Shown here piece after piece: positions 1 through 64,000 of a stretch of DNA of 64,000 nucleotides; position 1 is the stretch's first letter; each line of letters begins with the position of its first letter. The notes below the pieces were generated by a model. The model worked only from the letters and a program-made list of their open reading frames with translations. It searched no databases and was not told where the DNA came from. The stretch comes from Patiria pectinifera (taxonomy: Eukaryota; Echinodermata; Asteroidea; Valvatida; Asterinidae). The position numbers were made by a program, and so were the translations under genes. Where the stretch lies: the NCBI GenBank assembly GCA_029964075.1, contig CM057142.1, positions 38,442,392 to 38,506,391 of the forward strand. The letters are read 5' to 3'.

Positions 1-110
1 ACAGCGTCAAATTCATTTCCCTGTGTCATATAGAGATGCCTATACTGCATATACATGTACTGTAAAATTCATTTTCCTGTGTCATATTGTGATGCTTATA
101 CTATAATATT
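1..110. repeat. two-copy tandem repeat, 56-bp period
   Basis: The words AAATTCATTTCCCTGTGTCA and AAATTCATTTTCCTGTGTCA begin at 9 and 65, and both are followed by a similar stretch ending in TATACT. It lies upstream of the ZDHHC22-like gene. I see no coding potential in 1-485 on either strand. Confidence 0.6.
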
Positions 111-485
111 ACGTTACAATCATTGTCTGACTTAGCACAAGTATTTTCCTGCACTGTTTTTCTTCGTAACATGTACATTTACATTGTGTACATGCATTGG
201 TTTCAGTTTCAAAGCGTGAGGTGTCATGTGTATAGGCGGGGCTAGTTCTGAGTTGCACTTTCACTGAGTGAATTGTGGTACAATGGCAGTGCAATTGTCC
301 GTGTGTATTCATCCAATATGAGGTTAGCCAGGCATTGACCTGATGATTCCAATAGCCATTCATACATGTGTATTGATTGTGACAAGAACTGGTATGTACA
401 GTAGGGATGGCTTGCACATGAGCATATCCATGTACATGTTTTCATAGATAAGTGAAGCCTGTTTCTTTATGTGTTGCAAAGGAAA

Positions 486-1352
486 ATGGGAAGCGCCGAT
501 GGACCAAAACAAAGTGACAACTGGATAACCAGGATTTTGCGCAGGCCACTAACGACCACATTGAATGTGATTGGCGTCAGCTACTACACGAGTGTCACCA
601 TACTGGGTGCCATCTTGCAATGGACAGTCGTCTTGCCGGAACTGTCACATGCCCTGGGATTTTCCCTGGCCAGCCACCGAGCGCTGATGCTGTATCTGTT
701 CGCCAATGCCATGGGCAACTTTCTGCTTGCCGCCTCCAGCGACGTCCACTTGAAAAAGCGCAAACGGACGTCCTTCCTCACGGCAAACCGATACCCCATG
801 ATTCCCTTCCGCGCCCATTACTGTAAAGTGTGCGAGCAGTGCATCCGCAAGCATGACCACCACTGCTTCATCCTTGGCAAGTGTGTCGGCTACAACAACC
901 AGAAGTACTTCATTTACTGTTCTCTGCACACGGCCCTGGTGTCGGTGTACGCGCTCCTCACCACGGCCATGTACATGCACGTGTCCTTCAAGACCAAGTT
1001 TCTCGGGCCGTTCACGTTCTTCACACTACTTCCGTCGTCCATGGAACGGTGGTTTTTTGGATCTGCAGGGTCTCAGGAGTTGCTCCTTGTTCTGTTCCTG
1101 TACGTTTGTCTGACAGGGGCATTTGGAGGGCTTTGCTTCTTCACTTGGCAGATGTTCCTCATGGTGATGGGACTGACTACCCACGAGGCCATCAACGGTG
1201 AGAGGGGTACAGACACATCCATCTGGGAGAACTTCACCGACACTCTGGGAAAATACTGGCTCTTGGGTATGCTTGCCCCTCTGCCGCTACCCCAATACGG
1301 CACGGGAATGTACGAGGGTGTGACACAACTAGCAAGGAACCACTCGGATTGA
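486..1352 (+). CDS. ZDHHC22: DHHC palmitoyltransferase, ZDHHC22-like
   Basis: A single-exon reading frame of 288 codons begins at the ATG at 486 (context AAAATGG); an in-frame GTG at 471 is not a plausible animal start. Family role: DHHC enzymes are multi-pass membrane proteins of the ER/Golgi that attach palmitate to cysteines through an acyl-enzyme intermediate. Seen: a cysteine-rich core with HYCKVCEQC, then the catalytic DHHC at residues 124-127 (Cys127), and CVGYNNQKYF just after it. Hydrophobic segments lie at about 28-50, 64-85, 145-165 and 200-225, giving the usual four-pass layout. Matches from memory to vertebrate ZDHHC22 include ANAMGNFLL before the core, FTFFTLLPSS after it, and KYWLLGMLAPL near the C-terminus. 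Two overlapping AATAAA signals at 1889-1898 could end the transcript, which would put the downstream SINE in the 3' UTR. The exact paralogue is less sure than the family. Confidence 0.85.
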   Translation: MGSADGPKQSDNWITRILRRPLTTTLNVIGVSYYTSVTILGAILQWTVVLPELSHALGFSLASHRALMLYLFANAMGNFLLAASSDVHLKKRKRTSFLTANRYPMIPFRAHYCKVCEQCIRKHDHHCFILGKCVGYNNQKYFIYCSLHTALVSVYALLTTAMYMHVSFKTKFLGPFTFFTLLPSSMERWFFGSAGSQELLLVLFLYVCLTGAFGGLCFFTWQMFLMVMGLTTHEAINGERGTDTSIWENFTDTLGKYWLLGMLAPLPLPQYGTGMYEGVTQLARNHSD

Positions 1353-1389
1353 GTTGTAATTTTTTGATGCAATTCTCACTCACATCCCC

Positions 1390-1570
1390 CTAACTCTGCT
1401 AAATGCAACAGAATGCACCAGTGGTAAAAAGTTCTTGCAAGTTGTTGCATTTAGCAGTCTCCTGATCTGATGCATTCCACCCCTACATTCTGTTGCATTT
1501 GGCAGGGTAGGTACTTGGTACCAAGGCTGGCATGTATTAGTTCACTGCATTCTGTTGCATTTGGCAGGGT
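1390..1570. repeat. scattered copies of a CATTCTGTTGCATTTGGCAG word
   Basis: Four related 20-bp words built on TGTTGCATTTRGCAG occur in about 180 bp just after the ZDHHC22-like stop. The first is inverted (GCTAAATGCAACAGAATGCA, near 1398); the others are direct (near 1452, 1489 and 1548). This would form inverted pairs in the 3' UTR. I recognise no known element. Confidence 0.5.
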
Positions 1571-1659
1571 GCCTAGAGAATGCCCCTGTGGGGGTTAGTG
1601 ACATTCAAGCCCAGCAGAGGCCAATATAGAAGAAAGGAGGGCAGTCGGTAAAAAAAAAA

Positions 1660-1880
1660 AGACTGAGAATATTTCTACTCCCCCTGGATGGGGTGTTAGT
1701 CCATCGCAGGTTACTCCCCAGCTAATTCTGGTACCCATTTATACTCCTGGGTGGAGAGAGGCAAGTGGGAATGAATTGGCTTGCCCAAGGACACAATGTA
1801 TGGCCAGCGTGCAGCTGGATTCGAACCCCTGACCCTCTGATCATGAGTCACGAACCCTAACCGCTAGGCCACACTCAGTA
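1660..1880 (-). mobile_element. tRNA-derived SINE
   Basis: Read on the minus strand, the head at about 1878 carries an A box (TGGCCTAGCGG, 1861-1871) and a B box (GGTTCGAATCC, 1818-1828) at tRNA spacing. The body holds GTGTCCTTGGGCAAG and CTCTCTCCACCCAGGAGTAT, a conserved core style shared by several animal SINE superfamilies. The 3' end lies near 1665, next to an A-run on the plus strand. Confidence 0.8.
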
Positions 1881-1959
1881 AAGGGGGTAATAAATAAAGT
1901 AACACACAAACATAAAGCTAAGATATATGAGTTTCTTCAAGACTATAGATCTGTTGTTA

Positions 1960-2341
1960 GGCCAAAAAAAAAAATAAGTCGGTCTCTGGTCAGCGCGCGC
2001 GTCGATTTTAATCATGCGCGTCATTCTTTTTTTTTCCAAAATGTTCCGCGGTAGCTCCAACAGCGCCCTCTATTTCCGCACCTCCTCAATTTGTTTTAAC
2101 AAAGAGCACCAAGGAATGGGAAATTGCACCAAGGCAAATGATCGAAAGCACCAAGGCAAATTATGGAGGACACCAATGTACATGAGGACACCAAAAAAGC
2201 AAAATAGTACCCCACCTTGTCTGTACAATCCAAGCTTGAAGAAGAAAAAAAAAGTACAAAAAAAAAAAAAAAAAGCCGCGTCGCCGCATCAATTCCAGAA
2301 CTTTGGTCTGACCACAGACCGAATATTTTTTTTTTTTGGCC
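1960..2341. mobile_element. Harbinger-type MITE, copy 1
   Basis: The ends are GGCCAAAAAAAAAA and its inverse, each continuing into CGGTCTSTGGTCAG, and a TTA trinucleotide flanks both sides (1957-1959 and 2342-2344). A 3-bp TWA duplication with GGCC ends fits PIF/Harbinger. The middle holds spaced GCACCAAGG / ACACCAA words. Sister copies lie at 20358 and 63531. The long frame over it is only the translated repeat. Confidence 0.75.
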
Positions 2342-2344
2342 TTA

Positions 2345-3950
2345 GAGATGTATTTCTCGTGCTATTTACAGGTTTCGTCCTGAAAAATAGATTCCGTGGA
2401 AAAAATGTTGCAACCCGACTTTTTTTCTTCATATGTCATCTCAATGAAGGTCAGTCATTTCAAAAAAGGATGATGAGACATGAATCTTGGACTGAGATAC
2501 ATTTCCGATTTTGTAAGGAAATACTTGACGGAAAATTGTCTTGACTCTCCATAGACTTGTAGACAACCACTGAAGTGGCAAGGTTGCAACATTTTTTTTC
2601 TGATTCCTTTTCTAAATTGCTATTTTTATAGCACTTACTTAGGTTATATTCACTTTTGAATTAGATATCGACCCAAACAAATCTTATTGAGTTATTTATT
2701 ACAATTTTGAGTGGTTGGTTGCCAGCAGTGCCAGACAATAATTCCATTCTTGCAGGGTAGGCTGGTTCCCACAATCAATATTATAATAATGTAAAAACTT
2801 GGAGGCAGCCTACTCACAAGTGGATCTGATGTGCCCAAAACAAAACCTTTTCAGAGGGTTGCAGACGTCCAAAACAGGATGGATTTTCATTGAGATAAAA
2901 CATACAAGTTAAACATTTATTATAGAAAAACATTGAATTTGTTGAATTCACTAAAAAAAAATATCAATTAAACCATAGAGTACTTGGGCGGTTTTGGCGC
3001 TACAGGGAGTCATAGTGACTAAAGGGTTAAAGGGATATTACGTCTTGGAATGCGCCAATTGGGCTACAAAATGCATTTTAAAAGACGTGATGTTATTTGG
3101 AAAGAGCATTTAAAAGTAGGATGTAAACACACAAAAATTCCGCAGTGTTGGTTGTGAACAACTGGGCTTTTTTTCGTCTTTTTTTTTTCTTTTCATCTTT
3201 CAAATAGACCTTTGAAGTAGGATATCAAAGTAAACAATCCAAAACAATTTTTTTTTGTTAATTTTTTTTTTTTTGGGGGGGGGGGTTTCAGGCTGTGATG
3301 CCCCTTTAATGTGGTTCGGTCAGATTGGACAGTAATTGAACTTCCTTTATGAAACTGGTTTATTGAGATTATGCAAAATTGTATTTACATTAAAACAGAA
3401 TCGAGATGGCCAACAAACAATATAATTCATAGTAAATTAATGGAAACATAAAGTGTTTTGTTTGTTTTTTCTTTCATTCTCGTTACATGCTCAATGCAAG
3501 TGTAGTTTTGTTACATTACACATATTGTATTATTTATTGTGTTTAAAATAATTTATTATTAAGTATGGTTGCATATTAAATGATCTAAAATGTTGAAGTA
3601 AACAGTGCTGTTTGTGAGTAAAAAAAAAATGAAATAAATAGGAAAACTTAAAGCTCAAATGCAAAATCTTTTAACGTGCCAACAAGTTGATCCTTGTTTC
3701 ATAAAACTTATTTTCTTGGACAATCTAAACACATTATGTTAATGTCTTATTGGAGGCCAAAAGTGTACCTTTTTTTCCAAGTTGGAATGACGCAAAACAA
3801 TTGTAGAAATTCACACTGCATACACACAAGTCTTAATATTTACAGGAATTTTTGGTTTCAGTGACAAAATGGACGGAGTCTCAAGACATCAGCATTTGTT
3901 GTAGGTTTACTATATACATACTGTTATGCTAATGTACTGTAAGTGAAAAA
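2345..3950. other. intergenic stretch without recognised gene
   Basis: AT-rich sequence with homopolymer runs near 3180-3290. A loose inverted pair around AAAAAATGTTGCAACC lies near 2400 and 2580, which may mark a small MITE. No exon with convincing splice signals was seen on either strand. Confidence 0.4.
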
Positions 3951-3956
3951 TCTTTG

Positions 3957-4345
3957 AAGACGTTGTGGAATGCTCGAAGACATTTCCGTCATTTTTCGGA
4001 TATATGTAGCCTAAGGTGTGATGAAATAAAAACGACTATTGTTTCTGTCATGAAATGAGTACAAAAGGTACTTTTGAGAGCTGTTTTTCAGGTCCTCCCG
4101 ATGCACAGTAGCATACACGAGTCCTGTTTATTACGTCACGATTTACTGTGTTTTGTTTGCTGCCCGCAACGACAACTTTTACACAGTTGCACGTTCGGGT
4201 CGAAACTGGACCTGAAAAACAGCTCTCAAAAGTACCTTTTGTACTCATTTCATGATAGAAACAATAGTCGTTTTTATTTCATCACACCTTAGGCTACATA
4301 TACCCCAAAAATGACGGAAATGTCTTCGAGCATTCCACAACCTCT
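3957..4345. mobile_element. TTAA foldback (piggyBac-type MITE), copy 1
   Basis: The element is an inverted repeat of about 150 bp per arm, beginning GTTGTGGAATGCTCGAAGAC and ending with its inverse. TTAA follows the right end (4346-4349); the left flank is degraded to TTGA. The same family recurs at 8896, where the whole element is nearly palindromic; here the inner left arm is missing. Confidence 0.7.
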
Positions 4346-4349
4346 TTAA

Positions 4350-5350
4350 CAGGAAAGTCTTTTGAAACTGAAAGTTATTCACAATAAAGAAAAAGAGTGT
4401 GTGACTTGTATCCTGGTTCACAACAGACAAGCAGCCTTATTTTGTACACTACGACATGTACAAACCCGAAGTTCAAAATCAGTTTATACATGTATGAACT
4501 GCACTGTGAACATGGTGAAAACGGTAACCAGGCATATTCCATAATAATGATATGGTTATAAATATAATTGCATATAAACTCTCTCATGGCCGGAGAGCTG
4601 TGGTTTGTGGAGTAAATCTTGGTATTCTGTTTTTAGTTTCAATTTTCACTTGATGACCACTTTATTTTTGTTTTTCAATTTTCCCTTTATAACCAACTCA
4701 CCCCCAAAAAGCCCCAATTGTATATCTTAAGAACATGAAGAATGGTCCTGACAGCGGATGGACAGATAATAGAATCATCAAGAAAACAGTCTACCGACTG
4801 TTTCTTTTAGAAACAATACTTTTCTAAATAGAAGAGCTCTGCTATTTCTGTGGTGCCATCAGCAAAGCTCATTCTTGTATTCATGCACCTATGCAACTCA
4901 TACTTACAAGAGAGGAAAGCTTCAAACACCCCCACCCCAACCCCACTTTCAAGTGTTTTGAGTTTCTCGTAGTCTTGAATCTATCATAATACTGCAAATA
5001 CTGGTGGGGGTGTCAGGATTAATAACTATTATATCGTGTGCTTGGATACTCATTGGTCCAGAAGGGCCAGGTGTCCAGTCTACAAAACTAACTGTTTACT
5101 TTATGATACATTGTTTATATTGTGTTGAATATAAATTACTTCATATACAATGCGTTGCTATCAATTACTTCATATACACTGGGTTGCACACACCATGCCT
5201 CGCGAATGAAAACTGCAAGCTAGTGCTCAGTCTCATGTCTGGCAGGAAAGCTTGCAGTTACCAAAAGGTTTCACTTCTACGATTTGTTTTATTGCTTGCA
5301 TTGTAAGTTCAAAGCCTTAATCTTTTGTACTCATTGACACGATGTAATAC
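4350..5350. other. intergenic stretch, nothing recognised
   Basis: No coding exon, RNA gene or clear repeat was recognised here. TTTATT at about 5288 reads AATAAA on the minus strand and could serve as a distal poly(A) signal for the KATNBL1-like gene. Confidence 0.3.
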
Positions 5351-5354
5351 AACA

Positions 5355-5494
5355 ATTGTTGACTGCTGTGATGTGGAATATGGCCATTTTAACCACCTCT
5401 GGATGCACATCACCCTCAGCTTCGCCTTGTGCGTGTTATTATGTGCCCCTCTGGTGTTAAAAATGCCATATCCAACATCACAGCAGTCAACAAT
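5355..5494. repeat. 140-bp hairpin MITE
   Basis: The left arm ATTGTTGACTGCTGTGATGT (from 5355) pairs with the right arm ending CACAGCAGTCAACAAT at 5494. Arms are about 40 bp, with a loop of roughly 60 bp. If the KATNBL1-like 3' UTR reaches this far, it would be transcribed as a stem-loop. Confidence 0.65.
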
Positions 5495-6119
5495 AACTGT
5501 CAGAAAGTATGAGTGCAGCCTTATTTAAGTCCTGCTGTTTATGGCACAGACTACAAAACCTTTTTTAAACAGTGGAAGATACATAGTCTTGGTCATCTGA
5601 ACATGTGTAATATGACAAATAAAATAAATGTGTTTCCTTAAAAGATGACCACTCATAATTTCTTCTCAAATGTCCATAGGATTGGGTCTGTTCAGCTCTC
5701 TTAAATACTCCACCTTATACAGTGTTTGTCATCAGCCTATCGGCAATTAAACTGATTCTTTCAAAGTGTTCTGCTGTCATTTTGCGGGATGGGTATTTTC
5801 ATCTCAAAAGCCAGCTTAAGGTTTTAGCCAGAAGGGTGTCTGGACATCTTGTGGCCACCTGTATGCTGTTATGGACACCCCATGCGATGCATATAAAGGC
5901 ATAAAACTGCAACAAAAAGGATGCCCTTTTTCAATTGAAGGCAAATTTGGACCCTGATTTTTAAATGCTGATTACAGCCCTGAAAAAAAGTACCTCATTA
6001 TGTTAACACCAATTCCATGAAAGTGAGAATTATATTTTACATAAAAATGGTGCCATATATAGATAAAAACTTGGATGCAATACCTGCAGCAGCTGAGCTC
6101 AGCCGTTCATTAGCAGTGC

Positions 6120-9100
6120 TTAGAGCTTGTCCAGAAGTTCTTTAACAACCTGATGAAGAAGAAGGGTTATGAACTGGTTATTTTCTTTAATAATAATATA
6201 ATGATTCTATGAAATGTCATTTGAATCTATAAACTGCAGTGAATAGGGAAGTAGGTTTGGGTGTACATGGACAAATCACTTTTGTGACAAAGTGTTGGCT
6301 CTAGAGTGGTGAGAATACGGTCTCGATGTTTCCAACACTATACATGTACCGTACTCTGTTCAATCTCCTGAAGACGAACAGAGTATTCGTGTACGGTTTG
6401 AAATGTTGAGACCCTATTCTCACCACAGGTACTCTTCAGAGCCACAGCTCCTCGCAAGAGATTTGTCTACGATGTCCCCGCAAACCTACTTCCTTATTAC
6501 CACTCCCTCATGCAAAGCTTCAAACAACACTCGAATTGCAGTGAATGAGGGGTCAAAGTCATAGTGGGTAAAACAGACTGAACCACAGGCAGGTGAGTAG
6601 ATGTGTGTATTGGGGATGAGATGGGTTGCTTCTAGCAGTGATCAATTACTGTCTATAATTCATAGTAGTATTACTTGTTGAATCATGTGAAAGTTACGGA
6701 AGTGTGAATTGTTTTTCTTCTTTTGCTGGTTCTAGAGGACCAGCCTAGTGTCCTCTTTGTACCATCTCACTGACTGACTGACGACTGACTCTATGTCATT
6801 TGTGATGTAGACTGGTTGTAGAACTGTGGAGGGAGCTGGGCAGTGCTCTTGTATAGGATTACCCCGTAACGCCAGTGAATAAGCTCAATCCGGCCCATTA
6901 TGTAGACCAGATGCATGAAATGACTTCCAGTGAATAGCCATTCAGAATCAATGGAATAGAAATTTGTGCACCTGTTTTATGAGACCAGCTTTACTAGGCT
7001 TGTCCGGTCTTATTAAACTTCTAGCAATAGGGAAATGTTTGTAGGTGGGCTACACCACTGATCTCTACATAAAGACTGGATAGCGGATATCCATACACCA
7101 GTCACATAGTTGAATTTGCATTTTGACAAGTTCACCCCTGATCTTCCAAAAATGGCCGCCGATATATGAACGTTTTACGCATACGTACATACAGCGCATG
7201 CTGTATCAAGATTTGACATGCATTTTGTTCACGTACATGATGTTCTAAAAAGGACAGATTTCCCTCGTAATTATATTTCCAAAAGTTGCAAAAAGTGTAG
7301 GCCTACTGCGGCATTCATAAAGGAAACCACGACGTTTGAAAAATTGTGAACTGTCGTCAGTAGTGGTGAACAAAAGGTAAATCAGGTGAACCACGATGGT
7401 ACAAAAGTGAATCAAGACTGCCTATAAAGATGGCAACTTGTCTTTTATAGATCTCCAATATAGCTTCAAATGTCATTCGTCTGTGGCAGCAAGTCTTGAT
7501 ATAGAGATCAGCAGGCTACACACTTTGGCAAAACTTTATAGACTAACCAACCTGGGCCCAATTTCATAGAGCTGCTTAAGCAGAAAATTTGCTTAAGCAC
7601 GAAAAAACATTGCTTAGTAAAATTAGGTTACCGGCCAAAACTCCGTGTGATGTACATGTACGTTGCTTGTGACTGGTATTTAGCTGTTGTTTACTTAGCA
7701 TAACAATCGCATGGAGTTTTGGCCGGTAACCTGATTTTATTAAGCAAGACGTTTTTGTGCTTAAGCAAATTTTGTGCTTAAGCAGCTCTATGAAATTGGC
7801 CCCAGCAAGTAACCATGCAGACACCCACCTTGGTACCCAGCTGTGATGATTTTGGGGTATCCACTTCTAAAACTATCTGTAAAGGCACAGCTCTAGATGG
7901 GTCGTTCTATATATTGAGGATCAAATTTGTGACATCTTTTCTGTCCCTATCGCCTCTGAACTAATTTTTATTTTTTGGATAGTTACATATTCAGTTTGCT
8001 TTCATTACTATCTAAGAACGAAAGCATGAAGGAGTGCATTCAGAATTCCAAACTTATAGATGTCAGATGTAACAGGGACAGGACAAAATGTGGACCCCCA
8101 TATATAGCATGAGCCAGATGCAGTTTATCAGTTTTAACTATTTTAACTGGGATGCAATTTATCAGTTTTAACTATTCCGGTGTATTATAGAACTGTTTGA
8201 TTTTGGACGATCTTGACACTTGTGCGGACTGTCGTGCTCCGTCCCGGCTTAATTGTCCATGGAATTGATTCCATTCATGGGATGATTGGGTCGGGATGGA
8301 GTGTAGTGAGTTTGCGCGGGTGTCGAGACTGCGCTGGTTTATCTGCGCTTTGGTGCATTTTTGTCTTTTACTTTTCTTAAATGTTTTAAATATATATTGA
8401 ATGTTATTTCTTCATGTTTTTTCAATATTGTAATAACTGTTGCAATTCAGTTTTTTTGCTGTGATGACAATTTTTAATAAACCTTTTATGAATGAAATGA
8501 ATGAATGATACATTATCCCCTTCAGGAAAATGTTGAGGACAAGCATTGTTTTGGCTTAGCAAGCATGTACTATATTTTTCATACTTTAAGATGAAAACCT
8601 TGATTAACTTCACAATATGTACCTTAGCTTTCTTGCCAACACTTCCCTGTCTGTCCGCTAGCAAGCTCACGGTGTCTGACATGGCAACCATGCCACTGTA
8701 GATTCCAGAGACACTTCTGTAAACAAAAAAATCAAATAAATAATAAAATCATAAAAAAAACCCAAAAAATCATTGTGAGCGACTGAGCGATCATTTTCCA
8801 AAAGAGTTCATCAGTTGAAAGAACACACACATACATGCCAATAATAACAGGAAACAAACATGTACCCTTGATATTTTACATCTCCATGTATTTAAAGAGG
8901 TTGTGGAATGCTCGAAGACATTTCCGTCATTTTTCGGGTATATGTAGCCTAAGGTGTGATGAAATAAAAACGACTATTGTTTCTGTCATGAAATGAGTAC
9001 AAAAGGTACTTTTGAGAGCTGTTTTTCAGGTCCAGTTTCGACCCGAACGTGCAACTGTGTAAAAGTCGTCGTTGCGGGCAGCAAACAAAACACAGTAAAT

Positions 9101-12100
9101 CGTGACGTAACAAACAGGACTCCCGATGCACAGTAGCATACACGAGTCCTGTTTATTACGTCACGATTTACTGTGTTTTGTTTGCTGCCATAACGACTTT
9201 ACACAGTTGCACGCTCGACTGGCCCTGAAAAACAGCTCTCAAACGTACCTTTTGTACTCATTTCATGACAGAAACAATAGTCGTTTTCATTTCATCACAC
9301 CTTAGGCTACATATACCCGAAAAATGACGGAAATGTCTTCGAGCATTCCACAACCTCTTTAAGTCTAAATCCACCGATGCCCATTGTGAAAACTGCAAAG
9401 CTTGTTGCCTGCAAGTACATTTTTATAACTATGTGAAAAGCAAAGGTTTCAACATATTTTAAGAAACTACAAATCACACAGAGGTACAATATACAAAAGT
9501 ACAAAATGAAAGCCTGTTCCATGCCTTTTCATCTTCAATGTTGTTTTGTGACACTTTCTTACAAAGAATTCTATGTATTCGTTTCTTACTGGCTTTGTAG
9601 GAGGTGTGCGGCATTCTGCGGACACTTCTGCTTTTCTAGCTCTTTAGTCCAGTGACGGAGTAAAGTCCGTATCAGGTCAAGACTCACTTTAATGTAGCTG
9701 CAATAAAATTCAATCAGAAAGTACAGATGTGATGAGTGGCAGTTATCAGATTAGAAGTAAGCATGCAATGTACTGGACTCTGGACTGTGCAGTAAACACA
9801 GTTTTTTAACTTAAATATTGAAAGATGTTTTAAGGACTTCTACTGTGAACTGAGAGCCAACTCGCATGAGGGAATCAACAGGCAGCTTGCCCCTGGAAAT
9901 CTCCAAAAAGAAAGCATTGGGCAATTTTAATTCAAGTTATGAGTAATATCTCCATTGACCGTTTTAAAAATGTACTTGGTTCATTTCCAGCATTCGTTCA
10001 CCTTACAGTGCATTTTGTTGCCTCAAGTTGCCTATAGCTTTGCCTTGTCTGATAACTTGGCCCACACGACTTATAAGCTGCAAAGTTTCACCATGAATTT
10101 GAAGTTTTGCAAAGCTAGGGGTGAGATCGGGGAAAATGTAGAATTCACAGAATAATTAGCAGAGGCTTGAGGGGGTATCAAAGAATCCCAGAGCAATCGT
10201 AGGGTTGATGGTGTATGTCTGTATTTACCTAAAGGCACCCCTTACAATACCCATTTTTTCTGCCCATTATAAACTTTTATTATAGGTAAAAACACCTTTA
10301 CGGTATTTAAACTCAGGAACTCTAGATTTCAAAAGGGATTCTTAAAAAAAAAGAAAATCTCGAAATCAGGAAAAATCCCGACAAATCTCGCCCCTGCAAA
10401 CTTTTTGATTTCATGTTACTACATATTATTTGCAACAGTAGATTTTCACCAGAATTTTCAACACAGCAGCCAACATAAATGAGCAGATTCAAATTTTTGG
10501 CATTTTCAATACATTTTTAAATGACATTTCATTGAACTAACGCTGTTATCACCTTTAAGTAAGCCGTAGACAAAGCAACCCAGTCATTTTGCAGTGATCA
10601 ACACATTCAATTCGGGCGATTCACAATGCAATGCGCCACCAAGAATTTGCCATGGAGAGTCCATTTTTAAGTTTTACGGTCGACAAAACATGGTCCATTT
10701 GAATGAGTGTCAGAAGACAACTTGAGCTAATATGTTATACATTGGATCATAGCGTTGGTGACTGCTCTATGTTCCGACACCCCTATGTTCCGACAACCTA
10801 GATTGTGTTACTCCCGGTTAGGGTTAGGGTTAGGGTTGGGGTTAGGGTTAGGAATAGGAATATGTGCAGTCGGAACATAGGGGTGTCGGAACATAGAGGT
10901 GTAACCATAGCGTTCTGCCGCCTTACAAAAAACGCAATATTGATAAGAAGAAAAGAAAAGGGCAAACAGATCCTCGAATCATACGCTTATGAAGCTACTG
11001 ACCGGAAAAAACTAACAATTTCAAATGTCCCGCTCTGCGAATTTGTCGACCATCTCCCACAATGCACTGGGAAAAATGAACTCTCCGTGGCAAATTCTTG
11101 GTGGCGCACTGCATTGTGAATCGCCCGAATTGAACACTGATGACGTGCAAACCGTGTTATTTTTAAGCGCAAACCAGCCATCTGCACTACAGTGTTATGT
11201 GTCATGTCTTGCTCCTAGTACTTACTCTGCAAACTTGCTGCGCAGAAGCCTGTGAAGGGTTGGTAGAAATTCCAGCCAGGCACCCATCGATATCAGTTTA
11301 GCCTTAGGCGACTGCCGCACTAAACTGAAATGAAGCAAGAGTAATATATTATAACGGTAATTTATGAGTACTAGCAATGGCTTACTCAATATTCAATTAT
11401 TTTCTGAAAAAAAAATATCCTTTGATCAAGCCTCTGTTTTCATTTGACTTTACATGACTTCGACCTTCCAGTTCTTCGAAAAGTAAAGGTCACGCGACTT
11501 GATCTCAAAATAAAAATGTTTCTGTAAGGCCCACAAAAAAAGTCTTCGGTTTCTGGTATGGAGCTTGCCCCGAAAGTGGTGCGGCGACGCGTTTTTTTTT
11601 GGTTTTTTTTTCCTTTGTTCTTGTTCAAATGTCGGCTGACGACTGCAAATGGTGCCCGATTAAATTTAGTGTAAAATATATGGGAGTCCAGAGAGGCCAC
11701 ATAAAGCTTATACTGCATCGTAACCCCATCTAAAAGCAACGGCGACGGGAGCAGACCAGAAATCAGAGACTTTGTTGGGGGTTTTTGTTGGCCTAATGTC
11801 TACTGGAATGTCTACTGGATTAGAACATTTGAACTTTTGAGTTCACCGCTAGGACACACAGCAGCAATCACATTTTGTGTCTATGCAAAAATGGAAAAGA
11901 AATTTATTCAGTAATTTTTGAAGCACCATAGACATAGTGCCACGTACAACAGCAGAAAGATGGCAAGTTTCGAGTCTCAGGCAAATTTTCACTGTAAAAT
12001 GCATTAGTGTGAAGCTTGTAAATTTAAGGTAAATTTTCCGTGCATAAGAGATGTGCATAAATTTAAATTGTGTTTATCAAATTTCATCTTAATCAAGTCC

Positions 12101-15100
12101 AAATCGACAGTACATTCCATGCACATATTATCAGGCAGAAAGACACAAGGTCTCAGTCAAACAGCCAAAAAAAAAAAACAACAAATGTTACCTCAATGTC
12201 AAAACTGGGAGCACATCCACGGTAACCGAATCATCAGCTGTGCGATTGAGGTAGGTGATGAGGGCACCGGGGTTCTTCCTCCAGAAAGTCAGGGCTGCGT
12301 TGAGGTGGATCAGACGATTGGATATAATGGACAGAAAGGTGCTGTGGCCACCAAGGAGCTGTCAAGACAGAACAGGTTGGTCAAGTTTAAGTTGGGTCTT
12401 GCCCTTCACCGACGTCATTTCAAAAGCGCTAACTGTCTTAGAGTTTACTTAAAGGTTCATGAAATGGATTTTAGAGTGGAGCATACTTGTAGCAAATATC
12501 CAATCCTCTGAAAATGTATAAAAACTATGAGACATCCCTTTTTGGTTAGAAGTTTTGCAAAGTGCAACTTGATTAACCATTAAAAATGGTTCATGCCTTT
12601 CCTGACAACTGAGGGCGCTATTGTTGTGATGTCACTTTAAATAGGAACACTCTTCAGCTTAGGGATTTTTCTCTTCAAACTGTAAACCCAAAATTCTGCT
12701 GATTGAAAACATTCAGTGCATAAAGTTTTCTGATTGTCATACTGTCATATACTTAGGCAACAATGCACCACTGAAAGCAGAAGAATAACCAAAGTTAACC
12801 CCTAAAATTCGGGTGATCGTTTTATGCTGAAGCAGATGTGAAACTGAAGTTTCTGCCTTGAATGACAACACAGTTAGCATAAAAATAAAATAATAAAATA
12901 GCACAAAAATGCCCTTAAAAAGACAATTGGCCCTTTGAACCACTGGACCACCAAGCTTGAGGGGTCAACTGGCTGGTTGGAATCTATTCTTATGGGGCAG
13001 TAATATCTTAATTGATGGAATTTGCGTCAAGGTGGAGTGAAGATTAGGATTGGTCCTTTACTGATATTGTAAATTATTGAAACTTATGAATTCATTTTAA
13101 TCTTTTAGGCCTATTTGTCTGAAACTTGCTTCCAATAAGAAAATTCAGGGGCCAGCCCTATGGGCAACACAGAAAAAGTGATGGTAGCTTTTTAGAAAAG
13201 GTTCAAAGGGTGGTTCTAACATTGATTTTTATCCACGTAAGCACCACCACTGGGGGATTCTCCAATCCTCATGGCTTCAGTCTCCCATTTTATTGGTTTG
13301 GTTGCTGAAATGGAAGAGGGACTCATTACTGGGTCCATTTTCTGCTACTGAACATCAAATCATGAGCATTAAAGGCTCCTTAATTAATCTGTCTGGAGCC
13401 AGAGACAAAGTAGTCTCGGTCAAAGACTGCATTTGGATTTTATTCTCCTAATTCATCTGGTGCTGTCAAGCTGCCGTGGGGGTATCGAGAACGCTATCAA
13501 CAAGATGAATCAAATTCAGTCTTGGGAACACTGGCACTGCTATCCAAGAGATTCCGAGCATACCTTAGATGGACTGTATTCAAGGGCATGAGGTATATGC
13601 CTAGAATGTCTTGGATAGCACTGCCAATCTTCCATAGACATCTTACACACTTATTTAGTTCAACAAAATTCAAATGAAGTCTTGGACAAAGACTTAGAGA
13701 CGAAGCCAAAGTCAAAGCCAAGGTTTGGAAGAAATTCCTGATTATTAAACCCACCAGGGGTGTGAGTGACCACTGATAAAAGTAGCTGAAGACAGCTGAA
13801 AAAGGTGTAAAAAAGCTGAATTTTGGAAATTTCCTATACTTTTGTACACAGCAAGTGAGGGGAAAAAGCTGAAATCCAAAACAAAAAAAGCTGAAATCAG
13901 CTAAAAAGCTGAGATTTCACACCCCTGGACCCACGTTTCAAATTTCCACAAACCTCAGAAGGTGGGGCGGCAACATTTGCCTCCTCTCCACCGCCTTGCT
14001 TGATGGGATGATTCTCTTTGTTGTTAGCCTTTTGCCTCCTCTGGATCAGTTCTTCCCTGCCTGGACGATGGCCCCCGGATGGTTGGACCACTTTTTTGAC
14101 TGGAGAGGGTGCTTTCTGTCCCTTCCCTGCATTTCCTGTGGGCTGCAGTAAGGAAAACAAAAAAATTGAGAATACAATGAGTTTTTGAGCGGCCATTTTT
14201 TGCTGTGCTTCATGGAGAAAAGTCACAGTGTGTTTGCAAATTTACATGTATGTTGCACATGTTTGGTTTTTTAGAACACCAATGATTACATTTTAGAAGT
14301 GATATTAGTGAAATAATTCTAAATTTCCATCACTGTAATGGTTATTTATGAAACTTCTAAATGTATTTATGTTTGTGGGGTCCTGAATGCAAAAAAGAAG
14401 GATGGATAGTTAACAGCGGGACAACATGTGTAAAAAGTTGACCATGAAGTTGAAAAGAGGCATCTTCACCAAGAAAAGTAACTGCAGTGTACTGTGTACT
14501 GCTCCAATTAGCCAACACTGTTTGTACCTGCGTATGAATCTGTGCTTCAGAAGACTGATGTAATCACATCAAAGTATGTTGCTCATGGACACAAACAAAA
14601 CTGCAGGTACGGTATTCCACAGAAACTCACTAGCACAGCTGTGATACACGCATGGTATGGAACAATATAATAATAATTTGGGAGGCTAATCATCCTTACT
14701 CGCAGCTGGTATGCTGAATTGCGAAGGACGCGGCTACAACGTGGTCGGGCCGCTGGCACGTAAAGGCGCCTATGGCTGCCGGCCACATCGACCCATATAT
14801 GACCACGGAGCACAGCCTGAGATCGAAAGTGTTTGATTTTTCCGGAGGGAGGAAAACCGGAGGGCCCGGAGAAAAACCCTTGTGGCACAGGAGAGAATCA
14901 ACGCACAACTCTACTCACATGCGATCCGCGGACAGGATTCGAACCGTGGTCACCTTGGTGAGAGGCGAGCGCTTTACGCACAAGCCACCCATATAAAATA
15001 AAATCTGCGCAAACTGTCCACCAACCAACCAACCATCCCACCCACCAACCAACATAAGTAGCTCAAGCCCATGGCAGTTTCACACCGCCATGGTAAAAAC

Positions 15101-16184
15101 TTTTGGAGGTACAGAATGAAAATGGGAAAAAATAGAACATGTACCTTCACTTGCTTGTTTGACATCACCAAAGGTTGTCGGTAGGCCTTCTTCACAGGAA
15201 CTTTAAAGGATGGCTGGTTGTGATTTCGCTGCCGACTACACACAAACACAAACATTACGGCGTTTATTAATAAGTGACCAAAAAGACATTTAATTACCGC
15301 CCCGCACTCAGATGACTATGCATGCATTGTGTTTCAAATTTATGCTTTTCACAAAAATAGAAACTCTGTGAAGCAAAATTGAAAGATGATCCATGAATTA
15401 CAAAACTACAGAATGCTGATCATTCATAAGCACAGAATTCTAGCTATAGTTGGCAGAACTCGTGTGTGTAGCACTTACTTTTTGAGGGCTGCGATGTTCT
15501 GCTCATAAGGTGACGGTGCTATAGGTTTCTGGAAGTGTAAAATAAAAGGGTTCAATTATATACATGTAAGCCATAAGAGTCGGTTAAGCCATTTTGGAAA
15601 AACCTGAAATAACCCCCCCCCCAAAAAAAAACCCTGAAACTGTTTGGAAATTCAAATGGTGCAATGTTTATTGCAGAGTCACTGTGCCCGGCACGACCAA
15701 AAATGGTTTGCAGTCTATCACGTTCAGTCTAGGTCACCAGTAGGTCACGTTGTGAGTGCCGTACGGTATGATTCAGTTACTCAGAGACAACAATTTTCAT
15801 GCGACGTGGGTATGTTCAGGCAGAAAAGGCGGACACAGTTGCCCAAGCCGGGTCGGTTCGGTTTTAATCGGTTCGGGTCAATTTTCCTTGAAGTTTTGTC
15901 AGGTCGGTGTTAGGGATTTCAGATCGGTTTCGGTTTGATTACATCTATGTTTCAGGTCGGTTTCACCTGGCCAACCTGACCCATTGCACAACACTACTTC
16001 GAAGTCAGAAAGAGGCAAGTGCTTTGGGTATTAAGCTTGCCAATTTATGGATACACACCTTGTTAATTGCTTGCTTTTGTAAGTCCTTTTTGCTGACCCA
16101 GACGTATTTATTCTTGTTCCAGTCCCATCGGATGAACCCACCTCCAGCGTTCATTGCTGCTTGGTATGCTCTGGCATCACCCAT
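6120..16184 (-). CDS. KATNBL1: katanin p80 B1-like protein 1 (nine coding exons)
   Basis: Spliced gene rebuilt by eye. Coding exons in transcript order on the minus strand: 16184-16059, 15528-15479, 15235-15145, 14142-13954, 12358-12192, 11324-11226, 9697-9590, 8716-8623, 6149-6120. All introns are GT-AG and the phases match throughout, giving 317 codons plus TAA. KATNBL1 carries a con80 domain that binds katanin p60 subunits and affects microtubule severing, often from the nucleus. Seen: a basic, Lys/Arg-rich N-terminal half with an NKENHPIK stretch, as in the vertebrate protein. The C-terminal half is con80-like: NAALTFWRKNPGALITYL (vertebrate NVALTFWRK...), MGAWLEFLPTLHRLLRSKF, LIRTLLRHWTKEL, and a terminal AKVVKELLDKL. 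Vertebrate protein is about 304 aa, so the length fits. The start is the ATG at 16184 (AAGATGG). A further small exon between 13954 and 12358 cannot be excluded, because vertebrates have extra Ser-rich residues there. A likely 5' UTR exon lies near 18.1-18.2 kb. Confidence 0.85.
6247..6493. repeat. palindromic MITE in last KATNBL1-like intron
   Basis: GGAAGTAGGTTTG at 6247 is inverted at 6481-6493. Inside, GGTGAGAATACGGTCTC and GAGACCCTATTCTCACC pair again around a CTCTGTTC / GAACAGAG centre. The whole 247 bp is an imperfect foldback with no coding capacity. Confidence 0.65.
7552..7805. mobile_element. MITE with CTGGGCCCAATTTCATAGAG ends
   Basis: Inverted ends begin CTGGGCCCAATTTCATAGAG (7552) and CTGGGGCCAATTTCATAGAG (inverse at 7805), and run into GCTTAAGCA words. 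A second inner pair is ACCGGCCAAAACTCC and GGAGTTTTGGCCGGT. It sits in the last intron of the KATNBL1-like gene. A short stretch identical to its outer end also sits at the junction of the transporter duplication near 38795. Confidence 0.75.
8117..8176. repeat. 33-bp direct repeat pair
   Basis: TTTATCAGTTTTAACTATT occurs twice at a 33-bp spacing, inside the last intron of the KATNBL1-like gene. This is a small local duplication. Confidence 0.5.
8896..9358. mobile_element. TTAA foldback (piggyBac-type MITE), copy 2
   Basis: 463-bp near-perfect palindrome flanked by TTAA on both sides (8892-8895, 9359-9362). The ends are AGAGGTTGTGGAATGCTCG and its inverse. Arms are about 220 bp and separated by a short centre around GCACAGTAGCATACACG. 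It lies in the intron between the 9590 and 8716 exons of the KATNBL1-like gene, so the pre-mRNA would carry a long hairpin. Confidence 0.8.
10605..11138. mobile_element. long-TIR element, 0.53 kb, with a nested hairpin
   Basis: TTCAATTCGGGCGATTCACA at the left end is inverted at the right end, and the arms match for about 70 bp (GCGCCACCAAGAATTTGCCA in both). The right arm ends about 90 bp from the 11226-11324 exon of the KATNBL1-like gene. No transposase is present. A second hairpin lies inside (10765-10898). Confidence 0.7.
10765..10898. repeat. hairpin enclosing interstitial telomeric repeats
   Basis: A 30-bp arm built from CTATGTTCCGACAC words (10765-10794) is inverted at 10869-10898. 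The loop carries six units of TTAGGG or a one-base variant on the plus strand (10816-10852). It is interstitial, not a chromosome end. Confidence 0.75.
13755..13927. mobile_element. MITE with CAGGGGTGTGA ends
   Basis: The left end CAGGGGTGTGAGTG pairs with TTTCACACCCCTG at the right. The 173-bp body is rich in AGCTGAAA words (at least five). The right end lies only 27 bp from the 3' edge of the 13954-14142 exon, so it sits at the start of the intron. The end sequence resembles hAT-type MITEs, but I could not settle the target duplication. Confidence 0.6.
14664..14998 (-). mobile_element. tRNA-derived SINE
   Basis: The minus-strand head near 14995 has an A box (GGTGGCTTGTGCG, near 14980) and a B box (GGTTCGAATCC, 14935-14945). 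The body includes GGTTTTCCTCCCTCCGG. The 3' end is a short (ATT)n run at about 14665-14676. It lies in the intron between the 15145 and 14142 exons of the KATNBL1-like gene. Confidence 0.8.
15840..15997. repeat. GGTCGG/GGTTCGG degenerate repeat element
   Basis: About 150 bp of overlapping GGGTCGGTTCGGTTT-like words, ending GACCCATTGCACAACAC. It resembles the hexamer-rich ends of the X elements in design but not in sequence. It lies in the first coding intron of the KATNBL1-like gene. Confidence 0.45.
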
Positions 16185-16534
16185 CTTGCATGTCTTGGAA
16201 TGTGACCCAAAAAAAACCCACCAAACAAGTGTCAACCATTACACAAACTAGAAAACTTATCAATTTTATAAACAAATTAAACAGCCATCATCACTCCAAG
16301 CTCCTTAATCTCTGACTCTACTTTAATATAAAATGTAGCATTTGATTTAACACAATAATATTCTCTATATAAATATGCTCTCTATATATAAAATAGTAGA
16401 ACTTGACTATTGTAACACATACATGATGCAGGACCTATGACATGTAAAACTAAAATCACGTCGTGGCAGCCGTAATGATCATTCACGATGATCGTGATGA
16501 TGGATGATAGCCACTGCGAGTGCGAAGAATATTG

Positions 16535-17094
16535 GGTAATCCTTACTTTTAGGACCCCGTTCCTATAGGCTCACCAAAACAGTTGACTAAATGGCACTCA
16601 AAATTGACATTATGATATTTCTTGGCACATCTGAACAATTGGCAATGACACCTTCTTGAATATCAGCAGGTTTAATTTTGTGGAAAGAGGGCAGGGCTTT
16701 GATTTATGAGGGAAATTCAGGGGTAAAAGACGAATATGACAACCAGAAAACAGACTCAAAAACCAAGATAGCAAACGTGAGAGCTCGATGCGATGATAGC
16801 TCAATGCTGATTGGCTGATAAAAAAATAAACATCTTACTTATTTTTTTTAGCAGCCAATCAGCATCAGGCTTTCATTATGCAGGGCTTTCACGCGTGTGA
16901 GAACTACAACACATGCACGTCTGACTGTGAAAAAAGGTAGGAAAGTCACATTTTCTTTGAAAGTGCTTTCAAAATTACAACTAACATGAGTTTATATGAA
17001 GAAAAAAGACACTTTGGAACTGGACAGTCATCTGCAAAAGTCAGTTTTGAACAGAACTCGTAAAAAATAGAGGTGTCCTAAAAGTAAGGATTAC
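16535..17094. mobile_element. MITE with GTAATCCTTACTTTTAGGAC ends
   Basis: GTAATCCTTACTTTTAGGAC at 16535 is inverted at 17075-17094. A central pair, CTGATTGGCTG and CAGCCAATCAG, flanks an A/T-rich loop near 16830. It is 560 bp, with no frame of interest. Confidence 0.7.
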
Positions 17095-17360
17095 ATGGAT
17101 TACCGATTGCATTCTGACAAAGCAAATGCAAAGTGACACTCAGTGAGTCACCCACACCACTTTTTTCATTCTTTATATTGTCTCATTGCAAAAATGTTGA
17201 ATAAGATAGGCCTAGGCCCTAGGTCTCTAGCCTGCCTGCCTCTGGGACTTAGCAACATTTCCAATTTTGTTACTTAAAATGTTAGAAAATACTTTGAAAA
17301 TGCACTTAACTCATCAAACATGTCAAATTCAATAATTCATTGATGGAACAAGTTAGCTAA

Positions 17361-17434
17361 AGTAACTCCAGCTGACATGTGTTCCATATTCATTCACATG
17401 TGAATGAATATGGAACATGTCAGCTGGAGTTACT
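17361..17434. repeat. 74-bp near-perfect hairpin, with a related half copy at 18003-18040
   Basis: AGTAACTCCAGCTGACATGT followed by GTTCCATATTCATTCACATG pairs with the inverse immediately after it. A half copy lies at about 18003-18040. A separate small hairpin (TTTGGGACTCTCA / TGAGAGTCCCAAAA) follows at 17448-17482. Confidence 0.7.
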
Positions 17435-18132
17435 CTAGTCCGAAAATTTGGGACTCTCAATTCTTTGTATGAGAGTCCCAAAACTTAAGGTATTGAAAAC
17501 ATGCAAAACAAGAAAATAGACTGGCACCTAAAACAACCAGTCCAACACAGCTTCAGTACTGAATCAATCAACCAGAATTTAAAAAACATCATGTGGCATG
17601 AAGCGGGAACTAGTCTCAATTTACTACACATTTCTCCATAGTCAAGCCACCAGACTATTGACACTGAATGAATAGGTCAATCTTTTCAAATAGTTGGACC
17701 ATGGTTGGACCATAGAGCAAGGACAAGGACATGTACCAGTCTAGTATTTAGCCCCATTTTGAAATCACTTGACTCCCCTCTCATGTCATGCATGTGCAAA
17801 ATATTGAAGAAAAGTCTCCTTTAAAAATTGAATTGAGTCTGCAAACTTGGTTGGTGGAATACTGAGGACATTTTCTTTGCCCTAGTGGATTTTTTGGAGA
17901 AATTTGCTGGCTAAACTGTGACTGTGTGTGAGTAAAGTGGGCCTGATTTATTTTTGCACGTTTCAGAGCGCTCCAGAGCCCTGTCTGGAGTTACTCAAGC
18001 TACATGTGAATGAATATGGAACATGTCAGCTGGAGTTACTCACAAGTGTGGCCTTTATTTACGGAGGTACAGTAAATTGGCCACATTTATGGGGCTAACC
18101 AAATACATGCTCTACCAATTCCAAAGACTTAC

Positions 18133-18225
18133 GGTTTGTGTACAGTAGTCTGATTTAAAACTTCGTTTCTTGTTAAATTTCGGAGCATACAACTTTCAAT
18201 GATGACTGCAATAAACGATTTGTTC
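18133..18225 (-). other. probable 5' UTR exon and promoter of the KATNBL1-like gene
   Basis: On the minus strand a strong donor (ACC|GTAAGTC) lies at 18133. An inverted CCAAT (ATTGG on the minus strand) sits at about 18262-18270 upstream. A short ATG frame inside the exon does not join the main frame in phase, so I read this as untranslated. The transcription start is not visible; the 18225 limit is a guess. Confidence 0.4.
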
Positions 18226-18377
18226 AAAACAACCGGCTAGCTTGCTGCAATCAGCTGATTGACCAATGGGACGACAGTTTGGACCACCAAATTTGATCTT
18301 ACTTTCTGAACAGCGCCACCACTCGTCGGAACTACACGTGTATGTACATTCCGTCTTGGGTGCACTATATAAGGTAG

Positions 18378-18845
18378 CAGACCAGTAAATAAACTTCCAT
18401 AGACCCCAATGGTAAATGCTCCAACTTCAAAAATTCGGGAAAAATACTCACAACTCTCCAAGATGATCGAGACACACATCAAATTAAAGCTTATTTCATC
18501 ATCTTTCATTTTCTTTTCAATTTTTGGGGGGTCAACTGATGACTTTTAGGAGAAATTTCCATTTGAAGATGATCACCCCTGAAAATAGTCCTGAAGCCCA
18601 TCGCCATTTTGAAAAACGATGCCTACACTCCATTGCAAAGTAGAGCGCTTTTAGGGTCCAAATTACATCAAAATTACACAGAACTGCAAGCTCCAAGTCC
18701 TGTGCACGGTTTCCACCCATATTTTTTACAAACCCTCAAGTTCATGGCCCACAGCATGCTCAAATACCAAAGATTTTGAGGGCATGCAAATCGTGATTTG
18801 GCCGGCGCAGGCAATTTCGGACCGATTTACTGGTCTGCACCCATA
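18378..18845. repeat. diverged repeat unit, copy A
   Basis: About 460 bp beginning near CAGACCAGTAAATAAACTTCC. Copy B follows the X element at 21313-21745. Shared landmarks in order: CATAGAC, TAAATGCT/C, AAAATACTCA, ATCTTTCATTTTCT, CCAAGTCC, ATTTTGAGGG. The two copies were adjacent before element X inserted near the start of copy B. I recognise no function. Confidence 0.5.
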
Positions 18846-18853
18846 ATTCCCAT

Positions 18854-21312
18854 CAGTGTTGTAGTCGAGACCGGATAGTCCGAGACCAAGACCAAGACCG
18901 AGACCTGAAGTTGCGAGACCGAGACCGAGACCGAGACCAACCCCTTCAAGGCGGACCGAGACCGAGACCGAAATGGTCCGAGACCGAGACCGAGACCGCG
19001 GATAATAAATAACAATAATCTAAATTTAAAAAAACAAGACACTAATTACAGCTGAACAGTCTGTCCTTGAGATGTTGATGTTCATGGGGATGTGAAGGAA
19101 GTGATTGAAAGTTAGGAATCACCTGTACCTGCTTAATTGGGTCATGCGAGTGTTCTTCATGTGTGCTTCATACCATAAATTACAACATGGCAACAGAATT
19201 TGTTATTGTCCAATCAATTTTTTTAAAAAAGGGAAACAACCTAATTTAAAGAAGGGGAAAACCTTATTTGATGAACTCCATATATTGTTGCCACTTTTTT
19301 GAAAACACATTTTTTTAAATATAATATTGTTTAACTACTATAAAGTGTCAATCTGATGAAGAAACTCTAACTTTATAGGAGTACGGCAATTTGTACTAGT
19401 TTTTTGCAATGTTGAAACTTGACAAAAGTAAAAAGTTAAAGGTGGATGTTTCATCTGTTATAGGAACTAAACTAAACTGTTACAGGACCCTAAACTCCAC
19501 AGCCACCCCTTGGTTTCAGCAATGACTACTAACGGATATTTAAAAGCAGCTTTAATTTTACATTGGACCTCCTTGTAAACCTGATTCAAAAAAAATTTGG
19601 AGCAAGAAAATATTGATTTATTTTTTAAAATTTCAGTCATGGAATATAGACTTGTACATGTAGACCCAAAAATTGAGAGGTGGTCGCCAGAGAGGCCTGG
19701 CTTAGGCTGAAATGTAATGCCACTTTATTTGTGTATAATGTCAATACCATTACATACACTATAGAAGATCGATGAACCATATTTGCCTGATCTATCTTCT
19801 GTTAATCTGCCCGCCGTCATCATCGCCATTAGCCTATTTGAGAATATGGCCGACACAATAGAAGGGCGCTGTCACAAACTGAATGTGGTGGGCGAGATGT
19901 ACTTTTAGGATTCATGGCTGCGTGCGCACGCCTATTTGTGTTTTAGTAATTTACAAGTACAACATATTGCCAATATTTCAATCGTTTATTGTGATGGCCG
20001 TAAACAGCATTTAGCGATTAATGGAACAAAAGTCTTCTCGACTCATGCAAACACAATTGACATTTAGAAAGGAGACAATGCAGGCAATTAGACTCTATTT
20101 TAGTGTGACTATGGCAGTAGCTCAATTTGTGTTTATCACAGATGAAAAGATGAATACATGGCAAGTCAAAAATAAAGTGACAGTATGATAAAGAAAAAGA
20201 AATGGCACCCTCCATTTTGTAAAAAAAAATATATAATTGGGATAAAGAACATGTTATTGAGTAGCAACTCTGAAAATTTCACGTAATTTGCATTCTCCAT
20301 TCCCAAGTCGTGCCTATTTTAATAAAGAGATCACAAAATTCAGCTGTCCACCACTAAGGCCAAAAAAAAAATATTCGGTCTCTGGTCAGACCAAAGTTCC
20401 GGAATTGACGCGGCCACGCGGCTTTTTTTTTTCAAGCTTGGTTTGTACAGACAAGGTGGGTACTATTTTGCTTTTTGGTGTCCTCATGTATATTGGTGTC
20501 CTCCATAATTTGCCTTGGTGCTTTCGATCATTTGCCTTGGTGCAATTTCCCATTCCTTGGTGCTCTTTGGTAAAAAAAATGAGGAGGTGCAGAAAAAGAG
20601 GGCGCTGTTGGAGCTATCGCGGAACATTTTGGAAAAAAAAAATCGACGCGCATGATTAAAATCGACGCGCGCGCTGACCAGAGACTGACTTTTTTTTGGG
20701 GTCTAATAGCAATTTAACGGTCTACGAATTGATGAATATCCATTAATAAATATAATGAAAAAAAAAACGTTTTCCCGCCTCCACGAATAAAGTTAAAATT
20801 GAAAAGGAAAATAGAAAAAAAATCACCAACATTTCTGGGGAAAAAGAGTTGAATTGTTTCCCATATTCAAAACAAAAAATCTGACGGTAAAAATAATGTT
20901 TTAATCTTGATTCATAAGATTTTAATCTCAGTTGTATTTGGAATCAATGAGGATGGCTATAAAGTGCTTGTTTCAACAAACCATCCCACAATAAAAACAA
21001 GAAATAAGAAAAGGAGCAATGGTTGTTGGACTATGCCTCACTCACTAGAAAGTGAAGAGAGACATGTCTATCAGCATCACACTGCAGTCACATTTGCCCT
21101 CAACTGATTCTTTACTTAATCCAAAACTGGGGCCGGGGCAGAATCCGCCCCCCTCACTTTTTGGCTGGTCTCGACTCGAGACCAGCCAAAATATCGAGAC
21201 CAAAGGGGACCGAGACCGAGACCACAGCTCCCGAGACCGAGACCGAGACCGAGACCAGCAAAAAGTGGTCTCGAGACCGAGACCGAGACCGGTCTCGAGA
21301 CCTACAACACTG
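18854..21312. mobile_element. hAT-like non-autonomous element X, full-length copy X1
   Basis: The element runs from CAGTGTTGTAGTCGAGACCGG to the inverse CTACAACACTG and is flanked by a perfect 8-bp duplication ATTCCCAT (18846-18853 and 21313-21320). The CAGTG terminus and 8-bp duplication fit the hAT superfamily. The outer 150 bp at each end is an array of GAGACC/GGTCTC hexamers. The interior has no transposase. A Harbinger-type MITE interrupts it at 20358. Relatives lie at 51091, 54670, 58781 and 61821. Confidence 0.85.
20358..20703. mobile_element. Harbinger-type MITE, copy 2, inside X1
   Basis: The left end is GGCCAAAAAAAAAATATTCGG, and TAA flanks both sides (20355-20357 and 20704-20706). 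The X copies at 51.7, 55.3 and 59.4 kb have the uninterrupted sequence CCACTAATAAC at this spot, so the insertion and its 3-bp duplication are confirmed by empty sites. Confidence 0.85.
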
Positions 21313-21745
21313 ATTCCCATAGACACTAGTGCTAAATGCCAGTACTTCAACATTCTTTTAAAAATACTCATTACTCTAACCGTGAGGTATTCAAGCTGCA
21401 CAGGAAAATGATGAGCAACACGTCATCTTTCATTTTCTGTTCATGTTTTGGTGGGTTGACTACTGGCTTTTCGAGGTATTCTCACCCAAAGAAGACACGA
21501 CCCCTATTTTCCCCAAGGCGGAAAAGTAGCCATCTTAAAAGACGATTCCCGCCTCCACAACATGTCAAAATAGCACCAGTTTCGAGCCCAATAGCATCCA
21601 AAAATGCTCAGAATCGGAAGCCCCAAGTCCAGGCCAGTGGTTCATTACCATATCTCTGCAATTCCCCAATTTCTCTCAGAACTCTAATATAGAATATTTT
21701 GAGGGTATAACTTTTGCAATTTTGCAGGCGTGCACCCTTGGTGGT
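21313..21745. repeat. diverged repeat unit, copy B
   Basis: This is the partner of 18378-18845, starting at the target duplication of X1. No coding potential seen. Confidence 0.45.
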
Positions 21746-21973
21746 ACTGGCTGTTTTCTTAAACCTCCATGCATGATCCAATGATGTTTTAAAACGTGTG
21801 CAGGTAAACTAGGCGATATTTCAAAAATTGTTACTTGAAGAGGTATTTTCGAGGAGAAGTAGCTATTCAGTTGGGGTGCTGAATCTGAAAATGATGGCCA
21901 AGCTGGATTTATATAGTGGAAATATGCCTAATTTGCATAAATCGTTGATACCTGTCGTGTAATATATTTTTTT

Positions 21974-22750
21974 TCCCACATTTGGGTAGGCCTATATATT
22001 TTTTATTATTTTATTTTTTGAAAAGTTTATTTTGGTGATTCTACTTTCACTTAAGGCTTTTAATAGGGTATATCTGTACCAGTAAGCAACATGGTGAATT
22101 TGAAGTTCATCGATACTAAGGTTTGGCAAGACTAGGCCTACTTGATGATATCTGGCCGGAGACAAGTGCGCGCAACTTCAGGGTGTAATATGCTACTTTA
22201 AAACATTTTTCGCTCAAATTCACAGAATTTGTGTTCAAATTCGTCCGGCAAAATCAATTTAGTGCACTTCCCATGTTTTATTTCGTCTTTTGTCAAACAA
22301 TTTCAAATTTAGTCCAAACAAATTCAAACAAGGAGCATACGTTTTCGACCTAGAAGTATTCGATTTCGTCTCGCCTACGCCAAATCTTGTTATTCAGAAA
22401 TCAAATTCGTCTATTAAAGTGGATTTATTCTCGACCCGTGACTAAAGCGGATGACCAAACTTTGAAATTGAACAGTTTATGACTAAATTGGTTTTGTTAA
22501 AAGCAAGTGATATTTTTCTCTGACGAATTTAAATGTTAGAATTAGTGAACTTGAATGAAAAATGTTTTTTTTTAAAGCCGGAAAAACCTATAGTAGCCAT
22601 TTTGGATTGTTACTATGTCCTCATAATCATTCAGTCACTATGCTTATAAGAAAATGTTATTGAAGCCAGGAAGTGTCTATAAGTAGAATCACCAAAATAA
22701 ACTTTTCAAAAAATAAAATAATAAAAAATATACCCAAATATGGGAACAAA
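21974..22750. mobile_element. MITE with ~70-bp inverted ends beside the Tc1-type element
   Basis: The left arm CCCACATTTGGGTAGG continues into TTTTTGAAAAGTTTATTTTGG, and the whole is inverted at 22685-22750. The interior contains many AAATTCG / AATTTCGTC words like those next to the transposase gene. Confidence 0.6.
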
Positions 22751-22769
22751 TGTAGGTTTTCTCGGTCAA

Positions 22770-23010
22770 TTTCGGCAAATGAGCAGCCAATTTAACCACT
22801 ACGCTATTCTATTTCGCGCGAAATCAAATGCTACTGAAAAGGGTCATTCGATTTCGTTTTATGACCAGTCAAATGTACTGTTGCGTCATTCGATTTAACA
22901 AAATAATCATGCAATTTAACAATTCAACAAAGCAGCATTCAAATTCGCAGGAGCTTTTTGAGGCGTGTGTTTAGTCATTCAAATTCATTTTGGGGCAGTC
23001 ATTTCTGGAA
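22770..23010. repeat. left subterminal array of degenerate ATTCGATTT/AAATTCG words
   Basis: Many 8-12-bp words of the type CATTCGATTT, CAATTTAAC and CATTCAAATTC follow the left end, in both orientations and irregularly spaced. The right flank (24530-24780) mirrors this with AAATTGAATGA and GAATTTGAATG. Similar words continue outside the inverted ends (22200-22560 and 24850-25030). Confidence 0.6.
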
Positions 23011-23161
23011 TTTGTGCAATCTAAAAAACGCTTTGTTAAATTTTTGTTTCCTTAAGAATGTTGAAGGCATAAATACGGTTCACTTGTTGGCACTTGAGTC
23101 ACTTTGCCGGTGTACTTCGAAGACAAGCTTTCGCTACAGTTTTACACGCATATTTCTAGAA

Positions 23162-24253
23162 ATGGCAGCTCGTGGTCGCTACGCTAGAGTGGCCCATAGA
23201 TCGAGAAAGGTTGATTGAGGCCTTCGAGGGAAACGAGCAAGACTACCTTCAGCTTGCGGTCAATTTGAACATCAACAAGTCTACAGCCAGATCAATTGTT
23301 GCAACATATTTGAGGACTGGAAGGCGAGAGACGCTGGCAAGAGGAGGAGCAACCCACAGCAAGATGGATGATGGCATGCGAAACCATCTGCAAGGCATCC
23401 TTGACGCTAATCCCGTCTTGACACTTCAACAAATGAAGGCTAGTTTGAGTGAGCATCTGCCAGAGAAGCCCCAGGTTTCTACTGCCACCATAGCCAGGGC
23501 CTTGGATGGGATGATGATTACACTGAAACTAGTGGAGGACGTCCCTGATGCAAGAAATTCCCCTGAAGTTCTTGATCAACGCGTCCAGTATGGTGAGTGG
23601 TTCCTGCAGCATGGTGTTCTGGCGCATCTAGTCTTCATTGACGAGACAGGTTATATAACGTCTGGACTCGACGCTCCCAGGGTAGAGCTCCACGAGGGAT
23701 CGCTGCAAGACGAGTCGTCGACAGACAACGAGGGAGAAATTGCAATGTCACCTTCGCTGTTTCTAGTGAAGTAGGCTTGGTGCACCACCGAATCGCATTC
23801 GAAACTGTGACGCGAGAGAGATTCGAGGAGTTTCTTGCGGACACAATTCAAGAGTGTGATGCAGTTTTCCCAGACGACGAACCCATTTACCTCATATACG
23901 ACAATGCGAGGCCTCACGTGCGAGCCCAACTCCCTGAAGGTGCCAACCCAATGATCCAGCTGAAGCGCCTCCCTCCCTACTCCCCACTCCTGAACAGCAC
24001 GGAGATGGCACACTCTGCATTCAAGGCTGCAGTTAAACGCATCCTTGGGTTACCTGAGTGGCAACAACGTGTCGGAGACAGACAGGCTGCCCAGCAAGCA
24101 GGAATGAACATGCAGCAGTGGAGGTGCGATCTCCTTCAACAAGCAGCCATCCAGAGCGTTGATGTCATCACCCAAGTGAAGTGCATGCAGTGGTACAACC
24201 ATACCCAAACATATATGCTAAGATGTCTGGCACGCCAACAGATTGATGGTTGA
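23162..24253 (+). pseudogene. DDE transposase (IS630/Tc1 superfamily), frame-disrupted
   Basis: Cut-and-paste transposase. The N-terminal part is a helix-turn-helix region (QLAVNLNINKSTARSIVATY, then LRTGRRETLARGGATH). The DDE_3 core shows HLVFIDETGY (first Asp), IYLIYDNARPH (second Asp) and LPPYSPLLNSTEMAHSAFKA (Glu), with 33 residues between the second Asp and the Glu by my count. Two lesions are visible. The first ATG (23162) is out of phase with the main frame, which resumes by about 23190. An extra AT at about 23655 (GGTTATATAACG) shifts the core. Downstream of it the expected GRAPRG and QRGRN motifs appear in the second frame. The stop is at 24251-24253. Confidence 0.8.
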
Positions 24254-25119
24254 GGAAGAAACAACATAAACAAAAAAAAGCAGGAAAACATAAAGAAACA
24301 CCCCATTCAAACACAATACAAAATTAGGTCTTGGTCAGTTAACCAATGAAGATCCCCCCAAACAAACAAAAAAGAATGAAGAAGAAAACAAAGAAGAAGA
24401 AAAAAACTCATTGGCCCCATGTAAAGTCTACTGGAAGCATAAATAAAGAAAACAAGGTTTGCCTGAATTAAAGTGAAGATACGAAACAGTTGCCTAGTAC
24501 AGTTTATCTGTTTATTCGTATTTCTTTAGTCGTACTTATTTGAATTCTCTTTAAGCGAAATTGATTGCCTCTTTACGAAATTGAAAAAAAAATTAAATCA
24601 GTAAAATCTCCAGTCGAATCAGCTTTGCTAAATTGAATGATGATTGTGTGTCACGAAAAAGAATGACGATATGCTAAATTGAACACAGTGCTAAAGGAAT
24701 TTGAATGACTCAAAACGAAATTGAATGGCCGAATTCTGAATTTGAAACGCAGTAACAACTGGAGAGGCAAAATAGCTTCAATTCGAACGCACGAAAATTA
24801 AATTGGCTGCTCATTTGCCGAAATTGACCGAGAAAACCTAATATTTAGTTTTTTTCGGCCAATTTCCTTAAATGATCATTCACTTCTGAAAATCGGTCAT
24901 TCATTTTCGTCTGAATTTGAGAATCGCTCAACTGAACTCGCGTTTCATTTTCGCTACCACAACATTCGATTCCATTTGAGTTCAATCAATTAAGTGACTG
25001 AGCAGCACCTTTCGTCAATGTCCATTCAGATTCGTTTACAAGACTTCCTTTTTTTTGGCTTTTAGAAGGCGATTTCAAACACTTACCATTCTTTATCTAT
25101 TTCGCGAAAAAAAATTGCT

Positions 25120-25154
25120 TGGCCCCCCCTCTAGAAAAACTCCTGGCGACGCCC
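25120..25154. mobile_element. right-end fragment of a GGCGACGCCC MITE
   Basis: CCCCTCTAGAAAAACTCCTGG followed by CGACGCCC matches the right ends of the elements at 43648 and 47754. The left part is absent. Confidence 0.55.
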
Positions 25155-25237
25155 ATGCTTATAACGATAAAACTTTTTCGGGGAGGGAGAGGGGGATTTT
25201 GCTTTGTTTTTTACCGTCTCTAAATCCGGGGATGAGT

Positions 25238-25421
25238 TATGTTCTTGTTATTTACTTTGGTTAATTAAATACGACAGGACTCACCTTATGTTGAGAATAT
25301 TCAGTTGGAACATTGATAGGAAAAACATGCAACCAACGAACCCCATGCAAAAGTTTACTCTTAGATCTGCTCAGTCAGTCTTGAAGTATAGTGAAATGTA
25401 AACATGCTGACATAGCCGACC
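25238..25421. repeat. dispersed repeat S, copy 1
   Basis: About 180 bp matching 42757-42937. Both contain ATGCAACCAACGAACCCCAT, ACTCTTAGATCTGC and ACTCACCTTAT / GCTCACCTTAT. The two copies bracket the transporter duplication. No coding signal. Confidence 0.6.
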
Positions 25422-25429
25422 GTAAGCTT

Positions 25430-26890
25430 GCTTCTCTTGCGTCTTAGCTTTTAGACGTCTCGACTGCGTTCCTCTGTGATACGCATGAGTAGACGCATTG
25501 TACTTCCACCGTGACTTTTGATTTAAATGACAAAACCTGTCCTTGCGTGAGGGCGTACTGTGCAAGGCGCTTATTGGCTCGGTAATCACACGTGACTGTG
25601 ACTTCAGCGCAGTCGAGGTCAGTTTACCAAGGGCATTTAACCGAAAATCAATCCCGTAAACTGGTGAAGATCTTTTCAACACGAGATGTTGTTTCTTTTC
25701 AATTTCTTTATAGACGTTCTCACAATAGTGAACTAACTCGCGCTAACCGCATCAATGGCATACGAATTGAAGACCTCAATCTCATGGCGAGATTTACAGT
25801 GAAATCTCGACAACTCAAACTCTGATAACAACAGTTAAGTCAAATAAAGAATTCATTGCTTTCAGCAGTAGGCCTATAACAATGATATACAACCCTCCTT
25901 AACTCAATTCATCAATTCAAGTTTAAACTCTGTAGATAATTCAGATAATTGTTCTTGTCTTTGTTTTTGTTTGTCCACTCATGTTTGTAAATTGTTTTTG
26001 TTTGTCCTGGCATGGCAATATAAACCTGTGGTTTCTGCATTTCCCGCCATATTGCTGTTTTAATTTAATATATGTAACGAGTCGTTAGGAAGGAGGGAGG
26101 CAGGGAGGCAGGGAGGCAGGGAGGAGGAGTCATTTTGAACCTGTTCCCTTGAGGTTTGACTTATCAAGATTTCACTGTAGTTAGACTAAACAAAAATCAG
26201 AGGATCAAACAAGGACTATATAGGGAAGGATTGAAATGAAATTCATGTGGACGGGTTGGTCGTATATTGGTCGTATAACACAATTATTGTGCCTCCTGCA
26301 TAACGACACAAACGTGAGAGCTAAAAGTGGCACGGAGCATATTAGACTCTACTAATTGCCTGCAAACTCAAGCCCTGCAAGTGCATGAACAACCGACACA
26401 ATCTGTACGGTTATGGTATCCGCCCTATACTGTCCCACCGTTTCGTACATTTCATATTTTGATCATAAAAATGATATCGCATATCTATCAAAGGATATTC
26501 AAATTTCAAATTTCCGTAGATACTAGATGACTTGTATGTTTTGAATAATCTGGCTTTTTCTTTTTAATATTTTGTTGGTCGTTTCTGTATTAGTTAAGGT
26601 TTTTTTTGCTGTGACTTAATTACTTACTTTTGTAAAGCTTTCTTCATGCAACCCTGCAGATCACGCAATAACTTATTCCATCGCAACCTATAGACCATTA
26701 TCATGTTGCAGCCATTTGATTTTTTTCCCATTCAGATCAATGTAACCGAAGCGAGGCTGGAAGGAAAATAGTCTGGTTCCTTTTTGCACAAAAACATTAT
26801 CATTAAGTACTGTTATTGGATACAGGGAACATGACTAAAATGTTGGACGCGTGATCTATACGCTAGCCTCACACTTAAGTTCGATGCATG
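25430..26890. other. intergenic stretch upstream of transporter segment
   Basis: No gene recognised. It contains a short GGAGGCAG minisatellite at 26091-26129. The rest is unremarkable AT-rich sequence. Confidence 0.35.
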
Positions 26891-26892
26891 GT

Positions 26893-26945
26893 CCACGTTT
26901 ATGGAACTCCTTTCCCGATGACATCAGGGCATTCTTACATTTATA
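26893..26945 (+). mobile_element. LINE reverse transcriptase C-terminal scrap
   Basis: The plus-strand frame PRLWNSFPDDIRAFLHL matches the C-terminal WNSLPDDIR signature of CR1/jockey-like LINE ORF2 proteins. Only the last few codons remain, followed by a stop. The left breakpoint of the transporter duplication lies within it. Confidence 0.55.
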
Positions 26946-28439
26946 AAGGATTTCTTCTCTCCCAGTATGTAACATAGCCATCCCTTCTTTACCATTTATA
27001 TGGTTTTTTTTCTTTCAATACATTGTATTCAATATTTAGTTTTCCTTCCGTTTTTATTGTTATCTTTGTGCATTTTTTCCTTTTAATCTTGCATCAGCTT
27101 GGTTACTTGCGTTGGTTTTGTTTGTCTTTTGTTTGTGTCTCCGATCGTGTCTGTCTTTTTGTTCTTGTGATTACGTTGTATTGTTTGTCCAGGCTGTTCC
27201 ACCTATACAAGCCTTGGCTTATGTGAACAGCCTTGTACTCTTCGATGCTACTCTTTTCTACACTTCGCTTGCTGTTAATCTTAATTTAAATACTTAGATT
27301 CAAAGCATTACCTTTATGGTAGTATTTACCTTCATATTTGTATTCGTTTATTTAAATACCACTGTATTATACTTTTATTATCCAAATTTGCATTGCTTTA
27401 TTGGAGATTGCTAAATAGATGTCAACTGATTTTAATTGAATTGAATTGTGTATTAATCTGTCTGTAATTATAATATACGACGATTTTTAATTGTTTGCAA
27501 ATTTAACTACGATTTGGCCTTTTGGCCATGAAAGTTAAACAAAATTAATCATGAATAATGAATAGTATAATGTATATTGTGCTCTCATCCCATGATGTTT
27601 CACTTAGTGTGCCATTATGATGTAAAGTACTGGCAGGAAGCGCACTTTAGTCGTCATTGGTGGCGTAAAGATAAAAATCTCTGTGAAAACGTAGACTTTA
27701 AGTGGATCTCCTTGAGCAGTTGACCAAATCCAAATTCAAATTATTATTTTTTTGTTTATCCGCTTTCGAAAAATCGCCTTGCCTACAGAAATATTGAAAA
27801 CATAAACGCGGGGGAGTTGTTATATACGTCACTCAATAATGCATCGTTTTAAGGTAGTTTATTTCCATAGGCTACCTTCCAACGAGCCCTTTGGTTTAAT
27901 AAAAGAGAATCCCCAAATTAAACGAGAGAATTGAAGTTTGATTAGGATTCTACCGATCCTTTACCGTAATGAGGAATCACGTGAGATTGTATTGTTTGGT
28001 ATTTAAGCTATGCCACTCTTCAAAGAAAAGAATGCTATCTGCGCGCATATAAGGGGCACCATGCCCATTCAACCGTCAGTGTTCAAAGTACACATTACAC
28101 TGGTATCAGTGACCAGGGTGGGGGAGCGCCATGTCCCTTAAAATGGAAAAAGTAGGGTGGGTGTCACGTGATTCCTCATTACGGTAAAGGATCGGTAGAA
28201 TCCTAATCAAACTTCAATTCTCTCGTTTAATTTGGGGATTCTACCTCACCATTACCTCCATTCAGAATCACGTGAGACTTCAAAGCTAAAGGACAGTGTA
28301 ATGTGTCCAAAACCAACCATAAAACAACCATAAAACACAGCAGTGTGTTCAACATGTGATTTAATTTTATTCACTTGAAATTAACTCATTGTCATTGCTT
28401 CCTAAAACTGAATTAGCAAATACTGTCTGTGGGGTTTCT

Positions 28440-29585
28440 TCCCCAATATTCCTTTTATAGAATTTTGCAAACGTGGCTGCGTTTGTCCATCCTGCTGTTT
28501 TTAAAATAACGTCAACAGGGATTCCCCTACTATTGGCTGCTGAGGTTGAAGCTGATCTGAAACTGTGGGCTTTGAAAGCAGATACATCGATGCCACTTTG
28601 AACTAAAACCTGCCTCAGCCACCTGCTAAGGGTCGCTGTACTTATCGCATTGTGTGGGGGTGCATAACTCAGAAAAAGCTTAAGATTACCTTTGCGTAAA
28701 GATTTTTAGTAATGTACGGACAACACAAAAAATTTTATCTGGCCGGTACATTGAAAAAATCACAATTGGTTGTGGCTTGCCCAACTTTGACGTTTTAGTT
28801 AAATCTGTAATTGTAAACTTAACGAGTGCGTCTCTAACAGTCATATTGTCTAGTCTGAGCAAAGACAATGTTTGAGCTCGTTGACCTGATGTTAACGCAC
28901 TGAGCGATACAAGTTTGTGACTTAGTTGTTGTAGACTAATTTCACTCAGGGGCTCTAGAGTACGGATGTACCGGAGCGCTTTGCTAACATCCCATGTGCT
29001 AGTGTAGCGAGGAAGCTGTGGTCTCAAGTTATATACTCCACGCATAAACCTTACAGTTAGTGGATGATTCCCAAATGTGGTATCATTGTTCATGCAAATT
29101 ATTGACGATAAAGCACACCTCGCTGTGTTAATGGTACTGTACTGGGCCCCGTTGTCAACCAGCTGGGTTAAAAACTGTAAAGCTGTGCTGAAAGGGGGAT
29201 GAATGGGATGGACTTGTTGTTCAGAACTGAAACGTAACCATTTGCGTAATGCTGAACTGTACTGTTTACGTGTCCCGATTCTCCACGATTGTATGATAAT
29301 GTTGATTGTCTCATCTGAAAGTCCTTTCTCAATGAGGGAGTTCCTGACAAGTGTGCCGCACACAGAGCTAGACTGGTTGCTAGTGGGTGTTGACGCTCTG
29401 GGTCGTGAGGTAGACGCAGGAGTGTCTTGGACTTGGGTAGTAGGACTGGCTCTGTTGTCAATAGACGTAGTAGTCTTGGGAACCAAAGCTGTGTTCTCCA
29501 GAAGGGGAAGATGAGCACTCCTGTAGCACTGTCCATTTCTATCTTCTGTAAGACTCTGTCGATTAGAGAAAAAGGTGGAAAACAA
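28440..29585 (-). other. DIRS tyrosine recombinase region (fossil part)
   Basis: Contains motifs of the DIRS/Ngaro recombinase family, including ALTSGQRAQTLSLLRLDNM and, further on, a HSFRSAST segment. Part of the fossil element described above; not a host gene. Confidence 0.7.
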
Positions 29586-30079
29586 TAAATAAGTTCATTT
29601 TCCCATGGCACTGAAAAGGCATCGCAAGTTTTTGCCTGTGGGTCTGGTAGCCAAGATATGAAAGATTTGATTTGGCAGTTTGTTCTGGAAGCAAACAGAT
29701 CTATAGTCGGTTCAAAACCCCAAAACGACATGACGTGGCAAAACACATTAGGGTCAAGTTGCCACTCAAGATTATCATTAAATGATCGTGATAGGGAATC
29801 AGCCATGGTGTTATTGACACCCGGAATGTGACGTGCAATTAACCATATGTCATGTTCTATTCACCACAGCCATATTCTCTTGGTTAGCTGATTAAGTTCC
29901 AATGAATGGCATCCACCCATATGATTTATATATGATACTCCAGTGGTATTATCCATTGATACGGATATGGTTTTACCTTCGACGTGCGATACAAACGAAC
30001 AAAGGCCATAGAAAACAGCCAACAGCTCAAGGTAATTAATATGAAATTGAGTTTCATTAGCAGTCCATCTTCCATTATA

Positions 30080-33000
30080 GTACAGGCAATATAAGGTTTG
30101 ACCTCAAACAAATTGCAACAGAATTTTTTTCACCACAGTGCATTTCTATAAGGTCCCTAAAATGACATACTAAAAGTCTTAAAAAATCGAGGTGGTGGAA
30201 ATATGCCTAATTTGCATAAATCCAAAATGGCCGCATATGTTAGGACTTTCGCATTGATTTGGTCATATTTCTCATACTTGGTGGATTTTAGAGGTACTTT
30301 AAACAACAGTTTTAGTCCTTTTACATTGATTTACTCATTATTCAAGTCCAAGGTAAATTCCAAGATCCCTATGTTTCCGAAATTTTCCAAATGCCGTATA
30401 ATTTGCATAAATGCCGTATATCAATTTGCCTAATTAAAGTTAAAATAATGGATGCCATGTGTGGACATGTACCAATTGAGTGTTCCCTGATAATCCAAGT
30501 CAAATTTCACACCACAGTACATTGCTATAAGGTCCCTAAAAAAGTTGTTAAAAATCCAAGTGGTGGAAATATGCCCAATTTGCATAAATTCAAAAGGCCG
30601 CTAATTATATGATTTTCATATGATTTGGCGCGGCCATAATAGTATATAGGCCGTTATGTACTTTTGCTTTTTTTTTGTTTAAGAAGTAATTTTTGCCATA
30701 ATTGGAAAGAGTTTACCTCCCTAAGCCGGAAATGCATTGGAGACATTTTTTTCCAAGCTACCGTATGGCGGCCTTCTTGAATTTCAAAATGGCCGCCATT
30801 TTGAGCCTAATTTGTATCATAACTTCGGACTTGATTGTCACATGAAGTTTATTTTGATGGCAAACCCCATGTTTTTGATACCAAGGAACCTGAGTACATT
30901 ATTGTTTATGGTGTACTCCAAATGGATGGCAGCCATCTTGGATATTTCAAATATATGGCCGCCATTTTCGGCTTATTTGCATAATAAATTTGGACTCGAA
31001 TGGCGTACGAAGTCAATTTCGGTGGCAAACCCCATACATTTGATACCAAGTAATCTTAATGACCCATTGCTGATGATCTATCCCAGATGGATGGCAGCCA
31101 TCTTGGATTTTTTTCTTCAAAATAGCCGCCATCTTGGATCTTATTTATAATAACATTGCACCTGAATGTCCTATGAAGTCCATGTATTTGAATGAACTCG
31201 AGTAAATCACTGTGGACGGGGTACTTACAGTTGATGGCAGCCATCTGTGATATGTCATAATTGCCGCCATTCTGAACTATTTGCATAATAAATTTGGACT
31301 TCAATGTCGTATGAAGTCACTATTGGTGGTGGCAAAGCCCATAAATTTGATACCAAGGAATCCAATTAGCACACTTAGGCATCCCAAATGGATGGCAGCC
31401 ATATTGGATATTCAAAAATAGCGGCCATCTTTGATTTCATTTAAATAATAAGGTGGCACCTGAATGTCATATGAAGTCCATTTTGGTGGCAAACTGCATA
31501 TGTTCTTGATACCAAGGAACCCAAGTTAATCATTGTTGATGGGTTACTCCACTGGGAGTATACCCCATCAACAATGATTTTCGTGGGTTCCTTGGTATCA
31601 AAAACATGGGGTTTGCCACCAAACTGAACTTCTTATGACAATCAGGTCCGAAGTTAGATACAAATTAGGCCCGAAATGGCGGCCATTTTGAATTCCAAGA
31701 TGACCGCCACATGGTAGATAGAAAAAAAATGTTACCAATGGATTTCCAGCTTTGGAAGGTAAAGTCTATCCAAATAATTATGAGAAAAATTCCTTTTTTA
31801 GCAAAGAAAACTGCAGTGGCCAAAAATATGACATAATATGCTATCTAGTAATAACTCTCGTCCTAAGTTGCTTTTCGGGGTACTTTAAACAACATTTTGT
31901 CATTTGACATTGGGGCCATTCAGTGTCAAATCACCCCCCCCCCAAAAAAAAACACTTTTAAATTTGAAACCCCAACCTCTTCAAATTGGATCATATTTAG
32001 TTTATGGGGTAATTTCGGCTGAAAAGCCGAAATTGTAAGTTTTAGCATCATCGGACAAACAGTTTTTGCGCTACCGCCCAGGCAATTTTGGTCAAAATGG
32101 ACATTGCTGCCATTTTTAAATGACCATATTTCTATAATCTGTGAGCCAAATGTGTTAATCTTAATTTTTTTGAAAGGTTACATCATGAGAAATCCAAATT
32201 TACCATTGTTTTTTTTTCATGTCGGGGTTATTTCAAGTATAATGACATTTTGACCTTTAATTTGACCTTGAATTTGACCTAGTGGATCACCCGACATTGA
32301 GACAAACCTGGATGAAAATTAAACCCCAAGATGTTCGCTACAAAATATCAAAAAATTGGGAAAGATATTTTTGGTTCGGTTTTTGGCTCATCTCAAAGTT
32401 GGCATACGCGGTGCAAAATGTGATATCCCTATGCAGTGTACTAGTGGATTTAAGGTTGGGATTTTTTTGTCCCTGAAATGTGTTTATGTACAGGGTGTCA
32501 CAAGACTGTTAAAATTATTCCTTTTATTTTCTGAGTTAATTCATCAATCACTAATTCTTTACGGCCGTAAAGTGTTATGTAACTTCGGAGGTGGGTGCTA
32601 GGTGAATTATGCAAATCGTAATTCCTTTTTCCTTTGTTGCATACCAATTCCGGGCTTGCACCCATGCGGGAGGGGTATAACACCCTCGGCCACGTATTTT
32701 CGGATTGAGGTTTGCGGTTGTTTGGTTTATTTCTTTCCAGTAATATTGATTTTTGTGATTTGTAACTCCTGTGTTGAATCCACTGTTCTCTTGAGTTATT
32801 CCTTGATTTTTGGTCCGAGTAGAGCGGCGCAAGGGTTCGCTCTGCGACACAGGGATATCACATTTTCCAACACTTATACCAACTTTGACAAGAGCTAGAA
32901 ACCTTAACAAAAAATATTATACCCCATAGGAAACATATGATCTCATAAGGTACCTCGGACTGGAATGATGATGAAATCAATGTCAAAGGACGAATTGTTG

Positions 33001-33799
33001 TTCAAAGTACTCCAAAAAGCAATGCAGGACAAGAGTTATGGCCAAATCAAAAATCATGTAATTAGTGGCCATTTTGAATTTATGCAAATTAGGCATATTC
33101 CACCACTTGGATTTCTTTCCTTTTTTTAAGGAACCTTATAGCAATGCACCATGGTGTGAAATTAATTTATGTACGTGACTGGACTTGGATTATCAGGGAA
33201 CATTTTATTGTGACATGTCCACACATGATAGCCATAATTTTAACTTTAATCTATGCAAATTAATAAATGGCATTTATGCAAATTATTATCGGCATATCGC
33301 AAATTTGGGAAACATAGGGATATTGAAACTTACCAAGGTCTAGAATAATGAGTAAATTCGCCTGATGATCGCCACGCAGTGTGCGTGTGCGTGAAACCAA
33401 TGGTAGTAGAATAGATTGAACCTATATGTTATATATAGATTCATATATATATCATATTGCAGATAGTATATATATATTACAGCATAATCAATGAATATAA
33501 ATCATCTACAGATCTTTTCTGAAGTCAATGGGCATCTCAATAATAAATTAAGATCAACTCTCTGTGTTTAGTATTAAATATATTGTTGCAGCATCACTAA
33601 ATATTCCATTATAAAGTAGCAAAAAAAGTGGTACTGGGTGTGGTTAAGAAACACATTAGAAAACTACTTTCCACCACTCGGATTTCTTAAGACTTTTAAT
33701 ATGTTATAGAGGAGATTTTTCTGAGTAATAACCTTTTTAAATGGTTTCTGTTGCAATTTGTTTGAGGTTACCCCTTAATTTTTCACATAATGCCTGTAC
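30080..33799. mobile_element. 3.7-kb TA-flanked inverted-repeat element nested in the DIRS fossil
   Basis: Ends start GTACAGGC at 30080 and its inverse at 33799, with TA on both sides (30078-30079, 33800-33801). Arms share CCTCAAACAAATTGCAACAG. Further inverted blocks lie inside (CAAGTGGTGGAAATATGCC near 30560 and its inverse near 33100), so much of it is a large imperfect foldback. No transposase frame was recognised. The TA duplication suggests Tc1/mariner-type mobilisation. Confidence 0.7.
30770..31735. repeat. ~170-bp satellite array, five direct units plus one inverted
   Basis: Each unit carries ATGGCCGCCAT or a variant, then a TTTGGACT..GAATG segment, GGTGGCAAACCCCAT, TTTGATACCAAG, and ends with ATGGCAGCCATCTTGGAT. 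Units start near 30780, 30957, 31125, 31258 and 31420; an inverted unit covers about 31560-31735. Divergence between units is high. Confidence 0.7.
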
Positions 33800-36284
33800 T
33801 ATTAGCTTTAAGATTAACTGTGGAGCAATAGGCCCCCCATCCACTATTGGATGCATCTGTCTCTATTTGCAAGTTGCTCACTTTAGGCAAAATAGAACGT
33901 GACGCACTGTGCAAATTGGACATCCACCACTGTAACTCACTTTTTGCTTCTTTTGTCAAAGACATTTTTGCTTGAAAATTTTTTCCGTTTTCCTTAAGTG
34001 CTGCATCTTTCCTAATTTCAAGATTCCTGTAAAACAGGGGACCCAATGGTACTCCTGGAAAGCAAGAAACCAGTTTCCCAATTACTTGAGCGACAAACTG
34101 TACAGTCGGCCATGTCTGGCTGACTAAGGAACGACATAACTTCACAATTGGTTCAATTTTATCAGCAGGAAGTCGGACTTTCATTTCATTTGAATTTATG
34201 ACGAACCCTAGAAACTGCAATTCATTTGTAGGGTGTAAGCAGGATTTTTTGTCATTGATGACGAAACCCAAATCATTCATTAGATTACATCGGGCGAGGA
34301 TGTTCTGTTTGCATTCCTCTTTAGTGTCGCCAATGAGTAGCGAATCATCAATATAGTTGGCAGAGATATGACCCAAATTGCGGAGTGATGCTACTGCTGG
34401 TTTCATAACCTTTGTAAAAATGCGTGGGGCACTTGTTAGTCCAAAACATAAGCAGGTAAACTGCCACAGTTTGTTTTGCCATTGGAAACGCAAGTACTTT
34501 CGATGTTCGCATGCCATGGGTATTGTAAAGTAGGCGTCCTTGAGATCAATGGATGCCATGTAACAATTGGGACGAATCAGAGTTAATGCATATTCAAAAG
34601 TTTCCATTTTGAAGTGATGGTATTCAACAAATTTGTTGAGGCCTTTCAAATTAATGATTGTTCGCATTGATCCATCTTTTTTGGGTCTGAGAAATATGTT
34701 CGATATGAACTGTCCTTTGCAAGGATTTACGTGAACAATTGCACCTTTGTCGCACAAAGCTTTGATTTCATCATCTACCATTTGTGACATAGTCTCGGGA
34801 AATTCCGCCGGTTTGGGCGGACAAGATTGATAAGGTATTTCCTTAAATTCAATATGGCAATGAGACACCGTGTCAAGAACCCATGCATCGGAAGTAATTG
34901 CTTTCCAATTCGACACAAAATGTCGCAGTCTGCCTGCGATTTGATTTTGACAATGTAAAGAGTACTTACTCCCTTTCTCAGTGGAGTTCTGTGTGTCGGG
35001 ACCTGCCGTTGGCGTAGGTTTGTCATAGCTGTTGTAGGTTCGTCTCTGATAACCATAGCTGGCAGTAGAGTTTCCTCTTCTGTAATAGGGCGTTCTCTGC
35101 TGACGACCACGATACATGTATCTGTGGTCGGAAGTTGGCCGGGTGAATCCGCCACGCCCACCTGGTTTGCGACCACCAAGTGCAAAGTCAGAGCCATATA
35201 CCTTGGAACTGATCTTGTTTGTTTCTTGAATTGCCTTGCATGATTGTACCAGGTCATTTCCAAAGAGCAAGTCAGTAACTGGAACCTGTGAGGAGCATAG
35301 TGGTGCATATCGAGCACTCAGATCTGGTCGAATAAAATCGCGTCTACGAATGTTAAGAAGCGAGTTCCCATGACCCATTATTGCTACCGCGTCAATCAGG
35401 GTTTTAATAAGCCCCGCGGTATCCAATGTATTGTTTGCTGCGGTCTTTGCATTCCGCATTTGCAACAATTGGTCTACTGCCTTAGTGGTTGCAATTGATG
35501 CACATACAAATGCCTCTTGTATTTTTTGGAATTTCACATCCCTTGTTCTCGTGCCTGGTTTGAGAAAGGCCCAAATTTCAGGGTTTACCTTTGTCAATGC
35601 AAGGTTCCCACAATTTTTAGGGCGGTCATATGTCTTCATTTTTTCGTTCAACTTTTCTTGTTGAATTTTACCATGTGCCAACGAGTTTATAGTTTTTGCC
35701 AACTGTTCATTGATAGCAGGGCCTTCTTTTTTATCGTTTTCAACGAGTGAGGCCATTTCAGAGAGGAGTTCATCGTCCTCTTGGTCAGTACCCGTAGGTT
35801 GAACTGAGTCAGTTTGCAACAGGTTAGTTACCTCATCTTCAGAGTAATAATCGCCCCTTTCGGGTACGGCTGTATTAGCACAGGATTGCTCGCCCTCTTC
35901 AGGTGCGAACTGAACTGAAGGCGCTGCCATGTTCGCAATTTCGCTGCTGAGCTTATTAGCGCCAGTGCTAGATTTGACAATGCGAGAAGCCGGCGCGTTT
36001 TGCTTGGCATAAGCCTCGGTGAGACTTGTGACCGTCTGCTGCAGATTATACACCATATCGCGCAAATCAGGCTCATCATCATCGGCGCTCTTGCGCTTTC
36101 GTGTAGGCGCTGATTTAGCTGAGTGCTTGCGTTTTTGCTTTGGCGCCGGTGTGGCAGGCTGCAGTGCTACCTGTGTCAGTTCAGACATCTCTGCATGCAG
36201 TTGTGCAGTAACTAATGCTTCGTCCTCGGACGGATTGGCATGAATTTCAATGGAACATAAGTCCGTCATTATAACAGTGGCCAC
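33800..36284 (-). other. DIRS gag-like and reverse transcriptase region (fossil part)
   Basis: The N-terminal part is charged and low-complexity (gag-like). The reverse transcriptase part shows DLKDAYFTIP, FGLTSAPRIFTK and NYIDDSLLIG, the last being the catalytic D-D box. Part of the fossil element described above. Confidence 0.75.
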
Positions 36285-36527
36285 AGCGTGGTCCTATGCG
36301 CGCTGAGTGGCGATACTTCGCGTGTAACACCAAAAATACACTGACGGTTGAATGGGCATGGTGCCCCTTATATGCGCGCAGATAGCATTCTTTTCTTTGA
36401 AGAGTGGCATAGCTTAAATATCAAACAATACAATCTCACGTGATTCTGAATGGAGGTAATGGTGAGGTAGAATTAACAAGGAGAATCGTCGCCAATACAG
36501 CTCTCCTTCTAAGGCCTTTGAAAGATC

Positions 36528-36578
36528 ATGACGTTCACACCATCAGCTGTGCTCGGCTTTCTCTTCTACTTGCTGTAG
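36528..36578 (+). other. upstream ORF of SLC18-like copy 1
   Basis: A 16-codon frame (MTFTPSAVLGFLFYLL) ends 70 bp before the main ATG. The copy-2 equivalent (39865-39909) has 14 codons and the same core. It might damp translation; the main ATG context is CTATGGCC. Confidence 0.35.
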
Positions 36579-36648
36579 CTTGCGTCTCCTCAGGTCAACC
36601 GAACAAGTCGTCTTGCGATCGGCAGAACAGTTTTGATCTTTCCAAACT

Positions 36649-38025
36649 ATGGCCGATATTTCGGGAAAGACGAAGTGGCTAAGGATTGCCACGAGCATTG
36701 GGGCCCTGTATCTGGACAGCTGCTTGCACGGAGCCGTCGTGCCGATTGTTGCCGAGTGGGATTGGGCAGCTACCGACGTCCCCCTAACCACAAACAGATC
36801 ACAAACCAATGGAGACGAAGAAACAAGGGCTAGTTTCGCAATTGGTGCCATTTTCCTTTCTACTGGACTTGTAGAGATCGGGTTATCGCCCATTGCTGGT
36901 ATTACAGCCGACCGGTTTGGGTTTGATGTGGTCATTTTGATTGGGCTTCTGATTGGAATATTGAAGTGTCTTCTGTTTGGACTTTTAGGCACATCGATTG
37001 TGATTGTTTCAGCCAATCGTGTTCTTCAAGGCGCACTGAGTGCCTGTACACAGACCATAGCAATGGCTCGCATAAGAGATGTATATGCCAAGGCATCGCC
37101 AGAGTGCGCTAACGTGATGGCGATAGCCCTGTGCAAAATGGCATTTAATTTCTTCGCGGGACTTGTTATTGGAGAACTATACGGGTATTTGAAGTACCGA
37201 GTGTTCCTCCTGTTTCTGCCCATCTCTTTGCTACTCATCATCGGCGTATTGATAACATTCAGAAATGACAATTTCCATTCAAAAGACGAATCGAATGGAA
37301 AGGATGAATGTGAGCAAAACTCGTCTGGAGCTGTTCGGTGGAGGGTGATCTGCGACGTCCAGCTCATGATCGTTACAACTTGCTGCATGTTTTCAACTCT
37401 TGGCCAGTCTTCCCTGGAACCATCATTTGCCGTTTGGATGAAATCTTCATTCGAGGCAGGTCCAGAATCTACAGGTGTCATTCTTGGGCTCTGCGGAGTG
37501 GCATCGATCACATCCAGCCTCGCCAGCGCTCAGATCCTACCCGCTCTCCAGCACCGATCCTGGATCTTCTGTATGGCGTCACTGTGTACGGCAGGAGTAC
37601 CTTTGCTTCTTGTCAACTTCTCACCGAACATCGTTGTTGTCGGCGTCGCCCTGTGTACTAATTTATTCGGCGCCACTGCTGCGCGTTTCACCCTCCTGAT
37701 GATGTGTTCAACCATCGCAAACAGCCGCTATCCCCAATCGTACGGTCTAGTCTTTGCCATGCTCAACGTGGGCTGGGCGGCTTCCTTTCTTGTTGGACCC
37801 CTCCTTGCCTCCTACCTGTTTGGATCGGCCTGCGTCATCTGCATTATCGGAGCAGCTTGCATTGCCAGCTCCCTACTCACAGTAATCTTACAGACGCTTG
37901 ACTCAAAGCAAGGACCTAATATCATGGACTGTTTTCCTAATGATTACCCCAAGTATCAGATAGTGACCTCTACCGGAGGCCCTCCATTGTCTTATGAAGA
38001 AGAAATTCAGCAGCCGGAAGATTAA
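36649..38025 (+). CDS. SLC18-like MFS transporter, copy 1
   Basis: Single-exon frame of 458 codons. Family knowledge: SLC18 proteins (VMAT, VAChT, SLC18B1) exchange luminal protons for amines or acetylcholine across vesicle membranes. Seen: about 12 hydrophobic segments; TM1 with YLDSCLHGAVVPIV, where Asp23 aligns with the TM1 Asp of VMAT (LLDNMLLTVVVPII); a short loop with an N-R-S glycosylation site at residue 49; MFS motif A as GITADRFG (Arg89); RVLQGALSACTQT after TM4, as in the VMAT RSLQG segment; LEPSFAVWM as in LEPALPIWM; and YGLVFAMLNVGWAASFLVGP near TM11. The acidic tail ends SYEEEIQQPED. The DIRS fossil lies about 175 bp upstream, cutting off the promoter-proximal sequence that copy 2 keeps. 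AATAAA at 38698 is a possible poly(A) signal. The substrate cannot be named from sequence. Confidence 0.85.
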   Translation: MADISGKTKWLRIATSIGALYLDSCLHGAVVPIVAEWDWAATDVPLTTNRSQTNGDEETRASFAIGAIFLSTGLVEIGLSPIAGITADRFGFDVVILIGLLIGILKCLLFGLLGTSIVIVSANRVLQGALSACTQTIAMARIRDVYAKASPECANVMAIALCKMAFNFFAGLVIGELYGYLKYRVFLLFLPISLLLIIGVLITFRNDNFHSKDESNGKDECEQNSSGAVRWRVICDVQLMIVTTCCMFSTLGQSSLEPSFAVWMKSSFEAGPESTGVILGLCGVASITSSLASAQILPALQHRSWIFCMASLCTAGVPLLLVNFSPNIVVVGVALCTNLFGATAARFTLLMMCSTIANSRYPQSYGLVFAMLNVGWAASFLVGPLLASYLFGSACVICIIGAACIASSLLTVILQTLDSKQGPNIMDCFPNDYPKYQIVTSTGGPPLSYEEEIQQPED

Positions 38026-38796
38026 ACGTTTTAAACAGTTGAAGGGGTATGTTTATGGATATGTCTTATTTGGTTGTATTTATGATTGTGGTATACAGCA
38101 AACACTTCTTTAGTTCTGACTTCGGCACAATGGAAGACATTATGATTATGGTTATGATAAAAATGTTGATTATTATCATGACGACAATATTGACATTGCC
38201 AATTACATGTATACCGATAATGACAAAAAGTAGAGAGAAATAACGAACAATTGAAACGTGGCAGAAAATCTGTTGAATCCCAAATGCCAAAATCGAAAGT
38301 CAAGAGGATGATACACACGTGCATTAGCTACGGAATGAATAACATTTTCTGTACACTGCAGTGCCCTATTTGTCACCCACTCTACCCCATATATTTTGAT
38401 TTAAAAAAAATAATCGGGATTAGAGCTAAAAGGTGATGGTGTTTTCATGACACTTTAAATGTTTAAAACAAAATCACGTTCACATGAATAACCTTTTTGC
38501 ATTTTGTTTTCCAATAACATTGACACTAACCCGCTTCACTGTAAAGAGGTACAATTTTGCAAGCAACTGAAAATGTAAAAGTTCACCTATTTAAACTGAT
38601 GAATGATCGTTTTTAAAGGATAAAACCGGTAAAACAAGTTTTAAGGTTTCCATTCCATTTCGTCAACAAGAATCTGATAATATAAAAAATTAAGGTGAAT
38701 AAAATCTAATAATGTATGCATACTGCATCAAAGTGTAATCGGTCAATATCACCCTCGACCCAAGGGTGTCGAGCAGTACGCGCCCATCACTACCTG
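38026..38796. other. 3' flank of transporter copy 1
   Basis: AT-rich, closely matched by 41363-42149. No separate gene seen; the small frames here are mirrored by-products in both copies. The AATAAA at 38698-38703 reads ACTAAA in copy 2. Confidence 0.5.
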
Positions 38797-38813
38797 GGCC
38801 CAATTTCATTCCA
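38795..38813. other. duplication junction with MITE-end filler
   Basis: Between the end of unit 1 (...CACTACCTG) and the start of unit 2 (TTCCCGATG...) lie about 15 extra bases. Together with the last bases of unit 1 they read CTGGGCCCAATTTCAT, identical to the terminus of the MITE at 7552. Confidence 0.6.
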
Positions 38814-39717
38814 TTCCCGATGACATCAGGGCATTCTTACATTTATAAAGGATTTTTTTCTCTCCCAGTATGTAACATAGCCTTCCCTTCCTTACCATTT
38901 ATATGGGTTTTTTTCTTTCAATATTCAATATTTAGTTTTCCTATCGTTTTCATTGTTATCTTTGTGCACTGATTTTTTCCCTTTAATCTTGCATCAGCTT
39001 AGTTACTTACGTTGGTTTTGTTTGTCTTTTGTTTGTGTATCCGATCGTGTCTGTCTTTTTTGTTCTTGTGATTACGTTGTATTTGTTTGTCCAGGCTGTT
39101 CCACCTACAAGCCTTGGCTTATGTGAACAGCCTTGTACTCTTCGATGCTACTCTTTTCTACACTTCGCTTGCTGTTAATCTTAATTTAAATACTTAGATT
39201 CAAAGCATTACCTTTATGGTGGTATTTACCTTCATATTTGTATTCGTTTATTTAAATACCACTGTATTATACTTTTATTATCCAAATTTGCATTGCTTTA
39301 TTGGAGATTGCTAAATAGATGTCAACTGATTTTAATTGAATTGAATTGTGTATTAATCTGTCTGTAATTATAATATACAACGATTTTTAATTGTTTGCAA
39401 ATTCAACTACGATTTGGCCTTTTGGCCATGAAAGTTAAAAAAAAAAAAAATCATGAATAATGAATAGTAATGTATATTGTGCTCTCATCCCATGATGTTT
39501 CACTTAGTGTGCCATTATGATGTAAAGTACTGGCAGGAAGCGCACTTTAGTCGTCATTGGTGACGTAAAGATAAAAAATCTCTGTAAAAACGTAGACTTT
39601 AAGTGGATTTCCTTGAGCAGTTGACCAAATCCAATTCAATTTATTATTGTTTTGTTTATCCGCTTTCGAAAAATCGCCTTGCCTACAGAAATATTGAAAA
39701 CATAAACGCGGGGGAGT

Positions 39718-39830
39718 TGTTATATACGTCACTCAATAATGCATCGTTTTAAGGCAGTTTCTTTCCATAGGCTACCTTCCAACGAGCCCTTTGGTTTAAT
39801 AAAAGAGATTTAACAAGGAGAATCGTCGCC
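39718..39830 (+). promoter_or_regulatory. probable promoter of SLC18-like copy 2
   Basis: A CRE-like half site (ATACGTCACTC, about 39724) and a TATA-like TAATAAAAG (39797-39805) lie about 180 bp before the ATG. The DIRS insertion in copy 1 is only a few bases 3' of this TATA-like box (27900-27908). A core promoter is inferred, not shown. Confidence 0.4.
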
Positions 39831-39985
39831 AATATAGCTAACCTTCTAAGGCCTTTGAAAGATCATGGCGTTCACACCATCAGCTGTGCTCGGCTTTCTT
39901 TTCTACTAGCCGTAGCTAGCGTCTCCTCATGTCAACCGAACAAGTCGTCTTGCGATCGGCAGAACAGTTTTGATCTTTCCCAACT

Positions 39986-41362
39986 ATGGCCGATATTTCG
40001 GGAAAGACGAAGTGGCTGAGGATTGCCACGAGCATTGGGGCCCTGTATCTGGAGAGCTGCTTGCACGGAGCCGTCGTGCCGATTGTTGCCGAGTGGGATT
40101 GGGCAGCTACCGACGTCCCCCTAACCACAAACCGATCACAAACCAATGGAAACGAAGAAACAAGGGCTAGTTTCGCAATTGGTGCCATTTTCCTTTCTAC
40201 TGGACTTGTAGAGATCGGGTTATCGCCCATTGCTGGTATGACAGCCGACCAGTTTGGGTTTGATGTGGTCATTTTGATTGGGCTTCTGATTGGAATATTG
40301 AAGTGTCTTCTGTTTGGACTTTTAGGCACATCGATTGTGATTGTTTCAGCCAATCGTGTTCTTCAAGGCGCACTGAGTGCCTGTACACAGACCATAGCAA
40401 TGGCTCGCATAAGAGATGTATATGCCAAGGCATCGCCAGAGTGCGCTAACGTGATGGCGATAGCCCTGTGCAAAATGGCATTTAGTTTCTTCGCGGGACT
40501 TGTTATTGGAGAATTGTACGGGTATTTGAAGTACCGAGTGTTCCTCCTGTTTCTGCCCATCTCTTTGCTACTCATCATCGGCGTATTGATAACATTCAGA
40601 AATGACAATTTCCATTCAAAAGACGAATCGAATGGAAAGGACGAATGCGAGCAAAACTCGTCTGGAGCTGTTCGGTGGAGGGTGATCTGCGACGTCCAGC
40701 TCATGATCGTTACAACTTGCTGCATGTTTTCAAATCTTGGCCAGTCTTCCCTGGAACCATCATTTGCCGTTTGGATGAAATCCTCATTCGAGGCAGGTCC
40801 AGAATCTACAGGTGTCATTCTTGGGCTCTGCGGAGTGGCATCGATCACAGCCAGCCTCGTCAGCGCTCAGATCCTACCCACTCTCCAGTACCGATCCTGG
40901 ATCTTCTGTATGGCGTCACTGTGTACGGCAGGAGTACCTTTGCTTCTTGTCAACTTCTCACCGAACATCGTTGTTGTCGGCGTCGCCCTGTGTACTCATT
41001 TATTCGGCGCCACTGCTGCGCGTTTCACCCTCCTGATGATGTGTTCAACCATCGCAAACAGCCGCTATCCCCAATCGTACGGTCTAGTCTTTGCCATGCT
41101 CAACGTGGGCTGGGCGGCTTCCTTTCTCCTTGGACCCCTCCTTGCCTCCTACCTGTTTGGATCCGTCTGCGTCATCTGCATCATCGGAGCAGCTTGCATT
41201 GCCAGCTCCCTACTCACAGTAATCTTACAGACGCTTGACTCAAAGCAAGGACCTAATATCATGGACTGTTTTCCTAATGATTACCCCAAGTATCAGATAG
41301 TGACCTCTACCGGAGGCCCTCCATTGTCTTATGAAGAAGAAATTCAGCAGCCGAAAGATTAA
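39986..41362 (+). CDS. SLC18-like MFS transporter, copy 2
   Basis: Full-length 458-codon frame, about 97% identical to copy 1 with roughly 14 replacements. Most are mild, but two hit signature positions: Asp23 of TM1 is Glu (YLESCLHG), and Arg89 of MFS motif A is Gln (GMTADQFG). Others include N54-G55-D56 to N-G-N, HRS to YRS near residue 303, and QPED to QPKD at the tail. Upstream sequence, including the TATA-like box, is intact. The AATAAA used as a candidate poly(A) signal in copy 1 is ACTAAA here. Whether this copy is specialised or drifting cannot be told by eye; there is no stop or frameshift. Confidence 0.85.
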   Translation: MADISGKTKWLRIATSIGALYLESCLHGAVVPIVAEWDWAATDVPLTTNRSQTNGNEETRASFAIGAIFLSTGLVEIGLSPIAGMTADQFGFDVVILIGLLIGILKCLLFGLLGTSIVIVSANRVLQGALSACTQTIAMARIRDVYAKASPECANVMAIALCKMAFSFFAGLVIGELYGYLKYRVFLLFLPISLLLIIGVLITFRNDNFHSKDESNGKDECEQNSSGAVRWRVICDVQLMIVTTCCMFSNLGQSSLEPSFAVWMKSSFEAGPESTGVILGLCGVASITASLVSAQILPTLQYRSWIFCMASLCTAGVPLLLVNFSPNIVVVGVALCTHLFGATAARFTLLMMCSTIANSRYPQSYGLVFAMLNVGWAASFLLGPLLASYLFGSVCVICIIGAACIASSLLTVILQTLDSKQGPNIMDCFPNDYPKYQIVTSTGGPPLSYEEEIQQPKD

Positions 41363-42149
41363 ACGTTTTAAACAGTTGAAGGGGTATGTTTATGGATATG
41401 TCTTATTTGGTTGTATTTATGATTGTGGTATACAGCAAACACTTCTTTAGTTCTGACTTCGACACAATGGAAGATATTATGATATGGTTATGATTAAAAT
41501 AATGATTATTATCATGACGACAATATTGACATTGCCAATTACATGCATACCGATAATGACAAAAAGTAGAGAGAAATAACGAACAATTGAAACGTGACAG
41601 AAAATCTGTTGAATCCCAAATTTATATTTATGCCAAAACCGAAAGTCAAGAGGATGATACACACGTGCGTTAGCTACGGAATGAATAACATTTTCTGTAC
41701 ACTGCAGTGCCCTATTTGTCACCCACTCTTCCCCATATATTTTGATTTAAAAAAAAATAATCGGGATTAGAGCTAAAAGGTGACATCTGGTGATTTAATG
41801 ACACTTTAAATGTTTAAAACAAAATCACGTTCACATGAATAACCTTTTTGTATTTTGTTTTCCAATGACATTGACACTAACCCGCTTCACTGTAAAGAGG
41901 TACAATTTTGCAAGCAACTGAAAATGTAGAAGTAGTCACCTATTTAAACTGATGAACGATCGTTTTTAGAGGATAAAACCGGTAAAACAAGTTTTAAGTT
42001 TTCCATTCCATTTCGTCAACAAGAATCTGATAATATAAAAAATTAAGGTGACTAAAATCTAATAATGTATGCATACTGCATCAAAGTGTAATCGGTCAAT
42101 ATCAACCTCGACCCAAGGGTGTCGAGCAGTACGCGCCCATCACTACCTG

Positions 42150-43000
42150 CTCTCTCACTGGTATTGGATCATTTGCATGTGCAAGATTTTTGAACACGTA
42201 TGCAAATGAGGAATAGTCTGGTGCCTGCATGTGCGTTACATTAGCGTTCGTTTTTGTATGCGGTGTCATGGGTAAAAACAGAGTCAATTCGTCGCAGCGC
42301 GAGCACAGCGTGAGTTACGAAAACACGATTTATTTAATTAAACTGTTACGATCTATCGAGACAACATGTAGTATTACATGTCATATTAATATGAACAAAT
42401 TGGAAAAGAAAGGAATATTTTTTAGAAGGCGTGGACGAATGTTCGTGAAAACACGTACTGCACGTTGTGAATAACAACACCAAGTACACGATAAAAATCC
42501 ATTACTAGCCAATTGCGGTATCGAATCAGGATACAGAAAGAAAGTTTACTATCCAGGGTTTATTATTGGAAACACGGTTGGAAATAAAGTAAGCACTGGG
42601 GACGAGGTTGGGTCAATATGCATTCAAATTCAAGGTCAATAAAATTCTAGTAATGAATGTATAATTTCTACTAACTACTATGCTGCATAAATGGACAATA
42701 AACAATAATCACCCTTTTGTATTTTAACAAATACTACAAGGTTGTGTATGTGATGAATTTTGCTTCGTTATTTACTTTCGTTAATTAAATGCGTCAGAGC
42801 TCACCTTATTTTGAGAATATTCGGTGGGAATATTGATATAGGAAGAACATGCAACCAACGAACCCCATGTAATAGCTTACTCTTAGATCTGCCTCAGTCT
42901 CGAAAAATAACGGAATGTATAAACATGCAGACGTGGTGATATTTTGTGAACAGATTGAGCAATTTCAGTAATGTTTTCACCTTTTTTTTTTTTTTAATTT
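42150..43000. other. intergenic, with dispersed repeat S copy 2
   Basis: 42757-42937 matches 25238-25421 (shared ATGCAACCAACGAACCCCAT). The rest shows no gene; short frames near 42229 look accidental. Confidence 0.45.
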
Positions 43001-43004
43001 CTTA

Positions 43005-43250
43005 ACTTAACTGTGTAGCCCATTTTAGTGGAATTCACTGATCTCCCATGGGTCCCACTATAAAGAGAAGACAATGTAAAGAAATTACAGTTGTAGAAGT
43101 GGGAGGAAAAGTCCAGAAGAATATCCTGACGAAAACCCACGGAATCAGGCAGGGAATGAAAACCTAATTCACATGTGGACCACGGCAGGAATCGAACCGG
43201 AGTCACGGTGGAAGGCGAGGAAAGTACCGCTACACCAATCCGACTCCCCG
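43005..43250 (-). mobile_element. tRNA-derived SINE
   Basis: On the minus strand the A box is TGGTGTAGCGG (43228-43238) and the B box is GGTTCGATTCC (43188-43198). The body has CCTGATTCCGTGGGTTTTC and TTCCTCCCACTTCTACA. The 3' end runs to an A/T-rich tail near 43005. Confidence 0.8.
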
Positions 43251-43647
43251 TACCTTACGAAATTGGCTTCCAGTCATTATTATTTTTGTTGCTTCATCTT
43301 TTTGTTTTTTAAAAAATTACGTGATATTTATTTGAGGGTTTGGGTTCCGCTTTTTTTTACTCGCCCTGTATACAGTCTCTCTTGCTTAAGATATAGACTA
43401 CGAAACAAAAATCAATCGTCCAACTTTAGAGCCTATCATATTTTAATTTTACCGTTTATTTCAATAAAGGTTTACCAAAGGCGAAATCGAGATTTAATGA
43501 TAATAATGTGCTAAATATACGAATTAAACAACCTCTACCACTTACATTATACTACTCTGAATATAGCATTCAAGTTTGAAAAAGTAACTCTGAGAAAGTC
43601 TGAAAGGGAAGGTTACTGTTTAGCAAATAAACCTCTGTAATAAAAAT
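43250..43647. other. intergenic, nothing recognised
   Basis: AT-rich sequence between SINE and MITE; no gene or repeat identified. Confidence 0.3.
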
Positions 43648-43908
43648 GGGCGGAGGGGGGGGGGGCAAATGGGGGCTTCCCCCTTCCCCTGGAAAATCCC
43701 CCCCCCCCCCCCAAAGGACAAAAAGAAGGGGGTGGAAAAAAAAGAGGCGCAAAGCATTATTGCAGTTAATTAAATGGATGGGGGGGGGGGGAATGTCCCT
43801 GTCCAACCTCGAAAAATGATAAATCGAGAATATGCTGGAGAAAGTATAAGGATTTCTTTCGGGGAAAATGTGCTTTGCCCCCTCTACAAAAAAATCCTGG
43901 CGACGCCC
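43648..43908. mobile_element. MITE with GGGCG..GGCGACGCCC ends, copy A
   Basis: The body shares GAGGCGC, AATGTCCCTGYCC, TGATAAATCGAGAATATG and AAAAAATCCTGGCGACGCCC with the copy at 47754. Long G and C runs flank the ends, and the left end is degraded. Confidence 0.6.
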
Positions 43909-44489
43909 AGGTAATAACATGACGCGGCGGCATCATAACATTGTAAAGATTTTTCCACCACAGTTTAATTCAAAGTCGACATATTTCGACGAAACTATCA
44001 TATCATTTTACTCTAATACAGGCATTCAATTCTTGTGTTCCATTTTTAACGTCCAGTTTTGTGTTCAATTGATCATGGAACGGGCGGTGGATCGAAAACG
44101 CGTATACTATAGGAACGTATATGGAAATGACATTTTTCTTTGTTCCGACAGATGAGCAAACGGCTACAAAAAGCGCAATAAAATGGTTTGTACGTGTACA
44201 TGTATATAGTGTGAATTTCTGTGAGTGTTTACATGCAAGCTAGTCGCCAAAATAGTGTCCTGATCATGAAACCTTCCTCTACTCGACGCTTGTGTTCGGG
44301 AATTTTCGTCTGGGGCCTACGGGTGAAGTGCTAATCACAATTTCCATGAAGGTTCTACCGAAGTAAAATACTACTCCATGCATATTGCATATATTCGATT
44401 TTACATTAATGAAAACAGAGAGTTGTCAAGACTAATTAAATCGTCATGTTTACGCCAAAGAGTTGAATTCATGAGTCGTCTTGCCAAAT
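43909..44489. other. intergenic, 3' flank of the NTR-like gene
   Basis: No gene or repeat recognised. It may hold the 3' UTR of the minus-strand gene ending at 44490. Confidence 0.3.
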
Positions 44490-44957
44490 CTACGCCTCGG
44501 GTTGCCTACAAGAATACATTTGCTCGATATCTGCAATGACACTTGATGTAACCTCTGTAGCTCCACTCTGCATGTTGATTGCTGAAACTGACAAGCCAAA
44601 CCAAAGGTACTCATCAGCGAAGATGATGTAGTCACGCGCTCCTTCGACTTCACTAGCGGAGCACATGCCGTCTTCAAAGCCAAAGTCGCTCACGTCGACA
44701 AACTTGGTGTCGATCCCGCCTTTGTAGTAGCACTCGACCTCAAAGGTAGCATCGTACAAGGGGTTGGATATGGTTATACCGAAGAAGGAGAAGGCAGATT
44801 GGCCGATGCTGCTAACCTTACCTCTGAATACCACCGATGCTTGCTGCAGCCTTTCCTGGAAACTCTGCGGTCTCCAATTTTGGGGAAGAGAACAAGCTTT
44901 GCCTGGGACTACCGCAATGGACAAACAGATCAACAGAATAACACCAACGCCCTGCAT
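44490..44957 (-). CDS. small secreted protein, NTR-like fold suspected
   Basis: Frame of 155 codons from an ATG at 44957, chosen because it starts a clean signal peptide (MQGVGVILLICLSIAVVPGKA). Upstream in-frame ATGs at 45008 and 44984 would add residues before it. The mature part begins CSLPQNWRPQSFQERLQQAS, then VVFRGKVSSI, a hydrophobic strand, FEVECYYKGG, GMCSASEVEGARDYIIF and a final YSCRQPEA. The order Cys-...-VVFRGKV-...-YKG-...-C-...-YIIF-...-C resembles NTR-fold modules such as the agrin N-terminal domain or TIMP-type domains. That is inference from pattern only. It may be the only or last exon; TTTACAG lies just upstream at about 45015 and could be an acceptor. No function is assigned. 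Confidence 0.6.
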   Translation of the reverse strand: MQGVGVILLICLSIAVVPGKACSLPQNWRPQSFQERLQQASVVFRGKVSSIGQSAFSFFGITISNPLYDATFEVECYYKGGIDTKFVDVSDFGFEDGMCSASEVEGARDYIIFADEYLWFGLSVSAINMQSGATEVTSSVIADIEQMYSCRQPEA

Positions 44958-45928
44958 GGCTGATGTCTTATAAACCTGTAGCATCTGGGGAATAATGAGA
45001 TAGCTCATTTTGAACTGTAAACCCAAAATATTACATCGAACATGCTATAAAGACATAAGTATATTAGGTGGAGACTTGGTTGCTTGAAAGGTGAGAGGTG
45101 AAACTTCTTACATTTCTTAACCCTGCGCAGCGTTTACAAAAGAAAACTTTACGACAACTCGCCAGGTACTTTCCCGCACTACGCAAGACCTTATTCATAG
45201 CAATACAACAAAAAGCCACGTGCCAGACAGTGTCCAGACAGTTGCCAGACAGTGCGCTGGAAAGATAATTGACTGGCGGCTGTGGAATGCAGTTATGAAG
45301 GGAGATGACTGTGTCAAGTTACAGGTCTTTGTTGATGTTTCAATGAGACTTGGCAGGAGGCCTGGTCGAAAGTTTGTTGACACGGCCTGGGTGTAGCCCT
45401 GGCTGCAAAGTTAATTGAACCAGCTGATTTGGCAAGGGTTGAATGAGGATAAGATAGGAGGTGAACGTTATTGGCCCTAAAAAAAACCCAAATTATTCAC
45501 AAAATTGGGTTTGTTGATGCCCCAGGGGCATCAGGTCACTCCGCCCGGGGTTAAGTTAACGAATTTGGCTTTGTTGGCTTCTGCATTCCTAAATCCCTCT
45601 GTCTGTAGCATTCATAATTATAAATCAAAGTCTTCCCCTCTGACTGGACACGGAGGAGAATACAATAAATGCCTAAGGTTGATCAGATTTCTACTGGAAC
45701 AAAACGTATTGTGATCTCAGGATTGAACAACTCATTCCAGATATGCAACCGGAACACAGTGGCACAAAAGGCAACACGTTCACACATGCAGCTTCCAAAG
45801 AAAAAAATACAAACGAATTTGATTTTCCTTCTTAAATATTGTTGCTTGAATATAATGCTACCGTCGTGCACCTTCGTTCGTGCCTTACGGTCACCATTTT
45901 GAAACACAGCACTGCATGAATTCTTCGA
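44958..45928. other. intergenic, 5' flank of the NTR-like gene
   Basis: No further exon recognised. A short CCAGACAGTGTCCAGACAGT direct repeat lies near 45225. Confidence 0.3.
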
Positions 45929-46461
45929 GGTCCGCCCGGTAGTCCGAAGGTTTATTGATTTGAAGGTACAATAGACCGAACACGCACACGTTTCCCGTAC
46001 CCAGGTGTTCATTAGTCCGAAAATGAAATACGGTTCGTTAATCCGAGCATTTGATGCGATAGTCCAAAGGTGAGTCCGAAGGTTCGTTAATCCGTCCGAA
46101 TGGTCATTTGTCCGAAGGTATGATAGTCTGAAATTAGAATAAAGTATGACAATTAATCATTATTAGTCCCAAGGTTTAATAAGTCCGAAATGAAAACAAC
46201 ATTCAGTAGTCTGAAGGTTCATTAATTCGATCGAAAGGTTCAAAAGTCCTTTAATGCTGTCGATTCGGAATGTTGACTTATTGTCGATTAGGACAAAATA
46301 TAACTTATCGTCTATTCGGAATATCGAATCTGCGGATTATTTAATCTTACTCTATTTTTGGATTAATGAACCTTCGGACTAACGAGCCTTCAGACTAACG
46401 ACCCTTTGGATTATTATCTAACCTTCGGACTATCGAACCATCGGACTATCGAGCGGTAACC
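45929..46461. mobile_element. TCCGAAGGTTC foldback element, copy 1
   Basis: 533 bp. The left half is made of TAGTCCGAAGGTTC-type units and the right half of the inverse GAACCTTCGGACTA units, so the whole is an imperfect palindrome. Ends resemble GGTCCGCCCGGTAGTCCGAA and, inverted, GGTTACCGCTCGATAGTCCG. No frame is meaningful. Sister copy at 60713. Confidence 0.75.
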
Positions 46462-47043
46462 TATGTTTGTCGAGTGAACATACAAGCTTACCGTGTTTTG
46501 GTGGGTGCTTTACGCTCGCCACAAAGTCGTCAGGTGGGACCTTTCGCTTGACAAGAAAAAACTTCTGCATCAGCTGACGCCCAAAATGTGACATTATATA
46601 GATTTTCCTCCACATGTTGATGACACCTTAAACTGAATGTGATACTTCAAATGACGATCATTGATATGAAATTTAATGATCCTCCTCGAGGCCCTGTCAA
46701 ATGTTTCCCCATCAATTCAGAATGAAAAGTGAAAGGACGCTGCAAAATAATCCGTTGGCTGCAAGTACCAACAAGCCTCCACTCCGTTCATTGACCTCAA
46801 TTTAATTATTGCCCTTTTTACGAGATTGAAGTAAAGCAAAATGGCTGTCTTTGTGAAGTTGCATCGATTACATTATGTCACGATACTGAATAGAGTGTGC
46901 ACGGACAACAACAGCTGAATCTTGTTGTCAACAGTGAGCGGGAGTATAGGAGAATTTTTGAGGGAGTACTTGTGAACGGAGCGGATATGTACACGCCCAT
47001 TCCTCGCACTATTGATATGGACAGTTTTACGTTGATTTACTTT
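46462..47043. other. intergenic, nothing recognised
   Basis: No gene or repeat recognised in this stretch. Confidence 0.3.
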
Positions 47044-47188
47044 AGGATGGGTGTTATAGACGTTAAGGTAACCTCAGTTACCGTTTATCGGAGTGAGTTA
47101 CATTACCATTAGCGTTAGGATGGGTGTTATAGACGTTAAGGTAACCTCAGTTACCGTTTATCGGAGGGAGTTACATTACCATTAGCGT
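47044..47188. repeat. recent tandem duplication, 73 bp x2
   Basis: AGGATGGGTGTTATAGACGT starts at 47044 and again at 47117; the two copies differ at about one base. Each holds GGTAACCTCAGTTACC, a near palindrome. Confidence 0.75.
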
Positions 47189-47753
47189 AACCATTAAACT
47201 GTAGAGTGAGTAAAAGAAAGCGGAGCCCAAACCCAAAGAAACATATTTTATATTTGAAAAAAGACAACTTCTTATGGGAAAGCACCGAAATAATTATGAC
47301 TGGTAAGCCAATTTAATAAACTGCTTTTAGATGAAAAAAATACTTTAATTGCTCAATCCGTTCAAATTAGATCACAATTTAAACGAAATGATCTTAAAAC
47401 CTGTTTCGTCCAAAAAAAACCCAATTTATTGTGTGTTCTAACTTCCGACTGTTTGGAACAACAAAAGAAAATGACACAGAATACTTGTTTCAACAACCGT
47501 AGTACGCAATATCTTTATCAACAACCCTGTTTGGGCGTAAATCCCGGGGTTAGGATTAGGGTTAGGGCCATTGGATCAATGCCCTCCCCATTTTGTGCTG
47601 AACCAAAAAACAAATATATAAAAACAATTGTGGTGGTTGTGGAAAAACAGCCTGTACAAAAAAAGAACAGGGAACATCTCAGCCACCTTAATACCAAGGT
47701 TAATTTTAAACTTACAGCAGTACAAAAGACCGAGCATTTTATCCAACCCGCAA
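47189..47753. other. intergenic with short telomere-like run
   Basis: GGGGTTAGGATTAGGGTTAGGG lies at about 47545-47568. No gene recognised. Confidence 0.4.
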
Positions 47754-47988
47754 GGGCGTCGCGAGGGGGAGGGGCGCTCCCCCGAAAAGCAAAAAAAAAA
47801 GGGGGGGGGAAGGAAGAAAAAAGAGAAAAAGAGGCGCGAAGTCATATTTGTGTAAATTTAATGGGGGGGGGCGAAATGTCCCTGCCCCCCTCTGAAACTG
47901 ATAAATCGAGAATATGTTGAGAAATACAGGAATTTTTTTGGGAAAAATCTGTTTTGCCCCCCTCTAGAAAAAAATCCTGGCGACGCCC
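47754..47988. mobile_element. MITE with GGGCGTCGC ends, copy B
   Basis: Starts GGGCGTCGCGAGGGGG and ends TCCTGGCGACGCCC. The body is shared with 43648-43908. No coding capacity. Confidence 0.7.
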
Positions 47989-48860
47989 ATGCCAACCCGA
48001 CCCTATTTTACGTCTGAACCTTTTCGATCGGCTCTTTCTTTTTTTTAAAGTACAAACGTATTCAAGTTGTCCATTACCCAACATTAACACCCTTCTTAAC
48101 GTCATACACGTCAAAAACGTCCGTAACATTCCTGCTGTCCACACTCTTGCATTTGCTTTTTCACAGTCGGTGAATTCTGTTGGAAACCTCCGGGCCCCCC
48201 CCCCCCCCCATCATTTCAGAAAAAAAGACCTGCCAGCTGATTTGTTCCTCATAATCACAAAATCGGACAGTGAAAAATTATGTTTCAGTCTTGACTTAAA
48301 TTATTAAAATCCAAGCCATTTATATTTCAGTGCCCGTGTGTAATTTCTGGTTCTCACTGAGCTGAATAGCATCGAAATAGCATTCCATTGACGGGTGTAA
48401 AAAAGTTTGTTTTTCTATTGTAAAACATGCATAACTTCTGATAGCATAATATATCAATTTTAGTATTTTTTTTTACAAGAGTGGAAGAACATGCTCGGTT
48501 AATACGTGCTTCTTTGGTGTGTCAAATTTAATTGCTTGTTAAGGGTGATCATTAATCCGCGTCACTTTCGTTTTGACTCACGCTGTATTGTAGCTTAGTT
48601 AAGGCTACTTGACCTAGTTCTTTCAATGTTTTTTTCCCAGCATCTACCCAAGTATTGGTGAATATAATTGAAATCCAATATCGATGGGAAATTCTCACCT
48701 GTCGGTACGTACAACACACACTAATATTACAGAAATTTTAATTAAAGCAGGGAGCTCTTTGAATGGATGACAGATGACTCGTAAAATCCAATTTGGGCAA
48801 TTCTATAACGGACTCTGATCGTGCATGCAAGCCAAGCCTTTCATCAGGTGCCGAAATTAA
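47989..48860. other. intergenic before the lectin cluster
   Basis: Contains a C-run near 48197. No gene recognised. Confidence 0.3.
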
Positions 48861-49042
48861 TAATTAATAACACTTTTTTCAACGTAGCGTGCGACCATAC
48901 ATGATCATATCGATTCGGTGTGACTTTAATTGCCACTCTGGCGTCCAGCATAAGTACTCAGAGGCACCATTATGAAAATGAGTGTTTAAGTGTATAGTAA
49001 GAAGTTGGATATTTATGTCAAGTCGGGCTTATTGTGAAAAGC

Positions 49043-49546
49043 ATGAAGTGCAACGCGAATGTCATTACTTTTTGCACTGTGGCGGCGATGTTGCTGCTGC
49101 ACCTCCGGGTGGTACCGGCGTGCATGACCTGCCGTACGCCGTGGATAAGTTTCCAGAGCCACTGCTACCTCTTGGTTACCCAGAACAAGACCTTCGACGA
49201 AGCTGAGGCCCACTGCCAGGAATTATCCCGCCATGGTAAACCTTCTCATCTGATGTCCATCAAAAGTCAAGAGGAGCACGATTTCCTCCTCGAGTTGATC
49301 ACAGCCACCTACGGTCACCGCCAAAATATCTGGTTTGGGTATCGCCTGGATCGCACCAACGGATCCTTTTACTGGTTGGACGGCAGTCCGCTTGGTGATT
49401 ACACTAACTGGAAGTCGGGTGAGCCCAACGACGTGAACGGCCAAGAAGACTGCTGTCAAATATACGGCGACCAGGACTTGTGGAACGACAATAAGTGCAG
49501 CATTACCCTAGGGTTCGCTTGCAAGACCTCCACAAGATTTTCTTAA
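49043..49546 (+). CDS. secreted C-type lectin, copy 1
   Basis: Single-exon frame of 167 codons from the ATG at 49043 (an in-frame GTG at 49034 is not used). The signal peptide covers about residues 1-27 (MLLLHLRVVPAC at its end). One C-type lectin domain follows: WISFQSHCYLL, FDEAEAHCQEL, HLMSIKSQEEHDFL, NIWFGYRLDRTNGSFYWLDG, the sugar/calcium site EPN at 127-129, EDCCQI, and W147-N148-D149 before the last conserved cysteines. EPN plus WND is the mannose/GlcNAc-type calcium-2 site. Such small lectins act as secreted pattern-recognition proteins in invertebrate immunity (family knowledge). This copy has TATGAAAA where copy 2 has TATAAAAA upstream. Confidence 0.85.
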   Translation: MKCNANVITFCTVAAMLLLHLRVVPACMTCRTPWISFQSHCYLLVTQNKTFDEAEAHCQELSRHGKPSHLMSIKSQEEHDFLLELITATYGHRQNIWFGYRLDRTNGSFYWLDGSPLGDYTNWKSGEPNDVNGQEDCCQIYGDQDLWNDNKCSITLGFACKTSTRFS

Positions 49547-49651
49547 TTTCTGTTAATGATGTCACAAAATAGCCAGTGATCTGCGGAGGGCAGGGGGTGC
49601 ATCGTGTGTCGTTACATTGGGATATACATATCATTCGATTTATGATTGGCT

Positions 49652-50178
49652 GTAACATCCACTCGTGCAGCAAATCAGTCAAAGAAATAGCCTACACAAC
49701 CCTCATCAGACCGAAGCTTGAGTACTGCGCATCAATATGGGATCCTCATCACAACAACACCAAGGCATCTCTTGAGAAAATCCAACGCCGAGCTGCTCGC
49801 TTTGTTCAAAATGACTACAGCAGGAACTCAAGTGTCGCAAACATATGCTGGCAAACCTCCGATGGGAACCTCTCGCAAGTCGTCGCACCAAACTCCGCTT
49901 AATTTCCATCTTTAAGGAAGTTCATAATATCACTCCATCAAACGTCAACTTTCGCAAGAACATCATAATATCCATCAGACTGATATGCAAACCGGGCCTT
50001 AGAAACCCCACCATTCAACAAAAACTGTTACCAGTACTCATTCTACCCCCGGACAACTCGCGAATGGAACATCCTCCCACCAGACGTTGGAGCTCAACCT
50101 GACATCAAATCTTTCAAAGAGAAACTGGATCAAATAAACATGGATGAGCTGGTCAAAAAAGCTCATTACAAAATCTAA
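49652..50178 (+). mobile_element. LINE 3' fragment, unit 1
   Basis: Encodes the C-terminal end of a CR1/jockey-like reverse transcriptase: SVKEIAYTTLIRPKLEYCAS, IWDPHHNNTKASLEKIQRRA, ARFVQNDYSRNSSV. The frame shifts after that because of a missing base relative to unit 2 (CATATGC versus CATAATGC). It lies about 100 bp 3' of the lectin stop in every unit, so it was there before the triplication. Confidence 0.8.
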
Positions 50179-51090
50179 TCAACTCCAGCAGAAGCAGAGA
50201 CATGATCTTATTCAACTTACTTACGGAAATGGATATGATGTTTGACTGGGAATCGAGAAAGTGCAAGTTTTGTTCAAACGGTAAATTCAGCCCAAGTTCC
50301 CTCCTTGACCATCGGATAGAATCGAAGATTTACCTTATCGGGTTGGGGATCGTTATAGACTTCGTCATACACGCACCAGCATGGTTAAACACTCAAGTTG
50401 CGTTAACTTCCGGTTCCAAATGGTTTCAATGCTACTTAATGTGCAGTGGGCGTAATGAAAACTGAAGTGACGTCACACTGACGAGCAGTATTGAACTCAC
50501 TAGGCTACAAGCTACAGGCTATTATCTTGTGGATTTCTCTTAACACCACGTTAAAAGGACACGGTTATTGGTTTCACATGTATTTCACATGTTTTACATG
50601 TATTTCTCGGTGTGTGTTCATTGACAGTGCGATAGTTGGTGACATAACTTGCAAATTCAAGGAACAGAACAGATCATAACATCATATTTAACATTGGTCA
50701 GCCGTTGGGAGCGCGGGGGGGGGGGGTAGCCACCCCAACCGCCCCCTTCAGCCGCCCCTGTTTTTTGGTTTAATAGTTTTTGCCATCTATACTGGGCTTT
50801 TTTGTATTCCTTTTAGTGTTGCATTTTTATTACTTTCGTGAAGAGGGAATAAATATTCCGAAAGAATAGGCCTATAGGCCTACATGTAGGACGGGACGCT
50901 GCATTGGTTCGGCAAGCTCAAAATTCAAGCCCCTGTCACGTATCCGTATGGATTGTGCGTGTTTTGTCATCACTTTTTTTAAATGTAGGTCATTTGTTTT
51001 AGAAACGGCTCTTTCTACGTACTTCTGAGAGAAGGGGATCAGTAGAACACAAAATAAATTAGTAAGATATATACGGCAGGACCTAAATAA

Positions 51091-52320
51091 CAGTGTTGTA
51101 GGTCTCGAGACCGGTCTCGGTCTCGGTCTCGAAACCACTTTTTGCTGGTCTCGGTCTCGGTCTCGGTCTCGGGAGCTGTGGTCTCGGTCTTGGTCTCGGT
51201 CTCGGTCCCCTTTGGTCTCGATATTTTGGCTGGTCTCGAGTCAAGACCAGCAGCCAAAAAGTGAGGGGGCGGATTTCGCCCCCCCGGCCCTTTTAGGGTT
51301 TAGTAAAGAATCAGTTTGAAGCAAATGTGACTGCAGTGTGATGCTAATGGACATGTCTCTCTTCACTTTCTAGTGAGTGAGGCATAGTCCAATAACCATT
51401 GTTCCTCTTCTTATTTCTCGCTTTTATTGTGGGGTGGTCTGTTGAAACAAACACTTTATAGCCATCCTTATTGATTCCAAATACAACTGAGATTTAAATC
51501 TTATGAATCAAGACTGAGACATTATTTTTACCGTTAGATTTTGTATTTTGAATATGGGGAACAATTCAACTCTTTTTCCCCAGAAATATTGGCGATTTTT
51601 TTTTTCTATTTTCCTTTTCAATTTTTCCTTTATTCGTGGAGGCGGGAAAGCGTTTTTTTTTTCATTATATGTATTAATGGATATTCATCAATTCGTAGAA
51701 TGGTAAATTTGTTATTAGTGGTGGACAGCTGAATTTTGTGATCTCTTTATTAAAATAGACACGACTTGGGAATAGAGTATGCAAATTACGTGAAATTTTC
51801 ACAGTTACTACTCGATAACATGTTCGTTATCCCGCTTATATTTTTTACAAAATGGAGCGTGCCATTTCTTTTTTTTAATCAAACGGTCGCTTTCTTTTTT
51901 ACTCGCCATGTATTTATCTTTTCATCTGTGATAAACACAAATTGAGCTACTGCCATAGTCACACAAAAACAGATTCTAATTGTCTGCCTCGTCTCCTTCC
52001 TAAATGTCAATTGCGTTGGCACGAGTCGAGAAGACTTTGTTCCATTAATCGCTATATGCTGTTTACGGCCATCGCAATAAACGATTAAAATATTGGCATT
52101 GTGTCGTAGTTGTAAATCACTAAAATATTTAAGTAAATCGCCCTGCAAAGTAGCCGATGCGGGCGATACGCTGGCACGGTACAAAACACAGAGAGGCGTG
52201 GGCACTGAGCCATGAATCCTAAAAGTACATCTCGCCCACCACATTCAGTTTTGTGACAGCGCCCTTCTATTGTGTAGGCCATATTCTCAAATAGGCTATG
52301 ACGATGATGACGGCGGGCAA
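51091..52320. mobile_element. hAT-like element X, 5' half, unit 1
   Basis: Starts CAGTGTTGTAGGTCTCGAGA after CTAAATAA, with a GGTCTCGG array to about 51260. It follows X1 in reverse orientation and stops at the unit junction after GACGGCGGGCA, so the other end is missing. Confidence 0.8.
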
Positions 52321-52473
52321 ATTAATAACTATTCATAAGATGAATTGGGCCGGAGTGATTTAAATGACGAAATTAATACGTTGGCACTTTTTTATCGTGT
52401 AGCGTGCGACCATAATTGATCAGTGTGACGTTAATTGCCACTCTAGCGTCCAGCATAAGAAGGCAGGCACCAG

Positions 52474-52480
52474 TATAAAA
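52474..52480 (+). promoter_or_regulatory. TATA box of lectin copy 2
   Basis: TATAAAA lies 94 bp before the ATG. The aligned positions read TATGAAA in copies 1 (about 48971) and 3 (about 56056), so only this copy has a consensus TATA box. Confidence 0.55.
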
Positions 52481-52567
52481 ACCAGTGTACAAGACAGTGT
52501 AGGAGATAGGAAGTTCGATTTCTCGCTTCTTGCAAATTAATGTGAAGTCGGGTTCATTTTGAAAAGC

Positions 52568-53071
52568 ATGAAGAGCAACGCGAATGTCATAACTTTTTGC
52601 ACTGTGGCGGCAATGTTGCTGCTGCACCTCCGGGTGGTAGCGGCGTGCATGGCCTGCCGTACGCCGTGGATAAGTTTCCAGAGCCACTGCTACCTCTTGG
52701 TTACCGAGAAAAAGAACTTCGACGAAGCTGAGGCCCACTGCCAGGAATTATCCCGCCATGGTAAACCTTCTCATCTGATGTCCATCAAAAGTCCAGAGGA
52801 GCACGATTTCCTCCTCGAGTTGATCACTGCCACCTACGGTCACCGCCCAGATATCTGGTTTGGGTGTCGCCTGGATCGCACCAACGGATCCTTTTACTGG
52901 TTGGACGGCAGTCCGCTTGGTGATTACACTAACTGGAAGTCGGGTGAGCCCAACGACGTGAACGGCCCAGAAGACTGCTGTCAAATATTCGGCAAACAGG
53001 ACTTGTGGAACGACAATAAGTGCAGCATTGCCCTAGGGTTCGCTTGCAAGACTTCCACAAGATTTTCTTAA
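52568..53071 (+). CDS. secreted C-type lectin, copy 2
   Basis: Frame of 167 codons from the ATG at 52568, same architecture as copy 1: signal peptide, then one C-type lectin domain with EPN at 127-129 and WND at 147-149. It is the most diverged copy near the binding face: RPDIWFGC replaces RQNIWFGY (Cys100 is an extra, unpaired cysteine), GPEDCC replaces GQEDCC, and FGKQD replaces YGDQD/FGDQD. KKNF replaces NKTF near residue 50, which removes an N-K-T glycosylation site. It is the only copy with a TATAAAA upstream. These points fit a diverging paralogue. Confidence 0.85.
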   Translation: MKSNANVITFCTVAAMLLLHLRVVAACMACRTPWISFQSHCYLLVTEKKNFDEAEAHCQELSRHGKPSHLMSIKSPEEHDFLLELITATYGHRPDIWFGCRLDRTNGSFYWLDGSPLGDYTNWKSGEPNDVNGPEDCCQIFGKQDLWNDNKCSIALGFACKTSTRFS

Positions 53072-53176
53072 TTTCTGTTAATGATGTCACAAAATAGCCA
53101 GTGATCTACGGAGGGCAGGAGGTGCATCGTGTGTCGTTACATTGGGATATACGTATCATTCGATTTATGATTGGCT

Positions 53177-53694
53177 GTAACATCCACTCGTGCAGCAAAT
53201 CAGTCAAAGAAATAGCCTACAAAACCCTCATCAGACCGAAGCTTGAGTACTGCGCATCAATATGGGATCCTCATCACAACAACACCAAGGCATCTCTTGA
53301 GAAAATCCAACGCCGAGCTGCTCGCTTTGTTCAAAATGACTACAGCAGGAACTCAAGTGTCACAAACATAATGCTGGCAAACCTCCGATGGGAACCTCTC
53401 GCAAGTCGTCGCACCAAACTCCGCTTAATTTCCATCTTTAAGGGAGTCCATAATATCACTCCATCAAACGTCAACTGTCGCAAGAACATCATAATATCCA
53501 TCAGACTGATATGCAAACCGGGCCTTAGAAACCCCACCATTCAACAAAAACTGTTACCAGTACTCATTCTACCCCCGGACAACTCGCGAATGGAACATCC
53601 TCCCACCAGACGTTAGAGCTCAACCTGACAGCAAATCTTTCAAAAAGAAACTGGATCAAATAAACATGGATGAGCTGGTCAAAAAAGCTTATTA
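53177..53694 (+). mobile_element. LINE 3' fragment, unit 2
   Basis: Best early frame of the three: KEIAYKTLIRPKLEYCASIW through NIMLANLRWEPLASRRTKLR. The later LINE end is frame-shifted. AATAAA near 53661 could end the lectin transcript. Confidence 0.8.
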
Positions 53695-54669
53695 AAATCT
53701 AATCACCTCCGCCACACTGACCTATGTGATATAACCACCATCTGGTAGTGTTTGCATAGTATCCAGCAGAAGCAGAGACATGATCCTATTCAACTTACTT
53801 TTACGGAAATGGATATGATGTTTGACTGGGAATCGAGAAAGTGCAAGTTTTGTTCAAACGGTAAATTCAGCCCAAGTTCCCTCCTTGACCATCGGATAGA
53901 ATCGAAGATTTACCTTATCTGGTTCGGGATCGTTATAGACTTCGTCATACACGCACCAGCATGGTTACACACTCAAGTTGCGGTTAACTTCCGGTTCCAA
54001 ATGGTTCCAATGCTACTTAATGTGCAGTGGGCGTGATGAAAACTGAAGTGACGTCACACTTACGAACAGGATTGAACTCACTAGGCTACAAGCTACAGGC
54101 TATTATCTTGTGGATTTCTCTTAACACCACGTTAAAAGGACACGGTTATTGGTTTCACATGTATTTCACATGTTTTACATGTATTTCTCGGTGTGTGTTC
54201 ATTGACTGCGGTAGTTGGTGACATAACTTGCAAATTCAAGGAACAGAACAGATCATAACATCATATTTAACATTGGTCAGCCGTTGGGAGCGGGGGGGGG
54301 GGGGGTAGCCACCCCAACCGCCCCCTTCAGCCGCCCCTGTTTTTTTGTTTAATAGTTTTTGCCATCTATACTAAGCTTTTTTGTATTCCTTTTAGTGTTG
54401 CATTTTTATTACTTTCGTGAAGAGGGAATAAATATTCCGAAAGAATAGGCCTATAGGCCTACATGTAGGACGGGACGCTGTATTGGTTCGGCAAGCTCAA
54501 AATTCAAGCCCCTGTCACGTATCCGTATAGATTGTGCGTGTGACGTCATCACTTTTTTTAAATGTAGGTCATTTGTTTTAGAAACGGCTCTTTCTACGTA
54601 CTTCTGAGAGAAGGGGATCAGTAGAACACAAAATAAATTAGTAAGATATATACGGCAGGACCTAAATAA

Positions 54670-55900
54670 CAGTGTTGTAGGTCTCGAGACCGGTCTCGGC
54701 CTCGGTCTCGAAACCACTTTTTGCTGGTCTCGGTCTCGGTCTCGGTCTCGGGAGCTGTGGTCTCGGTCTTGGTCTCGGTCTCGGTCCCCTTTGGTCTCGA
54801 TATTTTGGCTGGTCTCGAGTCGAGACCAGCAGCCAAAAAGTGAGGGGGCGGATTCCGCCCCCGGCCCTTTTAGGGTTTAGTAAAGAATCAGTTTAAAGCA
54901 AATGTGACTGCAGTGTGATGCTAATAGACATGTCTCTCTTCACTTTCTAGTGAGTGAGGCATAGTCCAATAACCATTGTTCCTCTTCTTATTTCTCGTTT
55001 TTATTGTGGGGTGGTCTGTTGAAACAAGCACTTTATAGCCATCCTTATTGATTCCAAATACAACTGAGATTTAAATCTTATGAATCAAGACTGAAACATT
55101 ATTTTACCGTTAGATTTTGTGTTTTGAATATGGGGAACAATTCAACTCTTTTTCCCCAGAAATATTGGCGATTTTTTTTTTCTATTTTCCTTTTCAATTT
55201 TTCCTTTATTCGTGGAGGCGGGAAAGCGTTTTTTTTTTCATTATATGTATTAATGGATATTCATCAATTCGTAGAACGGTAAATTTGTTATTAGTGGTAG
55301 ACAGCTGAATTTTGTGATCTCTTTATTAAAATAGACACGACTTGGGAATAGAGTATGCAAATTACGTGAAATTTTCACAGTTACTACTCGATAACATGTT
55401 CGTTATCCCGCTTATATTTTTTACAAAATGGAGCGTGCCATTTCTTTTTTTTAATCAAACGGTCGCTTTCTTTTTTCTTTTTTACTCGCCATGTATTTAT
55501 CTTTTCATCTGTGATAAACACAAATTGAGCTACTGCCATAGTCACACAAAAACAGATTCTAATTGTCTGCCTCGTCTCCTTCCTAAATGTCAATTGCGTT
55601 GGCACGAGTCGAGAAGACTTTGTTCCATTAATCGCTATATGCTGTTTACGGCCATCGCAATAAACGATTAAAATATTGGCATTGTGTCGTAGTTGTAAAT
55701 CACTAAAATATTTAAGTAAATCGCCCTGCAAAGTAGCCGATGCGGGCGATACGCTGGCACGGTACAAAACACAGAGAGGCGTGGGCACTGAGCCATGAAT
55801 CCTAAAAGTACATCTCGCCCACCACATTCAGTTTGTGACAGCGCCCTTCTATTGTGTTGGCCATATTCTCAAATAGGCTATGACGATGATGACGGCGGGC
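54670..55900. mobile_element. hAT-like element X, 5' half, unit 2
   Basis: Same limits as in unit 1: preceded by CTAAATAA, opens CAGTGTTGTAGGTCTCG, and is cut at the unit junction. Confidence 0.8.
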
Positions 55901-56149
55901 AAATTAATAACTATTCATAAGATGAATTGGGCCGGAGTGATGTAAATGACGAAATTAATAAGTTGGCACTTTTTCATCGTGTAGCGTGCGACCATAATTG
56001 ATCAGTGTGACGTTAATTGTCACTCTAGCGTCCAGCATAAGAAGCCAGGCACCAGTATGAAAACCAGTGTACAAGACAGTGTAGGAGGTAGAAAGTTCTA
56101 TTTCTCGCTTCTTGCAAATTAATGTGAAGTCGGGTTCATTTTGAAAAGC

Positions 56150-56653
56150 ATGAAGAGCAACGCGAATGTCATTACTTTTTGCACTGTGGCGGCAATGTTG
56201 CTGCTGCACCTCCGGGTGGTAGCGGCGTGCATGGCCTGCCGTACGCCGTGGATAAGTTTCCAGAGCCACTGCTACCTCTTGGTTACCGAGAACAAGACCT
56301 TCGACGAAGCTGAGGCCCACTGCCAGGAATTATCCCGCCATGGTAAACCTTCTCATCTGATGTCCATCAAAAGTCCAGAGGAGCACGATTTCCTCCTCGA
56401 GTTGATCACAGCCACCTACGGTCACCGCCAAAATATCTGGTTTGGGTATCGCCTGGATCGCACCAACGGATCCTTTTACTGGTTGGACGGCAGTCCGCTT
56501 GGTGATTACACTAACTGGAAGTCGGGTGAGCCCAACGACGTGAACGGCCAAGAAGACTGCTGTCAAATATTCGGCGACCAGGACTTGTGGAACGACAGTA
56601 AGTGCAGCATTGCCCTAGGGTTCGCTTGCAAGACCTCCACAAGATTTTCTTAA
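56150..56653 (+). CDS. secreted C-type lectin, copy 3
   Basis: Frame of 167 codons from the ATG at 56150. Signal peptide, one C-type lectin domain, EPN at 127-129, and WNDSKC instead of WNDNKC at 147-152. It is closest to copy 1 over the binding region (RQNIWFGY, GQEDCC) and shares ENKTFDEAEAHC with its N-K-T site. The core promoter position reads TATGAAA. Confidence 0.85.
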   Translation: MKSNANVITFCTVAAMLLLHLRVVAACMACRTPWISFQSHCYLLVTENKTFDEAEAHCQELSRHGKPSHLMSIKSPEEHDFLLELITATYGHRQNIWFGYRLDRTNGSFYWLDGSPLGDYTNWKSGEPNDVNGQEDCCQIFGDQDLWNDSKCSIALGFACKTSTRFS

Positions 56654-56758
56654 TTTCTGTTAATGATGTCACAAAATAGCCAGTGATCTGCGGAGGGCCG
56701 GAGGTGCATCGTGTGTCGTTATATTGGGATATACATATCATTCGATTTATGATTGGCT

Positions 56759-57279
56759 GTAACATCCACTCGTGCAGCAAATCAGTCAAAGAAATAGCCT
56801 ACAAAACCCTCATCAGACCGAAGCTTGAGTACTGTGCATCAATATGGGATCCTCATCACAACAACACCAAGGCATCTCTTGAGAAAATCCAACGCCGAGC
56901 TGCTCGCTTTGTTCAAAATGACTACAGCAGGAACTCAAGTGTCACAAACATATGCTGGCAAACCTCCGATGGGGAACCTCTCGCAAGAATTCGCACCAAA
57001 CTCCGCTTAATTTCCATCTTTAAGGAAGTCCATAATATCACTCCATCAAACGTCAACTGTCGCAAGAACATTATAATATCCATCAGACTGCAAACCGGGC
57101 CTCACATCTTAGAAACCCCACCATTCAACAAAAACTGTTACCAATACCCATTCTACCCCCGGACAACTCGCGAATGGAACATCCTCCAACAAGACGTTAG
57201 AGCTCAACCTGACATCAAATCTTTCAAAGAGAAACTGGATCAAATAAACATGGATGAGCTGGTCAAAAAAGCTCATTAA
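56759..57279 (+). mobile_element. LINE 3' fragment, unit 3
   Basis: Retains the extreme C-terminus FYPRTTREWNILQQDVRAQP and a stop at about 57277, the usual LINE ORF2 end signature. Internal frameshift near 56950, as in unit 1. Confidence 0.8.
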
Positions 57280-57565
57280 AATCTAATCACCGATCCGCCA
57301 CACTGACCTATGCGTTATAACCACCATCTGGTGGTGTTTGCATAGTATCCAGCAGAAGCAGAGACATGATCCTATCAACTTAATTACGGAAATGGATATG
57401 ATGTTTGACTGGGAATCGAGAAAGTGCAAGTTTTGTTCAAACGGGTAAATTCAGCCCAAGTTTCCTCCTTGACCATCGGATAGAATCGAAGATTAACCGG
57501 CCCATGGTACCTCATCGGGTTCGGGATCGCTATAGACTTCGTCATACACGCACCAGCATGGTTAC

Positions 57566-58074
57566 AGGGAATATACATCATTTGCTTTTGCTGTAATTTT
57601 CAGAAATGGATGGAATTGGGGGGTTGGAAATATATAGCAAATATAGTTACACTGACTTTTTTGAGGTTTTGGATTCGAAAATGCTATAAAAACCAAGAAA
57701 AACGATCGTTTTCCTGCAGTCTGGTTCCCTGACTCCATATAAGAAGAGCAGTTTACATACATTGGGGAATTGTAAGGTCAGGGAACCAGTCTAGCTGGCT
57801 CGTACCCGTTCATAGGTTTGTAATCGATTGCAAACAAGTGCGATGGTCAATTTGGGCCAGTATTTGAAAAAAAAGCCAGTTGTTTCCAACGCTGATCGGC
57901 CGATCAGCGTTGGAAATTGATACAAAAATACCACTTTTCTTGAAAATGACAGTATACCAGGTGCCATGATTTTACAGGATGCTTTACACTGTCATTCACT
58001 AACAGTCCAGCAAGGTATTTCAAAATGATTTGGTAGTTTTATTTTTTGATGTTTGCAAATGTTGTGTTTTCCCT
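57566..58074. mobile_element. piggyBac-type MITE inserted only in unit 3
   Basis: Ends are AGGGAATATACATCATTTGC and, inverted, AGGGAAAACACAACATTTGC. TTAC lies before and TTAA after; units 1 and 2 read GGTTAMACACTCAAG without it. The centre has a perfect 28-bp palindrome around GATCGGCCGATC (57887-57914). Confidence 0.8.
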
Positions 58075-59863
58075 TTAAACACTCAAGTTGCGTTAACTTC
58101 TGGTTCCAAATGGTTCCAATGCTTCTTAATGTGCAGTGGGCGTGATGAAAACTGAAGTGACGTCACACTTACGAACAGGATTGAACTCACTAGGCTACAA
58201 GCTACAGGCTATTATCTTGTGGATTTCTCTTAACACCACGTTAAAAGGACACGGTTATAGGTTTCACATGTATTTCACATGTTTTACATGTATTTCTCGG
58301 TGTGTGTTCATTGACAGTGCGGTAGTTGGTTCCATAACTTGCAAATTCAAGGAACAGAACAGATCATAACATCATATTTAACATTGGTCAGCCGTTGGGA
58401 GTGGGGGGGGGGGGTAGCCACCCCATCCGTCCCCTTCAGCCGCCCCTGTTTTTTTTTGTTTAATAGTTTTTGCCATCTATACTGGGCTTTTTTGTATTCC
58501 TTTTAGTATTGCATTTTTATTACTTTCGTGAAGAGGGAATAAATATTCCGAAAGAATAGGCCTATAGGCCTACATGTAGGACGGGACGCTGTATTGGTTC
58601 GGCAAGCTCAAAATTCAAGCCCCTGTCACGTATCCGTATAGATTGTGCGTGTGACGTCATCACTTTTTTTAAATGTAGGTCATTTGTTTTAGAAACGGCT
58701 CTTTCTACGTACTTCTGAGAGAAGGGGATCAGTAGAACACAAAATAAATTAGTAAGATATATACGGCAGGACCTAAATAACAGTGTTGTAGGTCTCGAGA
58801 CCGGTCTCGGTCTCGGTCTCGAAACCACTTTTTGCTGGTCTCGGTCTCGGGAGCTGTGGCCTCGGTCTTGGTCTCGGTCTCGGTCCCCTTTGGTCTCGAT
58901 ATTTTGGCTGGTCTTGAGTCGAGACCAGCAGCCAAAAAGTGAGGGTGCGGATTCCGCCCCCCGGCCCTTTTAGGGTTTAGTAAAGAATCAGTTTAAAGCA
59001 AATGTGACTGTACTGCAGTGTGATGCTAATAGACATGTCTCTCTTCACTTTCTAGTGAGTGAGGCATAGTCCAATAACCATTGCTCCTCTTCTTATTTCT
59101 CGTTTTTATTGCGGGATGGTCTGTTGAAACAAGCACTTTATAGCCATCCTCATTGATTCCAAATACAACTGAGATTTAAATCTTATGAATCAAGACTGAA
59201 ACATTATTTTTACCGTTAGATTTTGTGTTTTGAATATGGGGAACAATTCAACTCTTTTTCCCCAGAAATATTGGCGATTTTTTTTCTATTTTCCTTTTCA
59301 ATTTTTCCTTTCGTGGAGGCGGGAAAGCGGTTTTTTTTTCATTATATTTATTAATGGATATTCATCAATTCGTAGAACGGTAAATTTGTTATTAGTGGTG
59401 GACAGCTGAATTTTGTGATCTCTTTATTAAAATAGACACGACTTGGGAATAGAGTGTGCAAATTACGCGAAATTTTCACAGTTACTACTCGATAACATGT
59501 TCTTTATCCCGCTTATATTTTTTACAAAATGGAGCGTGCCATTTCTTTTTTTTTTATCATTCGGGTCACTTTGTTTTTGACTCGCCATGTATTTATCTTT
59601 TCATCTGTGATAAACACAAACTGAGCTACTGCCATAGTCACACAAAAATAGATTCTAATTGTCTGCCTCGTCTGCTTCATAAATGTCAATTGCGTTTGCA
59701 CGAGTCGAGAAGGCTTTTGTTCCATTAATCGCTATATGCTGTTTACGGCCATCACAATAAACGATTAAAATATTGGCAATACAATACTTGTAAATCACTA
59801 AAATATTTAAGTAAATCGCCCGGCAAACTGGTAGCCGATGCGGGCGATACGCTGGCACGGTAC

Positions 59864-60348
59864 TAGCCTTTAGTCAAGTCCCACGCGCCTATACCTGGAC
59901 CATCCGGACACGTAACGCACCCCGGATGCTGGCACGTAAAAAGACTAGCACGAGTGGCGAAGCCGCGAGGGCCTTTACTTTCTCGTGGAACTAATGACTT
60001 ATTCATTAATTCACGTAATATATAATGATCAAGCAATATAAACCAATCATCTAACGGTGGTTTGCGGTTACCAGCAACAGCACGCGCGCCTTGGCGCGCG
60101 TGCTGTCTGGCGCCAGACGACGGCTGAATTACTTTTAAAAATTCTGCATTTTCATTGGTCAATTCACAACGGGTAATGCATTGTGCATGTCTACTAAATC
60201 GGTAGACAAAAGTAAAGAAAAACATAAGCGTTCTCTGCGAGACGGTAAAGGCCCTCGCGGCTTTGCCGCTCGTGCTAGTCTTTTTACGTGTCAGCATCCG
60301 GGGTGTGTCACGTGTCCGGGTAAGCGCGTGGGACTTGACTAAAGGCTA
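59864..60348. mobile_element. MULE-like MITE, 125-bp inverted ends
   Basis: Ends TAGCCTTTAGTCAAGTCCCA and its inverse, with arms matching for about 125 bp. A 9-bp duplication GCACGGTAC flanks it (59855-59863 and 60349-60357); units 1 and 2 have a single GCACGGTAC. A 9-bp duplication with long ends fits Mutator-like elements. A GCACGCGCGCC/GGCGCGCGTGC hairpin marks the centre. Confidence 0.85.
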
Positions 60349-60712
60349 GCACGGTACAAACACAGAGAGGCGTGGGCACTGAGCCATGGATCCTAAAAGT
60401 ACATCTCGCCCATCATATTCAGTTTGTGACAGCGCCCTTCTATTGTGTCGGCCATATTCTCAAATAGGCTAATGGCGATGATGACGGCGGGCAGATTAAC
60501 AGGAGGTAGATCAGGTTCATCGATCTTCTATAGTATATGTAATGGTACTGACATTAAACAAAAATAAAGTGGCATTACATTTCAGCCTTAGCCAGGCCTT
60601 CTTCAGAGGTAAATGCAATGACAGAGGAACAAGAAACAAACATGTAGGGGACACACAAACATGAAGGGTTGGAAGGAGAATCACAAACTTTAGGGATGGG
60701 GGGGGGCAGACC

Positions 60713-61415
60713 GGTTACAGCCCTATTGTCCGAAGGTTCTTTTCCGAAGGGTCATTAGTCCGAAGGTCCAATAGTCCGAAGGTTCGATAGTCCTAAGGTT
60801 CGATAGTCCAAAAATAGAATAATGTTAATTAATCCGAAGGTTCGACAGTCCGAATAGATGATAGGGTTTCGATAGTCCGAATCGACAATAAGGTTCGATA
60901 GTCTGAATAGATGATAAGGTTCGATAGTCTGAATTGACAATAAGGTTCGACAGTCCGAATTGAGCATAAGGTTCGATAGTCTGAATGGGCAATACGGTTC
61001 GTCAGTCTGACTCTTCGGACTATCGGACCTTACTGTTGATTCAGACTATCGGACCTTATTGTCGATTCGGACTATCGGACCTTATTGTCGATTTGGACTA
61101 TCGGACCGTATAGTCTTTTCAAACTATCGAACCTTCCTGTCAATTCGGAATTATGAACCTTCGGACTATTGAATCTTATTTTCGTTTCGGACTATTGAAC
61201 CTTCGGACTAATTAACCTTATTCTAAATTCGGACAACTGAACCTTCGGACAAATGAACCTTTGAACTATTGCATGAAATGTTCGGATTAACGGACCTTAT
61301 TTCATTTTCGGACTAACGAACCCCCTCTTATGAATATTTTGTGCATTCGGACTACCGAACCTTCGGACTAAAGAACCTTCGGACCATCGGACCTTCGGAC
61401 TATCGGGCGGCCCCC
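60713..61415. mobile_element. TCCGAAGGTTC foldback element, copy 2
   Basis: 703-bp imperfect palindrome flanked by an 8-bp duplication GGCAGACC (60705-60712, 61416-61423). Left-half units are GGTTCGATAGTCCGAA, spaced by short variable segments; the right half is the inverse. The end resembles copy 1 at 45929. Confidence 0.8.
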
Positions 61416-61820
61416 GGCAGACCAGTGTGGATGAAGATAAAAGGGGATATGGGAACAAAGGTATGCTGTGGAAAGAATCAGAGGGAAGGAAGTGACAACG
61501 CGCGGGGGGGGGGGGGGAACAAAGACTATTAATGAATGTGGCGTTCATGCGAATGAGGAGGGGGGGGGTAATAATGGGAGGGGTGGGTAACACGTAGATG
61601 GGGAAAAGGGTAAAGTTGAAAGGGAAGGCAACAAAGGAGGTGATAAACCCCAAGAGGGTTAGCCAGTGTTACCTGATACAAAACACAATTGAGGAAAAAC
61701 ATTAATCGTTGCCTTGTTGGATGTTGAGACCATGTGGTTCAACAGTCCGAAGACGCTTCATCCACACTTTCTCCCTGCTAAGGCGAACTGAGTCCTTGCG
61801 ACGGCCTTGTGACTCAATAC

Positions 61821-61945
61821 CAGTGTTGTAGGTCTCGAGACCGGTCTCAGTCTCGGTCTCGAGACCACTTTTTGCTGGTCTCGGTCTCGGTCCCCTTTGG
61901 TCTCGATATTTTAACTGGTCTCGAGTCGAGACCAGCCAAAATGTC
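61821..61945. mobile_element. X-element end fragment inside Penelope-like fragment
   Basis: CAGTGTTGTAGGTCTCGAGA, then GGTCTCGG units to GAGTCGAGACCAGCC at about 61939. It breaks the Penelope-like frame. Confidence 0.7.
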
Positions 61946-63207
61946 GAAATTTGAGTCGCGCACATAAAGCAAAGTAAGTACCGATTTATGCAATAAGGGC
62001 CAACCATTTTCGGGGATTGTATAGTTTATTATATAGCCCACCCCTGTGGGCGTTAACTCAAGTATTTTTTATTTTTAAAATATATGAGGTGCTCCAAATT
62101 AGTGACATTTTCGACCCCAATCTTCTCTTTAATTTGGGATAGTATTTTGGAGAAAGAGTACATTTTTCTACCTGATTTTCCAGTAATGAATTCACACACT
62201 CTTACCAGTTACCACTCACTGTCGTCATGAGAGTGTATGATAACACTCGATTTTCTGGCTGCTCATTTGAAGTACCCCATTATTCCTCAAAAAGCAAAAT
62301 CCCAGTCAGAAAAAAATAAAAATCCATATCTGGCTACCACCTTTCAACTTTTGGGTCTACATGTACAATTCTTTATTCCATGACTGAAATTAAAAAAAAT
62401 AAATCAATATTTTCTTGCTCTAAATTTTTTTTGGAATTATGTTTACAAGGAGGTCCAATGTAAAATTAAAGTTGCATTTAAATATCCGTTAGTAGTCATT
62501 GCTGAAACCAAGGGGTGGCTGTGGAGTTTAGGGTCCGAGTTCCTATAACAGATGAAACATCCACCTTTAACTTTTTACTTTTGTCAAGTTTTAACATTGC
62601 AAAAAACTAGTACAAATTGTCGTACTCCTAAGTTAGAGTTTCTTCATCAGATTAACACTTTATAGTTAGTTAAACAATAATGTAAAAATGTAAATTTCTA
62701 TAGCGCCGAATCCATTAAAATATGCTTAAAAAACACCCCAAAAAATATTTAAATATTTTTTCTTTCTGAAGTAGCAACAATATACGGAGTTCATCAAATT
62801 AGGTTTTCCCCTTCTCTAAATTAGGTTGTTTCCAATTTTTTTAATTAATTGTAACAATAACAAATTCTGTTGCCATGCTGTAATTTATGGTATGAAGCAA
62901 ACATGAGGAGCACTCGCATGACACAATTAAGCAGGTACAAGTGATTCCTAGCTTTCAATCACTTCCTTCACATCCCCATCAACATCATCATCTCAAGGAC
63001 AGACTGTTCAGCTGTAATTAGTGTCTTGTTTTTATTTGGATTATTGTTATTTATTATCCGCGGTCTGGGTCTCGGTCTCGGACCATTTTGGTCTCGGTCT
63101 CGGTCCGCCTGGAAGGGGTTGGTCTCGGTCTCGGTCTCGGTCTCGCAACTTCAGGTCTCGGTCTTGGTCTCGGACTATCCGGTCTCGACTACAACTCTGC
63201 TAAATAA

Positions 63208-63530
63208 TACGTGTGCGTTGCTGTGCGATGTCGAAACTGAATTTTGCATAAACGTATGCGTATACGTGTGACGTCACACGGATACGTATACAGCATAGAG
63301 CTATATCTCTATGGTATTCACATACGTGCAATTTGTCCCGTTTGCCGAACCTCTCTTTTATTGCGGTACTTATCACGTTCCTCGATTGGAATAGAGATTG
63401 CTCACTAACCTTCCTGAAATGGTACCGTCTTTTGTGTTCTTTGTCTTTGGCATAGTTATTTTGGTATGAACGAGGAATATCAAAACCAACCCCAAAAGCC
63501 TCACAATGCGCCCTGAAAATGGGCACATAA
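63208..63530. other. intergenic, palindromic short words
   Basis: Contains CGTATGCGTATACGTGTGAC and further ACGTATAC words near 63250-63290. No gene recognised. Confidence 0.35.
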
Positions 63531-63815
63531 GGCCAAAAAGAATTAATCGGTCTCTGGTCAGACCAAAGTTCCGGAATTGATGCGGCGACGCGGGTTTTTT
63601 TTTTTTTCAAGCTTGGATTGTACAGACAAGGTGGGTGTACTACTTTTTGTTTTATTGTGTCCTCATATACCTCGGTGTCCTCCATCATTTGCCTTGGTGC
63701 CCTCCATCACTTGCCTTTGTGCAATTTTTCCATTTCTTGGTGCTCCTTGGTACAAACGTTTCAGGTACGTGGTGCGGCAATCGAGATCACTTTTGTAGCT
63801 ACCGCGGAAAATTTT
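63531..63815. mobile_element. Harbinger-type MITE, copy 3, right end lost
   Basis: Begins GGCCAAAAAGAATTAATCGG after TAA, and shares GGTCAGACCAAAGTTCCGGA and the CCTTGGTG words with the copy at 20358. The right terminus is missing; a C-run and unrelated sequence follow to the end of the window. Confidence 0.7.
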
Positions 63816-64000
63816 GGAAGATGGTACCAGCCCCCCCCCCCGACCTTTCAGCACGGATGTGCCCAAAAAAATACTTAACAAGTGCCCCTTTTCGGTGATG
63901 CCCCCCCCCTCAGTTTGAAAACCGCGTTTCGCCGCCGCTGCCGAAGGATCGGACAAACAAAATGATCATCGAGACAGGTCTACCGATTGACGATTGGGGG

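Follow-up and report, generated by a model that had tools for sequence, protein, structure and literature searches.

The two array-ended elements present in a 64,000-nucleotide stretch of Patiria pectinifera DNA (hereafter the window, which lies on contig C14 of the 613.5-Mb genome searched) are probably non-autonomous members of a large hAT clan of this sea star, in which the hexamers that build the element ends most likely act as binding units for the N-terminal BED finger of the transposase. From the sequences we infer that the arrays serve as sites for BED fingers, and that the specificity of these fingers has diversified inside a single genome. The assembly of P. pectinifera comprises 22 pseudochromosomes, and a large hAT fraction was reported once unclassified repeats had been reclassified (PMC10511450). 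No description of the family was found among the literature matches listed, Repbase lying outside this search.

Each element appears to possess two unlike ends: end A, which would lie upstream of the transposase gene and in which a palindrome of units touches the tip, and end B, the other one. The elements and their parts are located in the window as follows (TSD, target site duplication):

18846..18853, + strand: left copy of the 8-bp TSD ATTCCCAT of element 1
18854..18864, + strand: tip CAGTGTTGTAG, B end of element 1
18867..18997, + strand: B-end array of element 1, 12 GAGACC units in a single orientation
18854..21312, − strand: element 1, 2,459 bp, a non-autonomous GAGACC element; its ends and internal pieces match locus L059
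21167..21302, − strand: A-end array of element 1, 15 units in both orientations (12 + 3), with the palindrome GGTCTCGAGACC beside the tip
21302..21312, − strand: tip, A end of element 1
21313..21320, + strand: right copy of the TSD ATTCCCAT of element 1
51091..51237, + strand: A end of a segmental duplicate of element 2, 14 units
54670..54827, + strand: A end of a second segmental duplicate of element 2, 14 units
58773..58780, + strand: left copy of the TSD CTAAATAA of element 2
58781..58926, + strand: A end of element 2, tip and 11 exact units, 12 bp shorter than in the segmental duplicates
58781..63199, + strand: element 2, 4,419 bp, of the same family as element 1, broken by nested insertions
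61821..61933, + strand: extra A end nested in element 2, tip and 10 units
63068..63199, − strand: B end of element 2, 11 units and a tip with one mismatch
63200..63207, + strand: right copy of the TSD CTAAATAA of element 2

The tips, hexamer arrays and duplications reported in the preliminary description were confirmed at their positions. Element 1 (2.46 kb) carries the 11-bp tip CAGTGTTGTAG at each end and is flanked on both sides by a perfect 8-bp TSD. Its left ~147 bp (end B) contain 12 GAGACC units that all run in one direction, and its right ~150 bp contain 15 GAGACC/GGTCTC units, 12 one way and 3 the other. Locus L059 (5,638 bp), which also has GAGACC arrays, matches both ends and internal pieces of element 1; for this reason element 1 looks like a deletion derivative of a longer, L059-like element.

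The second of the two sites for which perfect 8-bp duplications had been claimed also stood, with CTAAATAA intact on both flanks of element 2 and a single mismatch in its 3′ tip. What had to be corrected is its setting, which is part of a local triplication (50491–59400) and includes nested insertions. The 5′ half of element 2 occurs three times in the window (at 51091, 54670 and 58781). Since all three copies share CTAAATAA and their upstream 600-bp flanks are 97–98% identical, they are segmental duplicates of one insertion, copied together with its surroundings. Two further features were observed inside element 2: diverged short repeats akin to TTCGGACTATCGAACC, in both orientations (60720–61420), and an insertion (59857–60349) with inverted repeats of ~85% identity (59857–59985 / 60238–60349).

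Tips and arrays occur in tight association. Genome-wide, the exact tip was found 2262 + 2238 times (4,500), versus 152 + 166 (318) for the reversed control, a tip count that corresponds to about 2,000 elements. Strings composed of the tip and the start of the array, at fixed spacing, number 242 (end A) and 320 (end B), versus 0 each in reversed controls. In the window, 87 of the 99 GAGACC/GGTCTC hexamers fall within the 1,021 bp that the arrays occupy (a density of 85 per kb, versus 0.19 per kb elsewhere), so the array hexamers are not there by chance. The reading that the arrays are independent microsatellites adjoining the tips by accident, for which nothing speaks except their repetitive look, is contradicted by these counts, by the fixed spacing and by the convergent pairing of the ends, and has in our judgement practically no chance of being correct.

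The pairing was analyzed for those of the first 100 places of each string that lie on C1–C8 (74 of the 242 A ends and 96 of the 320 B ends). Of 47 convergent neighbouring ends within 12 kb, 43 are A/B, 4 are B/B and none is A/A, which means that most elements carry one A and one B end; the non-convergent neighbours in this sample comprise two divergent and one same-strand case. Sizes of about 1.4 or 2.2 kb are common, and the median size is 1,813 bp. We also observed short B/B elements of 170–204 bp (L108, L109 and L110), in which the inner repeat is CACAAGACC and not GAGACC, and of which L110 has a duplication with one mismatch.

Target site duplications were assessed in 20 tip pairs from C1, picked by tip alone. 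Perfect 8-bp TSDs were seen in 14 of them (the number of independent cases being somewhat lower, as L046 duplicates L045 and the duplications of L050 and L051 are reverse-complementary, while the perfect match at L052 uses the second of two overlapping tips), one pair had a TSD with one mismatch and in five none was seen; it is thus not the case that most of the sampled copies lack them. Perfect 8-bp TSDs are also present at both window elements and at L060, L061, L111 and L113, and TSDs with one mismatch at L047 and L112; no clean duplication was seen in the inspected flanks of L059, L108 and L109. The hAT transposases prefer targets of the form nTnnnnAn. Of the 16 perfect TSDs counted, 12 have T as their second base and 10 have A as their seventh, which may reflect this preference. 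The terminal inverted repeats (TIRs) are the convergent 11-bp tips, with one mismatch in one tip of L059, L060 and L061; those of hAT elements are short, 10–25 bp (PMC3942097).

A genome search for Dimer_Tnp_hAT gave at least 94 matches and, of 30 such loci fetched, several adjoin hexamer arrays or exact tips. Tips and perfect TSDs delimit both L060 (5,132 bp) and L061 (5,084 bp), and a third copy of this kind, on C12, has the 8 bp GTCGCTGC on both flanks. An exon of the L060 lineage matches PF05699 (Dimer_Tnp_hAT; 2.9e-16) and Hermes (1.2e-6), and the BED finger of this lineage matches PF02892 (zf-BED; 1.1e-6, above the cut-off). With regard to an RNase H-like DDE core, the values for DUF659 were 9.2e-7 (L062 exon, below the curated cut-off) and 0.0046 (L060 exon), and catalytic residues were judged by eye. 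These ~5.1-kb relatives, together with the 14 of 20 perfect TSDs, support the hAT assignment made in the preliminary description and supply longer hATs with the same end structure. The coding pieces of the longer relatives appear to be split by introns; the transposase was read as exon pieces, and we claim no copy to be intact (L059 has a stop codon inside the finger exon). The BED-finger exon lies ~0.6–0.9 kb inside end A in most loci in which the 5′ tip was found, and in finger-bearing loci with a recognisable A end this end is upstream of the finger exon. On contig C22 we observed ~1.2-kb GAGACC elements with slightly different tips (L018–L021), which contain a dimer-domain exon; they are probably segmental copies, as TTACATAT follows all of them.

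The arrays themselves expand and contract, as had been noted from the window. The A-end array columns of nine copies yield 66 pairwise gaps, of which 43 measure exactly 6 or 12 bp and the remainder 1, 7, 13, 19 or 33–52 bp; in the eight copies that have an anchor in end A, its distance from the tip varies between 106 and 157 bp. Since the A end of element 2 is 12 bp shorter than those of its own segmental duplicates, units are gained or lost in place. Such whole-unit change, even among segmental duplicates, also fits neutral homogenisation, in which the ends would contain microsatellite-like arrays held uniform by slippage and gene conversion, a new unit could spread through an array by chance, and any correlation with the finger would reflect common descent only. 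We consider this unlikely, because the A-end units occur in both orientations, some of them with non-repeat spacers, and yet one hexamer prevails at both ends, and because minimal elements retain the array and little else. Thus L111, a 100-bp element, contains hardly anything except its tips and GAGTAC-like units, and 14 GAGACC units are present in L113, a 153-bp element of the A/B type; as both have perfect TSDs, a tip plus an array seems, to judge from these sequences, to be sufficient in cis.

The tip is not specific to GGTCTC, which had been presented as its hexamer. Elsewhere in the genome, CAGTGTTGTAG tips bear other hexamers, and five dialects were distinguished on the same tips: GAGACC, GAGGCC, GAGTCC, GAGTAC and GAGTCA. 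The 82 distinct tip-bearing ends, a sample partly chosen by finger or transposase and not a random census, comprise 25 with GAGTAC, 18 with GAGACC, 18 with GAGTCC, 9 with GAGGCC, 3 with mixed GAGTCA units and 9 with none of these. Arrays of four GAGNNC units number 1,453, versus 24 in the control. Of the 24 testable elements, 23 have one leading hexamer in common between their two ends (6.1 expected), and 4 more of the 28 examined had too few units for this comparison, at one end or at both; the sole disagreement is a tie in an element with mixed GAGTCC/GAGTCA units, and the mixed L041 and L047 were counted as agreeing. In L041, L047 and L053, GAGTCC and GAGTCA units are mixed at both ends, and these elements are possible intermediates between dialects.

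Landmarks of the end layout are shared across dialects. In all four main dialects end B shows the tip, TC, unit 1, a spacer of 9–10 bases and unit 2 at nearly equal distances, and end A shows the unit palindrome and a T-rich spacer; cross-dialect alignments were relied on for these landmarks only, the remainder being periodic. End A of the GAGGCC dialect starts with GGTCTC, possibly as a relic. A further dialect was observed at three loci with a hAT dimer domain (L033, L035 and L037), which lie near arrays of the CAAGTC/AAGTCA type and for which no corresponding finger was found.

The dialect of an element is correlated with its BED finger. The 5′ flank was read for 51 finger loci (in three batches of 30, 15 and 6), and 31 of them (17/30, 9/15 and 5/6) have at least five hits of one dialect hexamer or of an overlapping frame, a count that includes L117 with its GATTCC repeats. 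In the other 20, no dialect array of at least five hits is present in the DNA read; five of these loci have unrelated or low-complexity repeats, and for L093, which is one of the 20, only 181 bp were fetched, although the genome-wide tip-and-array places include a GAGACC A end at a distance of 618 bp on its upstream side. In Hermes, the bases are contacted by R63 (main chain), Q64, T65, S66, N67 and R70, followed by the zinc ligand H71 (PMC10368747), and the P. pectinifera fingers share its S-N-x-x-R-H pattern. The residue equivalent to Hermes Asn67 is Ala in all seven GAGACC loci (L067, L082, L093, L115, L118, L119 and L120). Among the 25 other loci for which both the dialect and this residue could be read it is Asn in 22, Tyr in one, Lys in one and Ala in one (L117); this group includes L107, whose GAGTCA label was taken over from 3′ ends in related loci, L075, which may owe its array to a neighbour, and several decayed GAGTAC fingers.

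Six of the loci were fetched after the Ala67 rule had been noticed, with a query that favoured Ala67 fingers. Of the five that bear arrays, four have a GAGACC-type array (with 5, 7, 6 and 4 exact GAGACC units in L115, L118, L119 and L120, respectively, plus some AAGACC) and L117 does not; L116 has no array. L117 combines Ala67 with GATTCC repeats, a mismatch to the rule, and is 93% identical before the helix to the GAGACC-linked L118; its repeats represent either a recent switch or a neighbouring element.

When each of ten lineages is represented by one locus, the four GAGACC lineages have Ala and the six with other dialects have Asn. Such a perfect split by label has a chance of 1 in 210, but L117 lies within one of the four lineages and the query was biased towards Ala. 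Over the remainder of the finger, the GAGACC lineages are 41.5% alike among themselves, versus 39.5% to the others, and 108 of the 210 random sets of four are as alike or more so, although some 45 residues at such divergence carry little signal and fingers of ~60 aa make a weak phylogeny. Neutral homogenisation can draw on the fact that finger and array are inherited on one element; that the four lineages are no closer elsewhere in the finger argues against a simple common descent of finger and word.

A second rule, linking Lys70 with GAGTAC, was rejected, as Lys70 is also present in the GAGACC lineages L115 and L120. The GAGGCC and GAGTCC fingers have identical contact residues, and L085 and L076, which are 80% identical before the helix and have the same contact residues, are nevertheless associated with GAGTCC and GAGTCA, respectively. 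A fold search returned no BED structure among the matches listed.

The hexamers might instead be sites for a host factor, i.e. a repressor or an architectural zinc-finger protein, and not for the transposase. Hermes offers a precedent: it needs ends of ~200 bp even though mutation of the putative inner BED sites caused no strong loss of activity, and the authors suggest a cellular factor (PMC10368747). In P. pectinifera, the dialect varies with the finger that the element itself encodes, at the position corresponding to a base contact in Hermes, and several dialects on the same tips in one genome would need several host factors; this alternative therefore appears highly improbable. The proposal of the preliminary description, that the hexamer is a transposase-binding unit, gained support from the minimal elements, from the agreement of the ends (23/24) and from the correlation with the BED finger, which together make binding, as such, the probable function.

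We propose that a multimeric transposase would dock on the arrays through its many BED fingers, with the A-end palindrome presumably occupied first, after which the catalytic core would cut at the shared CAGTGTTGTAG tip and insert the element with an 8-bp duplication. The arrays gain and lose units; as the specificity of the finger shifts over time, the units at both ends would shift along with it, with the tips and the landmarks of the end scaffold being kept, and we infer that selection, not drift, lies behind this matched change. There is in our estimation an even chance that the full course of events was a radiation of distinct hATs, in which the shared tip and landmarks were kept, ~25–30 units per element were rewritten together with the BED helix, residue 67 (Ala or Asn) reads base 4 of the unit, and the mixed GAGTCC/GAGTCA elements are intermediates.

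Parts of this arrangement have counterparts in known systems. Maize Ac/Ds has 11-bp TIRs, 8-bp TSDs and non-autonomous elements that keep only the ends, and its transposase binds multiple AAACGG hexamers within 200 bp of each end; the portion of the source drawn on here names one hexamer type and mentions neither a set of dialects on one tip nor a 100-bp element of tips plus array (PMC3260210). In Hermes, BED fingers bind short subterminal repeats, the ends are asymmetric and a quasi-palindromic pair near the left tip resembles the A-end palindrome described here, but the motif is AAGT and must be followed by AT-rich DNA (PMC10368747), whereas well-preserved sea-star ends contain roughly 10–18 GC-rich units, with several hexamers per genome. 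The right end of Hermes binds no BED domain, and mutating the putative inner BED sites of its left end caused no strong drop in transposition (PMC10368747), so the long arrays at both sea-star ends need not all be bound. For CGGBP and hAT-19, diverse specificities were measured for BED-containing domains of related hATs, and the motifs of the four hAT-encoded domains match subterminal regions of their own Repbase models; these comparisons run across species and concern mostly domesticated host genes (Yellan et al. 2021, PMC8097297), whereas in the sea-star clan the diversification is among the transposons of one genome, with one shared tip, and both the array and the finger can be read. Kat1 of Kluyveromyces, a domesticated hAT, has the hexameric subterminal motif AATTCA, with six repeats between the TIRs; it differs in being a domesticated locus with one hexamer and, as far as the text consulted goes, no many-unit arrays (PMC4763223).

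The apparent novelty is that, within a single genome and on one common tip, such hexamers seem to have radiated together with corresponding changes in the finger. The clan bears on how a transposase and its dozens of scattered sites come to change specificity jointly, splitting families beyond cross-mobilisation: several outcomes of such changes seem to be preserved in one animal genome, finger and target side by side. If the radiation did take place, the clan documents in nature how a transposase altered its way of reading DNA, and it could yield a recognition code for BED fingers, which are also found in host ZBED and CGGBP proteins.

Some short array-ended elements (L049, L066 and L089) were found to retain the BED-finger exon, whole or as a remnant, without the rest of the transposase; if expressed, these fingers might compete for the arrays.
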